From Actinomycetes bacterium (GTDB lineage Bacteria; Actinomycetota; Acidimicrobiia; Acidimicrobiales; Palsa-688), in contig JAJZMF010000048.1 in assembly GCA_021850325.1 (NCBI GenBank), positions 62,001-126,000 on the forward strand: DNA of 64,000 nt, in the 5' to 3' direction. Shown here one piece after another: positions 1-64,000 of this stretch. Position 1 is the stretch's first letter. Each line of letters begins with the position of its first letter. The translations under genes and the position numbers were made by a program. Below the pieces are notes generated by a model. The model worked only from the letters and a program-made list of their open reading frames with translations, was not told the DNA's origin and made no database searches.

Positions 1-277
1 GGTAGGCGACCTCGGTCCAGGCGTCCTCGTCGATGCTGGCGATGACCTTGGCCAGGGCCTTGGTCCCGGCGCGCACGGCCATGGTGTAGTTGGCCCCGAG
101 GCGCCCCAAGGTGGCGATGGTCTCTCTCGACCAGAACCCCGAGTCAAAGCCCACATCGCGCAGGCCGTCGAGAACCCATCTCGGCTCTCTTCCCCTCGCT
201 TCTCGGCGCGACGCTGGGTCAACTCGAAGCCCGCTAGGAGCCACTCGCGCTCGGCGAAGGTGGGAGACCTCCGGCAT
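1..277 (-). pseudogene. IS1380-family transposase fragment (runs off the window edge)
   Basis: Reading the minus strand from an ATG at 277, the frame is open to the window edge. From about position 155 down it gives a clear IS1380-type DDE segment: GFDSGFWS, which carries the second catalytic Asp, then RLGANYTMAVRAG and IDEDAWTEVAY. Upstream of that the frame is Arg-rich and does not resemble the N-terminal half of these transposases, so the first catalytic domain is missing or replaced. The C-terminal part with the Glu lies outside the window. This is a different copy from the fragment at 2302-3105, because both contain the same domain segment with different residues. Most likely a decayed insertion sequence. 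Confidence 0.6.
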
Positions 278-585
278 GTCCGGGGCAGGCGGATTGGCGC
301 CCGGGCCCGCGATCAGACATTATCAAGCCGTATAACGGATCCTCTTATACGACCGGATATAGCCTGATGCGGCCCGGTAGCTCGTTCGGCGGGCGGGTGT
401 GGAGGTGGCGGGCGCAGTCGGCCGCTTGGGCTCGCCCGTGTTCGGCCACCTCGACCAGCTCTGTGGGGAGGGGCGCCGAGCGCAGGGCCGCCGGGGTGGC
501 CTAGGCAAGTACGACATCGGGCAGGCATCGCACCTGGTATCCTCGGCGCTCAGCAGCTCGGGAACAGGCAAATGGAGGCCGCGAC
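278..585. other. Gene-free stretch upstream of the secreted three-module protein
   Basis: No convincing coding frame is seen on either strand. It contains a short AT-rich island at about 318-362 with repeated TATA-like steps (TTATCAAG, CTTATACG, GGATATAG), unusual in this GC-rich window, which may hold a promoter for the plus-strand gene at 586 or be leftover IS-end sequence. The segment from about 365 to 570 is ordinary GC-rich DNA. A GGAGG at 574-578 is the ribosome binding site of the next gene. Confidence 0.4.
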
Positions 586-2325
586 GTGCTCGAGCGTCTC
601 AGTCGTATTTCTGCCGCAGCTATTGTGATAGCGGGTACTTCGGTAGCCTTGGCCGGCTCCGCCCTAGCCGTCGGTCCGGCGCAGGGCCCACCATCTGCCT
701 GCAGCCTGCTGACCCAGGCCGACTTGTCGACGGTGTTCGAGGTGAGCGGGGTGCAGTTCCGTTCCCTTTCGGGCCAACCGAGCGGCAAAGCCCCTGCATG
801 GTCGACATGTGTGGTGACTGCCAACGGTGGTTGGCGCATGAGCGAAGGCATCGACTTCTTCGCGAACGCCGGGGCGGCCAGGGTTTACATCGATCGGCTG
901 GTGTCCGCGGGGCGGTACCAGATCGTCAAGGGTGTCGGTGACGAGCTGGCTGTCGACAAAGGAGAGCTTTGGTCCCTGGCCGGGCCCGATGTCGTGTGGG
1001 CCTGGGAGAGCCCGGCCAAAGCGCAGCCTCCTACGAGATCAGCCCAACAGGTGGCGCTGGCTAAAAAGTTGATCGGTCGTCTGGGACAGTCACCGCCGGC
1101 AACGCCGGACGGCTTGGCGCCGGGCGCCACGACGACGACGGTCGCAGTGGGGGACCGGGGGGACGAGGGGCAGTTCGCTTGTAGCCTGATCAGCGGCGCC
1201 GATGTCACCGCGACGCTCGGGCTGCGGACTGTGCAACGAGCTCCCAATGGGGGCAACTTCGCCTACGGGGGTCGCCCCGGCTACAGCAATTGCTTGTTGA
1301 CCGCATCCGGGGGCTGGGCCCTGCAGATGACGGTGGCCATCTACAGTTCCGACGGCGCCGCGGCACAGGCATTCGCACGTGCCGCCGAGGGCGGGCGCAC
1401 GGCGCGCCTCGGGGACGGTTCGCTCATCGAGGCATCATCGGGGCCGGGGATTGACTCGAGCTCGGACCTGTTGCACGGGCACAACCTGGTCACGCTCGGT
1501 GTCACGGGTGCGGCTGGTGCGCCGCCGACGGTCGCCGGGATGCTGGCACTGGCTGAGAGGATCGACGGCCACTTCGCGCGTCCGGTGTCCCAGCCGGCAC
1601 CACCCGAGCCCGGGCCCGGAGACATTGCTCCATGCGCGACACCCACCGCTGTGCTCGCTACGTTCGTCGGCTCGACGGTGACCCCGACGCCGGCTTTCAC
1701 CGGTATAGAGGGCACCTTGGAGTGCGATTTCGAGATCGCCGGGGCCGGGACCTATTACCTCGACACCACGACGACGGCCGGTTGGAGCGAGCGCGGGGGG
1801 CGGGGCTCCCTTTCCCAGCTGGTGGACCGGCAACTGCGGGCGTTCCGGCCGCCGCCCGGTGCACCGTTCCAGCCGCCCCCTCCGCTCTCCGAGGGGCCGG
1901 ACACCTCCTATGCCGGGCCAGACGGGTACGTCATCGATCTGACCGTTCCCAACCAGCACGGGAACCCGGTCAGGGTAGTCGTCATAGGCGAGGAGTCAAC
2001 TCCTCTCGCTGCCTGGACGTTACAAAAAGAGCAGCTGAAGCAACGTCTGGCACAAGTAAGAAATCAGGTACGAAAGACGGTGCAGGACCTGGACGACGAG
2101 CTCGCCAGGCGGTACGAAGCCTGGCAAAAGAAGTACCCGAGGTTCGACGAGACGGACCTCGAGAAGTTCGTCGCGGAGAACACCGACCGGTATATAAAAG
2201 ACTTCAACAACGCGTTAAACCCGCTCAACGAGCAAAAGGCAGCTTTGCAGTTCCAGATAAACACAATAATGTCGCTGGAAGCGCTGGCCGCTCTCGCCAG
2301 TTCACAGTTCAGCTCGATCCGCTGA
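586..2325 (+). CDS. Secreted three-module protein with coiled-coil C-terminus, function unknown
   Basis: A 579-residue protein. GTG start at 586 with GGAGG seven bases upstream. Residues 1-28 form a Sec signal peptide ending SALA. Three related cysteine-containing modules follow, at about 38-165 (CSLLTQADL, later CVVTANGGW), 198-335 (CSLISGADV, later CLLTASGGW) and 349-480 (CATPTAVLA, later LECDFEIAG). They resemble the DUF3558-type extracytoplasmic fold of actinobacterial lipoproteins, but there is no lipobox. Residues 490-579 are charged and helical, predicted coiled coil. The DNA for this tail (about 2010-2300) is noticeably richer in A/T and in AAA/ATA codons than the rest, which suggests a join. 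The gene sits between two transposase fragments and its end overlaps one. Function is not known. Confidence 0.75.
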   Translation: MLERLSRISAAAIVIAGTSVALAGSALAVGPAQGPPSACSLLTQADLSTVFEVSGVQFRSLSGQPSGKAPAWSTCVVTANGGWRMSEGIDFFANAGAARVYIDRLVSAGRYQIVKGVGDELAVDKGELWSLAGPDVVWAWESPAKAQPPTRSAQQVALAKKLIGRLGQSPPATPDGLAPGATTTTVAVGDRGDEGQFACSLISGADVTATLGLRTVQRAPNGGNFAYGGRPGYSNCLLTASGGWALQMTVAIYSSDGAAAQAFARAAEGGRTARLGDGSLIEASSGPGIDSSSDLLHGHNLVTLGVTGAAGAPPTVAGMLALAERIDGHFARPVSQPAPPEPGPGDIAPCATPTAVLATFVGSTVTPTPAFTGIEGTLECDFEIAGAGTYYLDTTTTAGWSERGGRGSLSQLVDRQLRAFRPPPGAPFQPPPPLSEGPDTSYAGPDGYVIDLTVPNQHGNPVRVVVIGEESTPLAAWTLQKEQLKQRLAQVRNQVRKTVQDLDDELARRYEAWQKKYPRFDETDLEKFVAENTDRYIKDFNNALNPLNEQKAALQFQINTIMSLEALAALASSQFSSIR

Positions 2326-3105
2326 CTCCCCCGGTCCGCTGGCCCCCCGAGCACGTCGCCGGGGCGCGACGCGACGCGTGATCGGGTAGGCGACGCCGAG
2401 GCGGTCGCAGGTCCGCATCAGCTCGGACGAGTAGAAGCCCGAGTCGGCCCGCAGGCTGAGGGGGCCTTGTGCGCCGCAGCGCCGAACGCGGGCGACGAGC
2501 TCTTCGACGAAGCGCTTCGCTCCGCGCTGGGTGTTCGCCGATCCCTTGCGCAGGCGCGCGTGCAGCACCTCGCCGGTGTCGGCTCTCGTCGCAAGGAGGG
2601 GGTGGTAGCCGAGGTGGCGGGTGTAGCCGTAGACGGCGCCACCCTTCTTGTAGCCATGGACAGGCACGATCGTGGAATCGAGGTCGATCGTCATCGCCTT
2701 GCTCCCCGGACCCGACCCGAGTCCCCAGGCGCGCCGTAGCGCTTCTGCGGTCACGGCTTCGAGCTGGCGGACATGGCCGAAGGTGAAGAGCCGAAGGAAG
2801 ATCCCAAGGGTCGAGGGCGCCATCACGCGAAAGGGCAGCACGCGCCGCGTCGCTCCGGCGCACAGGCGATCGGCTTGGTCGATGTGGCTCGCGCCGGCCA
2901 AGATCGCGAACACGAGGGTCAGGACCTTGCGCCCGGCGTGGGCGCCGCCGATCCGCCCGGCAAGCGAGACGGTCTCATTGATCAGGCGCTCGAGACCGAG
3001 CCGGATCACGAGCGTGGCGGGCAAGAGCAGCCCGGCATCGGCGACGAGGCTCGGCTCGTCGAACATCACCCCGATGTGGTCGAGCGCGCGCGATGATGAC
3101 GACAC
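2302..3105 (-). pseudogene. IS1380-family transposase, C-terminally truncated
   Basis: 267 residues, where IS1380 transposases are usually about 450. The N-terminal half is intact: the first catalytic Asp in TIDLDSTIVPVHG, then YGYTRHLGYHPLLA, LRKGSANTQRGAKRFVEEL and the second Asp in LRADSGFYSSEL. Similarity stops after GVAYPITRR and the frame runs into unrelated sequence, ending antisense to the last codons of the 579-residue secreted protein. The catalytic Glu domain is absent, so the element cannot transpose by itself. The break lies near 2340-2390 and marks a deletion or recombination point. The start has an IS-like leader just upstream (3106-3180). Confidence 0.85.
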
Positions 3106-3135
3106 AGAAAGTGCCTCCCTTGGCTTAGGGATCTG

Positions 3136-3179
3136 ACGACTTCAGCAACCGTCGTTCTCCCAGCTGGGGAGGCCTTTTT
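3136..3179. repeat. Probable IS1380 left-end region with two hairpins
   Basis: Immediately upstream of the truncated transposase lie two inverted repeats: ACGAC/GTCGT (3136-3140 and 3151-3155) and CTCCC/GGGAG around AGCT (3157-3171), the latter followed on the plus strand by five T residues (3175-3179). IS1380 elements carry terminal structure in this position and a hairpin with a T run also resembles an intrinsic terminator that would block read-through into the element. The exact IS terminus and target duplication cannot be fixed because the other end is missing. Confidence 0.4.
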
Positions 3180-3260
3180 GGTGGATCAGGGCCGTGCGTT
3201 GTCCCTGGTCAATGCGTGGATCCAGGCTAAGACAGCCGGGCGCGCCCCTGGGCACACCGC

Positions 3261-4085
3261 TCAGGCGACCGGCCAGGGGCCGCGCCCCAGGGCTGCGAGC
3301 AGCGCCGGGAGCAACCCTGGCGCAGCGGCGACCAGCGCCGGGTGCTCCCCCAGGTCGTCCGGGCCGAGCACCCGGTCCACCCCGGAGCCCACCATGACCA
3401 CGCCCCCGGCCTCACGCACGAGCAGCGCCCCTGCCGCAATGTCGATGGGGTGGGCGGCCCCGAGCACCAGGCCCGCGGCCCTCCCGGCGGCGACGTTGGC
3501 CAGGGAGAGGGCGCAGCTGCCGAGGATACGGGTGGCACAACCGGTCTCCCCCAGGCGCTCGACCAACGCCGTCATGCCCGTCCAGGGCGCCGGGCCCTTC
3601 AGCTCGGTGAGCACCAGCGCCCCTTCCAGGACCGCACCGGGCATGCAGCTCAGTCGCCTGCCGTTGGCCCAGGCACCCTGTCCCCGTACGGCTGTAAAGG
3701 TCTCCCCGCTCCAGGGCTCCGCTACGACGCCGAGCGCCAAGCCGGCACCGTCGGCCAGGGCCAGGCTGAACGAGCACGACCGCAGCCCGTGGGCGAAATT
3801 GGTGGTCCCGTCGACCGGGTCGACGTACCAGACAGGGCTGCCGGGTGGCACCGGGCGGTTGGGGAGCTCCTCGCCCACTACTGCGTCGGAGGGGAACTTC
3901 TCCCCCAGCACCGCCCTAACCTGTTGCTCGATGTCGAGGTCGGCATCGGTCACCCAGTCGGCACGCCCCTTCAGGCGCACCTGGCCAGCGGGGGCCCCCA
4001 TCCTCGTACGCTCCACGGCGTAGGCAGCAAGTTGGGTTGCATGGTCCAACCTCAGGGCCAGCTCGCCCGGGGCCAGGGTGGTCAC
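3261..4085 (-). CDS. Inositol monophosphatase family protein
   Basis: 274 residues, normal length for the Mg-dependent FIG/IMPase family, which removes phosphate from inositol 1-phosphate and related sugar phosphates. Metal-binding motifs are present: GEE at 71-73, DPVDGTTNF at 89-97 (both Asp), and HPIDIAAG at 212-219, where the usual Trp of WDxAAG is replaced but the third Asp (D215) remains. So it is probably active; histidinol phosphatase or fructose-1,6-bisphosphatase are alternatives in the same superfamily. The GTG start overlaps the upstream phosphodiesterase stop (GTGA), placing it last in the six-gene transporter operon. A hairpin overlaps its stop region (about 3238-3287) and could end the transcript. 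Confidence 0.85.
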   Translation of the reverse strand: MTTLAPGELALRLDHATQLAAYAVERTRMGAPAGQVRLKGRADWVTDADLDIEQQVRAVLGEKFPSDAVVGEELPNRPVPPGSPVWYVDPVDGTTNFAHGLRSCSFSLALADGAGLALGVVAEPWSGETFTAVRGQGAWANGRRLSCMPGAVLEGALVLTELKGPAPWTGMTALVERLGETGCATRILGSCALSLANVAAGRAAGLVLGAAHPIDIAAGALLVREAGGVVMVGSGVDRVLGPDDLGEHPALVAAAPGLLPALLAALGRGPWPVA

Positions 4086-4789
4086 CGCAGCCCCCCCGGC
4101 TCGGGCGGCGTACCGCGCTCGGCCGAGGCCATCCCGACCAGCCGGGCCACCTGGTTGGATATCACTGCGTCCACTCCGGCTCGCAGCATCACGGCGATGT
4201 CCTCCTCATCGTCCACGGTCCATACCGACACACCCCGGCCGGCCTCGTGGTGGGCCCGGACCACCGCCGGGGTGGCGAGCAGGAAGTACGGGTTGAACCA
4301 CTCCGGCCGAACGGCAGCCAGCAGGTCCGAGCTGGGTGGCGCCAGGCGGTCCCAGGTCAGGGCCACCCTGGCGGTGGACGAGAGCCCACGCAGGTGCACA
4401 AGCGCCTGCGTGCCGCCGGCGAAGACCGCCCGCTCCAGGCAGTCCTCGGCCACCACGACCGCCAACGCCGCCTCCATGACCTCGGGCCGCTCCACGTCGA
4501 CCATGACGGGCACGTCCACCGCCCGGAGCACCTCGGCCAGCTCCGGCACCCGGTAATGCTCAGAGCGGACCTCGCCCAGCTCCGGCCAGTCCAGTTCGCG
4601 CACGGGCACGTCCCATCCCCAGAGCCGGTCCAGGGTGTCGTCGTGCAGCACCACCACGCGACCGTCACGGGTCAGCTTGCAGTCGAGCTCCACCATGTCC
4701 GCCCCCAGGGCGACGGCGCCGGCGAAGGCCTGCAGTGTGTTCTCACGGTGCCCCACCGGGTCGCCCCGGTGGGCGATGGCGACGGTCAT
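4082..4789 (-). CDS. Glycerophosphodiester phosphodiesterase family protein
   Basis: 235 residues. A TIM-barrel GDPD enzyme that hydrolyses glycerophosphodiesters to glycerol 3-phosphate and an alcohol. Motifs: AHRGD with H7 and R8, VELDCKLTRDG with metal ligands E34 and D36, and VLHDDTLDR with catalytic H49. The C-terminal VSVWTVDDEED and AVISNQ match the family end. There is no signal peptide, so it acts in the cytoplasm on an imported or recycled substrate. ATG start overlaps the stop of the ABC ATPase gene (ATGA) and its own stop overlaps the IMPase start, so the three are translationally coupled. Confidence 0.9.
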   Translation of the reverse strand: MTVAIAHRGDPVGHRENTLQAFAGAVALGADMVELDCKLTRDGRVVVLHDDTLDRLWGWDVPVRELDWPELGEVRSEHYRVPELAEVLRAVDVPVMVDVERPEVMEAALAVVVAEDCLERAVFAGGTQALVHLRGLSSTARVALTWDRLAPPSSDLLAAVRPEWFNPYFLLATPAVVRAHHEAGRGVSVWTVDDEEDIAVMLRAGVDAVISNQVARLVGMASAERGTPPEPGGLR

Positions 4790-6030
4790 AGCCTGCCTGT
4801 CCTTTGCTCGTAGGAACCACCCGTGCGCACCACGGCCGCCCGGTCGCCTATCTCGTGGGCCAGCACCCCGTCCCGGTACAGCAGCACCCGTCGCAAGCTG
4901 ACCCGGGCGCTGCCGCCTCCGGGCCCCGGCCGGGCGGGGACGTACGCCCGCAGGCGCACGAGGTCACCGCTTCCCGGCCCTTGCCGGTCCTCGGGCGCCC
5001 CGAGCTGGAGGAGGACCTCCTTGAAGTGCCCGCGCCTGGTCTCGCGCACCACCCGCGCCGTTGCACCGGCTCCCAGGTCCCCCTGGTCCTCGACAACCTC
5101 GACGTCCTCCGGCCTTACCGCCACGTCCCACTCCCCCGCCTGGAGATGAGCCGGTACGGCCAGGGCGCCACCGGTAAAAGGCACCAGTTGGCCACCCCTG
5201 CCGAGCCGCACCCCATGTGGGCCGAGGGAGCCCCGCAGCGTGCTCACCTGCCCCACGAAGCCGGCGACGAACGTCGTACGGGGCAAGCGGTACACGGCGT
5301 CAGCACTACCTGTCTGCTCGATCCTGCCCTGCCACATGACGGCCACCTGGTCGGCCACCGACAGGGCCTCGTCCTGGTCGTGGGTCACGAACACCGTGGT
5401 GATGCCGAGCCGTTGCTGGATGTCCCTGATCTCCTCCCGGACGGCCACCCTCAACTTGGCGTCCAGGTTGGAGAGGGGCTCGTCGAGGAGCAGTACCTGG
5501 GGTTCGAGGACCAGGGCGCGGGCCAGGGCTACCCTTTGCTGCTCGCCTCCCGACAACTGTGCCGGTCGCCTTTCCCGCAGGTGCCCCAGGTTGACCAGGC
5601 TGAGCGCAGCATCGACCCTGGCCTCGACCTCGGCCCTCGGCAACCGGCGCAGGCGCAGCCCGAAGGCGACGTTCTTGAAGACAGACATGTGGGGCCACAG
5701 GGCGTAGCTCTGGAACACCATGGCCGTCGGGCGCTTCTCGGGCGGCAGTGCGGTCACGTCCAGGCCGTTCACGCGCACTGCACCCTGCTCGGGGAGGATG
5801 AAGCCGCCGATCATGCGCAGGGTCGTCGTCTTGCCGCATCCGGAGGGCCCCAGGAGGCAGCACATCTGGCCTGCCGGCACGGTGAGCGAAAGACCGTCCA
5901 CAACCGTGCTCGTGCCAAGGACCTTGGTGAGCCCCTCCAGGTGCAGCCCCTCGCCGGACGGAGCAGCAGCGGTGCCGTCGGATGTCATCAGGCTCGTCCA
6001 GGCATTTCTTGGGCCGGCCCGCTCGGTCAT
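4786..6030 (-). CDS. ABC importer ATPase, PotA/FbpC/UgpC class
   Basis: 414 residues. It energises the importer encoded upstream. Walker A GPSGCGKT at 61-68, Q-loop in MVFQSYALWPHM, signature LSGGEQQ at 159-165, Walker B LLLDEP near 180-185 and switch H217 are all intact. The C-terminal about 150 residues form a TOBE-type domain typical of polyamine, iron, phosphonate and glycerol-phosphate importers. The start at 6030 has AGGAGGGG upstream; a second ATG at codon 15 is possible. The gene lies 10 bp after the second permease and overlaps the phosphodiesterase gene by 4 bp. Confidence 0.9.
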   Translation of the reverse strand: MTERAGPRNAWTSLMTSDGTAAAPSGEGLHLEGLTKVLGTSTVVDGLSLTVPAGQMCCLLGPSGCGKTTTLRMIGGFILPEQGAVRVNGLDVTALPPEKRPTAMVFQSYALWPHMSVFKNVAFGLRLRRLPRAEVEARVDAALSLVNLGHLRERRPAQLSGGEQQRVALARALVLEPQVLLLDEPLSNLDAKLRVAVREEIRDIQQRLGITTVFVTHDQDEALSVADQVAVMWQGRIEQTGSADAVYRLPRTTFVAGFVGQVSTLRGSLGPHGVRLGRGGQLVPFTGGALAVPAHLQAGEWDVAVRPEDVEVVEDQGDLGAGATARVVRETRRGHFKEVLLQLGAPEDRQGPGSGDLVRLRAYVPARPGPGGGSARVSLRRVLLYRDGVLAHEIGDRAAVVRTGGSYEQRTGRL

Positions 6031-6040
6031 CGTCCCCCTC

Positions 6041-6862
6041 CTAGTGCAATTGGAACCCGCGTGCCAGGGCGCCGCCCATCACGTGCCTGCGCACCAGGAG
6101 CATGAGCGCCACCGATGGCACGGACAGCAGGAGCGCGAAGACGGCTGCCGCCTGGGGCGGGTAGTTGTTGACAAGCGAGTACATCTGCGTCGGCATGGTC
6201 ACGTAGTTCGGCGCGCCCACCAGGAGCGTCCCCTGCGCCTCGTCAAAGGACGCCAGGAACGCCAGGACCATGGCCACGAATATCCCGGGTGCGGCAACGG
6301 GCAGGGTCACCCAGAGGAACGTCCTCACCCGGCCGGCCCCGGCGTCGCGTGCCGCCTCCTCCAATGCCGGGGGCACGCCGGCGAACGCTGCCGCAGGGAT
6401 CCAGACCATGAACACGATCGTCCCCAGTAACTGGATGAGGACGACCCCCACCGCGCTGCCCATGATGTGGAGGCTGTAGAAGAGGCCGGCGATGGCCAGG
6501 TACAGGCCGATCTTGGGAAAGGCGTTGGTGGAGAACAGCAGCACCAGGAAGCTGCGGCGCAGCGGGAAGGAGCTCCGGGCGAACGCGTAGGCGGCGGGCA
6601 GGCAGACCACGGCCGAGACGGCGGTAACCACGGGTGAAAAGAACAGGCTGAGCTCGATGGAACGCCAGAGCTGAGGTGCCGAGAACACCTCGCCCCACCA
6701 GTCGAGCGACCAGTGCTGGGGCAGGAGCGCCGGGTAGGTCCAGGTCCCGGCGAAGGCCCAGAGCAGCAGCCAGGCCAACGGGCCCAGGATGAACAGCGCC
6801 AGCAGGGCGAGAGCAGCTGCCGGAGGGGTGCGCCGGGCCAGGGAGCGGAGCGGCACCTTCAT
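6041..6862 (-). CDS. ABC importer permease (second subunit)
   Basis: 273 residues from the ATG at 6862, which overlaps the upstream permease stop as ATGA; an upstream start at 6889 would only add residues already coding in the other gene. About six membrane spans are visible and the cytoplasmic EAA loop EEAARDAGAGRVRTFLWVTLP docks with the ATPase. It belongs to the PotC/FbpB-type BPD_transp_1 family and forms a heterodimer with the neighbouring permease. Confidence 0.88.
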   Translation of the reverse strand: MKVPLRSLARRTPPAAALALLALFILGPLAWLLLWAFAGTWTYPALLPQHWSLDWWGEVFSAPQLWRSIELSLFFSPVVTAVSAVVCLPAAYAFARSSFPLRRSFLVLLFSTNAFPKIGLYLAIAGLFYSLHIMGSAVGVVLIQLLGTIVFMVWIPAAAFAGVPPALEEAARDAGAGRVRTFLWVTLPVAAPGIFVAMVLAFLASFDEAQGTLLVGAPNYVTMPTQMYSLVNNYPPQAAAVFALLLSVPSVALMLLVRRHVMGGALARGFQLH

Positions 6863-7848
6863 CGCACCGACCGCTTGTTGGTGGCCCATGTCGCCCAGAG
6901 GTAGGGCACGGCGAGGAGCGCGGCCAACCCGAACAGGACCATGGCCATGACCTCACCCTGCTGGGGCTGGTTGAAGGCGGAGAAGGTGTCGGCCGCCTCG
7001 ACCCCGAGCATGTTCGGTGCCGAGGGGCCCACCAGGTAGGGCACGGTGTAGCTGCCGATGACCGAGATGGCCGTGAACGTCATGGCGATCACGGTGGGCA
7101 GCATGTTGAGGGGCAGGAGGACCTGGCGAACCGTAGCGCCCAGGCCGGCACCCGCGTCGCGTGCCGCCTCCACCAGGGAGTCGGGCACGTTGCGCAGGCC
7201 CGAGGTGAGCATGAGGACGGCGAAAGGGATGTTCACCCAGATCTCGGCCAGGGTCACGCCGTCCATGGTGTAGCTCAGGACCGGGAAGCCGGGCAGCCCG
7301 GCGGCGTGGGCCATCGTCTTCACGAACCCCCCCGGTCCCCAGAAGGTGAGGAAGGCGTACGACGCGATGACGACCGGCACGAAGAGAGGGACCACGGAGA
7401 GCGAGCTCAGCAACCGGGCCGCCCACGAACTGCTGAAACGGGCGTACAGGGCCACGACCCAGGCGATGACCACGACCGACAGAGTGGAAACGGCCGTGAC
7501 CCAGATGGTGATGACCACGTCCGCCTGGAAGTCGGGGTCGCCGAGCACGTTGCGGTAGGCGGCGAACGTGGCCCAGCGGTGGCCGGCCGAGTACTGGTGC
7601 AGACCGATGGCGGAGATGGCCGAGTTGTACCCCCCCAGGTGCCCGAGCGTGTAGGTGACGGCTATGAGGATGGGGAAACCCGTGAAAACGAGCACGAGGG
7701 CGATGGGCGGCAGGGCCAGGGCGAGCGGGCCGACCCTGGCGCTCAGCCGTCCCCGAACTGTGGCCCTGCGCGCCCCAACCCGCGGTGCGGGCTGGGGCGC
7801 GCGGCCCGGGCCGGCGGAGCGTGGGAGCTCCAAGGACGAGGTGGACAA
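6859..7848 (-). CDS. ABC importer permease (first subunit)
   Basis: 329 residues with a TTG start at 7848, 23 bp after the binding-protein gene. A basic cytoplasmic N-terminus of about 40 residues precedes six predicted membrane spans. The EAA loop VEAARDAGAGLGATVRQVLLP and the following SYTVPYLVG are typical of PotB-type permeases for polyamines, Fe(III), phosphonates or glycerophosphodiesters. Substrate cannot be told from the permease alone. Confidence 0.88.
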   Translation of the reverse strand: MSTSSLELPRSAGPGRAPQPAPRVGARRATVRGRLSARVGPLALALPPIALVLVFTGFPILIAVTYTLGHLGGYNSAISAIGLHQYSAGHRWATFAAYRNVLGDPDFQADVVITIWVTAVSTLSVVVIAWVVALYARFSSSWAARLLSSLSVVPLFVPVVIASYAFLTFWGPGGFVKTMAHAAGLPGFPVLSYTMDGVTLAEIWVNIPFAVLMLTSGLRNVPDSLVEAARDAGAGLGATVRQVLLPLNMLPTVIAMTFTAISVIGSYTVPYLVGPSAPNMLGVEAADTFSAFNQPQQGEVMAMVLFGLAALLAVPYLWATWATNKRSVR

Positions 7849-7871
7849 TGTCGGCAGAGGTGCCCGGAGGG

Positions 7872-9026
7872 CTACTGGGCCACCTGGCGCTGCCAGTCGG
7901 CCGCCATGTCGTTGCCTGTGTCGGACGAGTAGCCCAAGGCAGGGTTGGAGCCGAAGTGGGCGAACTCCGCCTGGATCTTGGCCGGCATGTACTTGTACTC
8001 GATGCCGGGCGTTCCGTTCATCACCGCCACGATCGTGCTCTGCTGGGAGGGTTGCAGGGCCCAGTTGAGGAACTGGAACGCCAGGGCCTTGTTCGGCGCA
8101 TTGACCGGCACCCCGAGATAGTCGGGGCCCCCGACCAACTGGGGGCTGATCTCGGTCAACTTGATGTAGGGCGGCAGCTGGTGGTCCTTCAGGGCGGTCA
8201 GCGCCTGGTCCGACCAGACGGTGCCCATCTCGATCGTGCCCGCCCCGAGCAGCGTGAGCACGGCGGTGTTGCTGGTGGGGTACTCCTTGTTGTAGACGGA
8301 GGAGCCCAGCTTCTTCAGAAGGGCGAGCCCCTGGGGCCAGTACTTCTTCTCGTCGGCGGGGCTGTAACCGAGCGCCATGGCGCGCTGAGCCGTCGCGGGC
8401 ACGAACTTGTTCAGTACCGCCTGGACAAATGCGCTGCCCGAGCCCCCGTCATTGGGGTTGCAATAGGAGAACTGGCCCGGGTGGGCCTGCACCCAGGAGA
8501 TCAGGCCGTTGAGGGTGGTCGGAGGGGTGGGCACCTTGCGCGAGTCGTACGCAAGCAGGACCTCGGAACCCCGGAGCGGCACGCCCTCGTTGTTGACCGG
8601 GCTGAACAACGCCGGGTCGATCTCGGAGCGCGCCGGCAACAGCGCACTGGTCACCTTGGTCAGCAGGTTGGCCACTGCAGCCTGCTGGACGGCACCGCTC
8701 TCCACCAGGTCGACGGGGCTGGGCTGGTGGGCCTTCACCGATGCCGCTATCTGGTCGTAGTCGGCGGTGTCCTGGGCCCCGCTCTGAGAGAAGACGAACT
8801 TTATGTTGTCCCCGGGGTGGGACTTCTCGTAAGCGGGGATGAGATGGCTCTCCCAGATCTGCTGGACGTTGACGTCGCCGCTCGAATAGAAGGTGAACGT
8901 ACCTTTGAGGTACGTGCTCGTGGCTTGGGCGCCGGCCGTGACGGCCGAGGAGCCCAGTGCCGTAACGGCGGCGGTGAGGGAGAGCAGCGCCGGGCGGAGC
9001 ACAGAGCGCGTGCGATGAGCCTTCAT
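7872..9026 (-). CDS. ABC importer periplasmic-type substrate-binding protein
   Basis: 384 residues from the ATG at 9026, chosen because GAGGAG lies about nine bases upstream and it opens a clean Sec signal peptide (MKAHRTRS, hydrophobic core, cleavage near GAQA). There is no lipobox Cys, unlike most Gram-positive binding proteins, so retention at the membrane is unclear. The mature part has the bacterial extracellular solute-binding fold (FYSSGDVNVQQIW near the start, FLNWALQPSQQ near the end), closest by eye to Fe(III), polyamine or 2-aminoethylphosphonate binders. First gene of the six-gene operon; the downstream GDPD and IMPase genes suggest a glycerophosphodiester ligand, as inference. 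Confidence 0.88.
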   Translation of the reverse strand: MKAHRTRSVLRPALLSLTAAVTALGSSAVTAGAQATSTYLKGTFTFYSSGDVNVQQIWESHLIPAYEKSHPGDNIKFVFSQSGAQDTADYDQIAASVKAHQPSPVDLVESGAVQQAAVANLLTKVTSALLPARSEIDPALFSPVNNEGVPLRGSEVLLAYDSRKVPTPPTTLNGLISWVQAHPGQFSYCNPNDGGSGSAFVQAVLNKFVPATAQRAMALGYSPADEKKYWPQGLALLKKLGSSVYNKEYPTSNTAVLTLLGAGTIEMGTVWSDQALTALKDHQLPPYIKLTEISPQLVGGPDYLGVPVNAPNKALAFQFLNWALQPSQQSTIVAVMNGTPGIEYKYMPAKIQAEFAHFGSNPALGYSSDTGNDMAADWQRQVAQ

Positions 9027-9151
9027 ATGGTGCAACTCCTCTGCCTGTCTGGCCGGGGCCCTGCCCGGCGTACCGGGCACTCGAGCCCAGCGTGGGGGTT
9101 CAAGCAGTGCCAGAAGCTAGGTGTGCTCCCTGAACAGCGGGAGTCACCCGG

Positions 9152-9168
9152 GTTCCCACGGTGGGAAC
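9152..9168. promoter_or_regulatory. Perfect palindrome, candidate operator of the transporter operon
   Basis: GTTCCCACGGTGGGAAC has two exact 8-bp arms around one central base. It lies about 130 bp upstream of the binding-protein start (minus strand) and 160 bp upstream of the small plus-strand gene at 9329, in an intergenic region with no other function seen. Arms of this length with a one-base centre suit a dimeric repressor such as a GntR or LacI-type protein. No such regulator is encoded nearby. Confidence 0.45.
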
Positions 9169-9328
9169 ATTCGGTGAACATGCCTGTGCGGGCCCGGCGT
9201 GCGCCGGCCCGGAGGCGCTCGGGCCGGGACAGGCCCGGAAATCCTCCGCGGGCCCACAGCTTTCCCCCCTGGATGGTCACAGGGTGGCCGCCGTAGCCTC
9301 GCTGGGAAGGCTTGGAGAGGAGGCGGCC

Positions 9329-9589
9329 GTGACCTACGAGGTGACGCTGAGGTCGGTACGGGAGGACGAGGAGCGGAGCGAACTGGTCGAGGGGGCGGAC
9401 GGCTACGCGCAGGAAGGGCCGCTCACCACCTTCTTCCAGGGCCGGGACGGACGGGCTGTCCTCGACACCTGGGCCCGAAGGGTGGCCAGCTTCCGCACAG
9501 CCGACATCGTCGCAGTGCGTCTCCTGGCCGCTCAGCCGGCCGGGCTGCCGGACCGGCCCTCACCCCCGGCCCTGGCGCTGGCCCTGTGA
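9329..9589 (+). CDS. Small hypothetical protein, 86 residues
   Basis: GTG start at 9329 behind a strong GGAGAGGAGG (9314-9323). The protein begins MTYEVTLRSVREDEERSEL and contains GYAQEGPLTTFF, a compact, charged fold with no signal peptide or membrane span, and ends in a short Pro/Leu/Ala tail. It is read as real because of the good ribosome binding site, a codon bias like its neighbours and protein-like hydrophobic patterning. I do not recognise a named family. Confidence 0.6.
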   Translation: MTYEVTLRSVREDEERSELVEGADGYAQEGPLTTFFQGRDGRAVLDTWARRVASFRTADIVAVRLLAAQPAGLPDRPSPPALALAL

Positions 9590-9688
9590 GGCCACCTGCA
9601 CCTGCGGGAGCCCTGGCCCCGGGGTGCCATTGCCCGCGGCACCGGCCCCTGGTACGGTCCACCGAAAGGGCAACCTGAGGGAGAGCCG

Positions 9689-10525
9689 ATGTCCGATGAC
9701 AACGGTCGGGTGGGGCCGACCATGACGAACCAGGTCGAGCGCCGTAGGTGGAACGACCCGACCTGGTCGGCCATGTGGCCTCGGCGGGAGAGGATGACGA
9801 CCGAGGTGACCCGGTACCTCCTCGACCACCTGGCGCCGGCGAAGGGCGAACGGGTGCTCGAGATCGGCTCGGGTGGGGGTACGGCCAGCTTCGCCATCGC
9901 GGAACGCCTGGGGCACGGTTCGGTCACGGGCGCAGATATCTCGGGACCGCTGTGCGAGCTGGCCCGGCGCCGGGCAGCCGAGCGCGGCATCGCCAACGCC
10001 TCGTTCGTTGTGGCCGACGCCCAGAACGACGAGCTGCCGGGGGGGCCGTTCCACGCCGCGGCCAGCCAGTTCGGGGTCATGTTCTTCGAAGACCCGGTCA
10101 GCGCCTTCGCCAACATCCGCTCGCACGTGGTGCCCGGGGGCCGTCTGGTCTTTGTGTGCTGGTGCGACCCCGGCCGCAACCCCTGGCTCATGGCACCCAC
10201 CCTCGCCGCCTTCGCCCCGGCACCGCCGTCCCCGCCCACGGGGCGCCCCACGGGGCCGTTCAGCCTGGCCGATGCGGCCGGGACAGCCGAGCTGCTCGAG
10301 TCGGCCGGCTGGTCCGAGGTCAGCCACAAGCCCTACGAGGTGGTCGTGGCCGTCGAAAGGGGCACCATCGTCGACGACGAGATGTTCGAGGCGGTGGGCA
10401 TCGGCCCGGAACGGGTGGAGGAGGCGCGGGCAGCCGTCGAGGCGCGGATGCGCCCCCTGGCCCGTGCCGACGGCCGCTACGACGCCCCCCTGGCCTTCCA
10501 GGTCTTCAGCGCGACGGCGGCCTGA
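9689..10525 (+). CDS. Class I SAM-dependent methyltransferase
   Basis: 278 residues. The SAM-binding motif I reads VLEIGSGGGTAS at about 56-67, with an acidic residue (VTGADIS) ending strand 2 and VVADAQNDELPGGPF as motif II. This is the UbiE/CoQ5-like small-molecule methyltransferase fold; the FGVMFFEDP and VPGGRLVFVCW segments fit that group. The substrate is unknown. ATG at 9689 has GAGGGAG upstream; a TACGGT box at 9652-9657 may be its -10 element. It stands alone, convergent with the MFS gene. Confidence 0.85.
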   Translation: MSDDNGRVGPTMTNQVERRRWNDPTWSAMWPRRERMTTEVTRYLLDHLAPAKGERVLEIGSGGGTASFAIAERLGHGSVTGADISGPLCELARRRAAERGIANASFVVADAQNDELPGGPFHAAASQFGVMFFEDPVSAFANIRSHVVPGGRLVFVCWCDPGRNPWLMAPTLAAFAPAPPSPPTGRPTGPFSLADAAGTAELLESAGWSEVSHKPYEVVVAVERGTIVDDEMFEAVGIGPERVEEARAAVEARMRPLARADGRYDAPLAFQVFSATAA

Positions 10526-10537
10526 GCGGCCCGCCGG

Positions 10538-10581
10538 CCGGCTGAGCGCCACGGCCCGGGAGGAGCCCGGAGCTCAGCCGG
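10538..10581. terminator. Hairpin between convergent genes
   Basis: CCGGCTGAGC (10538-10547) and GCTCAGCCGG (10572-10581) form a perfect 10-bp stem with a 24-base loop that itself can fold. It sits between the methyltransferase stop and the MFS stop, and the right arm covers the MFS stop codon. No T run follows, as is common for terminators in very GC-rich genomes. It would work on both strands. Confidence 0.5.
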
Positions 10582-11914
10582 TCCCGGGATCAGCAGCCAC
10601 TTTTAGCGGCGCGCTCTGGAGATGGGCGGTGGCGGGACCACCGGCCAGTCCCCGCCACCCGGCCAGGGCGCTCGCCAGCATGGCCACGCCGGCGAGCCCG
10701 AAGCCCTCCCGGGCACCGAGCGCGCCACCTCCCCAGGTGGCCACGGCCCCCACCGCCATGCTCGTCAGGGGGTAGGCCCCGGGCAACGCCATGGTCCAGG
10801 CGCCCATGGCGCGGCCGCGCATGCCCGGCTCGGTGCGGAGCTGGACCAGGGTGTTGGCAAGGGCTATGAACCAGATGGACAGGAGCCCGGCCAGAGCCAG
10901 CCCGCCGTAGAGCAACCACAGCGCGGGTGCCGCCGCGGTCAGGCAGACCTCGGCGCCGGTCGCCGCCAACAGGGCCCGGACCAGCCGGGCACGGGGCCTG
11001 CTGCCGCTGGACCCTGCCATCAGCGCCCCGAAGAGGGCACCCACCCCGAAGGCCGCCATCATCGTGCCGAAGCCCTCCGGCCCCACGTGGAAGGCCCTCG
11101 TGGCCATCAAGGGCAACGTGCTGCCCATGTTGAAGAGCATCCCTCCGGACACGGCGGCGAGGAGGCAGGCGCGTACCGTCGGGTGGCGCCAGGCGTACGC
11201 CATGCCCTCCAGCACGTGCCGGCCGGCGCGGGTGGGCCCGGCCTGTCGGGCCGGCCCCCAACCCCTGCGGTGGACAAGGCCCACCACCACCACCAGCGGC
11301 GGGACGAAGCTGGCAGCGTTGACGAAGAAACAGGCTGCCACCCCGGTGGTGGCCAGCAGGGCTCCTCCGAGCGACGGCCCGAGAACCCGCGAGGTGTTGA
11401 TCACCACTTCGTTGAGGCCAACGGCGCTGGCCACCCGCTCCGTGCCCACCAGGTCGACCACGAAAACCTGTCGAGCCGGGGCATCGAGCATGTTGACCAC
11501 CCCCGTGGCGAGGGCAACGGCGAAGACGGCCCACACCGGGGACCTGCCGGTGGCCACCAGGGCCCCCATCAGGACGCTGAGGACGATGAAAGCCGACTGG
11601 GTGAAGACGAGGGTACGTCGGCGGTCGAAGCGGTCCACGACCGAGCCCGCCCAGGCACCCGCCAGCAGCGAGGGGGCGAAGTTGAAGGTGGCGGTCAGGG
11701 CAAGCAGGAAGGCGCTCCCGGTCAGCCGGAGTACGAGCCAGGACTGAGCCACGGCCTGTGTCATGTTGCCGGAGGACGACAGGACCTGGGCCACGAACCA
11801 CCAGCGGTAGGAGCGCGTCCGGAGAGCGTCAAGAGCCGTCGCGCTCCTCACCCGGTCACGCCGACCCGGCGCGGTCCCCTCGCTGGCACGCACGCTCGGG
11901 CCGGTGGTCTCCAC
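10574..11914 (-). CDS. MFS transporter, EntS/MFS_3-like
   Basis: 446 residues from a GTG at 11914, chosen because a TACCCT box lies seven bases upstream, matching the leaderless pattern in this window; an in-frame ATG at 11974 is less likely. About 12 membrane spans. The N-terminal LRTRSYRWWFVAQVLSSSGNMTQ and the cytoplasmic loop GSVVDRFDRRRTLV are typical of the enterobactin-exporter-like MFS_3 group. Predicted proton-driven exporter of an unknown small molecule. Confidence 0.85.
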   Translation of the reverse strand: METTGPSVRASEGTAPGRRDRVRSATALDALRTRSYRWWFVAQVLSSSGNMTQAVAQSWLVLRLTGSAFLLALTATFNFAPSLLAGAWAGSVVDRFDRRRTLVFTQSAFIVLSVLMGALVATGRSPVWAVFAVALATGVVNMLDAPARQVFVVDLVGTERVASAVGLNEVVINTSRVLGPSLGGALLATTGVAACFFVNAASFVPPLVVVVGLVHRRGWGPARQAGPTRAGRHVLEGMAYAWRHPTVRACLLAAVSGGMLFNMGSTLPLMATRAFHVGPEGFGTMMAAFGVGALFGALMAGSSGSRPRARLVRALLAATGAEVCLTAAAPALWLLYGGLALAGLLSIWFIALANTLVQLRTEPGMRGRAMGAWTMALPGAYPLTSMAVGAVATWGGGALGAREGFGLAGVAMLASALAGWRGLAGGPATAHLQSAPLKVAADPGTG

Positions 11915-11921
11915 CCGGCCC

Positions 11922-11927
11922 AGGGTA
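11922..11927 (-). promoter_or_regulatory. Leaderless -10 box of the MFS gene
   Basis: TACCCT, seven bases before the GTG start. Same arrangement as at eight other genes in the window. Confidence 0.45.
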
Positions 11928-11995
11928 GAGCAGGGCCTGCGAGGGCCACTACCGCCCCGGGCCGGCCACTGCACGGGCCTACCCTCAGGCCACTG

Positions 11996-14736
<2,741 letters not shown>

Positions 14737-14988
14737 TGTCGCCTCCCGAGCTCGACCCGCCTGATGCTACCAGGGCGCGCCGCAACTTTCGGCGACCCGA
14801 ACCGGTCGGGCGCGGACTGCCGCGGTCACCGTGGCCCTCCGGGGCCACAGACAGTCCCGGGCCTGCGTGCAGGCATGCCACTACCTCCCTCGGAAGTGCC
14901 CTGGCCCTGGAACGACTTCCCCAATCGCTATATGATCTTTTTGGAGAGCTCCGGGCTCGGGAAGCTGCGAGACGAAAGGAGCACTACG

Positions 14989-15639
14989 ATGCGCGGACAA
15001 CGTCCCCGTCTGAAGGGTGCACTATTAGCGGCAACTGCGGGCATTTCTTTGGCCGCACTACTGGGTGCCTGTGCAGCGCCGCTACCACCCGGGTTGCTGC
15101 CACCGAACGATGTGGTACCGCCTGGCCAGGGTAAACCACCCGTTCTATCGAAGTACCTGGTCCCCTACACCTCGATGGTCCAGGCAGACCCTATGTGGTC
15201 CAAGCAGGCCCCGCCCACGGTGCACATCACGCCACCGAAAGGCTGTGATATGGCTACCACCGATTACGCGCAATTGACTGTGCCCGAGGTCTACGAGGTG
15301 CTGATCGGCTGTCCCACGAGCGGCGACATCAAAGTGCTGTACTCGCAGGTGAGGTGGGGCACCCTGACAACGGCCGGCTGGGAGCAGAGCGCCGGGTACG
15401 GTAGTTACGGCGAGGCGTCGCGCGCTTTTGTCCAGGCGTACACCGAACCAGGGCTCGGTACTTGTTGGACCTACCTCGACTTCTTCAGGTACCAGGACAT
15501 ATTCGGGGTGTCCGGGTACTGCGACCAGACCTCCAACACGCCGCTCCCTGCTATCAAGGCGGCAGCCAGGCAATGGACCGGATCTGTACTGCACCAGATC
15601 CAGCACGCGGACAACGCCGGCAAGAAGATAGTCATCTGA
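14989..15639 (+). CDS. Predicted lipoprotein, function unknown
   Basis: 216 residues, ATG at 14989 with AAAGGAG seven bases upstream. The signal peptide MRGQRPRLKG plus hydrophobic core ends in LLGAC, a lipobox giving lipid-modified C28. The mature part starts Pro-rich, then forms a compact domain of about 150 residues with four Cys (GCDMATTDY, IGCPTSGD, GTCWTYLD, SGYCDQTS), suggesting two disulfides outside the membrane. No known family recognised. A TATGAT at 14931-14936 may be its -10 box. Codon use is slightly more A/T-rich than neighbours. Confidence 0.78.
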   Translation: MRGQRPRLKGALLAATAGISLAALLGACAAPLPPGLLPPNDVVPPGQGKPPVLSKYLVPYTSMVQADPMWSKQAPPTVHITPPKGCDMATTDYAQLTVPEVYEVLIGCPTSGDIKVLYSQVRWGTLTTAGWEQSAGYGSYGEASRAFVQAYTEPGLGTCWTYLDFFRYQDIFGVSGYCDQTSNTPLPAIKAAARQWTGSVLHQIQHADNAGKKIVI

Positions 15640-16246
15640 CCGCAGCGCCGGCCGCCGGTGTGCCAGGGCCCGCGCCATCGTGGCGTCGCCGCCGACGTGG
15701 CTGTTGTGACCCGGAGCTCAACGCGCCCGGGGACGCGGACGGCACCGGCCATACGCGAGCCGAGACCGGGCACCCGCACAACAAGAGCGCCGGCGTACTT
15801 GCCGTGACATTGCAGGGCGAACAATTGAGCCCGGGCTCACAGGGCGCGGCCGACCGGTCTGGCCCCCAGCCGGGCCGACGGGCCCTTATCACCGTGGCCC
15901 GGGAGGGCCGTGGGCGGGTCAACCCGGTGCGGTCTGGCAAGCGGCCCTGCCTGCGTGGCCGGCTCTCTGCTGAAGACCTCAGGCGCCCCACTGCCCCGGG
16001 TGCCAGGCCAATGCCCGGCAAATGCCCGCGGCCCCGGGCTTTACAGGGCCGGGCTCCATGGTGCCGTCCAAAGCACCCTGTCGGCCTGCTGGACGAAAGG
16101 GTGACCGTGAAGCCCGTGCCCAGTGCCGCGGTGCAGACAGCCGGACGGAGGAGAACCAACCAGGTCCCAGCCACCGCAGGGGCCCCACTTGTCGGCCTCT
16201 GTGCCCAACTGCCTCCCCGCAGGCCAATGACCTGCGGGAACAAGCG
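15640..16246. other. Intergenic stretch, no gene recognised
   Basis: About 600 bp between the lipoprotein gene and tRNA-Pro. Long open frames exist on both strands but they are Pro/Arg/Gly-rich, lack good ribosome binding sites and show no domain pattern, as expected of chance frames in GC-rich DNA. No clear RNA gene or repeat seen. Confidence 0.5.
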
Positions 16247-16320
16247 TCGGGCGGGCGGGACTTGAACCCGCGACCCCCAGACCCCCAGTCTGGTGCGCTA
16301 CCAAACTGCGCCACCGCCCG
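16247..16320 (-). tRNA. tRNA-Pro (anticodon GGG)
   Basis: 74 nt. The 7-bp acceptor stem CGGGCGG/CCGCCCG, the D arm with GCGC/GCGC, the anticodon stem CCAGA/TCTGG around a CTGGGGG loop, and the T arm GCGGG-TTCAAGT-CCCGC all pair. Anticodon GGG reads CCC and CCU Pro codons. Discriminator base is A. The 3' CCA is not encoded, so it must be added by the CCA enzyme. Confidence 0.95.
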
Positions 16321-16533
16321 TGTGGTGCGAGTGACGAGGCTACCAGGTCCGCCGGGTACCCCGGGACGGCTTGCCCGTTGCCGGGTGGGCCGAGGGAGGC
16401 GCAGCACCGGCAACTGCCTGGTGCCTGCCTACCGGCCTGGGCAGCGGGCCTGTGCCCGGCCGGGGCTCACCGGAGGGTTGCCGAGAGAGCCACCTTTGGG
16501 CCCCTCCCGTCGCTGCCCCCGGTCCTCAGGCGG

Positions 16534-16824
16534 TCAGAGGTGCTTGGGCAGCCATTCGATCAACCAGTAGATCCGGTAGACCATGTAGCCGGCCACCCCC
16601 ACCACCAGGAGCTTGAAGTGCCACGGCGCACCTTTGGCACGGGTGGGTGGCCGGGCCGCCGACGTGCGAGCTCCATCGGCGCCGGGCTCGGCCGTGGTGG
16701 CGCCCAGGGGGATGCCGCCCACCGGGGCCGCTTCGCGGACCAGGGACCTCCCGCAGCGCGGACAGGAACCGTCCACCAGCTCGGGTTGGTTCCAGAACTT
16801 GCTGCAGTCGTCGCACCAGGGCAA
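16534..16824 (-). CDS. Zinc-ribbon single-span membrane protein
   Basis: 96 residues. TTG start at 16824 with GGAGG nine bases before it. The N-terminus MPWCDDCSKFWNQ and GSCPRCG gives two CxxC pairs (C4, C7, C21, C24), a zinc ribbon. A flexible middle leads to a membrane span at about 70-90 (LLVVGVAGYMVYRIYWLI). Similar short zinc-ribbon/TM proteins occur in Acidimicrobiia; the role is unknown. It stands divergent from the phosphatase gene. Confidence 0.75.
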   Translation of the reverse strand: MPWCDDCSKFWNQPELVDGSCPRCGRSLVREAAPVGGIPLGATTAEPGADGARTSAARPPTRAKGAPWHFKLLVVGVAGYMVYRIYWLIEWLPKHL

Positions 16825-16935
16825 TCCAGCGGGCCTCCGGGGACCAGGCTACGCCGTGCGCGCTGCCTCCTGACGCCGAGCGGTGAGCAGCGCCTCGGCG
16901 CGGGTGGGCCATTGAGCCACCGCCCGTTTGCCCGT

Positions 16936-16941
16936 TAGCCT
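16936..16941 (+). promoter_or_regulatory. Leaderless -10 box of the PP2C gene
   Basis: TAGCCT, six bases before the ATG at 16948; no ribosome binding site is present. Confidence 0.5.
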
Positions 16942-16947
16942 CGTCCC

Positions 16948-18096
16948 ATGCCCGTCCTCGGCTCGTGGCCGGACATCGTCGGTGCCTCGAGCGCCGGCAC
17001 GGGTAGTTTCCTGGCCCAGCCCTGGCTGGCGGCAGTGGCCCTGCTCTGTGCCATCGCCGCCCTCGTATGGGGCAGGGCCGCCGCCCGCCTGGCCCGGGCG
17101 GCCGAGCGCATCGAGAGAGAGACCGCCTCCTCGGGTACCTCCGGCGAGGCGGCGCGGCTCGCCCGCACCGCTTACCGCAAGGACTTCCATGCGGCAGCGC
17201 TCTACGGCTGCCTGGCCGCCGGCTTCGGCCTCGCTTCCCTGTCCACTTCGCCCTGGTTCCAGGTGCTGCTGCTCACGACCAGCGTGCCGGCCGTCCTCTC
17301 CCTGCGTTACGCCCCGCGCTTCCTGGCCGAGGCCCGCCTGGCCGAGCAGCGGTCCCGCCTGGAACGGCGGGCGGAGGAGGTGCTGGCCCAGGACCAGCTG
17401 GCTCCGCAGCGTTGGGCGGCCCGCCTGGCACCTGCCACGCTGCCCGCCTACGACGGCTTCGACATCGGCTGGGTGTACGAGCCCGGCACCGGCATGATGG
17501 CCGGTGACTTCTACGACGTCTTCCCAACCGGGCCGCGCCGTCTGGCTGTGGTCATCGGCGACGTTGCCGGTCACGGCCTGGAGCCGTCGATCACGGCCTT
17601 CCAGGTCAAGCACATCCTGCGCATCTTCCTGCGCCAGTACCGCGACCCGGCACAGGCGCTCGAGGAGCTCAACAAGACTGTCTCCACCCTGGGCCGGCCC
17701 GAGGACATGGTCTCGGTGTGCATCGTCGTCTTCGACACCGAGGCGGGTACGTTGCGCCACGCCTCCGCCGGCCACCCTCCGGCCTTTGTCTGGCACCGGG
17801 GCGAGATGGCAACCCTGGCCGCCACCGGGCCCCTGCTGGCGCTCGACGCCGGAGCCGGTTACTTCTCCCGCGACCTGCCCCTGGACATCGGCGACCTCGT
17901 GGTGCTCTACACCGACGGGCTCACCGAGGCCCGCTCGGGTGGGCAGCTGTTCGGAGAGGAGAGGGTGGCCCACATCGTCCGCCGTGACCCGGGCCAGGAG
18001 ACGACGGTGATCTGCAAGACGCTGCTCGAAGCAGCGAGGGACTTCGCCTCCCCCCTGCTCGACGACGTAGCCATAATGGCCATCCGTCGCGTCTGA
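16948..18096 (+). CDS. Membrane PP2C/SpoIIE-type serine phosphatase
   Basis: 382 residues. N-terminal membrane spans at about 25-45, 90-110 and 115-130 surround a short coiled linker (RAAERIERE). The catalytic PP2C_SpoIIE domain starts near residue 170 (GFDIGWVYEPGTGMMAGDFYDVF) and contains metal-binding Asp in GDFYD, GDVAGHG and, near the C-terminus, DDVAIM, plus YTDGLTEAR. All core motifs are intact, so it should dephosphorylate Ser/Thr, usually an anti-anti-sigma factor (RsbU-like logic). No partner anti-sigma gene lies nearby. Confidence 0.9.
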   Translation: MPVLGSWPDIVGASSAGTGSFLAQPWLAAVALLCAIAALVWGRAAARLARAAERIERETASSGTSGEAARLARTAYRKDFHAAALYGCLAAGFGLASLSTSPWFQVLLLTTSVPAVLSLRYAPRFLAEARLAEQRSRLERRAEEVLAQDQLAPQRWAARLAPATLPAYDGFDIGWVYEPGTGMMAGDFYDVFPTGPRRLAVVIGDVAGHGLEPSITAFQVKHILRIFLRQYRDPAQALEELNKTVSTLGRPEDMVSVCIVVFDTEAGTLRHASAGHPPAFVWHRGEMATLAATGPLLALDAGAGYFSRDLPLDIGDLVVLYTDGLTEARSGGQLFGEERVAHIVRRDPGQETTVICKTLLEAARDFASPLLDDVAIMAIRRV

Positions 18097-18178
18097 CCCC
18101 CGGCCCGGTGCGTCGCTGCCCGGCCGCCCGGTCACGGCAGGGGGTTGGCGCCAGGACGCCCTGGACGGACCGGTGCGC

Positions 18179-19600
18179 CTAGTCTCCCCGCTGGCGGGTG
18201 CGGAGCTTGAGCGGCGTCGCCCCCAGCTCGAACCGTTCACGCAAGGACCGCTCGAGGTAGCGCAGGTAGGTGGGCGGCAGGTGCTTGGACGTGAAGAGGG
18301 TGAACGTGGGCGGGTCCGTGGCCCCCTGGGTGGCGTAGAGCACGCGGGCACCGTGGGGGGCGGGGTGGGCCGCCTGGGCCTCGGCCAGGGCGCGGTTGAG
18401 CAGGCCGGTGGGCACGCGCTTGCGGTAAGCCTCCACTGCGCCGGCCAGGGCCGGGTAGAGCCGGTGCACGCTGCGGCCTGTCTTGGCGCTCAGTTCGAGC
18501 ACGGGGGCGTACGACACGAACCCCAGCATGTCCGCCACCTGGTCCCTGACCTCCTGGCGGGCTTCGGCGTCGAGCAGGTCCCACTTGTTGAGCACGACCA
18601 CGACCGGGTTGCCGGCGGCGTCCACGCGCTCGGCCAGCCTCTGGTCCTGGCGCGTCACCCCCTGTGTGGCGTCGATCACCAGCAGGGTCAGCTGCGCCTG
18701 GTCGATGGCCTGCAGCGCCCTGACCATCGAGTAGAACTCCGCGCCCTCGGCCTCGTGCGCCCGCCGGCGCATGCCGGCCGTGTCCACGAACCGTACGGGC
18801 CCCTCGGGTGACATGACGACCGTGTCGACCGTGTCCCGCGTGGTGCCGGGCATGTCGTGCACGATCGAGCGTTCGTCCCCGATCAGGCGGTTGAAGAGAG
18901 TGGACTTGCCCACATTGGGCCTACCGACGATGGCGACCGAGAGGGGCTGGGGCCCGTCGCCCGGCGGCCAGGGCTCCTCGGAGGGTGGCCCGATGTCCTC
19001 GGCCTGCCCGCTGCTGCCGGGGCCGTTCGGCGCCACCGGGCCCTGTGGCCCCGGGCCCTCGGCCGGCAGCAACGCCACAAGGGCGTCCAGGAGGTCGCCC
19101 GTCCCCCGGCCGTGCAGGGCCGAGACGGGCCAGGGCTGAGGGAAGCCCAGGCCGGCGAACTCCCATATCGCCGTCTCCCGGGCCTGGTTGTCGACCTTGT
19201 TCACGGCCAGCACCACCGGGCGCCCGGAGCGGAGCAGCAGGCGAGCCACCTGGGCGTCCTCCTCGGTCGGCCCCACTGTGCCGTCCACGACAAAAAGGAC
19301 GACGTCCGCCTCTGCCACCGCCCTCTGGGCCTGGGCCGAGACCAGCTTGTCCAGGGGCAGGCCGCCGGCCTGCCAACCACCGGTGTCCACGAGGTGGAAG
19401 GCCCGCCCGTTCCAGTCCGCCTCGAGCACCTTGCGGTCACGGGTGACGCCGGGCCGCTCCTCCACGATCGCCTCCCGCCGGCCCACTACCCGGTTGACCA
19501 GGGTCGACTTGCCGACGTTGGGGCGGCCCACCACGGCGACCACGGGCAACGTGGCGCCGCCGGGCCCGGGCCGGGCCTGTCCGGCTACCGGTGCGCTCAT
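18179..19600 (-). CDS. der: Ribosome-associated GTPase Der (EngA)
   Basis: 473 residues from the ATG at 19600, which overlaps the DUF512 stop as ATGA. Two GTPase domains in tandem: GRPNVGKS at about 25-32 with TRDR, DTGGW and NKVD, and a second GRPNVGKS near 228 with DTAG and NKWD. A Pro/Gly-rich linker of about 40 residues separates them. The C-terminal KH-like domain ends the protein. Required for 50S subunit assembly. Coupled with DUF512, a frequent neighbour. Confidence 0.95.
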   Translation of the reverse strand: MSAPVAGQARPGPGGATLPVVAVVGRPNVGKSTLVNRVVGRREAIVEERPGVTRDRKVLEADWNGRAFHLVDTGGWQAGGLPLDKLVSAQAQRAVAEADVVLFVVDGTVGPTEEDAQVARLLLRSGRPVVLAVNKVDNQARETAIWEFAGLGFPQPWPVSALHGRGTGDLLDALVALLPAEGPGPQGPVAPNGPGSSGQAEDIGPPSEEPWPPGDGPQPLSVAIVGRPNVGKSTLFNRLIGDERSIVHDMPGTTRDTVDTVVMSPEGPVRFVDTAGMRRRAHEAEGAEFYSMVRALQAIDQAQLTLLVIDATQGVTRQDQRLAERVDAAGNPVVVVLNKWDLLDAEARQEVRDQVADMLGFVSYAPVLELSAKTGRSVHRLYPALAGAVEAYRKRVPTGLLNRALAEAQAAHPAPHGARVLYATQGATDPPTFTLFTSKHLPPTYLRYLERSLRERFELGATPLKLRTRQRGD

Positions 19601-20982
19601 CGGGCCAGCACCGGGGCGCCGGCTCCGGACAGAGCGGCACGCAGGGAGGCGCCGTCGGCGGGGACGACCTCGACCGGGCGGGGCAGGTCCTCCAGGCGCA
19701 CGCCGTCCAGGAACCGTCCCCCCGAAAGACAGCTGTCGGGCAGCAGGTAACGGCGGCCCTCGGGCAGCCGGCTCAGTGCCGCCCCGACGTCGTGACCGCT
19801 GAGCAGGCCGGCGACCGCGATGTTGCCACCGAAGAACTCGTTGCGCACCGCTACCACCTCCACGTCCCGGTCCGCGCTGAGGTGGCCGACCAACGGGCCC
19901 AGCACCCGGGCACCGTACTCCCCGGTCAGCACCGTCGTACCAGCTCCGGCCCGGGGCAGGAGGGTGACCTGGCCCGGCGCCCGGGGGGCCCGGTAGCCCA
20001 CAGCCGGGGCGCCCTCGACGGAACGGAAGAAGCCGCTCGGGCCGTGGCCCGCGGGCCCGGCGTCCAGGCCCAGGAACGAGGCCTCGAACGCCCGCGCCAT
20101 CCCGATCCCGTTGTCGTGCTGGGCGACGGCTCCGTAGCTCGACAGCGGGGGGAAAGGCCGATCGGCCAACAGGTAGTACTCGTCGGCGGCGTACACCAGC
20201 CGCCGTCCCAGGTGGGCCAGGTAGATGTCCTGCCACTGCTCGACCAGCTCGAGCACCCCGTCCACCTCAGCCCGGGTGTGTGGCCGCATGGCCGGCTCGC
20301 GGTTGAAGCCGCTCACCCCCAGTGGCACGCAAGCCAGGCTGGACAGCTCCGGGTACTCGTCCAGGGCCCCGGCCAGGGTCTGCTCGAGGACCTCGCCGTC
20401 GTTCACCCCCGGACATACGACGACCTGGCCGTGGACCTCCACCCCGGCGTCGAGCAGCGCACGCAGCCAGCGCAGGCTGGTCGCCCCCCGGGGGTTGCGC
20501 AACATGCGGGCCCGCACGTCGGGGTCGGTGGCATGGACCGACACGAAGAGCGGCGACAGGCCCTCGGTCAGCACCCGCTCGAGGTCCGCCTCGGTGAAAC
20601 GCGTGAGGGTTGTGAAGTTGCCGTAGAGGAACGAGAGCCGGTAGTCGTCGTCACGGACGTACAAGCTCCGGCGGAGGCCTTTGGGCAGCTGGTGGATGAA
20701 ACAGAACTCGCAGTGGTTGTCACAGGTGCGCACCTGGTCGAAGAGGGCGGCGTCCACCTCCATGCCCAGGGGCTCACCTCCCGAACGCACCACGTTGAGC
20801 GCCAGTTCGAGGCCGCCGCGGCGTACCTCCAGGGGCAGCTGTTCCCGGTCGGCCAGGTACTGGTACTCGATTACGTCTCGGGGCACCTGGCCGTCCAGGG
20901 CGACGATCTCGTCGCCGGGCTGGACGCCGGCCCGGTCGGCAGGTGACCCGGGGGCCACTGCGACCACTCGGGGGAGGGCCAT
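19597..20982 (-). CDS. DUF512 protein with PDZ domain and CxxxCxxC iron-sulfur-type motif
   Basis: 461 residues from the ATG at 20982; an ATG at 21003 adds seven residues, but a TATCCT box lies between the two starts, favouring the shorter form. A PDZ domain (VAPGSPADRAGVQPGDEI) is followed by TCDNHCEFCFIHQLPKG, the radical-SAM-like CxxxCxxC cluster, and a barrel (GNFTTLTRF, FVSVHATDP, VCPGVNDG). The DUF512 C-terminal domain has NEFFGGNIAVAGLLSG. Cytoplasmic; activity is unknown in the family. Its 4-bp overlap with der suggests a link to ribosome assembly or RNA modification (inference). Confidence 0.88.
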   Translation of the reverse strand: MALPRVVAVAPGSPADRAGVQPGDEIVALDGQVPRDVIEYQYLADREQLPLEVRRGGLELALNVVRSGGEPLGMEVDAALFDQVRTCDNHCEFCFIHQLPKGLRRSLYVRDDDYRLSFLYGNFTTLTRFTEADLERVLTEGLSPLFVSVHATDPDVRARMLRNPRGATSLRWLRALLDAGVEVHGQVVVCPGVNDGEVLEQTLAGALDEYPELSSLACVPLGVSGFNREPAMRPHTRAEVDGVLELVEQWQDIYLAHLGRRLVYAADEYYLLADRPFPPLSSYGAVAQHDNGIGMARAFEASFLGLDAGPAGHGPSGFFRSVEGAPAVGYRAPRAPGQVTLLPRAGAGTTVLTGEYGARVLGPLVGHLSADRDVEVVAVRNEFFGGNIAVAGLLSGHDVGAALSRLPEGRRYLLPDSCLSGGRFLDGVRLEDLPRPVEVVPADGASLRAALSGAGAPVLAR

Positions 20983-21047
20983 GTCTGGTACAGGATAGGC
21001 CATGGGCGTGCCGGCACAGGCGGGCCCGGGCTGCTCCGGGGGCCCTG

Positions 21048-21053
21048 TAGCTT
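21048..21053 (+). promoter_or_regulatory. Leaderless -10 box of ispH
   Basis: TAGCTT, six bases before the GTG start; no Shine-Dalgarno sequence. It lies back to back with a TATCCT box (20992-20997, minus strand) before the DUF512 gene, making a divergent promoter region. Confidence 0.5.
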
Positions 21054-21059
21054 GGGCCT

Positions 21060-22145
21060 GTGGGTGTCGACCGTGTGCTCCTGGCCTCGCCCAGGGGTTT
21101 CTGCGCCGGTGTCGAGATGGCCATCAAGTCCCTGGCCTGGATGGTGCGCGTCTTCGAGCCGCCTGTCTACTGCTACCACGAGATAGTCCACAACCAGGTC
21201 GTCGTCGACCGCTTCCGCCAGCTGGGCGTGGTCTTCGTGGACGACGTGCTTGAGGTGCCCCCCGGCCGGCCGCTCATGCTCTCGGCTCACGGTTCTGCCC
21301 CCGAGGTCGTCGCCGCAGCCCGGGAGGCAGGTGGGGTCGTGGTGAACGCCGTCTGCCCGCTCGTGACCAAGGTCCACCACGAGGTCAAGCTGAGGGCGTC
21401 CAAGGGCTACTCGGTGCTCTACGTGGGCCACCGGGGCCATGAGGAGGCCGTGGGGACCATGGCCGTCGCCCCTGGCAGCATCTTCCTGGTGGAGAGCGTG
21501 GACGAGGTGCTGGGCGTGCCCGACCCCGGAGGCCCGGTGGCCTTCCTGGCCCAGACCACACTGGCCGTCGACGAATGGCGCAGCATCCTGGAGGCGGCGC
21601 AGGAACGTTGGCCCGAGCTCTGGGTCCCGCCCCGCAGCGACCTGTGCTTCGCCACCACCAACCGACAGGCCGCCCTGCGCGCCGTAGCCGGCCGCTGCGA
21701 CGCCATGGTGGTGATCGGCAGCGCCAACTCCTCCAACACCCTGGCCCTGGTGCGCACGGCGAAGGCGGCGGGTTGCCCCCGAGTGGTGCGGGTCAACCAG
21801 GCGGCGGAGGTGCCGGACGACCTGGCTGGCACCGTCGGGGTGATCGCAGGCGCCTCGGCGCCCGAGTCCCTGGTGCAGGACGTGGTGGCTGCCCTCGCGC
21901 CCCGTGTGGGGGCGGAGGAGGTGGTGGCCGTGCCCGAGGACGAGTACTTCCCCCTCCCCCGTGAGCTGCGCGAGCTGCTGCGCAACCTGGCCGGCGCCCT
22001 TGCCGTCCTGGGCTTCGCCCCTCCAGCGGCCGAGGGTGGCCCCGGCCCGGGCCGGGGCGACCCCGGTGCCACCGCTCCGGCAACACGTAGTGCTTTCGAC
22101 GGCCGTGACGTCCCGGCGGCGCACGTCCTGGCCGCTCTCGGCTAG
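21060..22145 (+). CDS. ispH: 4-hydroxy-3-methylbut-2-enyl diphosphate reductase
   Basis: 361 residues. Last step of the MEP pathway, making IPP and DMAPP with a [4Fe-4S] cluster. Cluster ligands are C15 (SPRGFCAGV), C99 (NAVCPLVTKVH) and C196 (DLCFATTNRQ). Substrate residues are HEIVHN at 40-45 and SAHGS at 75-79, and VIGSANSSNT binds diphosphate. The C-terminal about 50 residues are a low-complexity extension beyond the normal length of about 310. Confidence 0.95.
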   Translation: MGVDRVLLASPRGFCAGVEMAIKSLAWMVRVFEPPVYCYHEIVHNQVVVDRFRQLGVVFVDDVLEVPPGRPLMLSAHGSAPEVVAAAREAGGVVVNAVCPLVTKVHHEVKLRASKGYSVLYVGHRGHEEAVGTMAVAPGSIFLVESVDEVLGVPDPGGPVAFLAQTTLAVDEWRSILEAAQERWPELWVPPRSDLCFATTNRQAALRAVAGRCDAMVVIGSANSSNTLALVRTAKAAGCPRVVRVNQAAEVPDDLAGTVGVIAGASAPESLVQDVVAALAPRVGAEEVVAVPEDEYFPLPRELRELLRNLAGALAVLGFAPPAAEGGPGPGRGDPGATAPATRSAFDGRDVPAAHVLAALG

Positions 22146-22239
22146 GGCCGGCCCGCTGGTGGCCGGGCGAGCCGGCCGTCGCGCCTGGGAGCGGCTCGGA
22201 GTGCGGGAAGAGCGGCCCGCGATCAACTAAGAAGGTCCT

Positions 22240-23100
22240 ATGCCAATCAGCAAGTTGCCCTTCGGCCGTACCGGTCACGAAAGCTCGCGAATCCTCTTCG
22301 GCGGGGCCGCCCTGTCGAGGGTGACCCAGCCTGAGGCCGACCAGGTCTTCGACCTGGTCATGCAGGCAGGTGTCAACCACCTGGACGTCGCCGCCAGTTA
22401 CGGGGCGGCCGAGGACCGGGTCAGGCCATGGCTCGAGCGGGCCCCCGGTCATTTCTTCCTCGCCACCAAGACCGGCGAGCGCACGGCTGCCAAGGCACGC
22501 GAAGAGCTCGAGCGCAGCCTGGAGCGGATGGGCGTCGACCATGTCGACCTGTGGCAGTTCCACAACCTGGTGGACCCCATCGCCTGGGACGAGGTGCTGA
22601 GCCCCGGCGGCGCCCTGGAGGCCGCCGTGCAGGCCCGCTCGGAAGGCTTGGTCCGCCACATCGGCGTCACCGGGCACGGGCTGCAGGTCGCCGCCACCCA
22701 CCGCCGGTCCCTGGAGCGCTTCGACTTCGACTCCGTCCTGCTGCCCTACAACTTCATCACGGCCCAGAACGAGTACTACTCGGCGAACTTCGAGGCCCTG
22801 GTGGCCACGTGCGCCGAGCGCAACATGGCGGTCCAGACGATCAAGGCCGTGGCGGCCGCACCTTGGGGCGGCAGGCCCCACACCCGCAACCCCTGGTACG
22901 AGCCGCTGGAGTCCCAGGCGGACATAGACCTGGCCGTGTGGTGGGTGCTGGGGCGCCCGGGGATCTTCCTGAACAGTGTCTCCGACATCAACCTGCTGCC
23001 CCTGGTGCTGGACGCCGCAGCCCGTTTCGAGAGCCGGCCCAGCGACGAGGACATGCGCGCGATGGTCGAGCGGCGCAACATGGAACCGCTCTTCGTCTAA
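22240..23100 (+). CDS. Aldo/keto reductase family protein
   Basis: 286 residues. TIM-barrel oxidoreductase with [20 protein letters not shown] at the start, [10 protein letters not shown] (Asp and Tyr of the catalytic tetrad), LATKTGER (Lys) and LWQFHNL (His). The C-terminal half is shorter than canonical AKRs and matches the AKR subgroup fused in other bacteria to ferredoxin domains. Substrate unknown. ATG at 22240 with AGAAGG upstream. Confidence 0.85.
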
Positions 23101-23110
23101 TTGCCCCGGC

Positions 23111-23166
23111 CTCCTGCCGGCCGGGCAGCCGCCCCTGCGGGGTGGGCGGCCCGGCCGGTGCCGGAG
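23111..23166. terminator. Bidirectional terminator hairpin between aldo/keto reductase genes
   Basis: CCGGCCGGGC (23117-23126) pairs exactly with GCCCGGCCGG (23149-23158), with an inner CCGCCC/GGGCGG pairing and outer CCTCC/GGAGG extension. It fills the gap between two convergent genes. No T run, so strength relies on the long GC stem. Confidence 0.65.
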
Positions 23167-23168
23167 GT

Positions 23169-24224
23169 TCAGGCCTTGGCGGTGAACGCGGCGAGCGCCG
23201 CCGCGTCGGCCTCCCCCAGACGGTCTGACACCGTCTTCACCTGGTGCCACAGCGGGTAGGGCATGGGCGAGGCGCTCGCCGCGTCGAGCCGGCTGCGCTC
23301 CTGCTCGGAAAGCTCCAGCTTGGCCGCCTCCAGGGTCTGCCCGATCTGTTCTGCGTTGCGGGCCCCGACGATGACAGAACTGACCGTGGGCTTGGTCAGC
23401 AGCCAGGCCAGTGCCACCTGGGCGGGCAGTGCTCCCCGGGCCTCTGCCACCTCCACGAGGACGTCGACCACGTCGTAGACCCTGTTCTCGTCGTAGATGG
23501 GGGGCTCCCCCCAGTCCCGGAGGTGGCGTCCCTCGGCCGGTACCACCCCACGCCGGTACTTGCCGGTCAGCAGGCCGCCCGCCAACGGGCTCCACACCAG
23601 GGTGCCCAGGCCCTGGTCCAGGCCGGCGGGCACCACCTCCGCCTCCACGTCGCGCCCGATCAGGGACCAGTAGATCTGGTGGCTGACGAAGCGCTCGTAG
23701 CCCCTGCTGTCGCTCACCGCCAGGGCCTTCATGAGGTGCCAGGCCGAGTAGTTGGAACAGCCGATGTAGCGCACCTTGCCGGCGCGCACCACGCTGTCCA
23801 GGGCGGCCAGGGTCTCCTCCAGCGGGGTCTGGCCGTCCCAGCCGTGCAACTGGTAGAGGTCAACGTAGTCGGTGCCCAGGCGGCGGAGGCTGGCGTCCAG
23901 GGAGCGGGTGATGTGGTGGCGGGAGCTGCCCGCGCCGTTCGCGCCCGGCTCATTGGGGAACCGGCACTTGGTGGCCAGGAGCAGGTCCTCGCGCCGCCCC
24001 TTCACGATGGCGCCGACTATCTCCTCCGAGGCCCCGGCGGAGTAGATGTCCGCCGTGTCGACCAGGTTGACCCCGGCCTCCAGGCAGAGGTCCAGGATGC
24101 GCGCCGCCTCCGCCTGGTCGGTATGGCCCACCTTCGCGAACCCGCCACCGCCCCCGAACGTCATCGTGCCCAACGAGAGCGCCGAGACCCGAAGGCCGCT
24201 CCGGCCCAGCTGCCTGTAGTGCAT
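23169..24224 (-). CDS. Aldo/keto reductase, YajO/AKR11-12-like
   Basis: 351 residues. ATG at 24224 with GGAGGGAAG just upstream. MHYRQLGRSGLRVSALSLGT opens the barrel; VDTADIYSAG supplies Asp and Tyr, LLATKCRF the Lys and LYQLHGWDG the His. NADPH-binding SVIVGARNAEQIGQ near residue 300 is intact. Likely cytoplasmic detoxifying or sugar-active reductase. It follows plsC by 50 bp on the same strand and could be the last gene of that run. Confidence 0.9.
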   Translation of the reverse strand: MHYRQLGRSGLRVSALSLGTMTFGGGGGFAKVGHTDQAEAARILDLCLEAGVNLVDTADIYSAGASEEIVGAIVKGRREDLLLATKCRFPNEPGANGAGSSRHHITRSLDASLRRLGTDYVDLYQLHGWDGQTPLEETLAALDSVVRAGKVRYIGCSNYSAWHLMKALAVSDSRGYERFVSHQIYWSLIGRDVEAEVVPAGLDQGLGTLVWSPLAGGLLTGKYRRGVVPAEGRHLRDWGEPPIYDENRVYDVVDVLVEVAEARGALPAQVALAWLLTKPTVSSVIVGARNAEQIGQTLEAAKLELSEQERSRLDAASASPMPYPLWHQVKTVSDRLGEADAAALAAFTAKA

Positions 24225-24274
24225 CTTCCCTCCTGAGTACTGCGCCGCTCGCAGGCTCTGGCCCCCAGGCCCCC

Positions 24275-25000
24275 TCAGGCGGCGTCTCCGACGCCCGCAA
24301 GCCTACGTGCTTGGTCGAACAGGGCCTGCAGCCTCTCACGCAGGGTCTCGGTCAGTTCGTCGACGGCAGCCCTGGGCACCCGCCACCCAGCCCCCGAGGC
24401 CGGGGGCCAGATGGGCTCCCCCACCACCAGCACCACGCGGTTGAAGCGGGCCATCTTGGCCCCTACGGGCATAGCCTCTTCGCTGCCCCCGATGCCGACG
24501 GGGACGATGGGGACGTTGGCGCGCAGCGCGACGAAGGCGGGCCCCCGCATCAAAGGCCCGAGCACCGGTCCCGAGCCGCGCCTGCCCTCCGCGAACAGGA
24601 CCACCGGCTCCCCGGCCGCCAGGGCGGCCTCGCACATCATGAGGGCCTCGCGGTCTGCGGTCCCCCGGTCGACCGGGAACCCGCCGAGAGAGCCGAAGAG
24701 CTTGGCGGACCACGGTTTGGCGAAAACGCCCGACTTGGCCATGAACCGGGCCCGGCGCCTGGTCATGGCGCCCACCAGCATGGTGTCGATGTACGAGCGG
24801 TGCACGGGGGCCAGCACATAGGGCGTGGTCTTGGGCAGGTTCTCCAGGCCCACCACCCGGTACCGCCACGCCAGTACGCAGGTGAGCTTGACGATCCCCC
24901 GGGCCACGGTGAACCAGGCCAGCTCGCCCCGGCTGGGGACGGCAGGGGGCACCCGCCCTGCCCGGCTGAGAGGCCGCAGCCCCCCGTCGGGAGCGCTCAA
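24275..25000 (-). CDS. plsC: 1-acylglycerol-3-phosphate O-acyltransferase family protein
   Basis: 241 residues from a TTG at 25000 overlapping the cmk stop (TTGA). Phospholipid synthesis acyltransferase: the catalytic HxxxxD box is HRSYID (H67, D72) and the phosphate-binding motif is FAEGRR at 136-141, with Pro of FPEG replaced by Ala. A hydrophobic N-terminal segment (FTVARGIVKLTCVLAW) anchors it at the membrane. IVPVGIGG matches motif IV. Confidence 0.85.
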   Translation of the reverse strand: MSAPDGGLRPLSRAGRVPPAVPSRGELAWFTVARGIVKLTCVLAWRYRVVGLENLPKTTPYVLAPVHRSYIDTMLVGAMTRRRARFMAKSGVFAKPWSAKLFGSLGGFPVDRGTADREALMMCEAALAAGEPVVLFAEGRRGSGPVLGPLMRGPAFVALRANVPIVPVGIGGSEEAMPVGAKMARFNRVVLVVGEPIWPPASGAGWRVPRAAVDELTETLRERLQALFDQARRLAGVGDAA

Positions 25001-25656
25001 GCCAGGCCTGCCTCGGCCACCAGTTCGAGGACCAACTGGACCACCTGGTCGATCGAGCGGGACGTGGTGTCCACGAGGACGGCGTCCTCGGCCACTGTGA
25101 GCGGAGCGTGGGCACGGGTCGAGTCGGCATGGTCACGCCGGGCGATGTCCGCTGCCACCTCGTCGTAGTGCATCTCCAGCATCTCCTGGCTCCGGCGCAC
25201 CGCACGCTCCTCGTCGCTCGCCGTGAGGTACACCTTGACCGCAGCGCCGGGGAAGACCACGCTGCCGATGTCCCTGCCCTCGACCACGCCACCTGAGTGC
25301 TCGACCGCCCACTCCCTCTGACGCCGGACCAGCTCTTCGCGCACCCTGGGGTTGGCCGCGACCACGCTGACCGCACGGGTCACCTCGGGGCTGCGGACCT
25401 CGATGGTGGCGTCGACCCCGTTCACGACCACGCGGTCCGAGACCTCGAGCGTCATACCGGCCGCGAGACGGCCCACCAGTTCGGCGTCCTCAGGGTCGAC
25501 ACCGCTGCGCATGGCGACGAAGGCCACAGCCCGGTACATGGCCCCTGTGTCCAGGTAGGCCGTACCCAGCCTGGCCGCCACGGCCCGGGCCACGGTCGAC
25601 TTGCCGCTCCCTGCCGGCCCGTCGATGGCCACCACACGGTTGTCGGGGGTCAGCAC
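24997..25656 (-). CDS. cmk: Cytidylate kinase
   Basis: 219 residues from the GTG at 25656, which overlaps the aroA stop by 7 bp (GTGCTGA). Transfers phosphate from ATP to CMP/dCMP. P-loop GPAGSGKS at 13-20, YLDTGAMYRAVA, the GRDIGSVVFP strand and the DTTSRSIDQVV tail are typical. Normal family length. Confidence 0.93.
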   Translation of the reverse strand: MLTPDNRVVAIDGPAGSGKSTVARAVAARLGTAYLDTGAMYRAVAFVAMRSGVDPEDAELVGRLAAGMTLEVSDRVVVNGVDATIEVRSPEVTRAVSVVAANPRVREELVRRQREWAVEHSGGVVEGRDIGSVVFPGAAVKVYLTASDEERAVRRSQEMLEMHYDEVAADIARRDHADSTRAHAPLTVAEDAVLVDTTSRSIDQVVQLVLELVAEAGLA

Positions 25657-26960
25657 AGGCAACTCTGCATGTCCTTGGCAAAGGCCGGGTAGCTGGTCGT
25701 AGTGGACGCCCAGCCCCTCACCGTGACGGGAGCGGAGCAAACCAGTGCCGCCACGGCCGACGCCATGGCGATGCGGTGGTCGCCACCCGAGCCCGTGGTG
25801 CCGCCGGCCAGCGGCCGCCCCCCGCCGCCGACCACGGTCAAACCGTCCGCTGCCGGTTCGGCGGCAACCCCCAGGGCCCTCAGCATGGCCACCGTCGTCT
25901 CGACCCGGTCCGTCTCCTTGACCCTCAGCTCGGCTGCGTCGGCGAACGTCGTCGGCCCCTCTGCCATCGCCGCAGCGACGGCCAGCACCGGGATCTCGTC
26001 GATGAGGGAGGGCACCTCGCTTCCCCGGACGTCGGTCCCCTCGAGCTGGCTGTAGCGTGCCCGTATGTTGGCCGTACGCCGGGCGGGGTCCTCGTCTGAC
26101 AGCTCGATGTCGGCCCCCATCCGGGTCAGGACCTCGAGGAAGCCGGCCCGGCCATGGCCCACGTAGACGTCCTCCAGCACCAGTTCGCTACCCGGGGTCA
26201 CACATGCCGCCACGACCCAGAAGGCGGCCTGGGAGGGGTCCGCCGGGACCTCGATCTCACCCGGCGAGAGGGGCCCGGGGGCCAGGCGGACGGTGGCGCC
26301 GGTCCCCTGGCGGCTCACCGAGATGGCCGCCCCGGCCGCAGCCAGCATCTCCTCGGTATGGGCTCGCGTCCCGACCTCTTCGACGACAGTGGTCTCCCCT
26401 TGCGCGGACAGCCCTGCGAACAGCACTGCCGACTTGACCTGGGCGCTGGGCACGGGCGGCCTGTACTCGGTGCCGTGCAGATGGCCCCCCCGCACCACGA
26501 GCGGGGGCAGCGAACCGCCACGTCGGCCGTCCACCGAGGCCCCCATGGCCCGCAGCGGGACGGCCACCCTGTCCATGGGCCGTCGTGCGATGGAACTGTC
26601 GCCCTGGAGCACGGTGATGCCGTCCAGGCCGGCTGCCACCCCGGCCAGCAGCCGGATGCCGGTCCCCGAGTTGCCCACGTCGATGACGGCCTCGGGTTCG
26701 TGCAGCTTGTCGCGCCCGCCCTCCACCACCACCTCGCGGCCCGAGAGCTCGACCACGGCGCCGAGGGCCGCCACCGCCTCACGCGTATGGCGGACGTCCT
26801 CGCCGTCGGAGAGGCCCCGCACACGTGAGCGTCCTTCCGCCAGGCCGGCGATGAGCAGGGCCCGGTGGGAGACGGACTTGTCCCCCGGGGCGCGCAGGTG
26901 CCCCCGCAGCGCCCGACCGGCGGCGGGCTCGAACACAAGCTGGTCGTCGTGCAAGCTCAA
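25650..26960 (-). CDS. aroA: 3-phosphoshikimate 1-carboxyvinyltransferase (EPSP synthase)
   Basis: 436 residues from a TTG at 26960 with AGGAG upstream; an ATG at 27038 would give an unusual 26-residue lead. Sixth step of the shikimate pathway. Substrate motifs: APGDKSVSHRA near the start, GNSGTGIRLLAG, SSIARRPMDR, SAQVKSAVLFAGL, SLIDEIPVLAVAA with the catalytic Asp, and LRVKETDR. GDHRIAMA lies near the end. GNSGTG in the PEP-binding loop, in place of NAGTA, is seen in the class with lower glyphosate sensitivity (family knowledge, not tested here). Confidence 0.93.
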   Translation of the reverse strand: MSLHDDQLVFEPAAGRALRGHLRAPGDKSVSHRALLIAGLAEGRSRVRGLSDGEDVRHTREAVAALGAVVELSGREVVVEGGRDKLHEPEAVIDVGNSGTGIRLLAGVAAGLDGITVLQGDSSIARRPMDRVAVPLRAMGASVDGRRGGSLPPLVVRGGHLHGTEYRPPVPSAQVKSAVLFAGLSAQGETTVVEEVGTRAHTEEMLAAAGAAISVSRQGTGATVRLAPGPLSPGEIEVPADPSQAAFWVVAACVTPGSELVLEDVYVGHGRAGFLEVLTRMGADIELSDEDPARRTANIRARYSQLEGTDVRGSEVPSLIDEIPVLAVAAAMAEGPTTFADAAELRVKETDRVETTVAMLRALGVAAEPAADGLTVVGGGGRPLAGGTTGSGGDHRIAMASAVAALVCSAPVTVRGWASTTTSYPAFAKDMQSCLC

Positions 26961-27105
26961 CTGACGGCTCTCCTCCTCGGTACGGCCCCGTCCCACAGGC
27001 CCCAGCCGCGCCAACCGGCTCGTGGGACCGGGCGGCACGGGCCAAGGCCAAACCTACCCCACGGCATGACGGCCGGGCCCGGGTGGCCGGTCGCCGGCTG
27101 GTCGC

Positions 27106-28218
27106 TCAGCCTTCCAGGCGGCGGAGCGAGCAGCGGTAACCCCGGCCGGCCAGCGCTGCTCTGACCTTGTCCTCGTGGTCGGCGTCGACGATGAGCACCA
27201 TCACACCCCGGTCGCCCTCGGCCGAGTGCACGATCTCCACGTCGAAGATGTTCACTCCCTGGCTGCCGAGAAGGGTGCTCACCTCGGCGATCACCCCGGG
27301 TCGGTCAGGGACGGGGAGGCGCACCTCGGTGGCCTTGCCCAGGGCGGGCGCACCGGTCGGAAGGTTCGTCCGCCCTTCGCGGGCCCTTTCGAGCAGCTCG
27401 AGAAGGGCCGCCCGGTCGCCGCGTGCAACCACGTCGCGCAGCTCGGCCAGCCTCGCACCCAGACGGTCGAGGCCGGCCAGGATGGCGTCCCGGTTCTCGG
27501 CCACGATGTCGGGCCAGATGCCGGGGTGGCCGGCAGCAACCCTGGTCATGTCCCGGAACCCACCCGCGGCCAGTCGCAGCAGGGTGGCGTCCGATTCGGC
27601 CACGTCGGCAGCGAGGTTCATGAGGGCGGCGGCTGTCAGGTGCGGGGTGTGCGACACCAGGGCCACGAGCTCGTCGTGACGCCTCGGGGCCAAGGCCACG
27701 GGGTTCGCCCCCATCGAGCGGACCACGGACTGCAGGGTCGAGTAAGCGTCGGCCGAGGTGTCCGGCCCCGGGGTGAGCACCCAGGTCGCACCTAGGAACA
27801 GGTCCGGGTCCGCGCCGTCCACCCCCTCCTGCTCCGACCCTGCCATGGGGTGCCCGCCCACGAAGCGCGGGTGGGAGAGCGAGCTGACGATGCCCTCCTT
27901 GATGCCCGCCACGTCTGTCACCACGGGCTGGTCGGCCCCGCCTGCTGCCTGCCCGGCGGCGTCCTGGGCGTCCAGCACACGCCTGGCCACGGCACTGACG
28001 GCACCTGCCGGCACTGCGATGAAGGTGATGCGCGCCGCCGGGTCCTCCCCGACGGCGTCGACAGCCCCGAGCTGCAGCGCCCGGGCCGCCCGGGCCGGGT
28101 CTGCGTCGCTGCCCGTCACCCACCATCCGAGCCGTCTGAGCGCCATTCCTATGGAGCCACCGATGAGGCCGGTGCCTACCACGCAGGCGCGTCCGGGTGC
28201 GCTACTCGGGGAGGTCAT
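27106..28218 (-). CDS. tyrA: Prephenate dehydrogenase with C-terminal ACT domain
   Basis: 370 residues. Oxidative decarboxylation of prephenate to 4-hydroxyphenylpyruvate for tyrosine. NAD fold VVGTGLIGGSIG at 13-24, VTDVAGIKEGI, and GGHPMAGSEQEGVDGA, the prephenate-binding stretch with catalytic His, then LVSHTPHLTAAALM. Residues about 290-370 form an ACT domain (VPDRPGVIAEVSTLLG), likely allosteric for tyrosine. Start overlaps the aroH end by 17 bp. Confidence 0.93.
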   Translation of the reverse strand: MTSPSSAPGRACVVGTGLIGGSIGMALRRLGWWVTGSDADPARAARALQLGAVDAVGEDPAARITFIAVPAGAVSAVARRVLDAQDAAGQAAGGADQPVVTDVAGIKEGIVSSLSHPRFVGGHPMAGSEQEGVDGADPDLFLGATWVLTPGPDTSADAYSTLQSVVRSMGANPVALAPRRHDELVALVSHTPHLTAAALMNLAADVAESDATLLRLAAGGFRDMTRVAAGHPGIWPDIVAENRDAILAGLDRLGARLAELRDVVARGDRAALLELLERAREGRTNLPTGAPALGKATEVRLPVPDRPGVIAEVSTLLGSQGVNIFDVEIVHSAEGDRGVMVLIVDADHEDKVRAALAGRGYRCSLRRLEG

Positions 28219-28609
28219 CGCGCAGGCCGCGTGCTCCGTGGTGGTAGACGTGGTGCAGTTCGGAGCGCTCCCGGGTGGACTCGATGTGCATCATCACCCT
28301 GATGCACAGGGGCTGGCTGCCCTGGATGTCGAGCTCGCGTGCGCACAGAAGGGGTACGTCGCCGAAGCCCACACCGCGCGCCGCGGCCGCCGGGAACATC
28401 GAGCGCACATCGTCGGTGGCGGTGAACAGCACCGAGACGATGTCGTCGTGGGAGACACCGTTGCGCTCCAGCATCGCCTTGAGCAGCGTCTGGGTCCGCT
28501 CGGTCACCTGTTCGACCGTGTCCTGGTCCACTGTCGTGGCGCCCCTGAGGGCCCGGGCCCGCACCCGGCCGGTGCCGGGCACCGGGTTGGAGGTTGCGTC
28601 ATCAGCCAT
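28202..28609 (-). CDS. aroH: Chorismate mutase, AroH class
   Basis: 135 residues, trimeric beta-alpha AroH fold rather than helical AroQ. RARALRGATTV supplies the N-terminal Arg, LLCARELDI the Cys of the active site, CIRVMMHI the key Arg and HVYHHGA the C-terminal Tyr. It feeds TyrA directly, and the two genes overlap. A TAACCT box sits nine bases before the ATG. Confidence 0.93.
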   Translation of the reverse strand: MADDATSNPVPGTGRVRARALRGATTVDQDTVEQVTERTQTLLKAMLERNGVSHDDIVSVLFTATDDVRSMFPAAAARGVGFGDVPLLCARELDIQGSQPLCIRVMMHIESTRERSELHHVYHHGARGLRDDLPE

Positions 28610-28645
28610 GGCCAGCTCAGGTTAGGCGCACCGGCGCCCCGCCTG

Positions 28646-29398
28646 CTAGCTCCGGCCCTGCCTCCGCCCTCTCTCGCCCGTCTGCCCCGTGGCCGCCTTG
28701 AACAGGGCGGTGACCTCTGCCGTCTCCAGGTGGCGCCACTGCCCGGGCAGGAGGTCGGGCGAGCTGACAGGGCCGATCCGCACCCGGGCCAGGTAGGTCA
28801 CAGGGCTGCCCACGGCCTCGCACATCCGCCGCACCTGGCGGTTACGACCCTCGTGCACGATTATGCGGGCCGCGTCCGGCCCCAGGAGGTGGGCCCGGGC
28901 CGGAGCCGTCCGCCCGTCCTCCAGCTCGACACCCCGGCGGAGGTGGCGCAGGCCCTCGCTGGAGAAGGGGGCCGAGACGCGGACCACGTACTCCTTTTCG
29001 ACCCCGTGACTGGGGTGGGACAGCACCTGGGCCAGCTCGCCGTCATTGGTGAGCACCATGAGCCCCTCGCTGTCCGCGTCCAGCCGCCCGACCGGGTACA
29101 CCCTGGGCGAGGCCGGCACGAGGTCGACCACGATCTGCCGGGCGTCCTGGGCCTGGGCCGTGCAGACCACGCCGACAGGCTTGTTCACGAGGTAGTAGGC
29201 CATGCCTTCGCGCACGGGAAGGGGCACGCCGTCGACGCTGATATGGTCGACCGCCGCCCTGGCTCGTTGCCCGAGCACTGCCACCCGCCCGTTGACGCGG
29301 ACGCGACCGGCGACGATCAGCTCCTCGCAGGACCGACGGCTGCCCACCCCCGCCTGGGCGAGCACCTTCTGCAGCCTGTCCCCGGGCTCCTCGGTCAC
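28646..29398 (-). CDS. rluB: 23S rRNA pseudouridine synthase, RluB/RsuA family
   Basis: 250 residues. An S4 RNA-binding domain at about 6-50 (LQKVLAQAGVGSRRSCEELI) is followed by the pseudouridine synthase domain with GRLDADSEGL (catalytic D107) and EGRNRQVRRMCEAVG. RluB modifies helix 89 of 23S rRNA; RluE/RsuA are alternatives but the scpAB neighbourhood is typical of rluB. Confidence 0.9.
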   Translation of the reverse strand: MTEEPGDRLQKVLAQAGVGSRRSCEELIVAGRVRVNGRVAVLGQRARAAVDHISVDGVPLPVREGMAYYLVNKPVGVVCTAQAQDARQIVVDLVPASPRVYPVGRLDADSEGLMVLTNDGELAQVLSHPSHGVEKEYVVRVSAPFSSEGLRHLRRGVELEDGRTAPARAHLLGPDAARIIVHEGRNRQVRRMCEAVGSPVTYLARVRIGPVSSPDLLPGQWRHLETAEVTALFKAATGQTGERGRRQGRS

Positions 29399-29468
29399 CC
29401 TGCCCTCCGACCGGCCGGAGGGCAGGCCCGGCCCTGTGCCCTCTGCCTGCCCGGCGCGTCCCCCGGCA

Positions 29469-30224
29469 TCAGCCTCCAGGGTGGAGCCCCTGTTCGAGCG
29501 CGTCCATGACCTCCGGCCCGGGCACGAAATCGCCCAGGGGGGGCAGGTCCCGGACGCTGTCCAAGCCGAGCCGCTCGAGCAGTAGCGGTGTCGTCCCGTA
29601 GAGCACCGCCTGGCCGGGGCCGGGGTCCCTGCCCACCTCGGTCACGTACCCACGCTGGCACAACGTCCTGAGCACGCCCTCGACGCTGACACCCCGGATG
29701 GAGGCGATCTGCGCCCTGGAGACAGGTTGCTTGTAGGCCACGATGGCCAGCGTCTCCAGAGCCGCCGCTGACAGCCGGGCCGACTGGCCCTCGAGCACGA
29801 AACGCTCGATGTAGGGCGCCATGTCCGGGTGGCTCTGGTAGCGGTAGCCGCCTGCCACCCTGGCCAGGACGAAACCCCGCCCCTGGCGCTCGTAGTCCTC
29901 GGCCAGTGCCCGGCACAGCTCTTCGACCCGTGCCGGGGCCACCTCCAGCAGTTGGGCAAGCATCCCTGGTTCGACCGGCGAATCAGCCACCATGAGCACG
30001 GCTTCGAGTGCCCGGAGCTGTTCAGCGCCCAGCCCAGAGGGTGCCCCGGGGGCGTCGTCGTCCCCGTCCTGCCCGCGGGGCGGCTCGGTCAGGTTGGCGA
30101 CCTGCTCGGCCGGCCCGGCCGGCCCCCCGAGGTCCAGCGGCTTGCCGGTCCCGGCCTCACCCGCCGCGTCCGCCCGCTGCGGCTCCTGCCCGTCCGAGGG
30201 CTCCCCGCCCAGCTCCAAGCTCAA
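29469..30224 (-). CDS. scpB: Segregation and condensation protein B
   Basis: 251 residues. About 65 low-complexity acidic/Pro residues precede two winged-helix domains (ALEAVLMVADSPVEPGML; AALETLAIVAYKQPVSRAQIASIRGV). Kleisin-associated subunit of the SMC condensin. The start overlaps scpA by 4 bp (ATGA). The long N-terminal extension is unusual but of simple composition. Confidence 0.93.
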   Translation of the reverse strand: MSLELGGEPSDGQEPQRADAAGEAGTGKPLDLGGPAGPAEQVANLTEPPRGQDGDDDAPGAPSGLGAEQLRALEAVLMVADSPVEPGMLAQLLEVAPARVEELCRALAEDYERQGRGFVLARVAGGYRYQSHPDMAPYIERFVLEGQSARLSAAALETLAIVAYKQPVSRAQIASIRGVSVEGVLRTLCQRGYVTEVGRDPGPGQAVLYGTTPLLLERLGLDSVRDLPPLGDFVPGPEVMDALEQGLHPGG

Positions 30225-31057
30225 CCCTCGTACTCGTCTGCAAGGCCGGCGTCAGCCAGGACGAGCTCACGCCGGTCCCTCACGTCGACGGTGCCGCCCT
30301 CGGGCGCCTCGGCGTCCGGCCAGCCTTCTGGCCCGAGCCAGGAGACATGGAGGTCGGCCAGGCGCCCTGCCTGGTGGAGGTCCACAACCCCCCGCTTGAA
30401 CAGCTCGAGCAGTGCCAGGAAGTAGACGATCACCTCCAAGCGGTCCTCCAGGCCCTGGGTGAGGAGCCGGAACGTTGTCCTGGGCTCCCCGGGTAGGCGC
30501 CCTGCCAGCTGCGCCAGCGTGTCGGCCACGCTCACCTTCACCTGTGCGACGTGGTCGAAGCTCACCCGGGGCACCGGCTTGGGGGTCACCGCCCGAGCCA
30601 AGGCGTCGCGCAGGTGCTGGGGGGTGACGGCTTCCAACGGGTCCGGCGCCAGCCCCACGAAGCGCTCCTCCATGCCGGCCTGGCGGGGAAGGGAGCGGTC
30701 GGCCTGCTCCATGAGCGCGGACAGGGCGCCTGCGGCGTCCTTGAACGTCTTGCACTCGAGCAGCCGGGCGAGCAACAGGTCGCGCTCCTCCCACAGCGCC
30801 AGCTCCTCCTCGCCCTCGACGGCGTCGCCGCCCGGGAGGAGCCGGCGGGCCTTCAGCTCGAGCAGTACGGCCGCCGTGAGCAGGAACTCGGTCGCCACCG
30901 CCAAGTCGAGGGCCTCCATGCGTGCCAGGGCAGACACGTACTCGTCCACGATCGATGACAACGAGAGATCCCAGATGTCCACCTGCTCCCTGCTCACAAG
31001 GTGCAGCAGCAGGTCGAAGGGCCCCTCGAAGACAGGTGTGCTCACCTGGTAACCCAC
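30221..31057 (-). CDS. scpA: Segregation and condensation protein A (kleisin)
   Basis: 278 residues, GTG at 31057. Begins GYQVSTPVFEGPFDLLLHLV, the kleisin N-domain that binds SMC, and DIWDLSLSSIVDEYV. The C-terminal winged helix (VIVYFLALLELFKRGVVDL) binds the SMC head. With ScpB and a distant Smc it compacts and segregates the chromosome. First gene of the long minus-strand run. Confidence 0.93.
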   Translation of the reverse strand: MGYQVSTPVFEGPFDLLLHLVSREQVDIWDLSLSSIVDEYVSALARMEALDLAVATEFLLTAAVLLELKARRLLPGGDAVEGEEELALWEERDLLLARLLECKTFKDAAGALSALMEQADRSLPRQAGMEERFVGLAPDPLEAVTPQHLRDALARAVTPKPVPRVSFDHVAQVKVSVADTLAQLAGRLPGEPRTTFRLLTQGLEDRLEVIVYFLALLELFKRGVVDLHQAGRLADLHVSWLGPEGWPDAEAPEGGTVDVRDRRELVLADAGLADEYEG

Positions 31058-31064
31058 CTGGGCG

Positions 31065-31070
31065 AGACTA
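31065..31070 (-). promoter_or_regulatory. Leaderless -10 box of scpA
   Basis: TAGTCT, seven bases before the GTG start, no ribosome binding site. It heads the scpA-to-plsC run. Confidence 0.45.
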
Positions 31071-31209
31071 CCGGCGCCGACGCGCCGGCTGGTGGATGCT
31101 CGTCACCAGGCCCGCGACCGCTCAGAGCGTCCGTACGACCGTGGAGCGACAAATTCGGGCTACGATCTGGGGTCGCAGGAGCCGACAAAACGGTCAGAAA
31201 GCCGCTGAC

Positions 31210-34200
31210 ATGAAGACCCCCCAGTCAAACGCGCTCCCGGCCACCCGGTCGACGTTCGGCCTGCCCGGCGAGCGCGCCCAGTGGAGCGGCTTCTCGCCCA
31301 CGACCGCCCTGCTGGCCGTGCTGGTGGTCGTGGCCGTCGTGGGGTCCCTGGCCTGGGCTGCTGCCACCGGGCAGGCTCCCCCCTCCCGGCAACCACGCGT
31401 CTTCGGCGGGTCACTGGTGCTGGACGACTACCGTCCTCTCACCGTCGTCGACGTAGCCACGGGTTCGGTGACCGTCCAGTTGGAGGGCGTCTACCAGCAG
31501 GTCAGCGCACCCGGCTACAACGACGTGCAGGCGGTCACCACCAGCGCCGGGACGGTCCTGGTGAACCGTCTCACGGGCACGTTCAACATGTTGGGCAAGG
31601 ACGACTACGTCCTCGGGCCGGCAACGAGCGGTATCTCGCTCGGGCCACTTCCCGGGAGCCACGCCGCCGCCGGATTCGCCGATGGCCAGGGGGCCTACAT
31701 AGTCCGCTACGGGCCACGGAGCACGGTTTCACTGGTGGACGCCACCACCGTGGAAGCCGGGGCCCAGGCCCAGGCCACCCGGTCCCCCCGCCCCGTACGC
31801 CCCGTGGGCTTCGCCCTCCTGGACGGGCCGGCCGTGGCCTCGCCCGGGGCCACGGTCGTGGCCGGCGGGGCGCTGTGGGCCCTGGTGCGCAATGGCAGAG
31901 GTTGCCGTCTGGAGGAGGTCGGGCCGTCTGCCCTCGCCCCTCAGGGGCTGCGCTCGAGGACCAGAGCTGAGTGGCCCGGGCCTTGCTCAGCCGCCGCTCT
32001 GGAGGCGGCCGGAGGCACCGTCGGGCTCGTCCGGCCCGGTCGGCTCGTCAGCTTCGTGGGCGCACGGGCACGTTCTTCGGCCGCGCCGGGCACAGCTGCG
32101 GCCGACGCCTTCCTGCCCGTGCGGGGGGCCTCCGGTCAGCTTTTGTACCTGGTGCACGAGCTCGTGGGCTGGTACCTGCTCGCAGTGCCCCTGCCGGCCG
32201 CGCCCACGTCGCTTCGCCCCGTGCGCCTGACGGCACTGGGCCGGGCGGCGCGTCCTGCCGTACCGGCGCTCTCGGGAGGCCTCCTCTACACGCTCGACCG
32301 GGCCCAGCCCGGTCAACCGACGCTGTGGACGATCAACCAGCGCACCGGCGCCATGCGCCCGGTCCCCGGTGCCCCGACGTACCCGGCGAAGAGCACGACG
32401 GAGAAGGCAGGGTTCGGACAGGCCCAGGTACTGGTGGACGGGCCACGGGTGGTCTTCAACAACCCCGAGAGCCTCCTCGCCGTCATTGTGTTCACCGACG
32501 GGGCACACCCTCCGGTGGTCGTCGACAAGTCGACGGCCGTCGTGGTGAGCGCTGCCGGCCCCGGTGACGCCAACGTGCGCGCCCGTCGCCCACGGCCGCA
32601 CGGGTCACATCGGCCCAAGACCTCGCCCGGTCCGGTCCCCACCAGCACCACGCCCACCACGGTGGCCCAGCCCGTGAGCCAACCCGTCACGCCCCAGGTC
32701 AACTGCGCCACGACGAGCGAAAAGCCGTACGAGCCTGTCATCACCTCGGTTGTCCCCGCCGACCAGGCCGTCCTGGTGGACTGGAGCTACCACCTGCTGT
32801 CGGAGCAGGACTGCCTGCCCACCACGTGGTCGGTCGCCGTGAACGCCCTGGGCGGAGCGGCTCAGCCCTCCAGGCCCGAGCAGGTGGTCAACGGCCAGCA
32901 ACAATGGCTCTTCAGCGGTCTCCGGCCCGCCACGACCTACCAGGTCGTGGTCACGGCCTACATCAACCGGCAGGCCACGGCGTCCACGCCCTGGCGGTTC
33001 CGCACGACCGCGGTCGGTCCGGCGGCGCCGGCCCATGTGGTCGCGCGCCCGGACGGCAGAGGTGGCTGGCTGGTCTCCTGGACGGCCTGCAACGGGGCCA
33101 GCTGCCTGGTACCTGCGGCCCGGTGGGTGGTCACGGGGGCCGCTTGTGCCGGCTCGGTGGTAGGCCAGCCGCCGGTGCTGACAGTACCCGGAGGTCACCG
33201 CAGCGTGACTGTGACCGGAGCCAACGGTGCGCTGCTCGGGACCTCGCTCGGCTTCAGCGTCCAGGGTGTGGCGGCCGATGGCCTGCGCGGCGCGCCGGCC
33301 TCCAGCGCCAACTGCACCACAGCATGGCAACCGCCCTCGGCCGCGGCGATCCAGCTCCTCGCCGCCGGTGCTGCGACCGGGAACAGCGTGGCGGCGCACC
33401 TGCAGGTGGCCGTGGCCCCCGGCGCGTCGCCCCAGACGGCCTTCGGAGGCAGCCCCGTCAGCTTCACCTATGCCGTGGGCGGTCGCCAGCTGGGCCCCAC
33501 CACGGCCTCGGAGGTCGTGGTGGGGGGCCTGGCCGCCGACCAGCGGTACCAGGCGACGGTCACCGTGGTGCCGCTGTCGCACCCCCGGTCGGCGGTCACC
33601 GTCACCAGCGCAGCGTTCTCCCGCGACCTCCAGTGGCCGAGCGGCATGTCCCTGCAGGTCTCGGGCGTGGTGGGCGCCGACCCCAACCGGGGCACGGCCG
33701 TCGCCACGGTCCAGGGCCTCCCCCCGGGTGACTTCCGGGCCACGGGCCTGCTCACCTGCGGCTCGGAGGCCCTCCCGGTCACCTCCGTGCTGAACGGGCC
33801 ACAGTTCGAGGCCGCGCTCAACCTGGACCAGATGGGCGGTCAGTGCCGGCTGAGGGTGGTCCTTGCCGACAGGGCCCAGCCCGGCCCCTACGGCGTCCCC
33901 TCGCAGCCACTGGAGGCCGGTTTCGGCATCGGCACCCCCCGCCCCTACCGCTTCCAGGCCCGGGCCCGGGCAACCTGTGCGCACAACTGCACACAGATCC
34001 AGGTCAGCGTCGGCTACACCGGGCCCGGTCAACCGGCGGGGACGGACTGGCAGGTCGAGGCGTCCAGCCCTGACGGTTGCAGCGCCGTCTCCCCCCTGCG
34101 GTCAGCTGCTTCCTTCCCGACCGTGCTCGACTGGCCGACCGACTGCCAGCCCCCGGTCATCACGGTCTCCTGGGTGTACCTCGGGCAGTCGGCCACCGCT

Positions 34201-35106
34201 CAGGCCGGCTTCCCTGGCCTACCCCTTCTGGCCCCACCTCCGCCGGTGCCGGCCAGTGCCGGGCACGGGGCGCGCCCCACGACGACGTCCACGACGACGT
34301 CCACGACGGTGGCCCCGCCGTCCACCGCAGCACCGCCCACCCTGGCACCGGTGCCGACGACGACCTCCGGCCATCGCAGAGGCACCACCACCGCCCCCAC
34401 GTCGCCTCCCCCGGCCGCCACGACGCTGCCCGCTCCGTGCTACCCCTGGCCCGCCTGCCTCGAGGCCACCACGGTCCCCGCCGGGGGTACCCCTCCGGCC
34501 ACCTCCACGACGGTGCCACCGAGGACAACGACGACGCTCACCTCGGGGACGACCACGACCACGGCGCCGACCACAACGACCACGGCACCGGCCACGACCA
34601 CCACGGCGCCGGCGACCACGACCACCCCGAGCTCAACCACCACGACCACCACGGCACCGGCGAGCACGACCACCTCGAGCTCAACCACCACGACCACGGC
34701 GCCGACCACAACGACCACGGCACCGGCCACAACGACCACGGCACCGGCCACAACGACCACGGCACCGGCCACCACGACCACAGCACCGGGCGCTACGACC
34801 ACTTCCACGTCCACCACCACGACTGCAGCCCCGAGCACGAGCACCACGACCACCCGGCCGTCCGCCGGCACCACCACGACCACGTCGGCCCCTGTCGCGG
34901 CAGGCCTCGCCCTGATGGGAAGTGTCGGCCCGGGCCCCGGGGCACACCAGGAAGCAGTACCAGCGCCGCTCGTGCCGACGACCGGTGGTGCCCCGGGCCT
35001 GGCCGGACCGGCCTGGTACCTGCTCGCAGGTCTGTTGGGCCTGGTACCAGTCCTTTCGTTCACCTGGGCCCGCCGGGCCCGGCGACGCCCGCAGAGCCGG
35101 GCCTGA
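31210..35106 (+). CDS. Giant surface protein: propeller-like region, fibronectin III repeats, Thr stalk, wall-anchor-like tail
   Basis: 1298 residues from the ATG at 31210, which opens a basic tail and a membrane/signal segment at about 33-55 (LLAVLVVVAVVGSLAWAAA). Residues 65-430 look like a beta-propeller or repeated beta domain (LTVVDVATGSVTVQL, LWTINQRTGAM). Residues about 495-960 contain fibronectin III-like modules (VITSVVPADQAVLVDWSY, LRPATTYQVVVTAY, SWTACNGASC). Residues 1015-1230 are Pro/Thr-rich stalk with long TTTTAP repeats. The end, from about 1254, has LVPTTGG, a hydrophobic span and RRARRRP, resembling a sortase signal with VPTTG in place of LPXTG. First gene of the operon with moxR 16 bp downstream. 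Predicted adhesin or wall-spanning structural protein. Confidence 0.8.
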   Translation: MKTPQSNALPATRSTFGLPGERAQWSGFSPTTALLAVLVVVAVVGSLAWAAATGQAPPSRQPRVFGGSLVLDDYRPLTVVDVATGSVTVQLEGVYQQVSAPGYNDVQAVTTSAGTVLVNRLTGTFNMLGKDDYVLGPATSGISLGPLPGSHAAAGFADGQGAYIVRYGPRSTVSLVDATTVEAGAQAQATRSPRPVRPVGFALLDGPAVASPGATVVAGGALWALVRNGRGCRLEEVGPSALAPQGLRSRTRAEWPGPCSAAALEAAGGTVGLVRPGRLVSFVGARARSSAAPGTAAADAFLPVRGASGQLLYLVHELVGWYLLAVPLPAAPTSLRPVRLTALGRAARPAVPALSGGLLYTLDRAQPGQPTLWTINQRTGAMRPVPGAPTYPAKSTTEKAGFGQAQVLVDGPRVVFNNPESLLAVIVFTDGAHPPVVVDKSTAVVVSAAGPGDANVRARRPRPHGSHRPKTSPGPVPTSTTPTTVAQPVSQPVTPQVNCATTSEKPYEPVITSVVPADQAVLVDWSYHLLSEQDCLPTTWSVAVNALGGAAQPSRPEQVVNGQQQWLFSGLRPATTYQVVVTAYINRQATASTPWRFRTTAVGPAAPAHVVARPDGRGGWLVSWTACNGASCLVPAARWVVTGAACAGSVVGQPPVLTVPGGHRSVTVTGANGALLGTSLGFSVQGVAADGLRGAPASSANCTTAWQPPSAAAIQLLAAGAATGNSVAAHLQVAVAPGASPQTAFGGSPVSFTYAVGGRQLGPTTASEVVVGGLAADQRYQATVTVVPLSHPRSAVTVTSAAFSRDLQWPSGMSLQVSGVVGADPNRGTAVATVQGLPPGDFRATGLLTCGSEALPVTSVLNGPQFEAALNLDQMGGQCRLRVVLADRAQPGPYGVPSQPLEAGFGIGTPRPYRFQARARATCAHNCTQIQVSVGYTGPGQPAGTDWQVEASSPDGCSAVSPLRSAASFPTVLDWPTDCQPPVITVSWVYLGQSATAQAGFPGLPLLAPPPPVPASAGHGARPTTTSTTTSTTVAPPSTAAPPTLAPVPTTTSGHRRGTTTAPTSPPPAATTLPAPCYPWPACLEATTVPAGGTPPATSTTVPPRTTTTLTSGTTTTTAPTTTTTAPATTTTAPATTTTPSSTTTTTTAPASTTTSSSTTTTTAPTTTTTAPATTTTAPATTTTAPATTTTAPGATTTSTSTTTTAAPSTSTTTTRPSAGTTTTTSAPVAAGLALMGSVGPGPGAHQEAVPAPLVPTTGGAPGLAGPAWYLLAGLLGLVPVLSFTWARRARRRPQSRA
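34540..34890 (+). repeat. Thr-rich stalk repeat (ACGACCACGGCACCGGCC-type units)
   Basis: Tandem and imperfect 21- to 33-bp units that encode TTTTAPATTTTAP-like sequence. The repeat gives the surface protein an extended, probably O-glycosylated stalk. Repeat number is likely to vary. Confidence 0.8.
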
Positions 35107-35122
35107 TGAGGGAGACAGCACA

Positions 35123-36154
35123 TTGAGCACTACGACGGGCACGGCTGGCCTCGGCGGGGCACAGCCGGGGCACTTCCGCACCACCGGTGGCGGAGGGGCC
35201 GAGATGGCACGCTTCGTGCAGCTCTTCGACGCCCTGGTGGGCAACGTCAGCACCGTCCTGCGCGGGAAGGAGAGCGTGGTCCGCGCCGCGCTCACCTGCG
35301 TGCTGGCCGAGGGCCACCTACTCATCGAGGACGTCCCGGGCGTGGGCAAGACGTCCCTTGCCCGCGCCATATGCAAGTCGGTCAACCTGACCTGGAACCG
35401 CGTCCAGTTCACCCCCGACCTCCTGCCCAGCGACATCACCGGCGTTACGGTCTTCGACCAGGCCACCTCCGGTTTCAGCTTCAGGCCCGGGCCGGTGTTC
35501 GCCAACATCGTCCTCGGTGACGAGATCAACCGGGCATCGCCCAAGACGCAATCGGCCCTGCTCGAGGTCATGCAGGAACAGACCGTTTCGACCGATGCCG
35601 CCGTCTACCCGGTCCCCCGGCCCTTCGTGGTCATAGCAACTCAGAACCCGGTGGACCTGGAGGGCACCTACGTGCTCCCCGAGGCCCAGCTCGACCGGTT
35701 CCTGATGCGCCTGTCGGTGGGCTACCCCTCACCCGAGGCGGAGGTCGAGGTCCTGCGCGCCGAGCGCGACGCACCCAGTGTCGAGCACCTGGTCCCGGTC
35801 ATGGACCGTGAGGACCTGCTGAGCATGATCGAGCTGGTGAAGCGCTCGGTCGAGGTGTCGTTGCCCATCGAGCACTACATAGTCGCCGTGTGCGCCCGCA
35901 CCCGGGAGATGCCCGAGGTGCGCCTCGGCGTCTCTCCCCGGGGGGGGCTCGCCCTCCTGCGGGCGGCGCGGGTCAGCGCGGCCGCCGCTGGCAGGCCCTT
36001 CGTCACCCCGGACGACGTGCAGGCCATGGCCCTGCCCACTCTTGCCCACCGCATAGTGCTGCGACCCGACGCCGAGGTGCAGGGCAGGACAGCGGCCGAG
36101 GTGGTCACCAGGGCCGTCCAGGCCGTGCCCGTGCCCCGGGCCGTCCTGCGCTGA
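35123..36154 (+). CDS. MoxR-family AAA+ ATPase
   Basis: 343 residues. TTG at 35123 with GAGGGAG eight bases upstream. Walker A GVGKTS at 73-78, Walker B in VLGDEINRASPKTQSALLE, sensor ATQNPVDLEGTYVLPEAQLDRFLM, all intact. MoxR ATPases act as chaperones that mature or activate partner envelope complexes, commonly with DUF58 and transglutaminase proteins encoded next to them, as here. Confidence 0.93.
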   Translation: MSTTTGTAGLGGAQPGHFRTTGGGGAEMARFVQLFDALVGNVSTVLRGKESVVRAALTCVLAEGHLLIEDVPGVGKTSLARAICKSVNLTWNRVQFTPDLLPSDITGVTVFDQATSGFSFRPGPVFANIVLGDEINRASPKTQSALLEVMQEQTVSTDAAVYPVPRPFVVIATQNPVDLEGTYVLPEAQLDRFLMRLSVGYPSPEAEVEVLRAERDAPSVEHLVPVMDREDLLSMIELVKRSVEVSLPIEHYIVAVCARTREMPEVRLGVSPRGGLALLRAARVSAAAAGRPFVTPDDVQAMALPTLAHRIVLRPDAEVQGRTAAEVVTRAVQAVPVPRAVLR

Positions 36155-36157
36155 ACG

Positions 36158-37294
36158 ATGACCAGGACCGGTTGGGCCGCTGTCGCAACGGGCGCCGCGC
36201 TGGGCGTGGTGGGCACGGCCGCCCACTGGGCTGCCTTCGTGGTCCTCGGTGCCGGCCTCGTGGCCCTGGTGGCCGGAGCGCTGGGGTACGTCGCCCTGTC
36301 GCCGCGCCTGGCCCTCCAGCGCGCCGTGGAACCGGCCCGGGTCGAGAAGGGGCAGCCGGCCATCGCAGTGATCCGGGCCACGAACCTCTCCTGGAGGGCC
36401 CTGTCGGGCTTGGTGATCGAACAGCGCCTGGGGGCGACGGTCTTCAGGGCCGAGCTGCCCCGGCTGGGCCGGGGCGAGGGCGGGCTGAGGACCTACCGCC
36501 TCCCCACCGCCCAACGCGGTACCTACAGCGTCGGCCCGGTCGAGGTGCCGAGGGCTGACCCCTTCGGCCTGTGCCGACGGGTGAGGCGCCTGGGCCAACC
36601 CCAGGTGATCTCGGTCCACCCGCGTTCGCTCCCCCTGCGCCCCCTGCCGAGCGGGAAGTCCCGCAACCTCGAGGGCCCCTCGAGCGACATGTCGCCGCAG
36701 GGGACCGTCACCTTCCACCGCCTGCGGGAGTACGCCGTGGGCGACGACCTGCGCACGGTGCACTGGCCCTCTACCGCCCGGGCCGGCCGTCTGGTGGTCC
36801 GCCACTACGTGGACACGGCGCAGCCCTACACGGTGGTACTGGTGGACGTGCGCCCCGAGGTGTACTCACCCGAGACCTTCGAGGAGGCCATGGACGTGGC
36901 GGCATCGGCCATAACGGCCATGTCAGCAGGCCGCTCCCCTGTCCAGTTGAGGACCACCGCCGGCGGGCGCGCCGGTGGGCCGGCCATGAAGGACGCGGCG
37001 ACGCTGGTCGACCTCCTCACCGACATGGCCCCGGACCCGACGGGCTCGCTCGTCGACCAGTTGACGCGACTGCGTCACGACCGAGGGGGCAGCGCCCTGG
37101 TGGTGGTGACCGGTGCCCTCGAGGTCGACAGCCTGCAGGCCGTCGCCCCCCTCGCCAAACGCTTCGACCACGTGATCGTCGCCTCGCTCGTCCCGCACGC
37201 CGTCCCGGCGCCCTCCTACCCGGGGGTGCAGGTCCTGGTCGCCACGGGTGCCGAGGACCTGGCTCAGGCCTGGGACAACTGGGTGGTCCGTTGA
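36158..37294 (+). CDS. DUF58 membrane protein
   Basis: 378 residues. Two close N-terminal membrane spans (about 8-24 and 26-48) precede a beta-rich region and the DUF58 core GTVTFHRLREYAVGDDLRTVHWPSTARAG-type segment (near 190-215). The rest resembles a von Willebrand A-like fold (YTVVLVDVRPEVY). Partner of MoxR; 3 bp after its stop. Its stop overlaps the next start (TTGA). Confidence 0.93.
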   Translation: MTRTGWAAVATGAALGVVGTAAHWAAFVVLGAGLVALVAGALGYVALSPRLALQRAVEPARVEKGQPAIAVIRATNLSWRALSGLVIEQRLGATVFRAELPRLGRGEGGLRTYRLPTAQRGTYSVGPVEVPRADPFGLCRRVRRLGQPQVISVHPRSLPLRPLPSGKSRNLEGPSSDMSPQGTVTFHRLREYAVGDDLRTVHWPSTARAGRLVVRHYVDTAQPYTVVLVDVRPEVYSPETFEEAMDVAASAITAMSAGRSPVQLRTTAGGRAGGPAMKDAATLVDLLTDMAPDPTGSLVDQLTRLRHDRGGSALVVVTGALEVDSLQAVAPLAKRFDHVIVASLVPHAVPAPSYPGVQVLVATGAEDLAQAWDNWVVR

Positions 37295-39609
37295 GGGCCG
37301 CTCCCCCGCTCCGGCCCAGCCTGGTGGCTGCGCTGGCCCTGGGGGGCATGGCTGCCTGCTACCTGGCCTCCATGCCCTGGTTGCGCGCCTACCAGGTCCC
37401 CTCGGTCCCCATCCTGCTCGCCATTGCCGCCTGTGCCCCCTTCCTGCTCACCTCGGTCCTCTCGCGCGCCCTGCGCTTCGACGCCCTGGTGGCGCTCGGT
37501 GCCTCGGTCGCCGTCCTGGCCCTGGTGCTGGTGGCCGCCAGCCACGCCGACGTGAACCTGCTCTGGCAGGGCCTTACCCGGGTGCCCGCCCAGCTGTTGA
37601 CCGAGACGCTGCCGCTGGGCGGGCCGGCTTGGTTGGCAACCGCACCCGTTGCGGTGACCTGGTTGTGCTCCACCGTGTGCGCCGAGCTCCTGCTCCGGCC
37701 CTCCGCTCCGTGGCCGGCGGCGCTCGGCCTGCCTCTGGTCTCGTTCTCGCTCGCCTACCTGGCCACCACCACAGCGCCCCCGGGGCATGGCCCGGCCGAG
37801 GCCGCCGGGCTGCTCATCACCCTGGTGGCGGTGGCGCTCACCACCCATGGCCTGCGGGCACTGGACATGGAGGGCCCCGAAGCCCATGCCCCCCGCACCC
37901 GCCCCACGGACATCGGCGAGGGCACGCACCACGGCCCGGCCAGGCGTGCCGCTGCAGCAGGCTCGCTCGCCGCCGTGCTCGTGGCGGGCCTGGGCGTGGG
38001 CGTGCCGTCGGTGGCTGCGTTCTCCAGCCGGCCTGCCACCATCACACGGCCCACCCGGCTGTTGGGAGGCATGGTGGTGGACCCGGTCGACGTCATCGCC
38101 TCCCTTCGCTCGTCCCACCTGCCGGGCCGGGGGCCGGTGCTGTACACCGTGCATGTGGACCGTCCCTGGTGGGGGTACATGGCAGCAGCCGTCCTCGACC
38201 ACTACGACGGCGAACTGTGGTCCTTCGGCTCGACCTTCCGCCCCACAGGTGGCCGCGTCCCGCTCCTCGGCCCCGCAGCAGGTACGGGCAGGCCGCTGCA
38301 ACAGGAGTACCAGCTCGTCCGGTCGATCGGCGTGCCCTTCCTGCCTGCTGTCGAGCGGCCCCTCTGGGTCAGCGGCACGACCGTCGACGCCGACGCCGTG
38401 ACCGGGATGCTGGCGAGCGAGGCCACAGGCCCGGTTGACTACACGGTCGATTCGGCGCCCGGTGACATCAGCGCCGAGGCCCTGCCCGCCGGGACGCCGC
38501 TGCTGGCTGCGGACAAGTTGCCCGACGGCGCGGCCCTGACCCAGATCCCCGAAGGCTCCCAGCGCATCGCCTCCGCCGCAGTGCGCTTCGCTGTGGACCT
38601 GACAGGTCGGCCCGCGGCACCGTCCTTCGCGTTCCTGCAGGACCTGGCGGCGACCCTCGCCACCAGGGAGCGAAGGGTTGTCGCCCGCCGGGCGGCCGGC
38701 AGCCAGGCGGCGGCGGCCGGGTTGGCCGGGACGTCGCTCGCCCAGGTGATGAACGCTGTCACGGTGGTCAAGGCCGCCACCCCGGAACAGTTCGCCACCT
38801 ACTTCGCCGTCGTCGCTCGCTACCTCGGCACCCCGGTGCGCCTGGTGAGCGGGTTCCGGCTGCCCCTACCGCCGGGACCGCCCGGTCCGCTCCCCCCGGG
38901 CACCTACACGGCCCGGGCCGGGGACGCCTGGACCTGGGACGAGGTACCGGTGGCAGGCCGTGGGTGGGTCACCGTCGACGCTGCCCCCAGCCTGACCACT
39001 ACCGATGCCTCACCCCCGCCCGAGCAGGTGACACCGGCCAAGCCCCACAAACCCGCGCCTCCCGCCGCACTGCCCCGCTCGGCTCAGCACGCCCTGGCCC
39101 GGCCGGCTCGTGTCCCCCGGCACAGCGCGGGCACAGCCGACTGGGGCGTGCTGGTCGGAGCGGGCCTGCCCGCCGCCCTGGTCCTGGCCCTGCTGATGGT
39201 CGTCGTGGGCGCCCCGGCCACGCGCAGGAGGCTGCGCCGGCTCGCCCGTCACCGTGCCGACGACCCCGCCCTGCTCACGGCAGGCGCCTGGTTGGAGCTC
39301 GTGGACGGCATGGCCCGTCTCGGCTTGGAGGTCCGGCCGGCTGCCACCAGCCAGGAGCTGGCCCGAAGTGCCCGCCAGCAGTTCGGCGAGGACATCGGCC
39401 CCCTGGTCGGCGCCGTAGCCGAGCTGGCGGACCGAGCCGTGTACAGCAGCCGTTGGGCACCCGATGCCCAGACCGCGGACTATGCCTGGCAGGCGCAGGC
39501 GCAGGCGTACCGCGCCCTGCTCCACCAGGCCGGCTGGCGCCGGCGCGCCCGCGCCCTGGCCCAGGTCGGCCCGGCTCCCGCCAAGCCGCTGGCGAAGGCA
39601 GGCGGGTGA
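37291..39609 (+). CDS. TgpA-like membrane transglutaminase-fold protein, catalytic residues lost
   Basis: 772 residues from TTG at 37291, overlapping the DUF58 stop. Five or six N-terminal membrane spans (to about residue 240), an extracytoplasmic domain, a further span near 615-640, and a cytoplasmic DUF4129-like tail (LVDGMARLGLEVRPAATSQELARSA). The transglutaminase core is recognisable at 494-565, but the residue that should be the catalytic Cys is P498 (ATPEQFATYFAVVARYLG) and the His position is W547 (GDAWTWDEV). Only the Asp (D563 in GWVTVDAAP) remains. So it is a predicted pseudoenzyme with an intact scaffold. Coupled to the kinase-like gene by a GTGA overlap. Confidence 0.85.
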   Translation: MRAAPPLRPSLVAALALGGMAACYLASMPWLRAYQVPSVPILLAIAACAPFLLTSVLSRALRFDALVALGASVAVLALVLVAASHADVNLLWQGLTRVPAQLLTETLPLGGPAWLATAPVAVTWLCSTVCAELLLRPSAPWPAALGLPLVSFSLAYLATTTAPPGHGPAEAAGLLITLVAVALTTHGLRALDMEGPEAHAPRTRPTDIGEGTHHGPARRAAAAGSLAAVLVAGLGVGVPSVAAFSSRPATITRPTRLLGGMVVDPVDVIASLRSSHLPGRGPVLYTVHVDRPWWGYMAAAVLDHYDGELWSFGSTFRPTGGRVPLLGPAAGTGRPLQQEYQLVRSIGVPFLPAVERPLWVSGTTVDADAVTGMLASEATGPVDYTVDSAPGDISAEALPAGTPLLAADKLPDGAALTQIPEGSQRIASAAVRFAVDLTGRPAAPSFAFLQDLAATLATRERRVVARRAAGSQAAAAGLAGTSLAQVMNAVTVVKAATPEQFATYFAVVARYLGTPVRLVSGFRLPLPPGPPGPLPPGTYTARAGDAWTWDEVPVAGRGWVTVDAAPSLTTTDASPPPEQVTPAKPHKPAPPAALPRSAQHALARPARVPRHSAGTADWGVLVGAGLPAALVLALLMVVVGAPATRRRLRRLARHRADDPALLTAGAWLELVDGMARLGLEVRPAATSQELARSARQQFGEDIGPLVGAVAELADRAVYSSRWAPDAQTADYAWQAQAQAYRALLHQAGWRRRARALAQVGPAPAKPLAKAGG

Positions 39610-41024
39610 CCCGCCGGAGCGGGCCGGGCCAGAGGGCCGCGGCACCCCCCGCCCCCTCCGAGAGCTTCGGCGGCTATGGCGGCGTCGTCGAGGTGGCCAG
39701 GGGCGATCTCGCCACCGTGTACCGGGCTGTCGAGCTCGGCACGGGACGCCACGTCGCCCTCAAAGTGGTGCGCGCGCTGGCCGTACCCGTGCGCACGCTC
39801 GAGGCGTTCGAAGAGGAGCTCCCAGCCCTCGTGCAGCTGGGCAAGCACCCCAACGTGGTCGCCCTCCACCGCGTCTTCTCCACGCCCGAGGGCTGGCCCG
39901 TCCTGGTCCTGGAGCTTTGCCCCGGGGCCCTCGCCGGTCGCCTCGAAAAGGAGGGGCCCCTGCCCGCCCCCGAGGTCGTGCAGGTCGGCGTCAAGCTGGC
40001 CGGGGCCCTGGAGAGCGCCCACCGGGCCGGGCTCTGCCACCAGGACCTCGAGCCCGGGAAGATCCTGGTGTCCGAGTACGGCGAGCCCGCACTGGCGGGC
40101 TTCGGCCTGGCGCGGCTGCGGGCAGCGGCCCGCCCGGGTGACGGGCTGCTCGGGTTCAGCCCGCTTCACCTGCCGCCCGAGGTGCTGGAGGGGCAGCCGG
40201 GCTCCCCCCGCGCCGACGTCTACGGCTTGGCCTCGTGCCTCTACGAGCTCCTCGTCGGCCACGGGCCCTTCACCGCCTACGAGGGTGAGCCGCCCGCCTC
40301 GGTGGTCCTGCGCATCCTGCGTGACCCACCGCCCAGGCTCCCGCCCGTCGGCGTCCCCGTAGGCCTCTGCGACCTCCTCGAGGCCTGCCTGGCCAAGGAG
40401 CCCGCCCGACGCCCTGCCGGCGCGGCGGAGCTCGCCGAGCAGCTGCGGGCGGTGGAGCTGGAGGCGGGGTGGTCACCGACCCCGTACGTGGTGCACGGTG
40501 AGCGCCAGGCCGGTCCCTCGGGCCCGGCCACGGGGCCCGTACGCCCGGGCAGCCCCCACGACCGTCCACGGCGTGCACCGGTCAGGTCCGTCGTCCCACC
40601 CCGGTTGCCGTCCCCGGGCGACGGGGCCGCGCCGCCGTGGCCCACAAGTGGACCGGGCACCGCCACAGCCTCCCCGCCCGTGCCTGCCCCGGTCCGGGCG
40701 CTGGGTGGCACCCTCACCCCTCCCGCCACCCCTGCACCTCCGGCCGGCCCGGACGGGCCGGGTGCGCCGACCGGGGCACCGCCGCCAGCGCAAGCGCACG
40801 CCGACGCCACACGCTGGGGCTTCCCATCCGCCTCGCCCCTGGCGGGCAGTCCGCCCGAGGCGGCCTCCATGCCGAGCAGCCCTCCCACCCGGTCGGGCTC
40901 CCGCCCTGGCGTGCGCCGGCCGGCGCACGGCCGCCAAGCAAGGCGGTTGCCGCTGGCCGTGGCGGCAGGTGCCGGCGCCGCGGTAGGCGCCACAGTGGCC
41001 CTGCTCGCCGCCCACGTGCTCTGA
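39606..41024 (+). CDS. Membrane-anchored protein kinase-like protein, predicted pseudokinase
   Basis: 472 residues, GTG at 39606 overlapping the previous stop. The kinase fold spans about 20-290: K53 in HVALKVV is kept. The catalytic loop reads CHQDLEPGKILV, so D147 is kept but the usual Lys is E149 and the metal-binding Asn is K152. DFG is GFG (G165), so the second metal ligand is lost, and the glycine-rich loop is degraded (VARGDLATVYRA). The APE-like PPEVLEGQ and DVYGLASCLYELL helices are intact. A Pro/Gly/Ala-rich linker follows, then a membrane span at about 447-470 and almost no outside tail. Likely a scaffold or nucleotide sensor, not an active kinase. Confidence 0.85.
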   Translation: MTRRSGPGQRAAAPPAPSESFGGYGGVVEVARGDLATVYRAVELGTGRHVALKVVRALAVPVRTLEAFEEELPALVQLGKHPNVVALHRVFSTPEGWPVLVLELCPGALAGRLEKEGPLPAPEVVQVGVKLAGALESAHRAGLCHQDLEPGKILVSEYGEPALAGFGLARLRAAARPGDGLLGFSPLHLPPEVLEGQPGSPRADVYGLASCLYELLVGHGPFTAYEGEPPASVVLRILRDPPPRLPPVGVPVGLCDLLEACLAKEPARRPAGAAELAEQLRAVELEAGWSPTPYVVHGERQAGPSGPATGPVRPGSPHDRPRRAPVRSVVPPRLPSPGDGAAPPWPTSGPGTATASPPVPAPVRALGGTLTPPATPAPPAGPDGPGAPTGAPPPAQAHADATRWGFPSASPLAGSPPEAASMPSSPPTRSGSRPGVRRPAHGRQARRLPLAVAAGAGAAVGATVALLAAHVL

Positions 41025-41106
41025 GCGGCCACCCGGTGGTCCGGGACAGCCGGGAGGGAGAACGGCTCGCGGCCCGAACCCGCGCGTGGCCTCCCGGCGA
41101 CGCGGG

Positions 41107-41112
41107 TACCCT
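41107..41112 (+). promoter_or_regulatory. Leaderless -10 box of trpS
   Basis: TACCCT, seven bases before the GTG at 41120; no Shine-Dalgarno sequence. Confidence 0.5.
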
Positions 41113-41119
41113 TCCTGGG

Positions 41120-42163
41120 GTGAACGGGACGAACGAGCAGGCAGGCGGCGCCGAGCGGACGAGGAGGGTGCTTTCGGGCATCCAGCCGACCGGAGGCGCG
41201 CACCTGGGCAACTACCTGGGCGCCCTGCGCTGGTGGGTTGACTTCCAGGACCGCTACGACGCCTACTACTGCGTGGTGGACCTGCACGCCCTCACCGTCC
41301 CCGGAGACCCCGAGGAGCTCCGTAAGGCGACGATCGAGATGGCGACGGTCCTGTTGGCCTGCGGCCTGCGCCCGGACAGGTGCACCTTGTTCGCACAGAG
41401 CCACGTCCCCGCCCACGCCGAGCTGGCATGGCTGCTCGAGTGCACGGCCAGCATGGGCGAGCTCAGCCGGATGACCCAGTTCAAGGACAAGGCGGCGAAG
41501 GGCTCCGAGGAGTCAGCGCGCGTGGGCCTCTTCACCTACCCCGTGCTCATGGCCGCCGACATACTCCTCTACGATGCAGACCTCGTACCGGTGGGCGACG
41601 ACCAGCGCCAGCACCTGGAGCTCACGCGTGACCTGGCGCAGCGTTGGAACGCGCGTTATGGCCGGACCTTCACCGTGCCCGAGGCGGCAATACCGCCCCC
41701 GGGACGTGGGGCACGGGTCATGGACCTGCAGGAGCCGGCCAGCAAGATGTCGAAATCGGCGGCCAGCGACGCCGGCGTGCTGTACCTCTTCGACGACCCT
41801 GCCACCATCGAACGCAAGGTCAAGCGTGCCGTCACGGACCTGGACCCACCCGGGCCGGGAACGGTCCGCTGGGACCGGGAGGCCAAACCGGGGGTGTCCA
41901 ACCTCCTCGAGCTCCTCGCCGCCCTGGAGGGTACCGGTCCCGAGCAGGTGGCGGCCCGCTACGACAGCTATGGCAAGCTGAAGTCGGACCTGGCCCAGGC
42001 CGTGGTGAGCACCCTGGAGCCCATCCAGGCCCGCTACCGGGAGCTCTCCGCCGATCCCGCCACGGTGCACGACGTGCTCCGGGCGGGGGCCAAGCGGGCA
42101 GCAGTGCACGCGGGCGAGGTGCTCGAGCGCGCCCGGTCGGCTATCGGGCTCCTACAGCCCTGA
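41120..42163 (+). CDS. trpS: Tryptophanyl-tRNA synthetase
   Basis: 347 residues. Class I synthetase: GIQPTGGAHLGNYLGA carries the HIGH-type motif HLGN, and SKMSKS near residue 210 is the KMSKS loop. VGDDQRQHLELTRDLAQRWN is typical. Charges tRNA-Trp. Normal length. Confidence 0.95.
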   Translation: MNGTNEQAGGAERTRRVLSGIQPTGGAHLGNYLGALRWWVDFQDRYDAYYCVVDLHALTVPGDPEELRKATIEMATVLLACGLRPDRCTLFAQSHVPAHAELAWLLECTASMGELSRMTQFKDKAAKGSEESARVGLFTYPVLMAADILLYDADLVPVGDDQRQHLELTRDLAQRWNARYGRTFTVPEAAIPPPGRGARVMDLQEPASKMSKSAASDAGVLYLFDDPATIERKVKRAVTDLDPPGPGTVRWDREAKPGVSNLLELLAALEGTGPEQVAARYDSYGKLKSDLAQAVVSTLEPIQARYRELSADPATVHDVLRAGAKRAAVHAGEVLERARSAIGLLQP

Positions 42164-42249
42164 CCCCTGCCCGGGCTCTCGGGCGCACTCGGGCCGGGTG
42201 CCGTGGGCGACGAGGCTGGTTGGCGCCGGCGTCCCGGGGCGGAGGCGGG

Positions 42250-42585
42250 TCAGCGACGCTTGGCCGCGCACTCGATGCAGTAGCGGGTGGCCGGCATTGC
42301 CTCCAGCCGGGCCGGTGCGATCTCGCGGTTGCAGCCCTCGCAGACCCCGTAGGTCCCCGCCTCGATCTTGGCCAGGGCATGCTCGACGTCGGCAAGGTTG
42401 GTCGTGAGCGTGGTGGCCAGGACCTCCGTCTCGCCCCTCTCGGCCGTCACCTGGCTCGAGTCGGCGAAGTTCGGGTCGTACACGAGGCCCTCGGAACCTA
42501 TGCCCAGCTCCTCCAGCTCGCGGCGCAGGGCTGAGCGCTCCTGCTCCAGCTCTTCTCGAAGTGCGCTGGTCGTCTCGGCCTCCAT
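42250..42585 (-). CDS. DksA/TraR-family zinc-finger protein
   Basis: 111 residues from the ATG at 42585. N-terminal coiled coil (LREELEQERSALRRELEELG) with AERGETEVLATT following, then a C4 zinc finger CEGCNREI...RYCIEC with two CxxC pairs. Such proteins bind the RNA polymerase secondary channel or, in actinobacteria, act as CarD/RbpA-independent regulators; it lacks the DxxDxA tip of true DksA. Leaderless promoter TACACT upstream. Confidence 0.88.
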   Translation of the reverse strand: MEAETTSALREELEQERSALRRELEELGIGSEGLVYDPNFADSSQVTAERGETEVLATTLTTNLADVEHALAKIEAGTYGVCEGCNREIAPARLEAMPATRYCIECAAKRR

Positions 42586-42592
42586 CAGCCGC

Positions 42593-42598
42593 AGTGTA
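42593..42598 (-). promoter_or_regulatory. Leaderless -10 box of the DksA/TraR-like gene
   Basis: TACACT, seven bases before the ATG start, no ribosome binding site. Confidence 0.5.
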
Positions 42599-42677
42599 GA
42601 CCCTGTGCGCCGGCTCGCGAAGGAGATACGCAGGGCAGGCAGCTCAGCCGGCCGGCCCCGGGCCGGCCGGGGGCTTC

Positions 42678-43631
42678 TCAGCCCGATCGCGTCGCCCTCG
42701 GGTGGGCGGCCAGGTAGGCGCTGCGCAGCCGCTCGGCCGAGACCTTGGTGTAGACCTGCGTCGTGGCCACGGAGGCGTGGCCCAGGAGCTCCTGGACCAC
42801 GCGGACATCGGCCCCGTGGTCGAGCAGATGGGTGGCGCAGCTGTGACGCAGCACATGAGGGCTGAGCCGGTCCGCCAGGCCCACGACCAGGCCGTAGTGG
42901 CGCACCACCCCCCACGCCCCCTGACGGCTGAGACGCCCCCCCCTGTGGTTGAGGAAGACGGCGTCCGCTGCTTGGCGCTGTGCCCGGCGCCCCGGCACCA
43001 TCAGCGGGCGTCCCCCGGGGCCGAGCCAGGCCTGGAGGGCGGAGCGCGCGTAGCGGCCCAGGGGGACGAGACGTTCCTTGCCGCCCTTGCCCAGCACCCT
43101 CACCAGCTGGTCCTCGACCGCCAGGTCGCCCAGGTCGAGGCCAACCAGTTCCGAGATCCGCATGCCGGTGCCGTACAGCAGCTCCAGGACGGCCCTGTCC
43201 CTCAGCTCCGACGGACCGCTCCCGCTCGCCGCTCCCAGAAGAGCCAGCACTTCCCGCTCTGTGAGCGGCTTGGGCAGGCCGGCGGGAGCCCGTGGCGGCT
43301 TGAGGGCCGCGGTGGGGTCTTTGGTGGCCCGTCCCTCCTGGAGCAGGAACCGGTGCAGGCTGCGCACAGCCACCATCGCCCGCGCCACGGACGCCGGGGC
43401 GCGCCCGCTGCTCCTCAGATGGGCCACATAGGCGGCCACCGTGGCCTCGTCTGCACCTGCGTGGTCGTGCCCGCGGCCGAGGCCCGCCAACCAGGACTCG
43501 TAGGCCAGGAGATCCCGCCTGTAGGCAGCGAGCGTGTTGGGGCGGCGGGCCTTCTCCACGGCCAACCAGCTCAGCATCTCCTCAGAGGCCAGGCTCAGGG
43601 GCCCGGCCGGCACCGCCGGAGGCCTGCTCAC
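42678..43631 (-). CDS. xerD: Tyrosine recombinase XerD/XerC
   Basis: 317 residues. Core-binding N-domain (about 15-105) and catalytic domain with Arg in LYGTGMRISELVGL, Lys in GKGGKERLVPL, HVLRHSCATHLLDHG with His and Arg, HASVATTQVYTKVS with His and the nucleophile Tyr. Resolves chromosome dimers at dif. XerC cannot be excluded from sequence alone. Last gene of the tlyA-to-xerD run. Confidence 0.9.
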   Translation of the reverse strand: MSRPPAVPAGPLSLASEEMLSWLAVEKARRPNTLAAYRRDLLAYESWLAGLGRGHDHAGADEATVAAYVAHLRSSGRAPASVARAMVAVRSLHRFLLQEGRATKDPTAALKPPRAPAGLPKPLTEREVLALLGAASGSGPSELRDRAVLELLYGTGMRISELVGLDLGDLAVEDQLVRVLGKGGKERLVPLGRYARSALQAWLGPGGRPLMVPGRRAQRQAADAVFLNHRGGRLSRQGAWGVVRHYGLVVGLADRLSPHVLRHSCATHLLDHGADVRVVQELLGHASVATTQVYTKVSAERLRSAYLAAHPRATRSG

Positions 43632-43681
43632 GGAACCCGGGCCGGGGCCGTCATCACGGCCGGGAGCCGGCCCAAGGGACC

Positions 43682-45950
<2,269 letters not shown>

Positions 45951-46070
45951 CTACTGGCCGGCGGAGATTGGCCTCACCTGAGCCCAGCCTGGCTCACGGT
46001 CAGGCCTCCTCGGTGGCCACCCGAGCTTAGCGCAGGGCGCCCGGAGGAGTGCGGACCGGCCGGGCGCCCC

Positions 46071-47771
46071 CTACGGGGCGGTCGCGGCACTCGTGTGCAG
46101 CGAACCCGCCTCCGCCAGGTCGAGCAGCTCCCTGGCGTGGGAGCGGGCCGTCTCGCTGTCCGGCTGACCAGAGAGCATGCGGGACAGCTCGACCACCCTC
46201 TCCTCCCCCGCCACCGGGTGCGCCGTCGAGACGGTGCGCCCGTCCACCTCCAGCTTGCGCACTGCCAGCTGGGCATGGGCGAAGGCCGCCACCTGGGCCA
46301 GGTGGGTCACCACGAGCACCTGGTGGTGCTCGGCCAGGCGGGCGAGGGCCGAGCCGACCGCCAGTGCCGCTTCGCCCCCCACCCCGGCGTCGACCTCGTC
46401 GAACACGAGCACGTCCGGGCCCCCTCCCGTGGGGCCCTCCCGCCCTCTCAAAAGAACGAGGCGCACCGCCAGCATGGCCCGGGCGAGCTCACCCCCCGAT
46501 GCCGTACGCGCCAAGGGGAGCAGGGGCTCCCCGGCATTGGCCGCGAACATGAACACCAGGTCCTCGCCGGCCAGCCGGCGCAGCTCGTCCACCTCGGAGG
46601 CCGCGGCCCCCTCGTCGCCGGTGGGCTCGGAGACACCGAAGCAGGCGCGGGGCATGGCCAACCGCCGCAGCTCGGCCTGCACGGCCTGGCCGAACGCGTC
46701 CGCCGCCTCCCGCCTCTGGCGGCCCAGGGCCTCCGCGGCCACCCGTAGCGCGCCCCGCGCCCCGGCCAGGCGCTCCTCCGCCTGCCTGGCGTAGCTGTCG
46801 GCGCTCTCGAGCTCGGCCAACCTGGCCTCAGCGGCCCGGCGCCACTCGAACAGCTCGGCCAACGAGCCGGCCGGGCCCGCGTACTTGCGCCGCAGCTCCC
46901 GTAGGCGCGCCCGGCGGAGCCCTATGGCCTCCAGCCGGGCCGGGTCCTCCTCCAGGCCTTCGGCCACGGTGCGAGCCTCGCCTGCCAGGTCGTCCAGGTC
47001 CGCCCATGCTGCGCTGAGGCGGGCGTGGAGCACCGCCAGGGGCGAGCGGCCCTGGCAGGCAGCCATGGCCCGACCGAGCAGGTCCAGCACCTTGTCCTCG
47101 TCCGCCAGGGCGGCGTGCACAGCCAGGGCGGCGGCGTGGTCCCCGGCCGCCTGGCCGAGCAAGGCTTCCTCCTTCGCCAGTAGCTCGTCCTCCTCCGGCC
47201 CCACCAGCTGTGCCGCTTCGAGCTCCCCCAGCTGGTAACGGAGGAAGTCCGCCTCCCGCTCCCGGGCCACCAGGTCCCCTCCGCCGGCCGACATCGCCTC
47301 CGTCAGGCTGCGCACCTCCTGGGCGCAGCGGTCCCGCTCCGCCGTGCTGAGCCCGGCGAAGCTGTCCAGAGCCCTGCGCTGAGCTGCCGGGGACAGCAGG
47401 CTCTGGTGGGCGTGCTGGCCGTAGAGGTCCACAAGGCTGCCCCCCAGCTCGGCGAGAGCGCCGAGCGGCGCCATGCGCCCGTCGACGTACGCGCGCGAAC
47501 GCCCCTCGGCGGGCAGGGCCCGGGCCAGTACCACCTCGTGCTCGCCGCCGTCGTCGCCGGGCCTGACCAGGCGGGCCTCGACCGTCGCCTCGGCCTGTCC
47601 GGGCCTGACAAGGTGACTGGCGGCCCGGCCTCCGCAGAGCAGCTTGAGCGCCTCCACGAGCAGTGTCTTGCCTGCACCGGTCTCCCCGGTGAAGGCCGTC
47701 ATGCCCGGTCCGAGCACGACGCTCAGGTCCTCGATGACACCCAGCTGGCTGGCGCGCAGCTCGCAGAGCAC
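46071..47771 (-). CDS. recN: DNA repair protein RecN
   Basis: 566 residues, SMC-like ATPase for double-strand break repair. Walker A GETGAGKT at 29-36, long coiled-coil arms in the middle (AEREADFLRYQLGELEAAQL), signature TASGGELARAMLA and Walker B VLVFDEVDAGVGG. GTG start one base after the nadK stop. Confidence 0.93.
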   Translation of the reverse strand: MLCELRASQLGVIEDLSVVLGPGMTAFTGETGAGKTLLVEALKLLCGGRAASHLVRPGQAEATVEARLVRPGDDGGEHEVVLARALPAEGRSRAYVDGRMAPLGALAELGGSLVDLYGQHAHQSLLSPAAQRRALDSFAGLSTAERDRCAQEVRSLTEAMSAGGGDLVAREREADFLRYQLGELEAAQLVGPEEDELLAKEEALLGQAAGDHAAALAVHAALADEDKVLDLLGRAMAACQGRSPLAVLHARLSAAWADLDDLAGEARTVAEGLEEDPARLEAIGLRRARLRELRRKYAGPAGSLAELFEWRRAAEARLAELESADSYARQAEERLAGARGALRVAAEALGRQRREAADAFGQAVQAELRRLAMPRACFGVSEPTGDEGAAASEVDELRRLAGEDLVFMFAANAGEPLLPLARTASGGELARAMLAVRLVLLRGREGPTGGGPDVLVFDEVDAGVGGEAALAVGSALARLAEHHQVLVVTHLAQVAAFAHAQLAVRKLEVDGRTVSTAHPVAGEERVVELSRMLSGQPDSETARSHARELLDLAEAGSLHTSAATAP

Positions 47772-47772
47772 C

Positions 47773-48609
47773 TCAGCGGTCCGCCAGGTGGAACTTGTTC
47801 TTGAGGACGGTGTCGAAGCGGCGCTCCCCGAAGCTCACGAAGAGGGCGTCGTGCTCGCCGGCCCTGCACACCAGGCGCTCACCGCCCTCCAGCCGGCCGG
47901 CTGCTGCGCCGTCCACCACGAGGTCGGCTGCTGTCGGGCCCACCAGCTCGAAGGCGACGTCGTCCGAACGGTCCAGGACCAGGCTCCGGTCGAAGAGCAT
48001 GTGGGGGGCGACAGGGGTCACGACCAGTGAACCGAGCTTGGGAGAGATGATCGGGCCCCGGGCCGAGAGGTTGTAGCCGGTGGACCCCGTGGGCGTGGCG
48101 ACGATCAGGGCGTCTGCCGCATAGCTGAGGAAGGGCACCCCCGAGATCCGCAGCCGGGCGTTCACGGTGTGCTGGCCCGTTGCGTGTGCCAGCACGACGT
48201 CGTTCAGGGCCGGCGCCAGCCGGCGTTCGGGACCGCCCTTCGTCTCCACCGAGGAGCTGAGCGTCGTGCGCGCCTCGAGCTGGTAGTCCCCGGACAGGAA
48301 GCGCTTGACGGCCTGGCGCAGGCCGTCCGGTTCGACCGCTGTCAGGTACCCGAAGCGACCGAAGTTCACGCCGAGCACGGGTACCCCCGTACCGAGGACC
48401 GTCACCGCCGTCCTGAGCATGGTGCCGTCCCCGCCCAAGCTGACCAGCAGGTCCAGTGGGCCCTCCGCATCGGGCAGCCCTGCCGAGGGCTTCACGTCGG
48501 AGAGCAGGACAGCTGAGTGGCCCTCGTCCTCGAGCCACTGCGCCGTGCTCCGGGCCACAGCCAACGCGTGCGAACGCTTCGCGTGAGCAGCCAGGGCTAT
48601 TCGGGCCAC
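47773..48609 (-). CDS. nadK: NAD kinase
   Basis: 278 residues. GGDGTMLR at about 59-66 is the NAD kinase diphosphate motif with catalytic Asp, followed by GVNFGRFGYLT and TPTGSTGYNLSARGP. Makes NADP from NAD. GTG start, two bases after tlyA. Confidence 0.95.
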   Translation of the reverse strand: MARIALAAHAKRSHALAVARSTAQWLEDEGHSAVLLSDVKPSAGLPDAEGPLDLLVSLGGDGTMLRTAVTVLGTGVPVLGVNFGRFGYLTAVEPDGLRQAVKRFLSGDYQLEARTTLSSSVETKGGPERRLAPALNDVVLAHATGQHTVNARLRISGVPFLSYAADALIVATPTGSTGYNLSARGPIISPKLGSLVVTPVAPHMLFDRSLVLDRSDDVAFELVGPTAADLVVDGAAAGRLEGGERLVCRAGEHDALFVSFGERRFDTVLKNKFHLADR

Positions 48610-48611
48610 GT

Positions 48612-49469
48612 TCAGTCACCTCCCTCGGCACAGGCGAGCTCCACCGTCCTGGCCACCATGGCGTCCACCTGGGCCGGCTCGACCTCCAGGCCCGGCCGTA
48701 GTTCGAAGAAGAACTCCCGGTTACCTCTCGCCCCCTTGAGGGGGGAAACGGTGGCGGCGACCAGGCCGGCCCCACCCACCTGGAAGGCCCGCGCCACATC
48801 GCCCATGCTCAGCGCCCACAACGCCGGGTCGCGCACCACGCCCCGGCCCCGGGAGGCCGCAGCCCGGCCCACCTCGAACTGGGGCTTCACCAGTGCCACC
48901 ACCGAGCCCCCGGGCGCCACCAGGGAGACCAGGGGAGCTGCGACGGTGCGCAGGGAAATGAACGACAGATCGGCGACCACGAGGTCGAAAGCTACCCCAC
49001 CGAGCTCATCCAGGCGCGCGTTGCGGATGTTGTAACGCTCCACCACACGCACGCGGGCGTCGGAGCGGACAGACGTGGCCAGCTGGCCGAAGCCCACGTC
49101 GACCGCCCAGACCTCGCTTGCACCCCGCTGCAGCATGCAGTCCGTGAAGCCGCCGGTCGAGGCACCGGCGTCCAGTGCCCGCCGGCCCTGCACCGTGGTG
49201 CCGAAGGCGGTCAAGGCCCCGTCGAGCTTGTCCCCGCCCCGCCCCACGAAGCGTGAAGGTGGGCCGCAGACCAGCACGGGCTCCCCCGGCGCCACCTGAC
49301 GCCCCGGCTTCTCCGCCACGGCGCCGGTCACGAGAACACGACCGGCAGCGATCAGCGCTGCAGCCTCAGCGCGGCTGGGCACCAGGCCACGCGCCACCAG
49401 TTCCGCGTCCAGGCGTCGCCGGGCGGACGTCGTATCAGGCCTGACCGTCGGAGCGCGGGCGCCCCCCAC
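48612..49469 (-). CDS. tlyA: TlyA-type rRNA 2'-O-methyltransferase (S4 + FtsJ fold)
   Basis: 285 residues from a GTG at 49469; the exact start is uncertain because no good ribosome binding site is seen and the N-terminus overlaps the small upstream gene by 35 bp. S4 domain RRRLDAELVARGLVPSRAEA at about 25-65, then VGRGGDKLDGAL (catalytic Lys), DAGASTGGFTDCML (SAM), VVADLSFISL (Asp) and LVKPQFEVG (Lys/Glu). In mycobacteria TlyA methylates 16S and 23S rRNA and loss confers capreomycin resistance. Usual partner of nadK and recN. Confidence 0.92.
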   Translation of the reverse strand: MGGARAPTVRPDTTSARRRLDAELVARGLVPSRAEAAALIAAGRVLVTGAVAEKPGRQVAPGEPVLVCGPPSRFVGRGGDKLDGALTAFGTTVQGRRALDAGASTGGFTDCMLQRGASEVWAVDVGFGQLATSVRSDARVRVVERYNIRNARLDELGGVAFDLVVADLSFISLRTVAAPLVSLVAPGGSVVALVKPQFEVGRAAASRGRGVVRDPALWALSMGDVARAFQVGGAGLVAATVSPLKGARGNREFFFELRPGLEVEPAQVDAMVARTVELACAEGGD

Positions 49470-49689
49470 CGGGCCGTGCCCATGCGGCCGCCAGCTGTCG
49501 CCGCACCACGGCCACCCCGTCAGCGGCAGCAGTGCGGACGTCGTCGACGACGGGGCCCAGGCGCTCGCCCAGCTGCCCGGCACCCATGCCCACAGTCGAC
49601 CGGACCGAACGACAGCCTCCTACGACAACCGCTCTGCCCAAGGCAACCCCGGCCCTGCCCAGGCGACGAAGGTCCTCGTCTGTGCCCAT
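49435..49689 (-). CDS. Small hypothetical protein, head of the tlyA operon
   Basis: 84 residues, ATG at 49689. MGTDEDLRRLGRAGVALGRA leads into amphipathic helices with repeated Val/Ala (QLGERLGPVVDDVRTAAADGVAVV) and a basic tail. A TACACT box six bases upstream of the ATG supports it as the first, leaderless gene of the tlyA-nadK-recN run. Family not recognised; phasin- or coiled-coil-like helices. Confidence 0.6.
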   Translation of the reverse strand: MGTDEDLRRLGRAGVALGRAVVVGGCRSVRSTVGMGAGQLGERLGPVVDDVRTAAADGVAVVRRQLAAAWARPGGGRPRSDGQA

Positions 49690-49695
49690 GGCCAA

Positions 49696-49701
49696 AGTGT
49701 A
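49696..49701 (-). promoter_or_regulatory. Leaderless -10 box before the tlyA operon
   Basis: TACACT, six bases before the ATG at 49689; this is the only promoter-like element found for the run down to recN. Confidence 0.45.
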
Positions 49702-49744
49702 CGGCCGGGAGGAGGGCACCAGGGCACCTCCTCCCGGCAGCAGC

Positions 49745-50935
49745 TCAGTCCCAGATGGCGAGGCCGCTCGAGGGGTCGAAGAACTGCAGGTGCTCGGTGT
49801 CGACCAGGAAGGTTGCCCTGGTGCCGCCGTGCAGCTCCGAACGGGGCGACACCCGGGCGACGCCCTCGGCCTTGCTGCCCACCAGGCCGGCCAGGGAACC
49901 GAGCTCGTCGGCACCTGTGGCCGCCTCGGTGTCCTCGGAGCGAGCGCTCGCCGCGTCGATGAGGAAGTGCACCTGGAGCTCGTTGCCCAGGGCCTCCACG
50001 AGCTCGACGTCCGCGACCAGCGTGCTGCCCGGAGGCACCGACGAGGCCAGGGCGGCGTCCGCGAGGTGCTCGGGACGCAGGCCGACGACCAGCTTCTGGT
50101 CCCGGAAGGCCCCGAGCCGGGGCCGGGCGACCATGACGCTCGGGGGCAGGTTGAGAACCTGGGAACCGATCCGCACCTCGTCGCCGGCAGCCGACAACGA
50201 GCCTTCGTACAGGTTCATGGCAGGCGACCCGATGAACGCAGCGACGAACACGTTGTCGGGCCGCTCGTAGAGCGCCTGCGGCGTGCCGACCTGCTGCAAC
50301 CGGCCCTTGTGGAGGACGGCCACCCTGTCACCCATGGTCATGGCCTCGGTCTGGTCGTGGGTCACGTAGAACGTCGCCACACCGACCCGGCGCTGGATGC
50401 GGGAGATCTCAGCGCGCATCTGCACCCTCATCTTGGCGTCCAGGTTCGAAAGCGGCTCGTCCATGAGGAACACGGACGGCTCACGCACGATGGCCCGGCC
50501 CATCGCCACCCTCTGGCGTTGGCCACCGGAGAGCTGGGCCGGCTTGGACCCGAGGTACTCGCTCAGGCCCAGCAGCGACGCTGCGTCCTTGACCTTGCGC
50601 TCGATCTCACCCTTGGAGACCTTGCGCAGCTTGAGCGAGAACCCGATGTTCTCCGCCACGGTCATGTGCGGGTAAAGGGCGTAGCTCTGGAACACCATCG
50701 CCACGTTGCGGTCCTTCGGGGCCAGGTCGTTCACCACCCGGCCCCCCATTGTCAGGGTCCCCGAGGTGATCTCCTCCAGCCCTGCGACCATGCGCAGGGC
50801 GGTGGTCTTCCCCGACCCCGAAGGGCCCACCATGACCATCAGCTCTCCCTCGGCCACGTCGAGGTCCAGCCCCGTCACTGCTGGCAGGCCGTTGGGGTAG
50901 ACCTTGGTCACCTTGTCGAGCTTCACGGTTGCCAT
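49745..50935 (-). CDS. Sugar-type ABC importer ATPase (MsmK/UgpC/MalK family), orphan
   Basis: 396 residues, ATG with GGAGGT three bases upstream. Walker A GPSGSGKT at 38-45, Q-loop MVFQSYALYPHM, signature LSGGQRQRVAMGRAI, Walker B LMDEPLSNLDAKMR, H in THDQTEAM; C-terminal MalK-type regulatory OB domain (VVGLRPEHL). No permease or binding protein adjoins it, as with MsiK/MsmK, shared ATPases that power several carbohydrate importers. Such a role is likely here (inference). Confidence 0.92.
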   Translation of the reverse strand: MATVKLDKVTKVYPNGLPAVTGLDLDVAEGELMVMVGPSGSGKTTALRMVAGLEEITSGTLTMGGRVVNDLAPKDRNVAMVFQSYALYPHMTVAENIGFSLKLRKVSKGEIERKVKDAASLLGLSEYLGSKPAQLSGGQRQRVAMGRAIVREPSVFLMDEPLSNLDAKMRVQMRAEISRIQRRVGVATFYVTHDQTEAMTMGDRVAVLHKGRLQQVGTPQALYERPDNVFVAAFIGSPAMNLYEGSLSAAGDEVRIGSQVLNLPPSVMVARPRLGAFRDQKLVVGLRPEHLADAALASSVPPGSTLVADVELVEALGNELQVHFLIDAASARSEDTEAATGADELGSLAGLVGSKAEGVARVSPRSELHGGTRATFLVDTEHLQFFDPSSGLAIWD

Positions 50936-51081
50936 GGCACCTCCAGGTTGTCCAGTTACGGGGAACTGTGCCCCCCCACCACCCAGACGTTACATGCTCC
51001 GCGGAGCCTCGGGTATGACACATGTCTCGGGGGCCGCCCTCGCCGCCGGCCGTGGGCGTCGGCCGGGCCCGCTCCGCAGCC

Positions 51082-51882
51082 TCAGGGGGCCGTAACCGGT
51101 GGCGGCGCCAGCCCGAGGACCGAACCGACCAGGCCTGCCAGGTCGTCGGCCACGAGGTCGGGGGAAGGCTCCACCGGCAGGTCAGTTGCCTTGGTCACCC
51201 CGCTCAGCACCAGGCCGAACCTGGCGCCGGCCAGCCGGGCAAAGGCGCCGTCGGTATCGGCCCGGTCACCCACCATCCATTCCACCCCGCCATAGCGGCG
51301 GTCCACCAGCTCCACCATTGCCGTACCGGGCTTGCCCGCCACCTCGGGCTGCCGGCCGGCGGCGGTGGCGACGAAGGCGACGACCGCGCCCGCACCGGGG
51401 AGCAGGCGCTCGGGCGTGGGGAAGGTGGCGTCGGTGTTCGTGGCGATGAAGCGGGCGCCCTCCCGCACGGCCGTGGCGGCGGCCGACAGCTCTGCGTAGT
51501 CCAGCTGCAAGGTGCGCCCCACCACCAGTGCCGCCGGGTGGTCGTCAGGCGCCACGACGTCGAGGGCACGGTCGGCGAGGGCCTCGGCCAGGCCACGGTC
51601 CCCGACCATGGCCACCCGGCTCCCCGGCTCCAGCAGGGCGGCTGCCGCCTGGGCCGAGGTCGCCACGTCCTCCGGCCCGCAGGGGATCCCCACCGCTCCC
51701 AGGGCGGCGACATGCTCCCTCAGCAGGGGCCCCGAGTTGTTGGTCAGGAACACGACCCTCCGCCCGGCCGAACGCACCACAGCGACGGCCTGCGCGGCTC
51801 CGGGCAGGGCGCGGCCGGCGAGCCAGACCACGCCGTCCAGGTCCAGGGCCCAGGTGGGGGCTTGCCCGGGCTCGGCCCTCAC
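51082..51882 (-). CDS. HAD hydrolase, NagD/phosphoglycolate-phosphatase-like
   Basis: 266 residues from a GTG at 51882 overlapping the protease stop (GTGA). HAD motif I DLDGVVW with D14 and D16, motif II FLTNNSG, Lys in AGKPGTAM and motif IV MVGDRADTD. The C2a cap between motifs II and III fits NagD/PNPase-type phosphatases acting on small phosphates such as nucleotides or glycerol phosphate. Confidence 0.9.
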   Translation of the reverse strand: MRAEPGQAPTWALDLDGVVWLAGRALPGAAQAVAVVRSAGRRVVFLTNNSGPLLREHVAALGAVGIPCGPEDVATSAQAAAALLEPGSRVAMVGDRGLAEALADRALDVVAPDDHPAALVVGRTLQLDYAELSAAATAVREGARFIATNTDATFPTPERLLPGAGAVVAFVATAAGRQPEVAGKPGTAMVELVDRRYGGVEWMVGDRADTDGAFARLAGARFGLVLSGVTKATDLPVEPSPDLVADDLAGLVGSVLGLAPPPVTAP

Positions 51883-53018
51883 AGGGCGCGGGCCACGTAG
51901 GTCAGCTGGAAGCCCACGAGGGTCGTGGCCACCACCAGCACGTAGAGCCCTCCGACCAGCCAGCGCTGGTGGGCGAGAAGGCGGTAGTAGGCCCCCCCGC
52001 CCGGCGTACGCCGGGCCGACCAGCGCTTCCACAGCTCCACTCCGCCCATCACCAGGACCAGCAACAGGACAGGGCTGGGCGAGATGAAGACCAGAGCGAG
52101 GAGGCCGACGAGCCCGGCCAGCCACAGGGCCGGGTGCAGGGCGGCCGCCGCCCGGCCACCGTCGAGGGGCAGCATGGGCAGGAGGTTGAAGAGGTTGAGC
52201 ATGAAGCCGACCGCGGCCAGCTGGGTGAGGAAAACAGACCCCGTGGCATGGCCCCACAGGGCGAGCACCACGCTGGCAGCCGTCCCGAAGTAGGGACCGG
52301 CCAGGCCCGACATCGCCTCCTGGTAGGCGCTGCGCGGGCTCTCCCGCATGTTGACGAAGGCTCCCAGGAAGGGCACGAACATGGGCAGGGAGGCGCGTAC
52401 GCCCTGGCGGCGCAGCTCGATCACATGTCCCATCTCGTGCACCAGCATCAGCAGCACGAAGCCCAGGGCGAAGCTCCATCCCCACAACAGGGCGTAGGCG
52501 ACCACGGACACGAACATGGACAGCACGAGGCCCAGGTACTTGACCTTGAGGGCCAGCGCCCCGAACTTGGCGAGGAACGCAGCCAGCGCGGCCAGCGTCG
52601 TGACGACCCGTTGCCAGGCACCCCGCAGGCCGCGCCGGCGCCCGGTTGCCGGCGCTGCTGCGCCCGGGCCTCCACCGGTCGGTACCGGCGGTGCCCATGA
52701 GCCGTGCCCCTGCGCCGTCGGCTTCACGCCGGTAACTGCCCCGTCGGCAGCCGGGACGGGCCACCATGCGGAGGGCCCAGCGTGCTGTGGGGCCGGCCAG
52801 GCCACCGGGCCGGGACTGCTCGGGCCGGGACTGGTCGGGCCGGGACCGGTCGGGTACTGTGCCGCCCCGCCGGGTAGGACGTCATGAGCTGGGGCAGGGG
52901 CTCCCGTTGGCACCGGCCACACCGGGGAGCCGTACCCGCCCCGCCGCTCGTCCCGGCCGCCCTCCTGGTAGCGGTCCTCGTCGCGCCAGGCGGTGCCGGG
53001 GAGGCCGTTGAGCTCCAT
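51879..53018 (-). CDS. M50-family intramembrane metalloprotease
   Basis: 379 residues from the ATG at 53018, supported by a leaderless TATCGT box. About 125 Pro/Gly-rich cytoplasmic residues precede a cluster of membrane spans. Zinc site: HEMGH in the span LLMLVHEMGHVIEL, with third ligand in NLLPMLPLDGGRAA. This is the short site-2-protease/SREBP-like class (YdiL/Rip3-like) without CBS or PDZ domain; it cleaves substrates within the membrane. Coupled to the HAD gene. Confidence 0.88.
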   Translation of the reverse strand: MELNGLPGTAWRDEDRYQEGGRDERRGGYGSPVWPVPTGAPAPAHDVLPGGAAQYPTGPGPTSPGPSSPGPVAWPAPQHAGPSAWWPVPAADGAVTGVKPTAQGHGSWAPPVPTGGGPGAAAPATGRRRGLRGAWQRVVTTLAALAAFLAKFGALALKVKYLGLVLSMFVSVVAYALLWGWSFALGFVLLMLVHEMGHVIELRRQGVRASLPMFVPFLGAFVNMRESPRSAYQEAMSGLAGPYFGTAASVVLALWGHATGSVFLTQLAAVGFMLNLFNLLPMLPLDGGRAAAALHPALWLAGLVGLLALVFISPSPVLLLVLVMGGVELWKRWSARRTPGGGAYYRLLAHQRWLVGGLYVLVVATTLVGFQLTYVARAL

Positions 53019-53025
53019 GGCGCAC

Positions 53026-53031
53026 ACGATA
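53026..53031 (-). promoter_or_regulatory. Leaderless -10 box of the M50 protease gene
   Basis: TATCGT, seven bases before the ATG at 53018. A weaker TATCCA lies six bases before the divergent DUF1015 start, so the 90-bp gap holds two promoters. Confidence 0.45.
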
Positions 53032-53109
53032 CCGGGAGGCCGCCTCACTACCGGTGCGCCACGCGGCCCTGGAGTTGTGGTCCCGGGGGCCGCCTGGTAT
53101 CCAGGGCAC

Positions 53110-54297
53110 ATGCCTGAGCTACTCCCTTTCGCCGGCCTGCGCTTCGACCCGGGCCGGGCCGGGCCCCTCAGCCAGCTGACCTGTCCGCCCTACGACGTGA
53201 TCTCGGCGCCGCTGCGAGCTGCCCTGGCCGCGCGCAACCCGTACAACGTCGTCCGGGTGGAGCTGCCGGAAGGGCACTACCGGGAGGCCGCCGACCTGCT
53301 CGCCCGATGGGAGGGCGCGGCGGTGCTGCGCAGGGAGGGCAGCGAGGTCCTCTACGGGTACCGCATGAGCTCGGCCCTGCCTGACGGCGGGGTGCGCCAC
53401 ACGACCGGCGTGATCGGTGCCCTGGTGCTCGAGCCTCCGGGCCAGGGCATACTCCCGCACGAGCACACAACGCCCAAGGCCAAGAGCGACCGCCTCGAGC
53501 TCCTCCGTGCCACCCGCTGCAACACCTCGCCCATCTGGTGCCTTTGCGCCGAGCCGGGCCTGGTGGCCGCAGTCGGCCCACCGCCGCCATCGGCTGCTAG
53601 CTCCCTCGACGAGGAGGGCAACGAGCACCTCCTGTGGCCTATCACGTCCCCGGTCGCCCAGGCCGCTGTAGCCCGTGCAGTGGCTGCGGCCCCCCTGCTG
53701 GTCGCGGACGGGCACCACCGCTACGAGACCGCACTGGCCTACCAGGCCGAGGCCCCGGTACCGGGCAACCCGGACGAGGGCCCCGGGCCGGGGGCAGTCA
53801 TGGCCCTGGTGGTCGAGCTCTCCGAGCAGCACCTCGAGGTAAGGGCCATCCACCGGCTCGTGTCCGGGCTCCCCGGCGCCGGGGCCGTCGTGGAGGCGTT
53901 CCGCGCCGAGCACGACCTGGTCGCCTACGAGGGGCCTGCCGATGAGCTCCTGGGCACCATGGTGACAGCCGGCTCCCTGGGCCTGGTCACGGCGTCGGGC
54001 ACCTACCTGGCGCGCCCGCGCCCGGGGACGCCGTCGGCTGCCACCCCTCTCGACTCGTCCCGGGCGGACACCACCCTGGGCCGCCTGGGCCCCGCCAGCC
54101 ACGTGCTGCGCTACGAGCACGATGTGCCCGGGGCTCTTGCCGAGGTCGGGCGGGGCGACGCCCAGGCGTTGGTGCTCTGCCGCCCGGCCACGGTGGCTCA
54201 GATCGCCGCCACCGGGCGGGGGGGAGAGCGCATGCCGCCCAAGACGACGTTCTTCTGGCCCAAACCTCTCACCGGTATGGTGCTGCGGTCCTGGTGA
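53110..54297 (+). CDS. DUF1015 family protein
   Basis: 395 residues. Starts LPFAGLRFDPGRAGPL and SQLTCPPYDVIS, has NPYNVVRVELPEG, ADGHHRYETALAY and ends MPPKTTFFWPKPLTGMVLR, all hallmarks of DUF1015. Soluble, cytoplasmic. The family is widespread and its biochemical role is not settled. Confidence 0.92.
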   Translation: MPELLPFAGLRFDPGRAGPLSQLTCPPYDVISAPLRAALAARNPYNVVRVELPEGHYREAADLLARWEGAAVLRREGSEVLYGYRMSSALPDGGVRHTTGVIGALVLEPPGQGILPHEHTTPKAKSDRLELLRATRCNTSPIWCLCAEPGLVAAVGPPPPSAASSLDEEGNEHLLWPITSPVAQAAVARAVAAAPLLVADGHHRYETALAYQAEAPVPGNPDEGPGPGAVMALVVELSEQHLEVRAIHRLVSGLPGAGAVVEAFRAEHDLVAYEGPADELLGTMVTAGSLGLVTASGTYLARPRPGTPSAATPLDSSRADTTLGRLGPASHVLRYEHDVPGALAEVGRGDAQALVLCRPATVAQIAATGRGGERMPPKTTFFWPKPLTGMVLRSW

Positions 54298-54346
54298 GCC
54301 CGGCGGCACGGCGCGCGGCACGGACCGCCCCGGTGCCGGGCCGTAC

Positions 54347-54371
54347 TCAGCTCACGCTCATGTCCCCCTCA
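54347..54371 (+). promoter_or_regulatory. Direct-repeat regulator box upstream of the DUF5666 gene
   Basis: TCAGCTCACGCTCA followed after 3 bases by CCCCCTCA; CTCA recurs four times in about 25 bp, like tandem half-sites of OmpR/PhoB-type response regulators. The same 25-bp box with 21 identities occurs at 56242-56266. It lies 90 bp before the ATG. Confidence 0.5.
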
Positions 54372-54460
54372 TACTCGGGGCCCAGTATTGGGGCGGGGCC
54401 TGCGCAGCAAGGCCCCCGGGGCCTAACTGCCCCAGCCCGATTGCCTACCGGAGGTCCAGG

Positions 54461-55153
54461 ATGAACGAAAGCGGCCACGAGCAGGGCCCGGCGCGCTTCT
54501 ACCAGTTCACGCCGCCGCCACCTCCACCCGCCTCCCAACCGGCGCCCCGGCGCCGTCGGCTCACCAAGACTGCGGCCGGGCTGGCCGTGGTGCTGGGGGC
54601 AGGAGCGGGAGCGGCGGGCGTGGCCAGCATGTTCGGGGGCACTGCCCCATCGGCCCTTGCATCGACCACCGGTACCGCCAGCTCGACCACGACGACGCCA
54701 CCTGCCTCCGGCCCCCCCTGGGCCGGCTCGCCCATGCCCGCCCTGTCCCCACGCTGGGGTGGCGGCATGATGCGCGCCTGGGGCATGTTCCCCGGTGGGC
54801 GCGGCATCGTGCACGGCTCCTTCACCGTCAAGGGCCCGAACGGCGCCTACGAGACCATCAGCACCCAGCTGGGCACGGTCCAAGCCGTGAGCTCGTCGTC
54901 GCTCACCGTCAAGAGCGCCGACGGGTTCACCCAGACCTACGCCGTGGTGCCGTCCACGGTCGTGCACGCCGATTACGAGGGCGTCCTCTCGCTGAAGCAC
55001 GGCGACTCCGTGAGCGTGCAGGCCACGGTGAGCGGCTCCAACGCAACCGCCCAGTCCGTGGTCGACCTGACCCAGGTCCAGGCCAACCGCTCGAGCTGGT
55101 TGCCCCAGGGCCCGACCACCCCGTCCCCCGGGGGTGGCGCTCCTGCGGCCTGA
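54461..55153 (+). CDS. DUF5666 membrane-anchored exported protein
   Basis: 230 residues, ATG with GGAGGT six bases upstream. A Pro-rich cytoplasmic tail and RRRR precede a membrane span (AAGLAVVLGAGAGAAGVASMF). A Met/Gly-rich stretch (GGGMMRAWGMFPGG) links to a small beta domain at about 115-205, GSFTVKGPNG, TQLGTVQAVSSSSLTVKSADG, matching DUF5666. Probably extracytoplasmic and perhaps metal- or stress-linked; function unknown. Confidence 0.8.
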   Translation: MNESGHEQGPARFYQFTPPPPPPASQPAPRRRRLTKTAAGLAVVLGAGAGAAGVASMFGGTAPSALASTTGTASSTTTTPPASGPPWAGSPMPALSPRWGGGMMRAWGMFPGGRGIVHGSFTVKGPNGAYETISTQLGTVQAVSSSSLTVKSADGFTQTYAVVPSTVVHADYEGVLSLKHGDSVSVQATVSGSNATAQSVVDLTQVQANRSSWLPQGPTTPSPGGGAPAA

Positions 55154-55193
55154 GGCCGGTCACCGCCCGAGAGCCCGTTGCCACCCCCTGGGG

Positions 55194-55199
55194 TAGCCT
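55194..55199 (+). promoter_or_regulatory. Leaderless -10 box of the hydrolase gene
   Basis: TAGCCT, six bases before the ATG at 55206; no ribosome binding site. Same hexamer and spacing as before the PP2C gene. Confidence 0.5.
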
Positions 55200-55205
55200 C
55201 GGCCC

Positions 55206-55949
55206 ATGACCCACGACATGAAGGCCGAAACCGTCACCATCCGCGGTGACGGCGGTGACGAGATCGAGGCGTACCTGGCGCAACCCGTGGGGGGCGACGG
55301 CCCATTTGGTGGTGTCGTGGTCATCCACCACATGCCGGGCTACGACCGCTCGACCAAGGAGGTGGCACGGCGCTTCGCTGCCGAGGGCTACATAGCCGTC
55401 ATGCCCAACCTGTACCACCGGGAGGCCCCCGGCGCCGCACCTGACGACGCAGCGGCGGCGGCGCGGGCGCTGGGCGGCGTTCCCGACCAGCGTCTGGTGG
55501 GTGACGTCCGGGGCGCCATGAGCCACATCAAGGCCATGCCCAACAGCAACGGCAAGGTGGCCACTCTGGGCCATTGTTCCGGAGGCCGCCAGTCCTTCCT
55601 GTGCGCCGTCTCGCTCCCCCTGGACGCTGCGGTCGTCTGTTACGGCGGGGCGATCGTCAAGCCACCGCCGGCAGACTTCGCTGTGAAGATGGTCTCCCTG
55701 CTCGAGCGCTCCAAGGACCTGCAGTGCCCGTTGCTCGGCCTGTTCGGCGACGAGGACAAGTTCCCCACCCCCGAGGAGGTAGCCACCCTCTCGGCCGAGC
55801 TCCAGGAGCACGGCAAGGACTTCGAGTTCCGTTCCTACCCCGGTGCCGGCCACGCCTTCTTCGACGTGGACCGCCCCAGCTACCGGGTGGACGCAGCGCT
55901 CGACGGGTACAAGCAGATCCGGGCCTTTTTTGCCCGGACGATCGCCTGA
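55206..55949 (+). CDS. Dienelactone hydrolase family protein
   Basis: 247 residues, alpha/beta-hydrolase. The nucleophile elbow GHCSGG has Cys as in true dienelactone hydrolases; acid in GDEDKFPT and His in PGAGHAFFDV complete the triad. VIHHMPGYDRSTK supplies the oxyanion region. Cytoplasmic. Eight bases upstream of the DUF6295 gene, so probably cotranscribed. Confidence 0.92.
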   Translation: MTHDMKAETVTIRGDGGDEIEAYLAQPVGGDGPFGGVVVIHHMPGYDRSTKEVARRFAAEGYIAVMPNLYHREAPGAAPDDAAAAARALGGVPDQRLVGDVRGAMSHIKAMPNSNGKVATLGHCSGGRQSFLCAVSLPLDAAVVCYGGAIVKPPPADFAVKMVSLLERSKDLQCPLLGLFGDEDKFPTPEEVATLSAELQEHGKDFEFRSYPGAGHAFFDVDRPSYRVDAALDGYKQIRAFFARTIA

Positions 55950-55957
55950 GGCCGCCG

Positions 55958-56221
55958 ATGTGCACGTACCACACCGAGCGCGTCGACATGGCCGGTAGCA
56001 GCGGCAAAGGTGCGGACGGATGGTTCCCGCTCAGCACCGCCTCGGTGTACTTCGACCATCCTGTGCACGCGCCAGAGGCCCACACGCTCAACATCGACTT
56101 CCTCAACCCCAGCCTCGGCCCCTCGGCCCGGGTCGCGGTGGAGATGGCCCCGGCCGCTGCCGAAGCGCTCGCCCACGCCATACTCTCCGGCATCCGGGCC
56201 GGCGGAGCACTGAGCGAGTAG
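55958..56221 (+). CDS. DUF6295 family protein
   Basis: 87 residues. MCTYHTERVDMAG, SGKGADGWFPLSTASVYFDH and HTLNIDFLNPS are the family core. Small soluble protein, no signal peptide, often encoded next to hydrolases in actinobacteria. Function unknown. Last gene before the structured intergenic region. Confidence 0.82.
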   Translation: MCTYHTERVDMAGSSGKGADGWFPLSTASVYFDHPVHAPEAHTLNIDFLNPSLGPSARVAVEMAPAAAEALAHAILSGIRAGGALSE

Positions 56222-56241
56222 GGCCACCGGGACGGCGGTGT

Positions 56242-56266
56242 TCAGCTGACGCTCAGGACCTCCTCA
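56242..56266 (+). promoter_or_regulatory. Second copy of the direct-repeat regulator box
   Basis: TCAGCTGACGCTCA, three bases, CCTCCTCA; 21 of 25 bases equal to the box at 54347-54371, same orientation. Both are followed by ATTGGGG within 20-30 bp. Here no protein-coding gene follows on the plus strand, only the structured region at 56302-56399. Confidence 0.5.
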
Positions 56267-56301
56267 GGTGGCGTTGAGCCATGGGGAGCAGCATTGGGGG
56301 A

Positions 56302-56399
56302 GCAGAGACAACGCCCCGGCACGTCAACCCGGTAAGGCAACCTTCCTCCTCAACTACCTCGGGCCGAAGCCGACAAGAAGTGCCGGGACGTGTCTCTGC
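56302..56399 (+). ncRNA. Candidate structured RNA, family not recognised
   Basis: GCAGAGAC (56302-56309) pairs with GTCTCTGC (56392-56399), ACG with CGT, and CCCGGCAC (56315-56322) with GTGCCGGG (56380-56387): about 19 base pairs interrupted by one bulge and one mismatch. The 57-base loop has its own hairpin AAGG-CAA-CCTT (56334-56344). An alternative stem GGCGTTG/CAACGCC (56270-56276, 56309-56315) would compete. It lies in a 290-bp gap between convergent genes, preceded by the shared regulator box and followed by the terminator-like hairpin at 56440-56478. I compared it by eye with SAM, c-di-GMP, c-di-AMP and SRP RNAs and found no match. Strand is inferred from box orientation. Confidence 0.4.
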
Positions 56400-56439
56400 C
56401 CAGGTCTCCCCGGGCCCGGCCCCTAGGCCCGAGCGGACA

Positions 56440-56478
56440 GGCCGTCTGCCCAGTGGGCAAAGCCCCGGGCAGACGGCC
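56440..56478. terminator. Strong hairpin between convergent transcripts
   Basis: GGCCGTCTGCCC (56440-56451) and GGGCAGACGGCC (56467-56478) form a perfect 12-bp stem with a 15-base loop that can add GGGC/GCCC pairing. No T run on either side. Placed to stop the plus transcript from 56.3 kb and the 7-kb minus-strand Tad transcript, 34 bp past its last stop. Confidence 0.65.
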
Positions 56479-56511
56479 TCCAGGCCCTTACCGGCTGGCC
56501 GCGGGCGGTAG

Positions 56512-59500
56512 CTACCCACCCGTCCTGCGCAGGTGGCCGGCGCCGCTCGCTGCCACGAGGCGACCGGTGACCCCGGCCCAGGTCTCGCGGGTTGCCGGCT
56601 GTGGCTCCTGGAGGGGGTGGACACGTTGGCGCAGCAGGAGCGCCAGGCGCCGGTACACCTCGTCCGCTTTCGCTGGCCGGCCCTGACGGCCGAGCGCCTG
56701 CAGCCATACCCGGTAGAGCTCCTCGCGCACAGGGTCCAAGCCGAGGCCGACGCCTACGGCCCACTCCGCCGAGACCAGGTCACCCCCGCTCAGGGCCAGC
56801 TCGGCCAGGTCCTGCGCCGTGTCGACCACCCGGGCCGTGACCAGGAGGTCGAGGTGCTCGGCGGCCACCCAGTCGAAGAACTGGCTCCCCTGGGTGCCGG
56901 CGAAGGGCTCGCCCTGCACCATCTCGAGCGCTTGGCGCAACGACCGGCACGCAGCCTCCGGCCGTTCGTTCCGCGAACGGGCCACGAGCCGCTCGAACCG
57001 CCACAGGTCACAGCTCACATCGGGTGCCAGCCGGTACCCCAATGGCGTGTACACGACCCTCTCACTGCCATCGCTCCCGTAGCCGACCAGCGCCCGGGCG
57101 AGCGAGATCACGTTCATCACCGTCTTGCGTTGAGGGCCGGGCCCGGTGTCGCGGGCCCGGTCCAGGGGCCACAGGGCGCCCGACAGTTCCTCTGCAGTCA
57201 CCGGCCGGCGGTGCAAGGCGAGATAGGCGAGCAAGCCGAGGGCGGCCATACGACGGGCGCTGGCAACCTGACCGGTCTGGGCGCCTCTGACCTCGACCGG
57301 GCCGAGCACCGCCACTTCGGCACCGGCCCCGGCGGCGGCACCGGTTCCTGGCGTCGGCGCCGAAAGGACCGGGAGGCGCTCGGCCAACGCCAGTTCGGCT
57401 GGCGCCGTGGCCCGCCCCACGTCCTCCTCCAGCTCGAGCGCCCGGCCGAGCACCGCCACGTCGCCCACCCCCTCGGGTAGCCGGAAGGTGAGCCTGACGG
57501 GCCGTCCCTCCACCTCGCCCTCGATGCTGCAGTCCTCGTCCGCCCGCAACCTCCAGCGGCCCGGCAGCCCCGGCACCGCGCTCAGCGTCACCACGCCGCT
57601 CACCTGGGGAGCGGAGACCGACAGCAGCACCCTGGCCTCGTCCCGCCCCGTCCCCGCGTGGCACAGGGCGACACGGGGCAGGGCTTCGGCTGCCACCCGG
57701 CGAGCTATGTACAGGGGCATCGCACCGCTGGCGGCCGTGTGCGCGGCCGAGACTGCGGCCAGGCGCTCCACCACCGCTCCTGCCTCGTCCTGTCCTGCAC
57801 CCTGGCCGGCCTGGTCCGGCATGGCCCTGGCCCCGAAGACGAACGTGCCGGCCAGCATCTCCTTGGACCAGGGCTGAGCGGCGAGCCCGAGAGCGACCGA
57901 GCCCAGCAGGGTGGCGGTCTGCTCGCCCTCGATGCTGATGCTGCCCGCATGCTCGAGGTTGAACAGCAGCACCCCGTCCGGCTGCTGGCCGAGGACGGCC
58001 ACGGCGGGCCACACGTGCCAACGCTGCTCCGCCAGGGCAGCAAGCTCGACCAGTTCGATGTCAGCGTCCAGGCGGTACCACCCGTCCCCCACGGCCGAGA
58101 ACCACCCCAGACGGGCCCCGCAGCCCCGCGAGAGCAGCACCTCCAGCCCTGCGCCACCGCAGCGGACGGCCACCAGGTCAGGGGCCTGCTCCGGCCCGCT
58201 CAACGCAGCGAAGTCCCCGGCCAGGGCACCCAGGTACCGTAGGCCCAGGTCCACCCAAGCGAGGGCCTCGGGCGCGGCGACCGCCCTGGCCCTGGCAACC
58301 GCCCCTTCCACGTCAGCCGGGCCCCGCACGATCACCCGTCCCCGTGGTCGGGCGTGCATCAGCTCCCTCCGGTTGCGGTCGATGCACCAGACGACCCCGG
58401 CCGCAGCCAGGGCCCCGATGCCTCCATCGGGGCCCGGACGACGGGGCCCCCTCCTGTGGTCTGCAGGAGGTAGGGGAGGCACCACCGGGCGCTCGTGCCG
58501 GGAGCGCCCGTAGCCGGGCTCTCCCCGATGGGCACCTGGAGGCGCCCCGCTGCCGCCGGCACGGCCGGGGGCAGCGGGGCCCGGGGACGCAGCAGCCGTT
58601 ACTGGCGCGCCCCCCAGTCTGGCTGCCTCCCCTGCGGGCTGCAGACCTCCGGGCGGCGCCCCCGCCGTGAGCACCCCGACGGCGTCCGGCGGCATGACAA
58701 GCACCCATCCGGCGTAGACCCAGTGGTCGTCCTCCAACCGGCGGCCATCGGGCTGTAGACGCCCGCGGTTGAGGGCCACGATCTCCAGGTCGCGGCGCCA
58801 GTCCCCGAGGTGCTCCTGTGCGATCACCGACAGGCACTGGCCCGGCCGGACCACCACGTACCTGGCCCCCACCGGGATGCTGCTCAGGCCGGCCCCGCTC
58901 AGGCCGGCCCCGGCCCCGCTCAGGCCGGCCCCGCTCAGGCCGGCCCCGCTCAGGCCGGCCCCGCTCAGGCCGGCCCCGCTCAGGCCGGCCCCGCTCAGGC
59001 CGGCCCCGGCCCCAGCGGGACCGGGGGCGGGACCGGTGGCCCCGTTGGCGTTGCCGATCATGTCCCAGGGGTGCTGGCCGGGATGAGGCAGGTGCCGGCC
59101 CCGGCTCAGGGGCCCCGGGCGGGCCGGCTCCGTCCCGCCGGGCACGCCCCTGCCGGCCGACGCCGCCGGCACCGCAGGGCCCGGGCCAGCCGGTCCCGGC
59201 GCCCCGGTCCTCGAGGGGGCCCGCAGCACTTCCCCGTCGAGCGCGGCCGGCCCGGTGGCGCGGACGAGGTTGGTGGTCGCAGCCAACGACGACGCAACGA
59301 CCGTGGCGGCGGCCACGGTGTCGAGCAGCCGGCGCAGGACAGGCGGCGACAGCCTGCGGGCGCTCAGGGCCAGGCGTCGGTGACCGGTCAGTGAAGCCAG
59401 GAGGTAGACCAGGGTGGTCGCCAGCAGCCAGGCCGAGCCGGCCAGGCCCAGCAGCCGACTGAGCGCCGCCAGGGCCCGCCCAGGGCTCACAGAGGCCAAC

Positions 59501-59634
59501 CACCGGCCCGGGCCCGTGAAGCCGACGCTGCCCAGCCGGGCGCCGGGGCCGGCCAGCAGGTACAGCAGAAGGCCCTCGGCGACCAGCAGTGCCAGCGCTC
59601 CGGCGAGCTGCCCCCGGCCCCTGTGACCTCTCAC
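56512..59634 (-). CDS. Membrane protein joining LysM and BTAD activator domains
   Basis: 1040 residues. Three membrane spans at about 10-30, 62-84 and 105-128, an outward-type Pro/Gly-rich linker with eight SGAGL units (about 208-246), and a LysM domain at 256-316 (YVVVRPGQCLSVIAQEHLGDW). A large middle region (about 400-760) is not recognised. From about 770 a winged-helix/BTAD unit follows: VAVLGPVEVRG, LLAYLALHRRPVTAEELSGALWP, then the TPR-like BTAD helices (ACRSLRQALEMVQGEPF, ELYRVWLQALGRQG). BTAD is found in SARP antibiotic regulators; similar LysM-BTAD proteins occur in actinobacterial tad loci. ATG overlaps the acetyltransferase stop. Topology must put BTAD inside. Confidence 0.85.
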   Translation of the reverse strand: MRGHRGRGQLAGALALLVAEGLLLYLLAGPGARLGSVGFTGPGRWLASVSPGRALAALSRLLGLAGSAWLLATTLVYLLASLTGHRRLALSARRLSPPVLRRLLDTVAAATVVASSLAATTNLVRATGPAALDGEVLRAPSRTGAPGPAGPGPAVPAASAGRGVPGGTEPARPGPLSRGRHLPHPGQHPWDMIGNANGATGPAPGPAGAGAGLSGAGLSGAGLSGAGLSGAGLSGAGLSGAGAGLSGAGLSSIPVGARYVVVRPGQCLSVIAQEHLGDWRRDLEIVALNRGRLQPDGRRLEDDHWVYAGWVLVMPPDAVGVLTAGAPPGGLQPAGEAARLGGAPVTAAASPGPAAPGRAGGSGAPPGAHRGEPGYGRSRHERPVVPPLPPADHRRGPRRPGPDGGIGALAAAGVVWCIDRNRRELMHARPRGRVIVRGPADVEGAVARARAVAAPEALAWVDLGLRYLGALAGDFAALSGPEQAPDLVAVRCGGAGLEVLLSRGCGARLGWFSAVGDGWYRLDADIELVELAALAEQRWHVWPAVAVLGQQPDGVLLFNLEHAGSISIEGEQTATLLGSVALGLAAQPWSKEMLAGTFVFGARAMPDQAGQGAGQDEAGAVVERLAAVSAAHTAASGAMPLYIARRVAAEALPRVALCHAGTGRDEARVLLSVSAPQVSGVVTLSAVPGLPGRWRLRADEDCSIEGEVEGRPVRLTFRLPEGVGDVAVLGRALELEEDVGRATAPAELALAERLPVLSAPTPGTGAAAGAGAEVAVLGPVEVRGAQTGQVASARRMAALGLLAYLALHRRPVTAEELSGALWPLDRARDTGPGPQRKTVMNVISLARALVGYGSDGSERVVYTPLGYRLAPDVSCDLWRFERLVARSRNERPEAACRSLRQALEMVQGEPFAGTQGSQFFDWVAAEHLDLLVTARVVDTAQDLAELALSGGDLVSAEWAVGVGLGLDPVREELYRVWLQALGRQGRPAKADEVYRRLALLLRQRVHPLQEPQPATRETWAGVTGRLVAASGAGHLRRTGG
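58883..59010 (-). repeat. 15-bp tandem repeat encoding SGAGL
   Basis: Eight copies of CTCAGGCCGGCCCCG (plus-strand view) start at 58883, 58898, 58919, 58934, 58949, 58964, 58979 and 58994; one 6-bp insertion breaks the period. The repeat is in frame and nearly identical, so recent expansion is likely and unit number probably varies. Confidence 0.9.
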
Positions 59635-60236
59635 CTGGTCCCTCCCACCCGCGCTCCCAGGACGAGGCGAGTGCGGTACCCGCCCCGGCGCGCGGGCACC
59701 CTTCCCACCACGCTGAAGCCGAACCCCTCGTAATAGGCAACGAGGCGGGGGCAGGCAGCGTCGACCACGAGGCTCGTCCCCCGTAGCCGGGCCTCGGCAG
59801 CCAGGACCGAGAGCAGGCGGGCACCTGCCCCCCCGCCCTCACTGGCAAGCCAGTGGACGTACACCGCCCCGGTTGGGCTCCCGCTGCCGACGGCCCCTCT
59901 CCCCTTCCGGCCGGCCCCGGACGCCTGCAGTGCCCCCGGGCCGAGCAGCCCGGCCAGAGCGACCGCGAGCACGACTGCGCCCACGGGGAGGAGGGTACCC
60001 AGGACCATGGTGGCGGCCCCCGCCACCACCATGAACGCCGCCGTCCTGCGCCTGTCGAGCCCGACGAGGCACACTGCCTGCCCGTCCGGCAGCTCCCTGC
60101 GCCGGTAGCAACAGAGCGCCAACGCGGCACGGGCCGCCGTAGCGGCCCGGTTCCCCCGGCAGCATTCGCGTCCGTGACGCGTGAAGGCCCTCACCTCCAA
60201 CGACAGGGCCCGGCGCAGGCCGCTCAGCCGGTGCAC
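59631..60236 (-). CDS. GNAT-type acetyltransferase with membrane segment
   Basis: 201 residues. Two hydrophobic stretches at about 66-100 (AAFMVVAGAATMVLG, VVLAVALAGLLGPG) are followed by a GNAT-like half: VYVHWLASEGGGAGARLLSVLAAEA (acetyl-CoA loop) and RLVAYYEGFGFSVVGR. N-terminus is Arg/Cys-rich. An acetyltransferase inside a pilus operon may modify pilins or a pilus assembly protein (inference). Overlaps the TadG-like gene by 13 bp. Confidence 0.7.
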   Translation of the reverse strand: MHRLSGLRRALSLEVRAFTRHGRECCRGNRAATAARAALALCCYRRRELPDGQAVCLVGLDRRRTAAFMVVAGAATMVLGTLLPVGAVVLAVALAGLLGPGALQASGAGRKGRGAVGSGSPTGAVYVHWLASEGGGAGARLLSVLAAEARLRGTSLVVDAACPRLVAYYEGFGFSVVGRVPARRGGYRTRLVLGARVGGTR

Positions 60237-60703
60237 AGTGGGCTCCCCCCGCTGGCGAGCGCCCTACCCGTGGCACTGGCCGCGACCACCAGTGGCCGGT
60301 CGCCCTCGACCACCCTCAGCAACAACAGGGGCACGCTCTGCTCGAGGACCACCGAGACGGAGGCCCCGCCGGGGGCAACGGCAACCGTCGCCCTGCTCAG
60401 TTGGCCCAGGCCGTACTGGCGGGCAACCTCCTGGCGGGCCAGCTCGCCGGCCAGGCCAGGGGAGAGGGCCACGCAGCCCCGGGCCCGGTAGGTCGCCACA
60501 TCGAGGCCCTGAGCCCCCGCTGCTGCCGCCGCCTCGGCTGCGGCCTGCAGGGTGCGTTGCACCGAGATGGCGCGCCAGAGGTCCACCGAGATGCCCGCCA
60601 TGGGCAAGAGCAGCAAGGCGGCGAGCAGGCACCACAGCACGGCGGCCTCACCGCGCTCGCCCGCGCCGCCACCGGCGCGTCGCCGGGAGGAGCGCTCGTT
60701 CAT
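60224..60703 (-). CDS. TadG/TadE-like pilus protein (third pseudopilin)
   Basis: 159 residues, ATG at 60703 overlapping the previous stop. RRAGGGAGERGEAAVLWCLLAALLLLPMAGISVDLWRAIS is a TadG-like leader: basic, GE before a hydrophobic helix, then VQRTLQAAAEAAAAAGAQGLD. The rest forms a small beta domain. Minor pilin-like component of the Tad system. Confidence 0.75.
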   Translation of the reverse strand: MNERSSRRRAGGGAGERGEAAVLWCLLAALLLLPMAGISVDLWRAISVQRTLQAAAEAAAAAGAQGLDVATYRARGCVALSPGLAGELARQEVARQYGLGQLSRATVAVAPGGASVSVVLEQSVPLLLLRVVEGDRPLVVAASATGRALASGGSPLCTG

Positions 60704-61152
60704 GGCCCGCTCCGGTAGGGGCTGACAGCCTGGGTTGACGCTGCTGTATATGGCACGTTCCCCACCGGTCCGAGCCAGGGCAGAGCCCCCACAGGCACCT
60801 CGACCGTCACGCTTGCCGTCACCTGGCCACCGGGCACCAGGGCTCCGCCCAGGCTGAGGCCAGCAGCGTCGGCCGGTACACCGTCCCCGCTCAGGACCGC
60901 CCGGGCGGCAGCATCCGCGGCCAGGGCGCCCTCCGGCCAGCCCTGCGAGACGGCCAGGGCGCGCGCCGCCGCCCGGGCCGCGTCGCGGGCGTCCACGGCT
61001 CTCTGCTCCCACACCGGGATGCTGAGCACGAGGAGCAGCACCGGCAGCACCACGAACGCCAGCCCGAGCACCAGGGAGAGCACCGTGGCTGCCCCGCTCT
61101 CGGCGCCGCCCTGCCGAGCCGGGCGCGCTGGAGCAGGGCGGCACTGCGTCAT
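60700..61152 (-). CDS. TadE-like pilus protein (second)
   Basis: 150 residues, ATG at 61152. GGAESGAATVLSLVLGLAFVVLPVLLLVLSIP is the TadE-type helix with Glu-Ser-Gly at the cleavage/processing region, then EQRAVDARDAARAAARALA. Start overlaps the previous gene (ATGA) and its end overlaps the next. Confidence 0.75.
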   Translation of the reverse strand: MTQCRPAPARPARQGGAESGAATVLSLVLGLAFVVLPVLLLVLSIPVWEQRAVDARDAARAAARALAVSQGWPEGALAADAAARAVLSGDGVPADAAGLSLGGALVPGGQVTASVTVEVPVGALPWLGPVGNVPYTAASTQAVSPYRSGP

Positions 61153-61544
61153 GAGCCCTGTCCCTCGAGCACCGACACCCCCACCAGCCTCACCTGCAAC
61201 CCGGGCAGCGCCGGCAGGAAGCTCGGCAGACGCCCCACAGCCACGGCCTCCATGAGCCCACCCTGCCGGGTACAACGGACCCGCACCTGCGAACCGAACT
61301 CCCCTGGGAGAAGGCCGAGACGCGCCCGCTGCGCCGCCTGGGTGCATGCCATCGTCGAACCCGCGACCGCACCTGCCTGCGAGCCTTCGTCCACTGCTGT
61401 CCTCAACGCGCCCTTGGCGTACTCGTCCAGGACCATGTTGAACGCTCCGAGCAGGACTGCGACCAGCACGAGCAATGCCAGGAGGCCTACGACGACGGCC
61501 GAACCGGCGTCGTCCCGGCTCGGGGCCTGCCTGCTCCGGGGCAC
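61149..61544 (-). CDS. TadE-like pilus protein (first)
   Basis: 131 residues, GTG at 61544, two bases after the Flp stop. DDAGSAVVVGLLALLVLVAVLLGAFNMVLDEYAKGALRTAVDEGSQAGA is the membrane helix plus amphipathic N-helix of TadE pseudopilins. Contains one Cys pair (MACTQAA, VRCTRQG). Confidence 0.75.
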   Translation of the reverse strand: MPRSRQAPSRDDAGSAVVVGLLALLVLVAVLLGAFNMVLDEYAKGALRTAVDEGSQAGAVAGSTMACTQAAQRARLGLLPGEFGSQVRVRCTRQGGLMEAVAVGRLPSFLPALPGLQVRLVGVSVLEGQGS

Positions 61545-61546
61545 GC

Positions 61547-61765
61547 TCAGCCCAGGCCCAGCTGCGTGGTGACCCAGCCGAAGACTGCCTTGTCGAGCCC
61601 ACTTATCAGACCTCCGATCGCCACGATCGCGACGACCCCGATCACGATCAACCCCAGGTTGTCGGTGATCTGGCTACCGGTGCGGTCCCTGAACAGTGCC
61701 CGCAGGCGCCGGGCAGCCCCGGTCAACCGTCCGGCCCCGGTAGCGCAGGTGGTGGCTGTGCTCAT
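61547..61765 (-). CDS. Flp-type pilin subunit
   Basis: 72 residues, ATG with AAAGGAG six bases before it. A short N-terminal basic region (LRALFRDRTGSQITDN) is followed by one hydrophobic helix LGLIVIGVVAIVAIGGLISGL, the size and shape of Flp major pilins. The strong ribosome binding site and the 89-bp gap upstream suit a highly expressed subunit. It lacks the classical G/EY prepilin site, so processing is unclear. Confidence 0.72.
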   Translation of the reverse strand: MSTATTCATGAGRLTGAARRLRALFRDRTGSQITDNLGLIVIGVVAIVAIGGLISGLDKAVFGWVTTQLGLG

Positions 61766-61854
61766 CTCTGCTCCTTTGGTCTGCTTGGTGAGCGGGGAGC
61801 CGGCCATCGACTGCGCCCTCCCCGGGATTGCCGCAACTACACCTGCGCGCCCGT

Positions 61855-62781
61855 TCACCGGCCGAACAACAACCTGGGCAAAGGGGCGAGGATGAACGCA
61901 AAGAGGACCGGTGCCATGAAGACCATGTTGGGTAGCACCAGGACCATCTGCCGGCGGGCAGCCGAGCGCTCAACTTCTTCGCGCCGTTGACGGCGCAGGT
62001 CATCAGCCTGTTCGAGCAGCGCGGGAGCCAGGTCGACGCCCCCGGTGCTGGCCACGGCCAGGAACCGGTAGAACCGGGACGCTGCCGGGTCTCCGGCCTC
62101 GGTGGCCAACAGCTCGTAGGCCGAGGTCTCGCCGTAGCCCATGTCCATGAGGTGCAAAGCTCGAGCCAGGTCCTCGACCACCGGGCCGTCACCGCGCGGC
62201 AGCAGGTCCGACAGAGCGACCGGCAGGGTCTTGTTGTTGTCGACTCTCAGCGCCAACGCGCACGCCACGGTCGGCAGGTCGTTGCGCACCTTGTCGTTGC
62301 GCCGCCTGGTGCCCCGGGCCAGACGCTCCGGGCCCCGCCGTAGCCCGACTACAAGGCCGGCAACGAAGAAGAGGCTCACCAGTCCGGCGCTCCCGGTCGA
62401 CAGGCCGAGCGTGCCCAGGCCCACCGGCGCGCCGGCCGCCCAGTACAGGCAGCTCTTGCGGTAGGCGGCACAGGAACAGCCCATGCCTGCCCTACGGAGC
62501 CGCAGTTCCAGTTGCTCGTCCGAGGAGAAGCCGAGCGCACGCGCCAGCGCGCCCAGAGGGACGGCCCCGAGCGGCCCGAGCGTGCGCCGCAGGACCTCAG
62601 CGGCTGCCAGGGGGGCCCGGCCGGCGGCCGGCGCGGCGCCCAGTTGCGCCCGGGCCCGCTCCAGGTACAGCGCCAACCGTGCCTGAGCCGGGCGCTGCGG
62701 CCGGGCAGCCCGCCAGGCGCCCGTCAGCACGGCTGCCCCGGCGGCCCCGGCGGCTGCCATGTCCGCCCCCGGCACGTTCAC
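61855..62781 (-). CDS. tadC: Tad secretion membrane platform protein TadC
   Basis: 308 residues from the GTG at 62781 overlapping the tadB stop. T2SF (GspF-type) fold with GLVVGLRRGPERLARGTRRRNDKVRNDLPTVACALALRV and FLAVASTGGVDLAPALLEQADDLRRQRREE. Three to four membrane spans. Works with TadB as inner-membrane platform above the TadA ATPase. Confidence 0.85.
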   Translation of the reverse strand: MNVPGADMAAAGAAGAAVLTGAWRAARPQRPAQARLALYLERARAQLGAAPAAGRAPLAAAEVLRRTLGPLGAVPLGALARALGFSSDEQLELRLRRAGMGCSCAAYRKSCLYWAAGAPVGLGTLGLSTGSAGLVSLFFVAGLVVGLRRGPERLARGTRRRNDKVRNDLPTVACALALRVDNNKTLPVALSDLLPRGDGPVVEDLARALHLMDMGYGETSAYELLATEAGDPAASRFYRFLAVASTGGVDLAPALLEQADDLRRQRREEVERSAARRQMVLVLPNMVFMAPVLFAFILAPLPRLLFGR

Positions 62782-63713
62782 GAGGGCCGCCCCCCGGCGA
62801 ACACGCGGCGTTGCGTCGAGAGAGGGCGTACGAGCCGGCGTGAGGCCGCGAACCCGCAGAGGGAGGTCACGGCGCCCGCCGCGACCAGGAACGCACCTCC
62901 GGAGGTGGAGAAGAAGGCACGATAGGCGGGGTTGGTACCGCACAGGAAGGCCAGCACCAGATAGGGCAGCACCAGGCAGGCCCACACCGCGGCCCGGGAC
63001 TGGGCCTGCACCGTCCGGGCCCGTTCACGCAGGGCCAGGTCGGCGCTGATCTGGCCCCCCAGGTCCTCCAGCACCCGTACGGCGGTGGCCGTGCCTTCCT
63101 CGCTGGCGCCCGCCAGCGCCAACATGACCGGGTCCGAGACGGGGTCCGCCATCTCGCCCCGCACCGTCTCCAGCGCCCTGGCGTCGCCCAGGTGCGATGC
63201 CAGCCGGCATGTCCGCTCCATGTAGGGGCGCAAGGCGGGTGGCCCCGACACGGCGAGCGCCTCCATGGCGTCGTGCAGCGTGGCTGTCCCGGCACCCAGC
63301 GCGCCCACCATGAAGCGCACTGCATCGGGCCACGCCTCGGCGCGGGCCACGACCAGGCGCTGGCGCCGGGCCGCCCAGTAGGCAAAGGGGGTGCCGGCTG
63401 CCGCCAGGCCGGTGAGGACGCCCAGGACCACAGTCCCGCTCGCCCACTCCCCGCCGATGAAGCCCGCCCCGCCCGCCAACCCGCACGACGACCAGAACTG
63501 TGCCGGGCCGACGCCGGCCCCCGCCTCGGCCAGCCATACCGGTCCGCCGGGTACGGCCCGGCCCCGGCCCCCCGGGCGCGGCCACTGCGGCAGGTGCCCG
63601 AGCCTTGGACGTGGGCGCGCCGTCGCAGGGGCCGGCCCGCGCCGGTGAACCAGCGCCCGGTCCGCCAACCACCACACCAAGGCACCGGCCAGTACGGCAG
63701 CAAGGGCCCTCAC
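62778..63713 (-). CDS. tadB: Tad secretion membrane platform protein TadB
   Basis: 311 residues from a GTG at 63713 (GTGA overlap with tadA); GTG at 63716 is one codon longer. Four membrane spans and a T2SF domain (AWPDAVRFMVGALGAGTATLHDAMEAL, RVLEDLGGQISADLALRERARTVQAQSRA). Paralogue and partner of TadC. Confidence 0.85.
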   Translation of the reverse strand: MRALAAVLAGALVWWLADRALVHRRGPAPATARPRPRLGHLPQWPRPGGRGRAVPGGPVWLAEAGAGVGPAQFWSSCGLAGGAGFIGGEWASGTVVLGVLTGLAAAGTPFAYWAARRQRLVVARAEAWPDAVRFMVGALGAGTATLHDAMEALAVSGPPALRPYMERTCRLASHLGDARALETVRGEMADPVSDPVMLALAGASEEGTATAVRVLEDLGGQISADLALRERARTVQAQSRAAVWACLVLPYLVLAFLCGTNPAYRAFFSTSGGAFLVAAGAVTSLCGFAASRRLVRPLSTQRRVFAGGRPS

Positions 63714-64000
63714 CACGGGACCTCGGCACCCTGGAGCAGTTCAGGCAGGCTCATCCCGTAGCGGCGCAGTTCACGGTTGCAACGCCGCTCGAGCGTGCCC
63801 CCGACTGCCGCTGTGCGAAGTTCCATGACCTCGCCCACGTCCTCGCGGCGGAACACAGGTGTGACAGCCACTCCTGTGCCTGCCAGCGAAAGCTGAGGGG
63901 GTACCACCGAGATCTCGGTGACCTGCCTGCGCGCTCCCCCATTGCCGGTGTCCATGTCGCAGTAGACGACCACGTCGAACATGGCGGCAAAGCGTGCCCC
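63710..64000 (-). CDS. tadA: Tad pilus ATPase TadA/CpaF, C-terminal part (gene continues past the window)
   Basis: The minus-strand frame is open to the window edge. Residues such as RFAAMFDVVVYCDMDTGNGGARRQVTEISVV match the last domain of CpaF/TadA hexameric ATPases, and the FRREDVGEV and RRYGMSLPELL tail ends it. The Walker motifs lie outside the window. First gene seen of the Tad operon. Confidence 0.8.
   Translation of the reverse strand, partial: GARFAAMFDVVVYCDMDTGNGGARRQVTEISVVPPQLSLAGTGVAVTPVFRREDVGEVMELRTAAVGGTLERRCNRELRRYGMSLPELLQGAEVPW

Follow-up and report, generated by a model that had tools for sequence, protein, structure and literature searches.

In the genome of an Actinomycetes bacterium (Acidimicrobiales; Palsa-688), an envelope operon ends in two genes whose products are predicted to be catalytically inactive, a TgpA-like protein with a transglutaminase fold and a Hanks-type kinase-like protein. 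To judge from the alignments, the transglutaminase site had already been lost when the orthologues began to diverge, whereas the kinase has lost its catalytic residues recently and only in some lineages, that of the present genome among them. The operon lies in a stretch of 64,000 nucleotides (contig JAJZMF010000048.1, positions 62,001 to 126,000; hereafter the window), taken from an assembly of 3.18 Mb that is 95% complete (GCA_021850325.1).

The operon encodes, in this order, an FN3-type surface protein, a MoxR ATPase, a DUF58 protein, the TgpA-like protein (TGM) and the kinase-like protein, and is followed by trpS (Table 1). Consecutive genes share 4 bp at the DUF58/TGM boundary (TTGA at 37291) and at the TGM/kinase boundary (GTGA at 39606), the latter being the overlap described in the first-pass annotation, and scanning the operon for promoters and terminators gave no signal above chance. 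The five-gene order is kept across the orthologous operons of the family, which was sampled with one genome per species, mostly MAGs. Both predicted pseudoenzymes appear to be anchored in the membrane and belong to one compact operon, in which their pairing is conserved.

Table 1. Features of the operon and of its two predicted pseudoenzymes (positions in the window).
Feature	Position	Strand	Basis
FN3-type surface protein, ~1298 aa	31210..35106	+	start picked by eye
MoxR AAA+ ATPase	35204..36154	+	PF07726 7.9e-60, PF17863 8.2e-23
DUF58 protein, single hydrophobic segment	36158..37294	+	PF01882 1.8e-10; TM scan
Predicted pseudo-transglutaminase (TgpA-like), 772 aa	37291..39609	+	PF01841, AF2 model/Foldseek, TM scan
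P498, catalytic Cys position	38782..38784	+	alignment with orthologues
W547, catalytic His position	38929..38931	+	alignment with orthologues
D563, Asp kept	38977..38979	+	alignment with orthologues
Kinase-like protein	39606..41024	+	PF00069 5.2e-29; AF2 model, Foldseek to PknB; TM scan
Catalytic loop, HQDLEPGK versus HRDMKPQN in genus relatives; of its Asp, Lys and Asn only the Asp remains	40038..40063	+	alignment
AGFG replacing ADFG; metal-binding Asp lost	40095..40109	+	alignment

MoxR proteins serve particular complexes as chaperones, and the one encoded here is ~92% identical within the genus. The surface protein is 41-61% identical to its homologues (n=11 orthologues) and is built of an N-terminal membrane anchor, a large extracytoplasmic region, a Thr/Pro-rich stalk and a C-terminal transmembrane segment, the scan placing hydrophobic segments close to both termini. 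The window protein has no Pfam match of its own in a Pfam search, and PF00041 was found in the aligned region of five of the six orthologous surface proteins tested. Its C-terminus (LVPTTGG, a hydrophobic stretch and RRARRR) resembles a sortase signal, but does not follow the LPXTG consensus.

The TgpA-like protein would consist of N-terminal membrane helices, an extracytoplasmic transglutaminase fold (residues ~265-617), a transmembrane segment (620-638) and a cytoplasmic helical tail. PF01841 matches residues 490-564 at 3.9e-8, above the cut-off, and the AlphaFold model (mean pLDDT 68, ~80-90 in the core region) finds its best PDB matches by Foldseek in 6g4h and 6g49, the periplasmic domain of TgpA (E 2.5e-8 for 6g4h). 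In this model P498 starts a helix, and W547 and D563 lie on or beside strands, fitting a transglutaminase fold. The fold is therefore present and the Cys-His-Asp triad is not: intact relatives read GYCEQFA...AHAW...FEPTP, versus ATPEQFA...DAWTW...VDAAP in the window protein, and the earlier assignment of Pro, Trp and a surviving Asp to the three catalytic positions proved exact. The P-W-D combination is invariant in 21/21 sequences (the window, 16 same-family orthologues with readable cores, the MAG loci L091, L096 and L098, plus L129, whose genome belongs to another class), and the P498 and W547 columns are invariant in the full TgpA-like alignments. This invariance points to an ancient and fixed pseudo-transglutaminase, whose domain is predicted to be dead as a transglutaminase.

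Taking into account that both the fold and its Asp are conserved, and that the strict fixation of P498 and W547 implies a pocket under constraint, it could be argued that the protein is still an enzyme, with a different nucleophile or with its triad displaced. This is highly improbable: its only cysteines (23, 48, 126 and 130) are all in the N-terminal membrane region, leaving the ectodomain without an alternative nucleophile; an ectodomain Cys is absent from the window protein and from every orthologue but G021, which has one; and the Cys and His columns hold no conserved substitute. The check for a triad elsewhere in the protein, which would have counted against the first-pass reading, found none, and a displaced triad or another Cys is thus rejected. 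The source genome contains no second PF01841 protein.

The closest solved structure belongs to a characterised enzyme, TgpA of Pseudomonas aeruginosa, which has a conserved triad and for which transglutaminase activity has been shown (PMC3507681). TgpA, from the PA2875-2873 cluster, and the window protein are both polytopic with an extracytoplasmic transglutaminase fold; however, TgpA has Cys-His-Asp, whereas the window protein has Pro-Trp-Asp and its gene shares an operon with those of FN3 and kinase proteins. No report of inactive bacterial transglutaminases in MoxR-DUF58-type operons was found in the open-access literature.

The kinase-like protein comprises a Hanks kinase domain (residues ~22-290), a Pro-rich linker and a C-terminal transmembrane segment (450-468), and its AF2 model is nearest to M. 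tuberculosis PknB, so that the kinase fold is retained. As the first-pass annotation had read it, the equivalents of the loop Lys, the loop Asn and the DFG Asp are lost; aligned with the genus relatives, the substitutions are K to E149, N to K152 and D to G165. The β3 Lys53, the αC Glu and the HRD Asp147, a point absent from that annotation, are kept. From the residue set of active kinases (β3 Lys, HRD Asp, loop Asn and DFG Asp) the Asn and the DFG Asp are gone, and the domain is predicted to be dead as a canonical kinase. Among 90 positions invariant in the 12 intact orthologues, the window protein has changed at 5 of 14 in catalytic motifs versus 8 of 76 elsewhere (Fisher p = 0.03). The gene remains in frame with a GC3 of 0.88, its product keeps the C-lobe core and C-terminal transmembrane segment, and the C-lobe invariants H188, P191, D204 and R269 persist in all kinase orthologues, the degenerate ones included. 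A sequencing error or frameshift is unlikely, because there are several separate same-frame substitutions in an alignment that is otherwise conserved.

Kinases lacking the DFG Asp are active in rare cases, and since K53, the αC Glu and D147 are still present, the protein might retain phosphotransfer by an unusual, CASK-like mechanism, with the β3 Lys and HRD Asp but without a second metal site, or it might have gained another activity of the SelO or SidJ kind; such alternative pseudokinase activities have been reviewed (PMC12599244). We regard this as improbable, given that the loop Lys, loop Asn and DFG Asp were replaced together at positions where the intact orthologues are invariant, and that the other degenerate orthologues lose different residues.

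Of the 17 family operons (window included), 12 encode a kinase with intact Lys, HRD Asp, Asn and DFG, namely those of the two other genus members (G001 and G002) and of ten others; among the intact kinases, G010 is without the αC Glu and G028 without the APE Glu. The degenerate kinases are that of the window and those of G008 (VAMR, HRDVRPSK, GGFG), G016 (HQNVKPQN, DPG), and G014 and G023 (no G-loop seen, HLAL, GFA), to which L098, an orthologous locus beyond the 17, adds another (VALR/HLDLCPAH). In the MoxR+DUF58+TGM tree, G008 and G016 are sisters (99), as are G014 and G023 (100); the intact G001 and G002 together form the sister group of the window (100). If the ancestor was intact, this placement requires at least three separate kinase losses. 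A joint origin of both pseudoenzymes is ruled out by the orthologues, in which the TGM is dead throughout and the kinase mostly intact.

On a fixed tree, the terminal-branch ratio of kinase domain to TGM has a median of 1.46 in degenerate versus 0.365 in intact lineages (Mann-Whitney p = 0.0013, a value that ignores relatedness, the lineages not being independent); measured against the TGM, the degenerate kinase domains evolve at 3-4 times the rate of the intact ones. Pairwise dN/dS (NG86) of the kinase is 0.51 for G008-G016, versus 0.06-0.17 in the intact pairs listed. It is 0.26, at dS 0.83, for G014-G023, both degenerate, whose TGM gives 0.24. For window-G001 it is 0.28, a rough value due to dS near 1, which also covers the time preceding the catalytic loss. 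Taken together, the pairwise values indicate that constraint on the degenerate kinases has weakened but has not gone.

These rates bear on a live alternative to a structural or sensory role, namely the relaxed decay of the kinase, with only the pseudo-transglutaminase having a non-catalytic function. Its course would be that the operon lost the PP2C and FHA partners of the PFNA layout and could then do without phosphorylation, leaving the kinase gene to drift in several lineages. The acceleration in every degenerate lineage fits this course, as do the absence of PP2C and FHA from the window operon, where the PFNA-like loci L132 and L145 have PP2C, and the orthologous operon L091, in which the kinase is absent within the 8 kb seen. 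Against it, the window kinase retains its frame, GC3, C-lobe invariants and C-terminal transmembrane segment, and the G014 and G023 pseudokinases, degenerate since before their split, are still held at the low dN/dS given above. On balance simple decay seems unlikely, though it deserves serious weight.

For the state of the transglutaminase site, a further 80 MoxR-DUF58-TGM loci of actinobacteria were surveyed, selected for their similarity to the window protein; the phylum-wide search covered 200 genomes. The Cys is intact in 62 of these loci and missing in 18. An FN3 protein is encoded upstream in 9/18 Cys-less versus 0/62 intact loci (Fisher p = 2e-7), and a kinase within 8.5 kb in 7/18 versus 0/62 (p = 1e-5), both p values being inflated by related genomes. 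As FN3 and kinase genes occur beside Cys-less TGMs alone, the transglutaminase fold of FN3/kinase-type MoxR operons seems to be non-catalytic. The premise that MoxR/DUF58/TgpA systems normally have an active core is thus valid for plain operons (the 62 loci), but where FN3 or kinase genes are present the Cys is missing as a rule. Two loci, L132 and L145, are very PFNA-like, with a surface protein carrying Big_9/FN3 domains, MoxR, DUF58, a Cys-less TGM, PP2C and a kinase, which is intact in both. A second case of double loss, outside the window's taxonomic order, was found in a 7.1-Mb genome (L131:7164-11452, +), where a MoxR-DUF58-TGM set with the Cys lost (SEQFA) is followed by a degenerate kinase-like domain (VAVR/HLDVRPAS/LAGHA).

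Further gene arrangements were seen in this survey. In one PFNA-like cluster, the Cys-less TGM gene is separated from the PP2C gene by one for an RDD-family membrane protein (L132:9742-11319, +). In L141, L149, L191, L194, L200 and L202, Cys-less TgpA-like proteins belong to MoxR-DUF58 operons in which neither FN3 nor kinase was detected, with an HSP70-like gene lying upstream of MoxR in L194.

The PFNA operon is a proposed host-communication system of bifidobacteria. In Bifidobacterium, the cluster reads pkb2-fn3-aaa-atp-duf58-tgm, sometimes with prpC and fha, and its Tgm has been named a putative transglutaminase; Pkb2 is active in B. longum and phosphorylates the operon's own MoxR (PMC8430577, PMC6803598). 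As five of the six orthologous surface proteins have FN3 domains, the window operon matches this cluster in gene content: both have the same five protein types, including a membrane-anchored kinase and a polytopic TgpA-like protein, and the fn3-MoxR-DUF58-tgm order, with the FN3 gene directly upstream of MoxR. The comparison is one of gene content and order. The Hanks-type kinase gene is 3' of tgm in the window, versus 5' of fn3 in PFNA, and the window operon differs further in having no PP2C or FHA and a dead transglutaminase site; the competent kinase of PFNA is lacking in the window but present in most orthologues. Among the sampled genomes no Bifidobacterium was found with an approximate phosphoketolase query, and the best-matching family, without a PFNA-like locus, was left unused.

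The mycobacterial kinases PknB and PknA are alike in fold and sequence (top Foldseek matches, ~29% identity), but the window kinase is without the loop Lys, the loop Asn and the DFG Asp, and also without an extracellular sensor domain, the C-terminal transmembrane segment ending the protein. MviN of M. tuberculosis resembles it as an actinobacterial Hanks-fold pseudokinase with a membrane anchor and a plausible scaffold role (PMC12599244). However, the known bacterial pseudokinase families, MviN included, are uniformly dead (PMC12599244), whereas the family of the window kinase is mostly intact with patchy loss, and the window kinase, unlike them, keeps the β3 Lys and HRD Asp. Its motif pattern also differs from those of ActPs1-3, GLW, DLHK, CP1 and DYD, as judged from their descriptions (PMC12599244).

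We favour, with moderate confidence, a PFNA-type envelope signalling operon in which the fixed pseudo-transglutaminase would serve as a binding module and the kinase fold as a scaffold or phosphorylation target. Its parts would be the FN3 surface protein, the MoxR AAA+ chaperone, a DUF58 adaptor, the polytopic TgpA-fold protein and the tail-anchored Hanks-type kinase domain. The TgpA-fold protein would perform neither protein cross-linking nor hydrolysis; its ectodomain may bind an extracytoplasmic partner, the simplest candidates being the FN3 surface protein and wall material, and relay this binding through the cytoplasmic helical tail to DUF58 and MoxR, so that the tail, DUF58 and the tail-anchored kinase would meet MoxR at the membrane. 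The operon kinase of most species would, like Pkb2 in B. longum, have another product of the operon, for example MoxR, as its substrate; that of the window species would no longer transfer phosphate, and its fold would remain as a scaffold or as the target of another kinase, for which MviN offers a precedent (PMC12599244). The original proposal, that both proteins have become structural or sensory partners in one membrane complex, is sustained in so far as both are predicted dead and membrane-anchored, in one operon whose first gene is of FN3 type and in which their pairing is conserved, but not as a joint event, the kinase being intact in most orthologues. A physical complex, with a structural or sensory role of both proteins, may nonetheless exist.

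At the level of sequence, the data suggest that MoxR operons of the window's type work via binding and scaffolding rather than protein cross-linking. More tentatively, and with the balance slightly against it, the same might apply to the FN3/kinase MoxR-DUF58 operons of Actinomycetota at large: their "transglutaminase" would generally be a pseudoenzyme receptor or docking platform, their kinase would be under recurrent pressure to become a pseudokinase, and the operon could run as a catalytically silent, MoxR-driven machine for surface display or sensing. If so, Tgm of PFNA-type operons would be wrongly annotated as an enzyme. In the widespread MoxR-DUF58-TgpA operons, the transglutaminase mostly carries such an enzymatic annotation; the division into two groups, plain operons with an intact triad versus FN3/kinase operons without the catalytic Cys, yields a simple prediction for the bifidobacterial PFNA operon. 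Moreover, intact and degenerate kinases at one locus form a natural series for studying the change from signalling kinase to pseudokinase.

The closest paralogue of the window kinase (~48-54%), present in both genus relatives, is the kinase of a 1892-aa fusion (L080:3020-8695, -, and partly L081), which joins an intact Ser/Thr kinase to FHA and FtsK/SpoIIIE motor domains and resembles EccC/EssC of type VII secretion.
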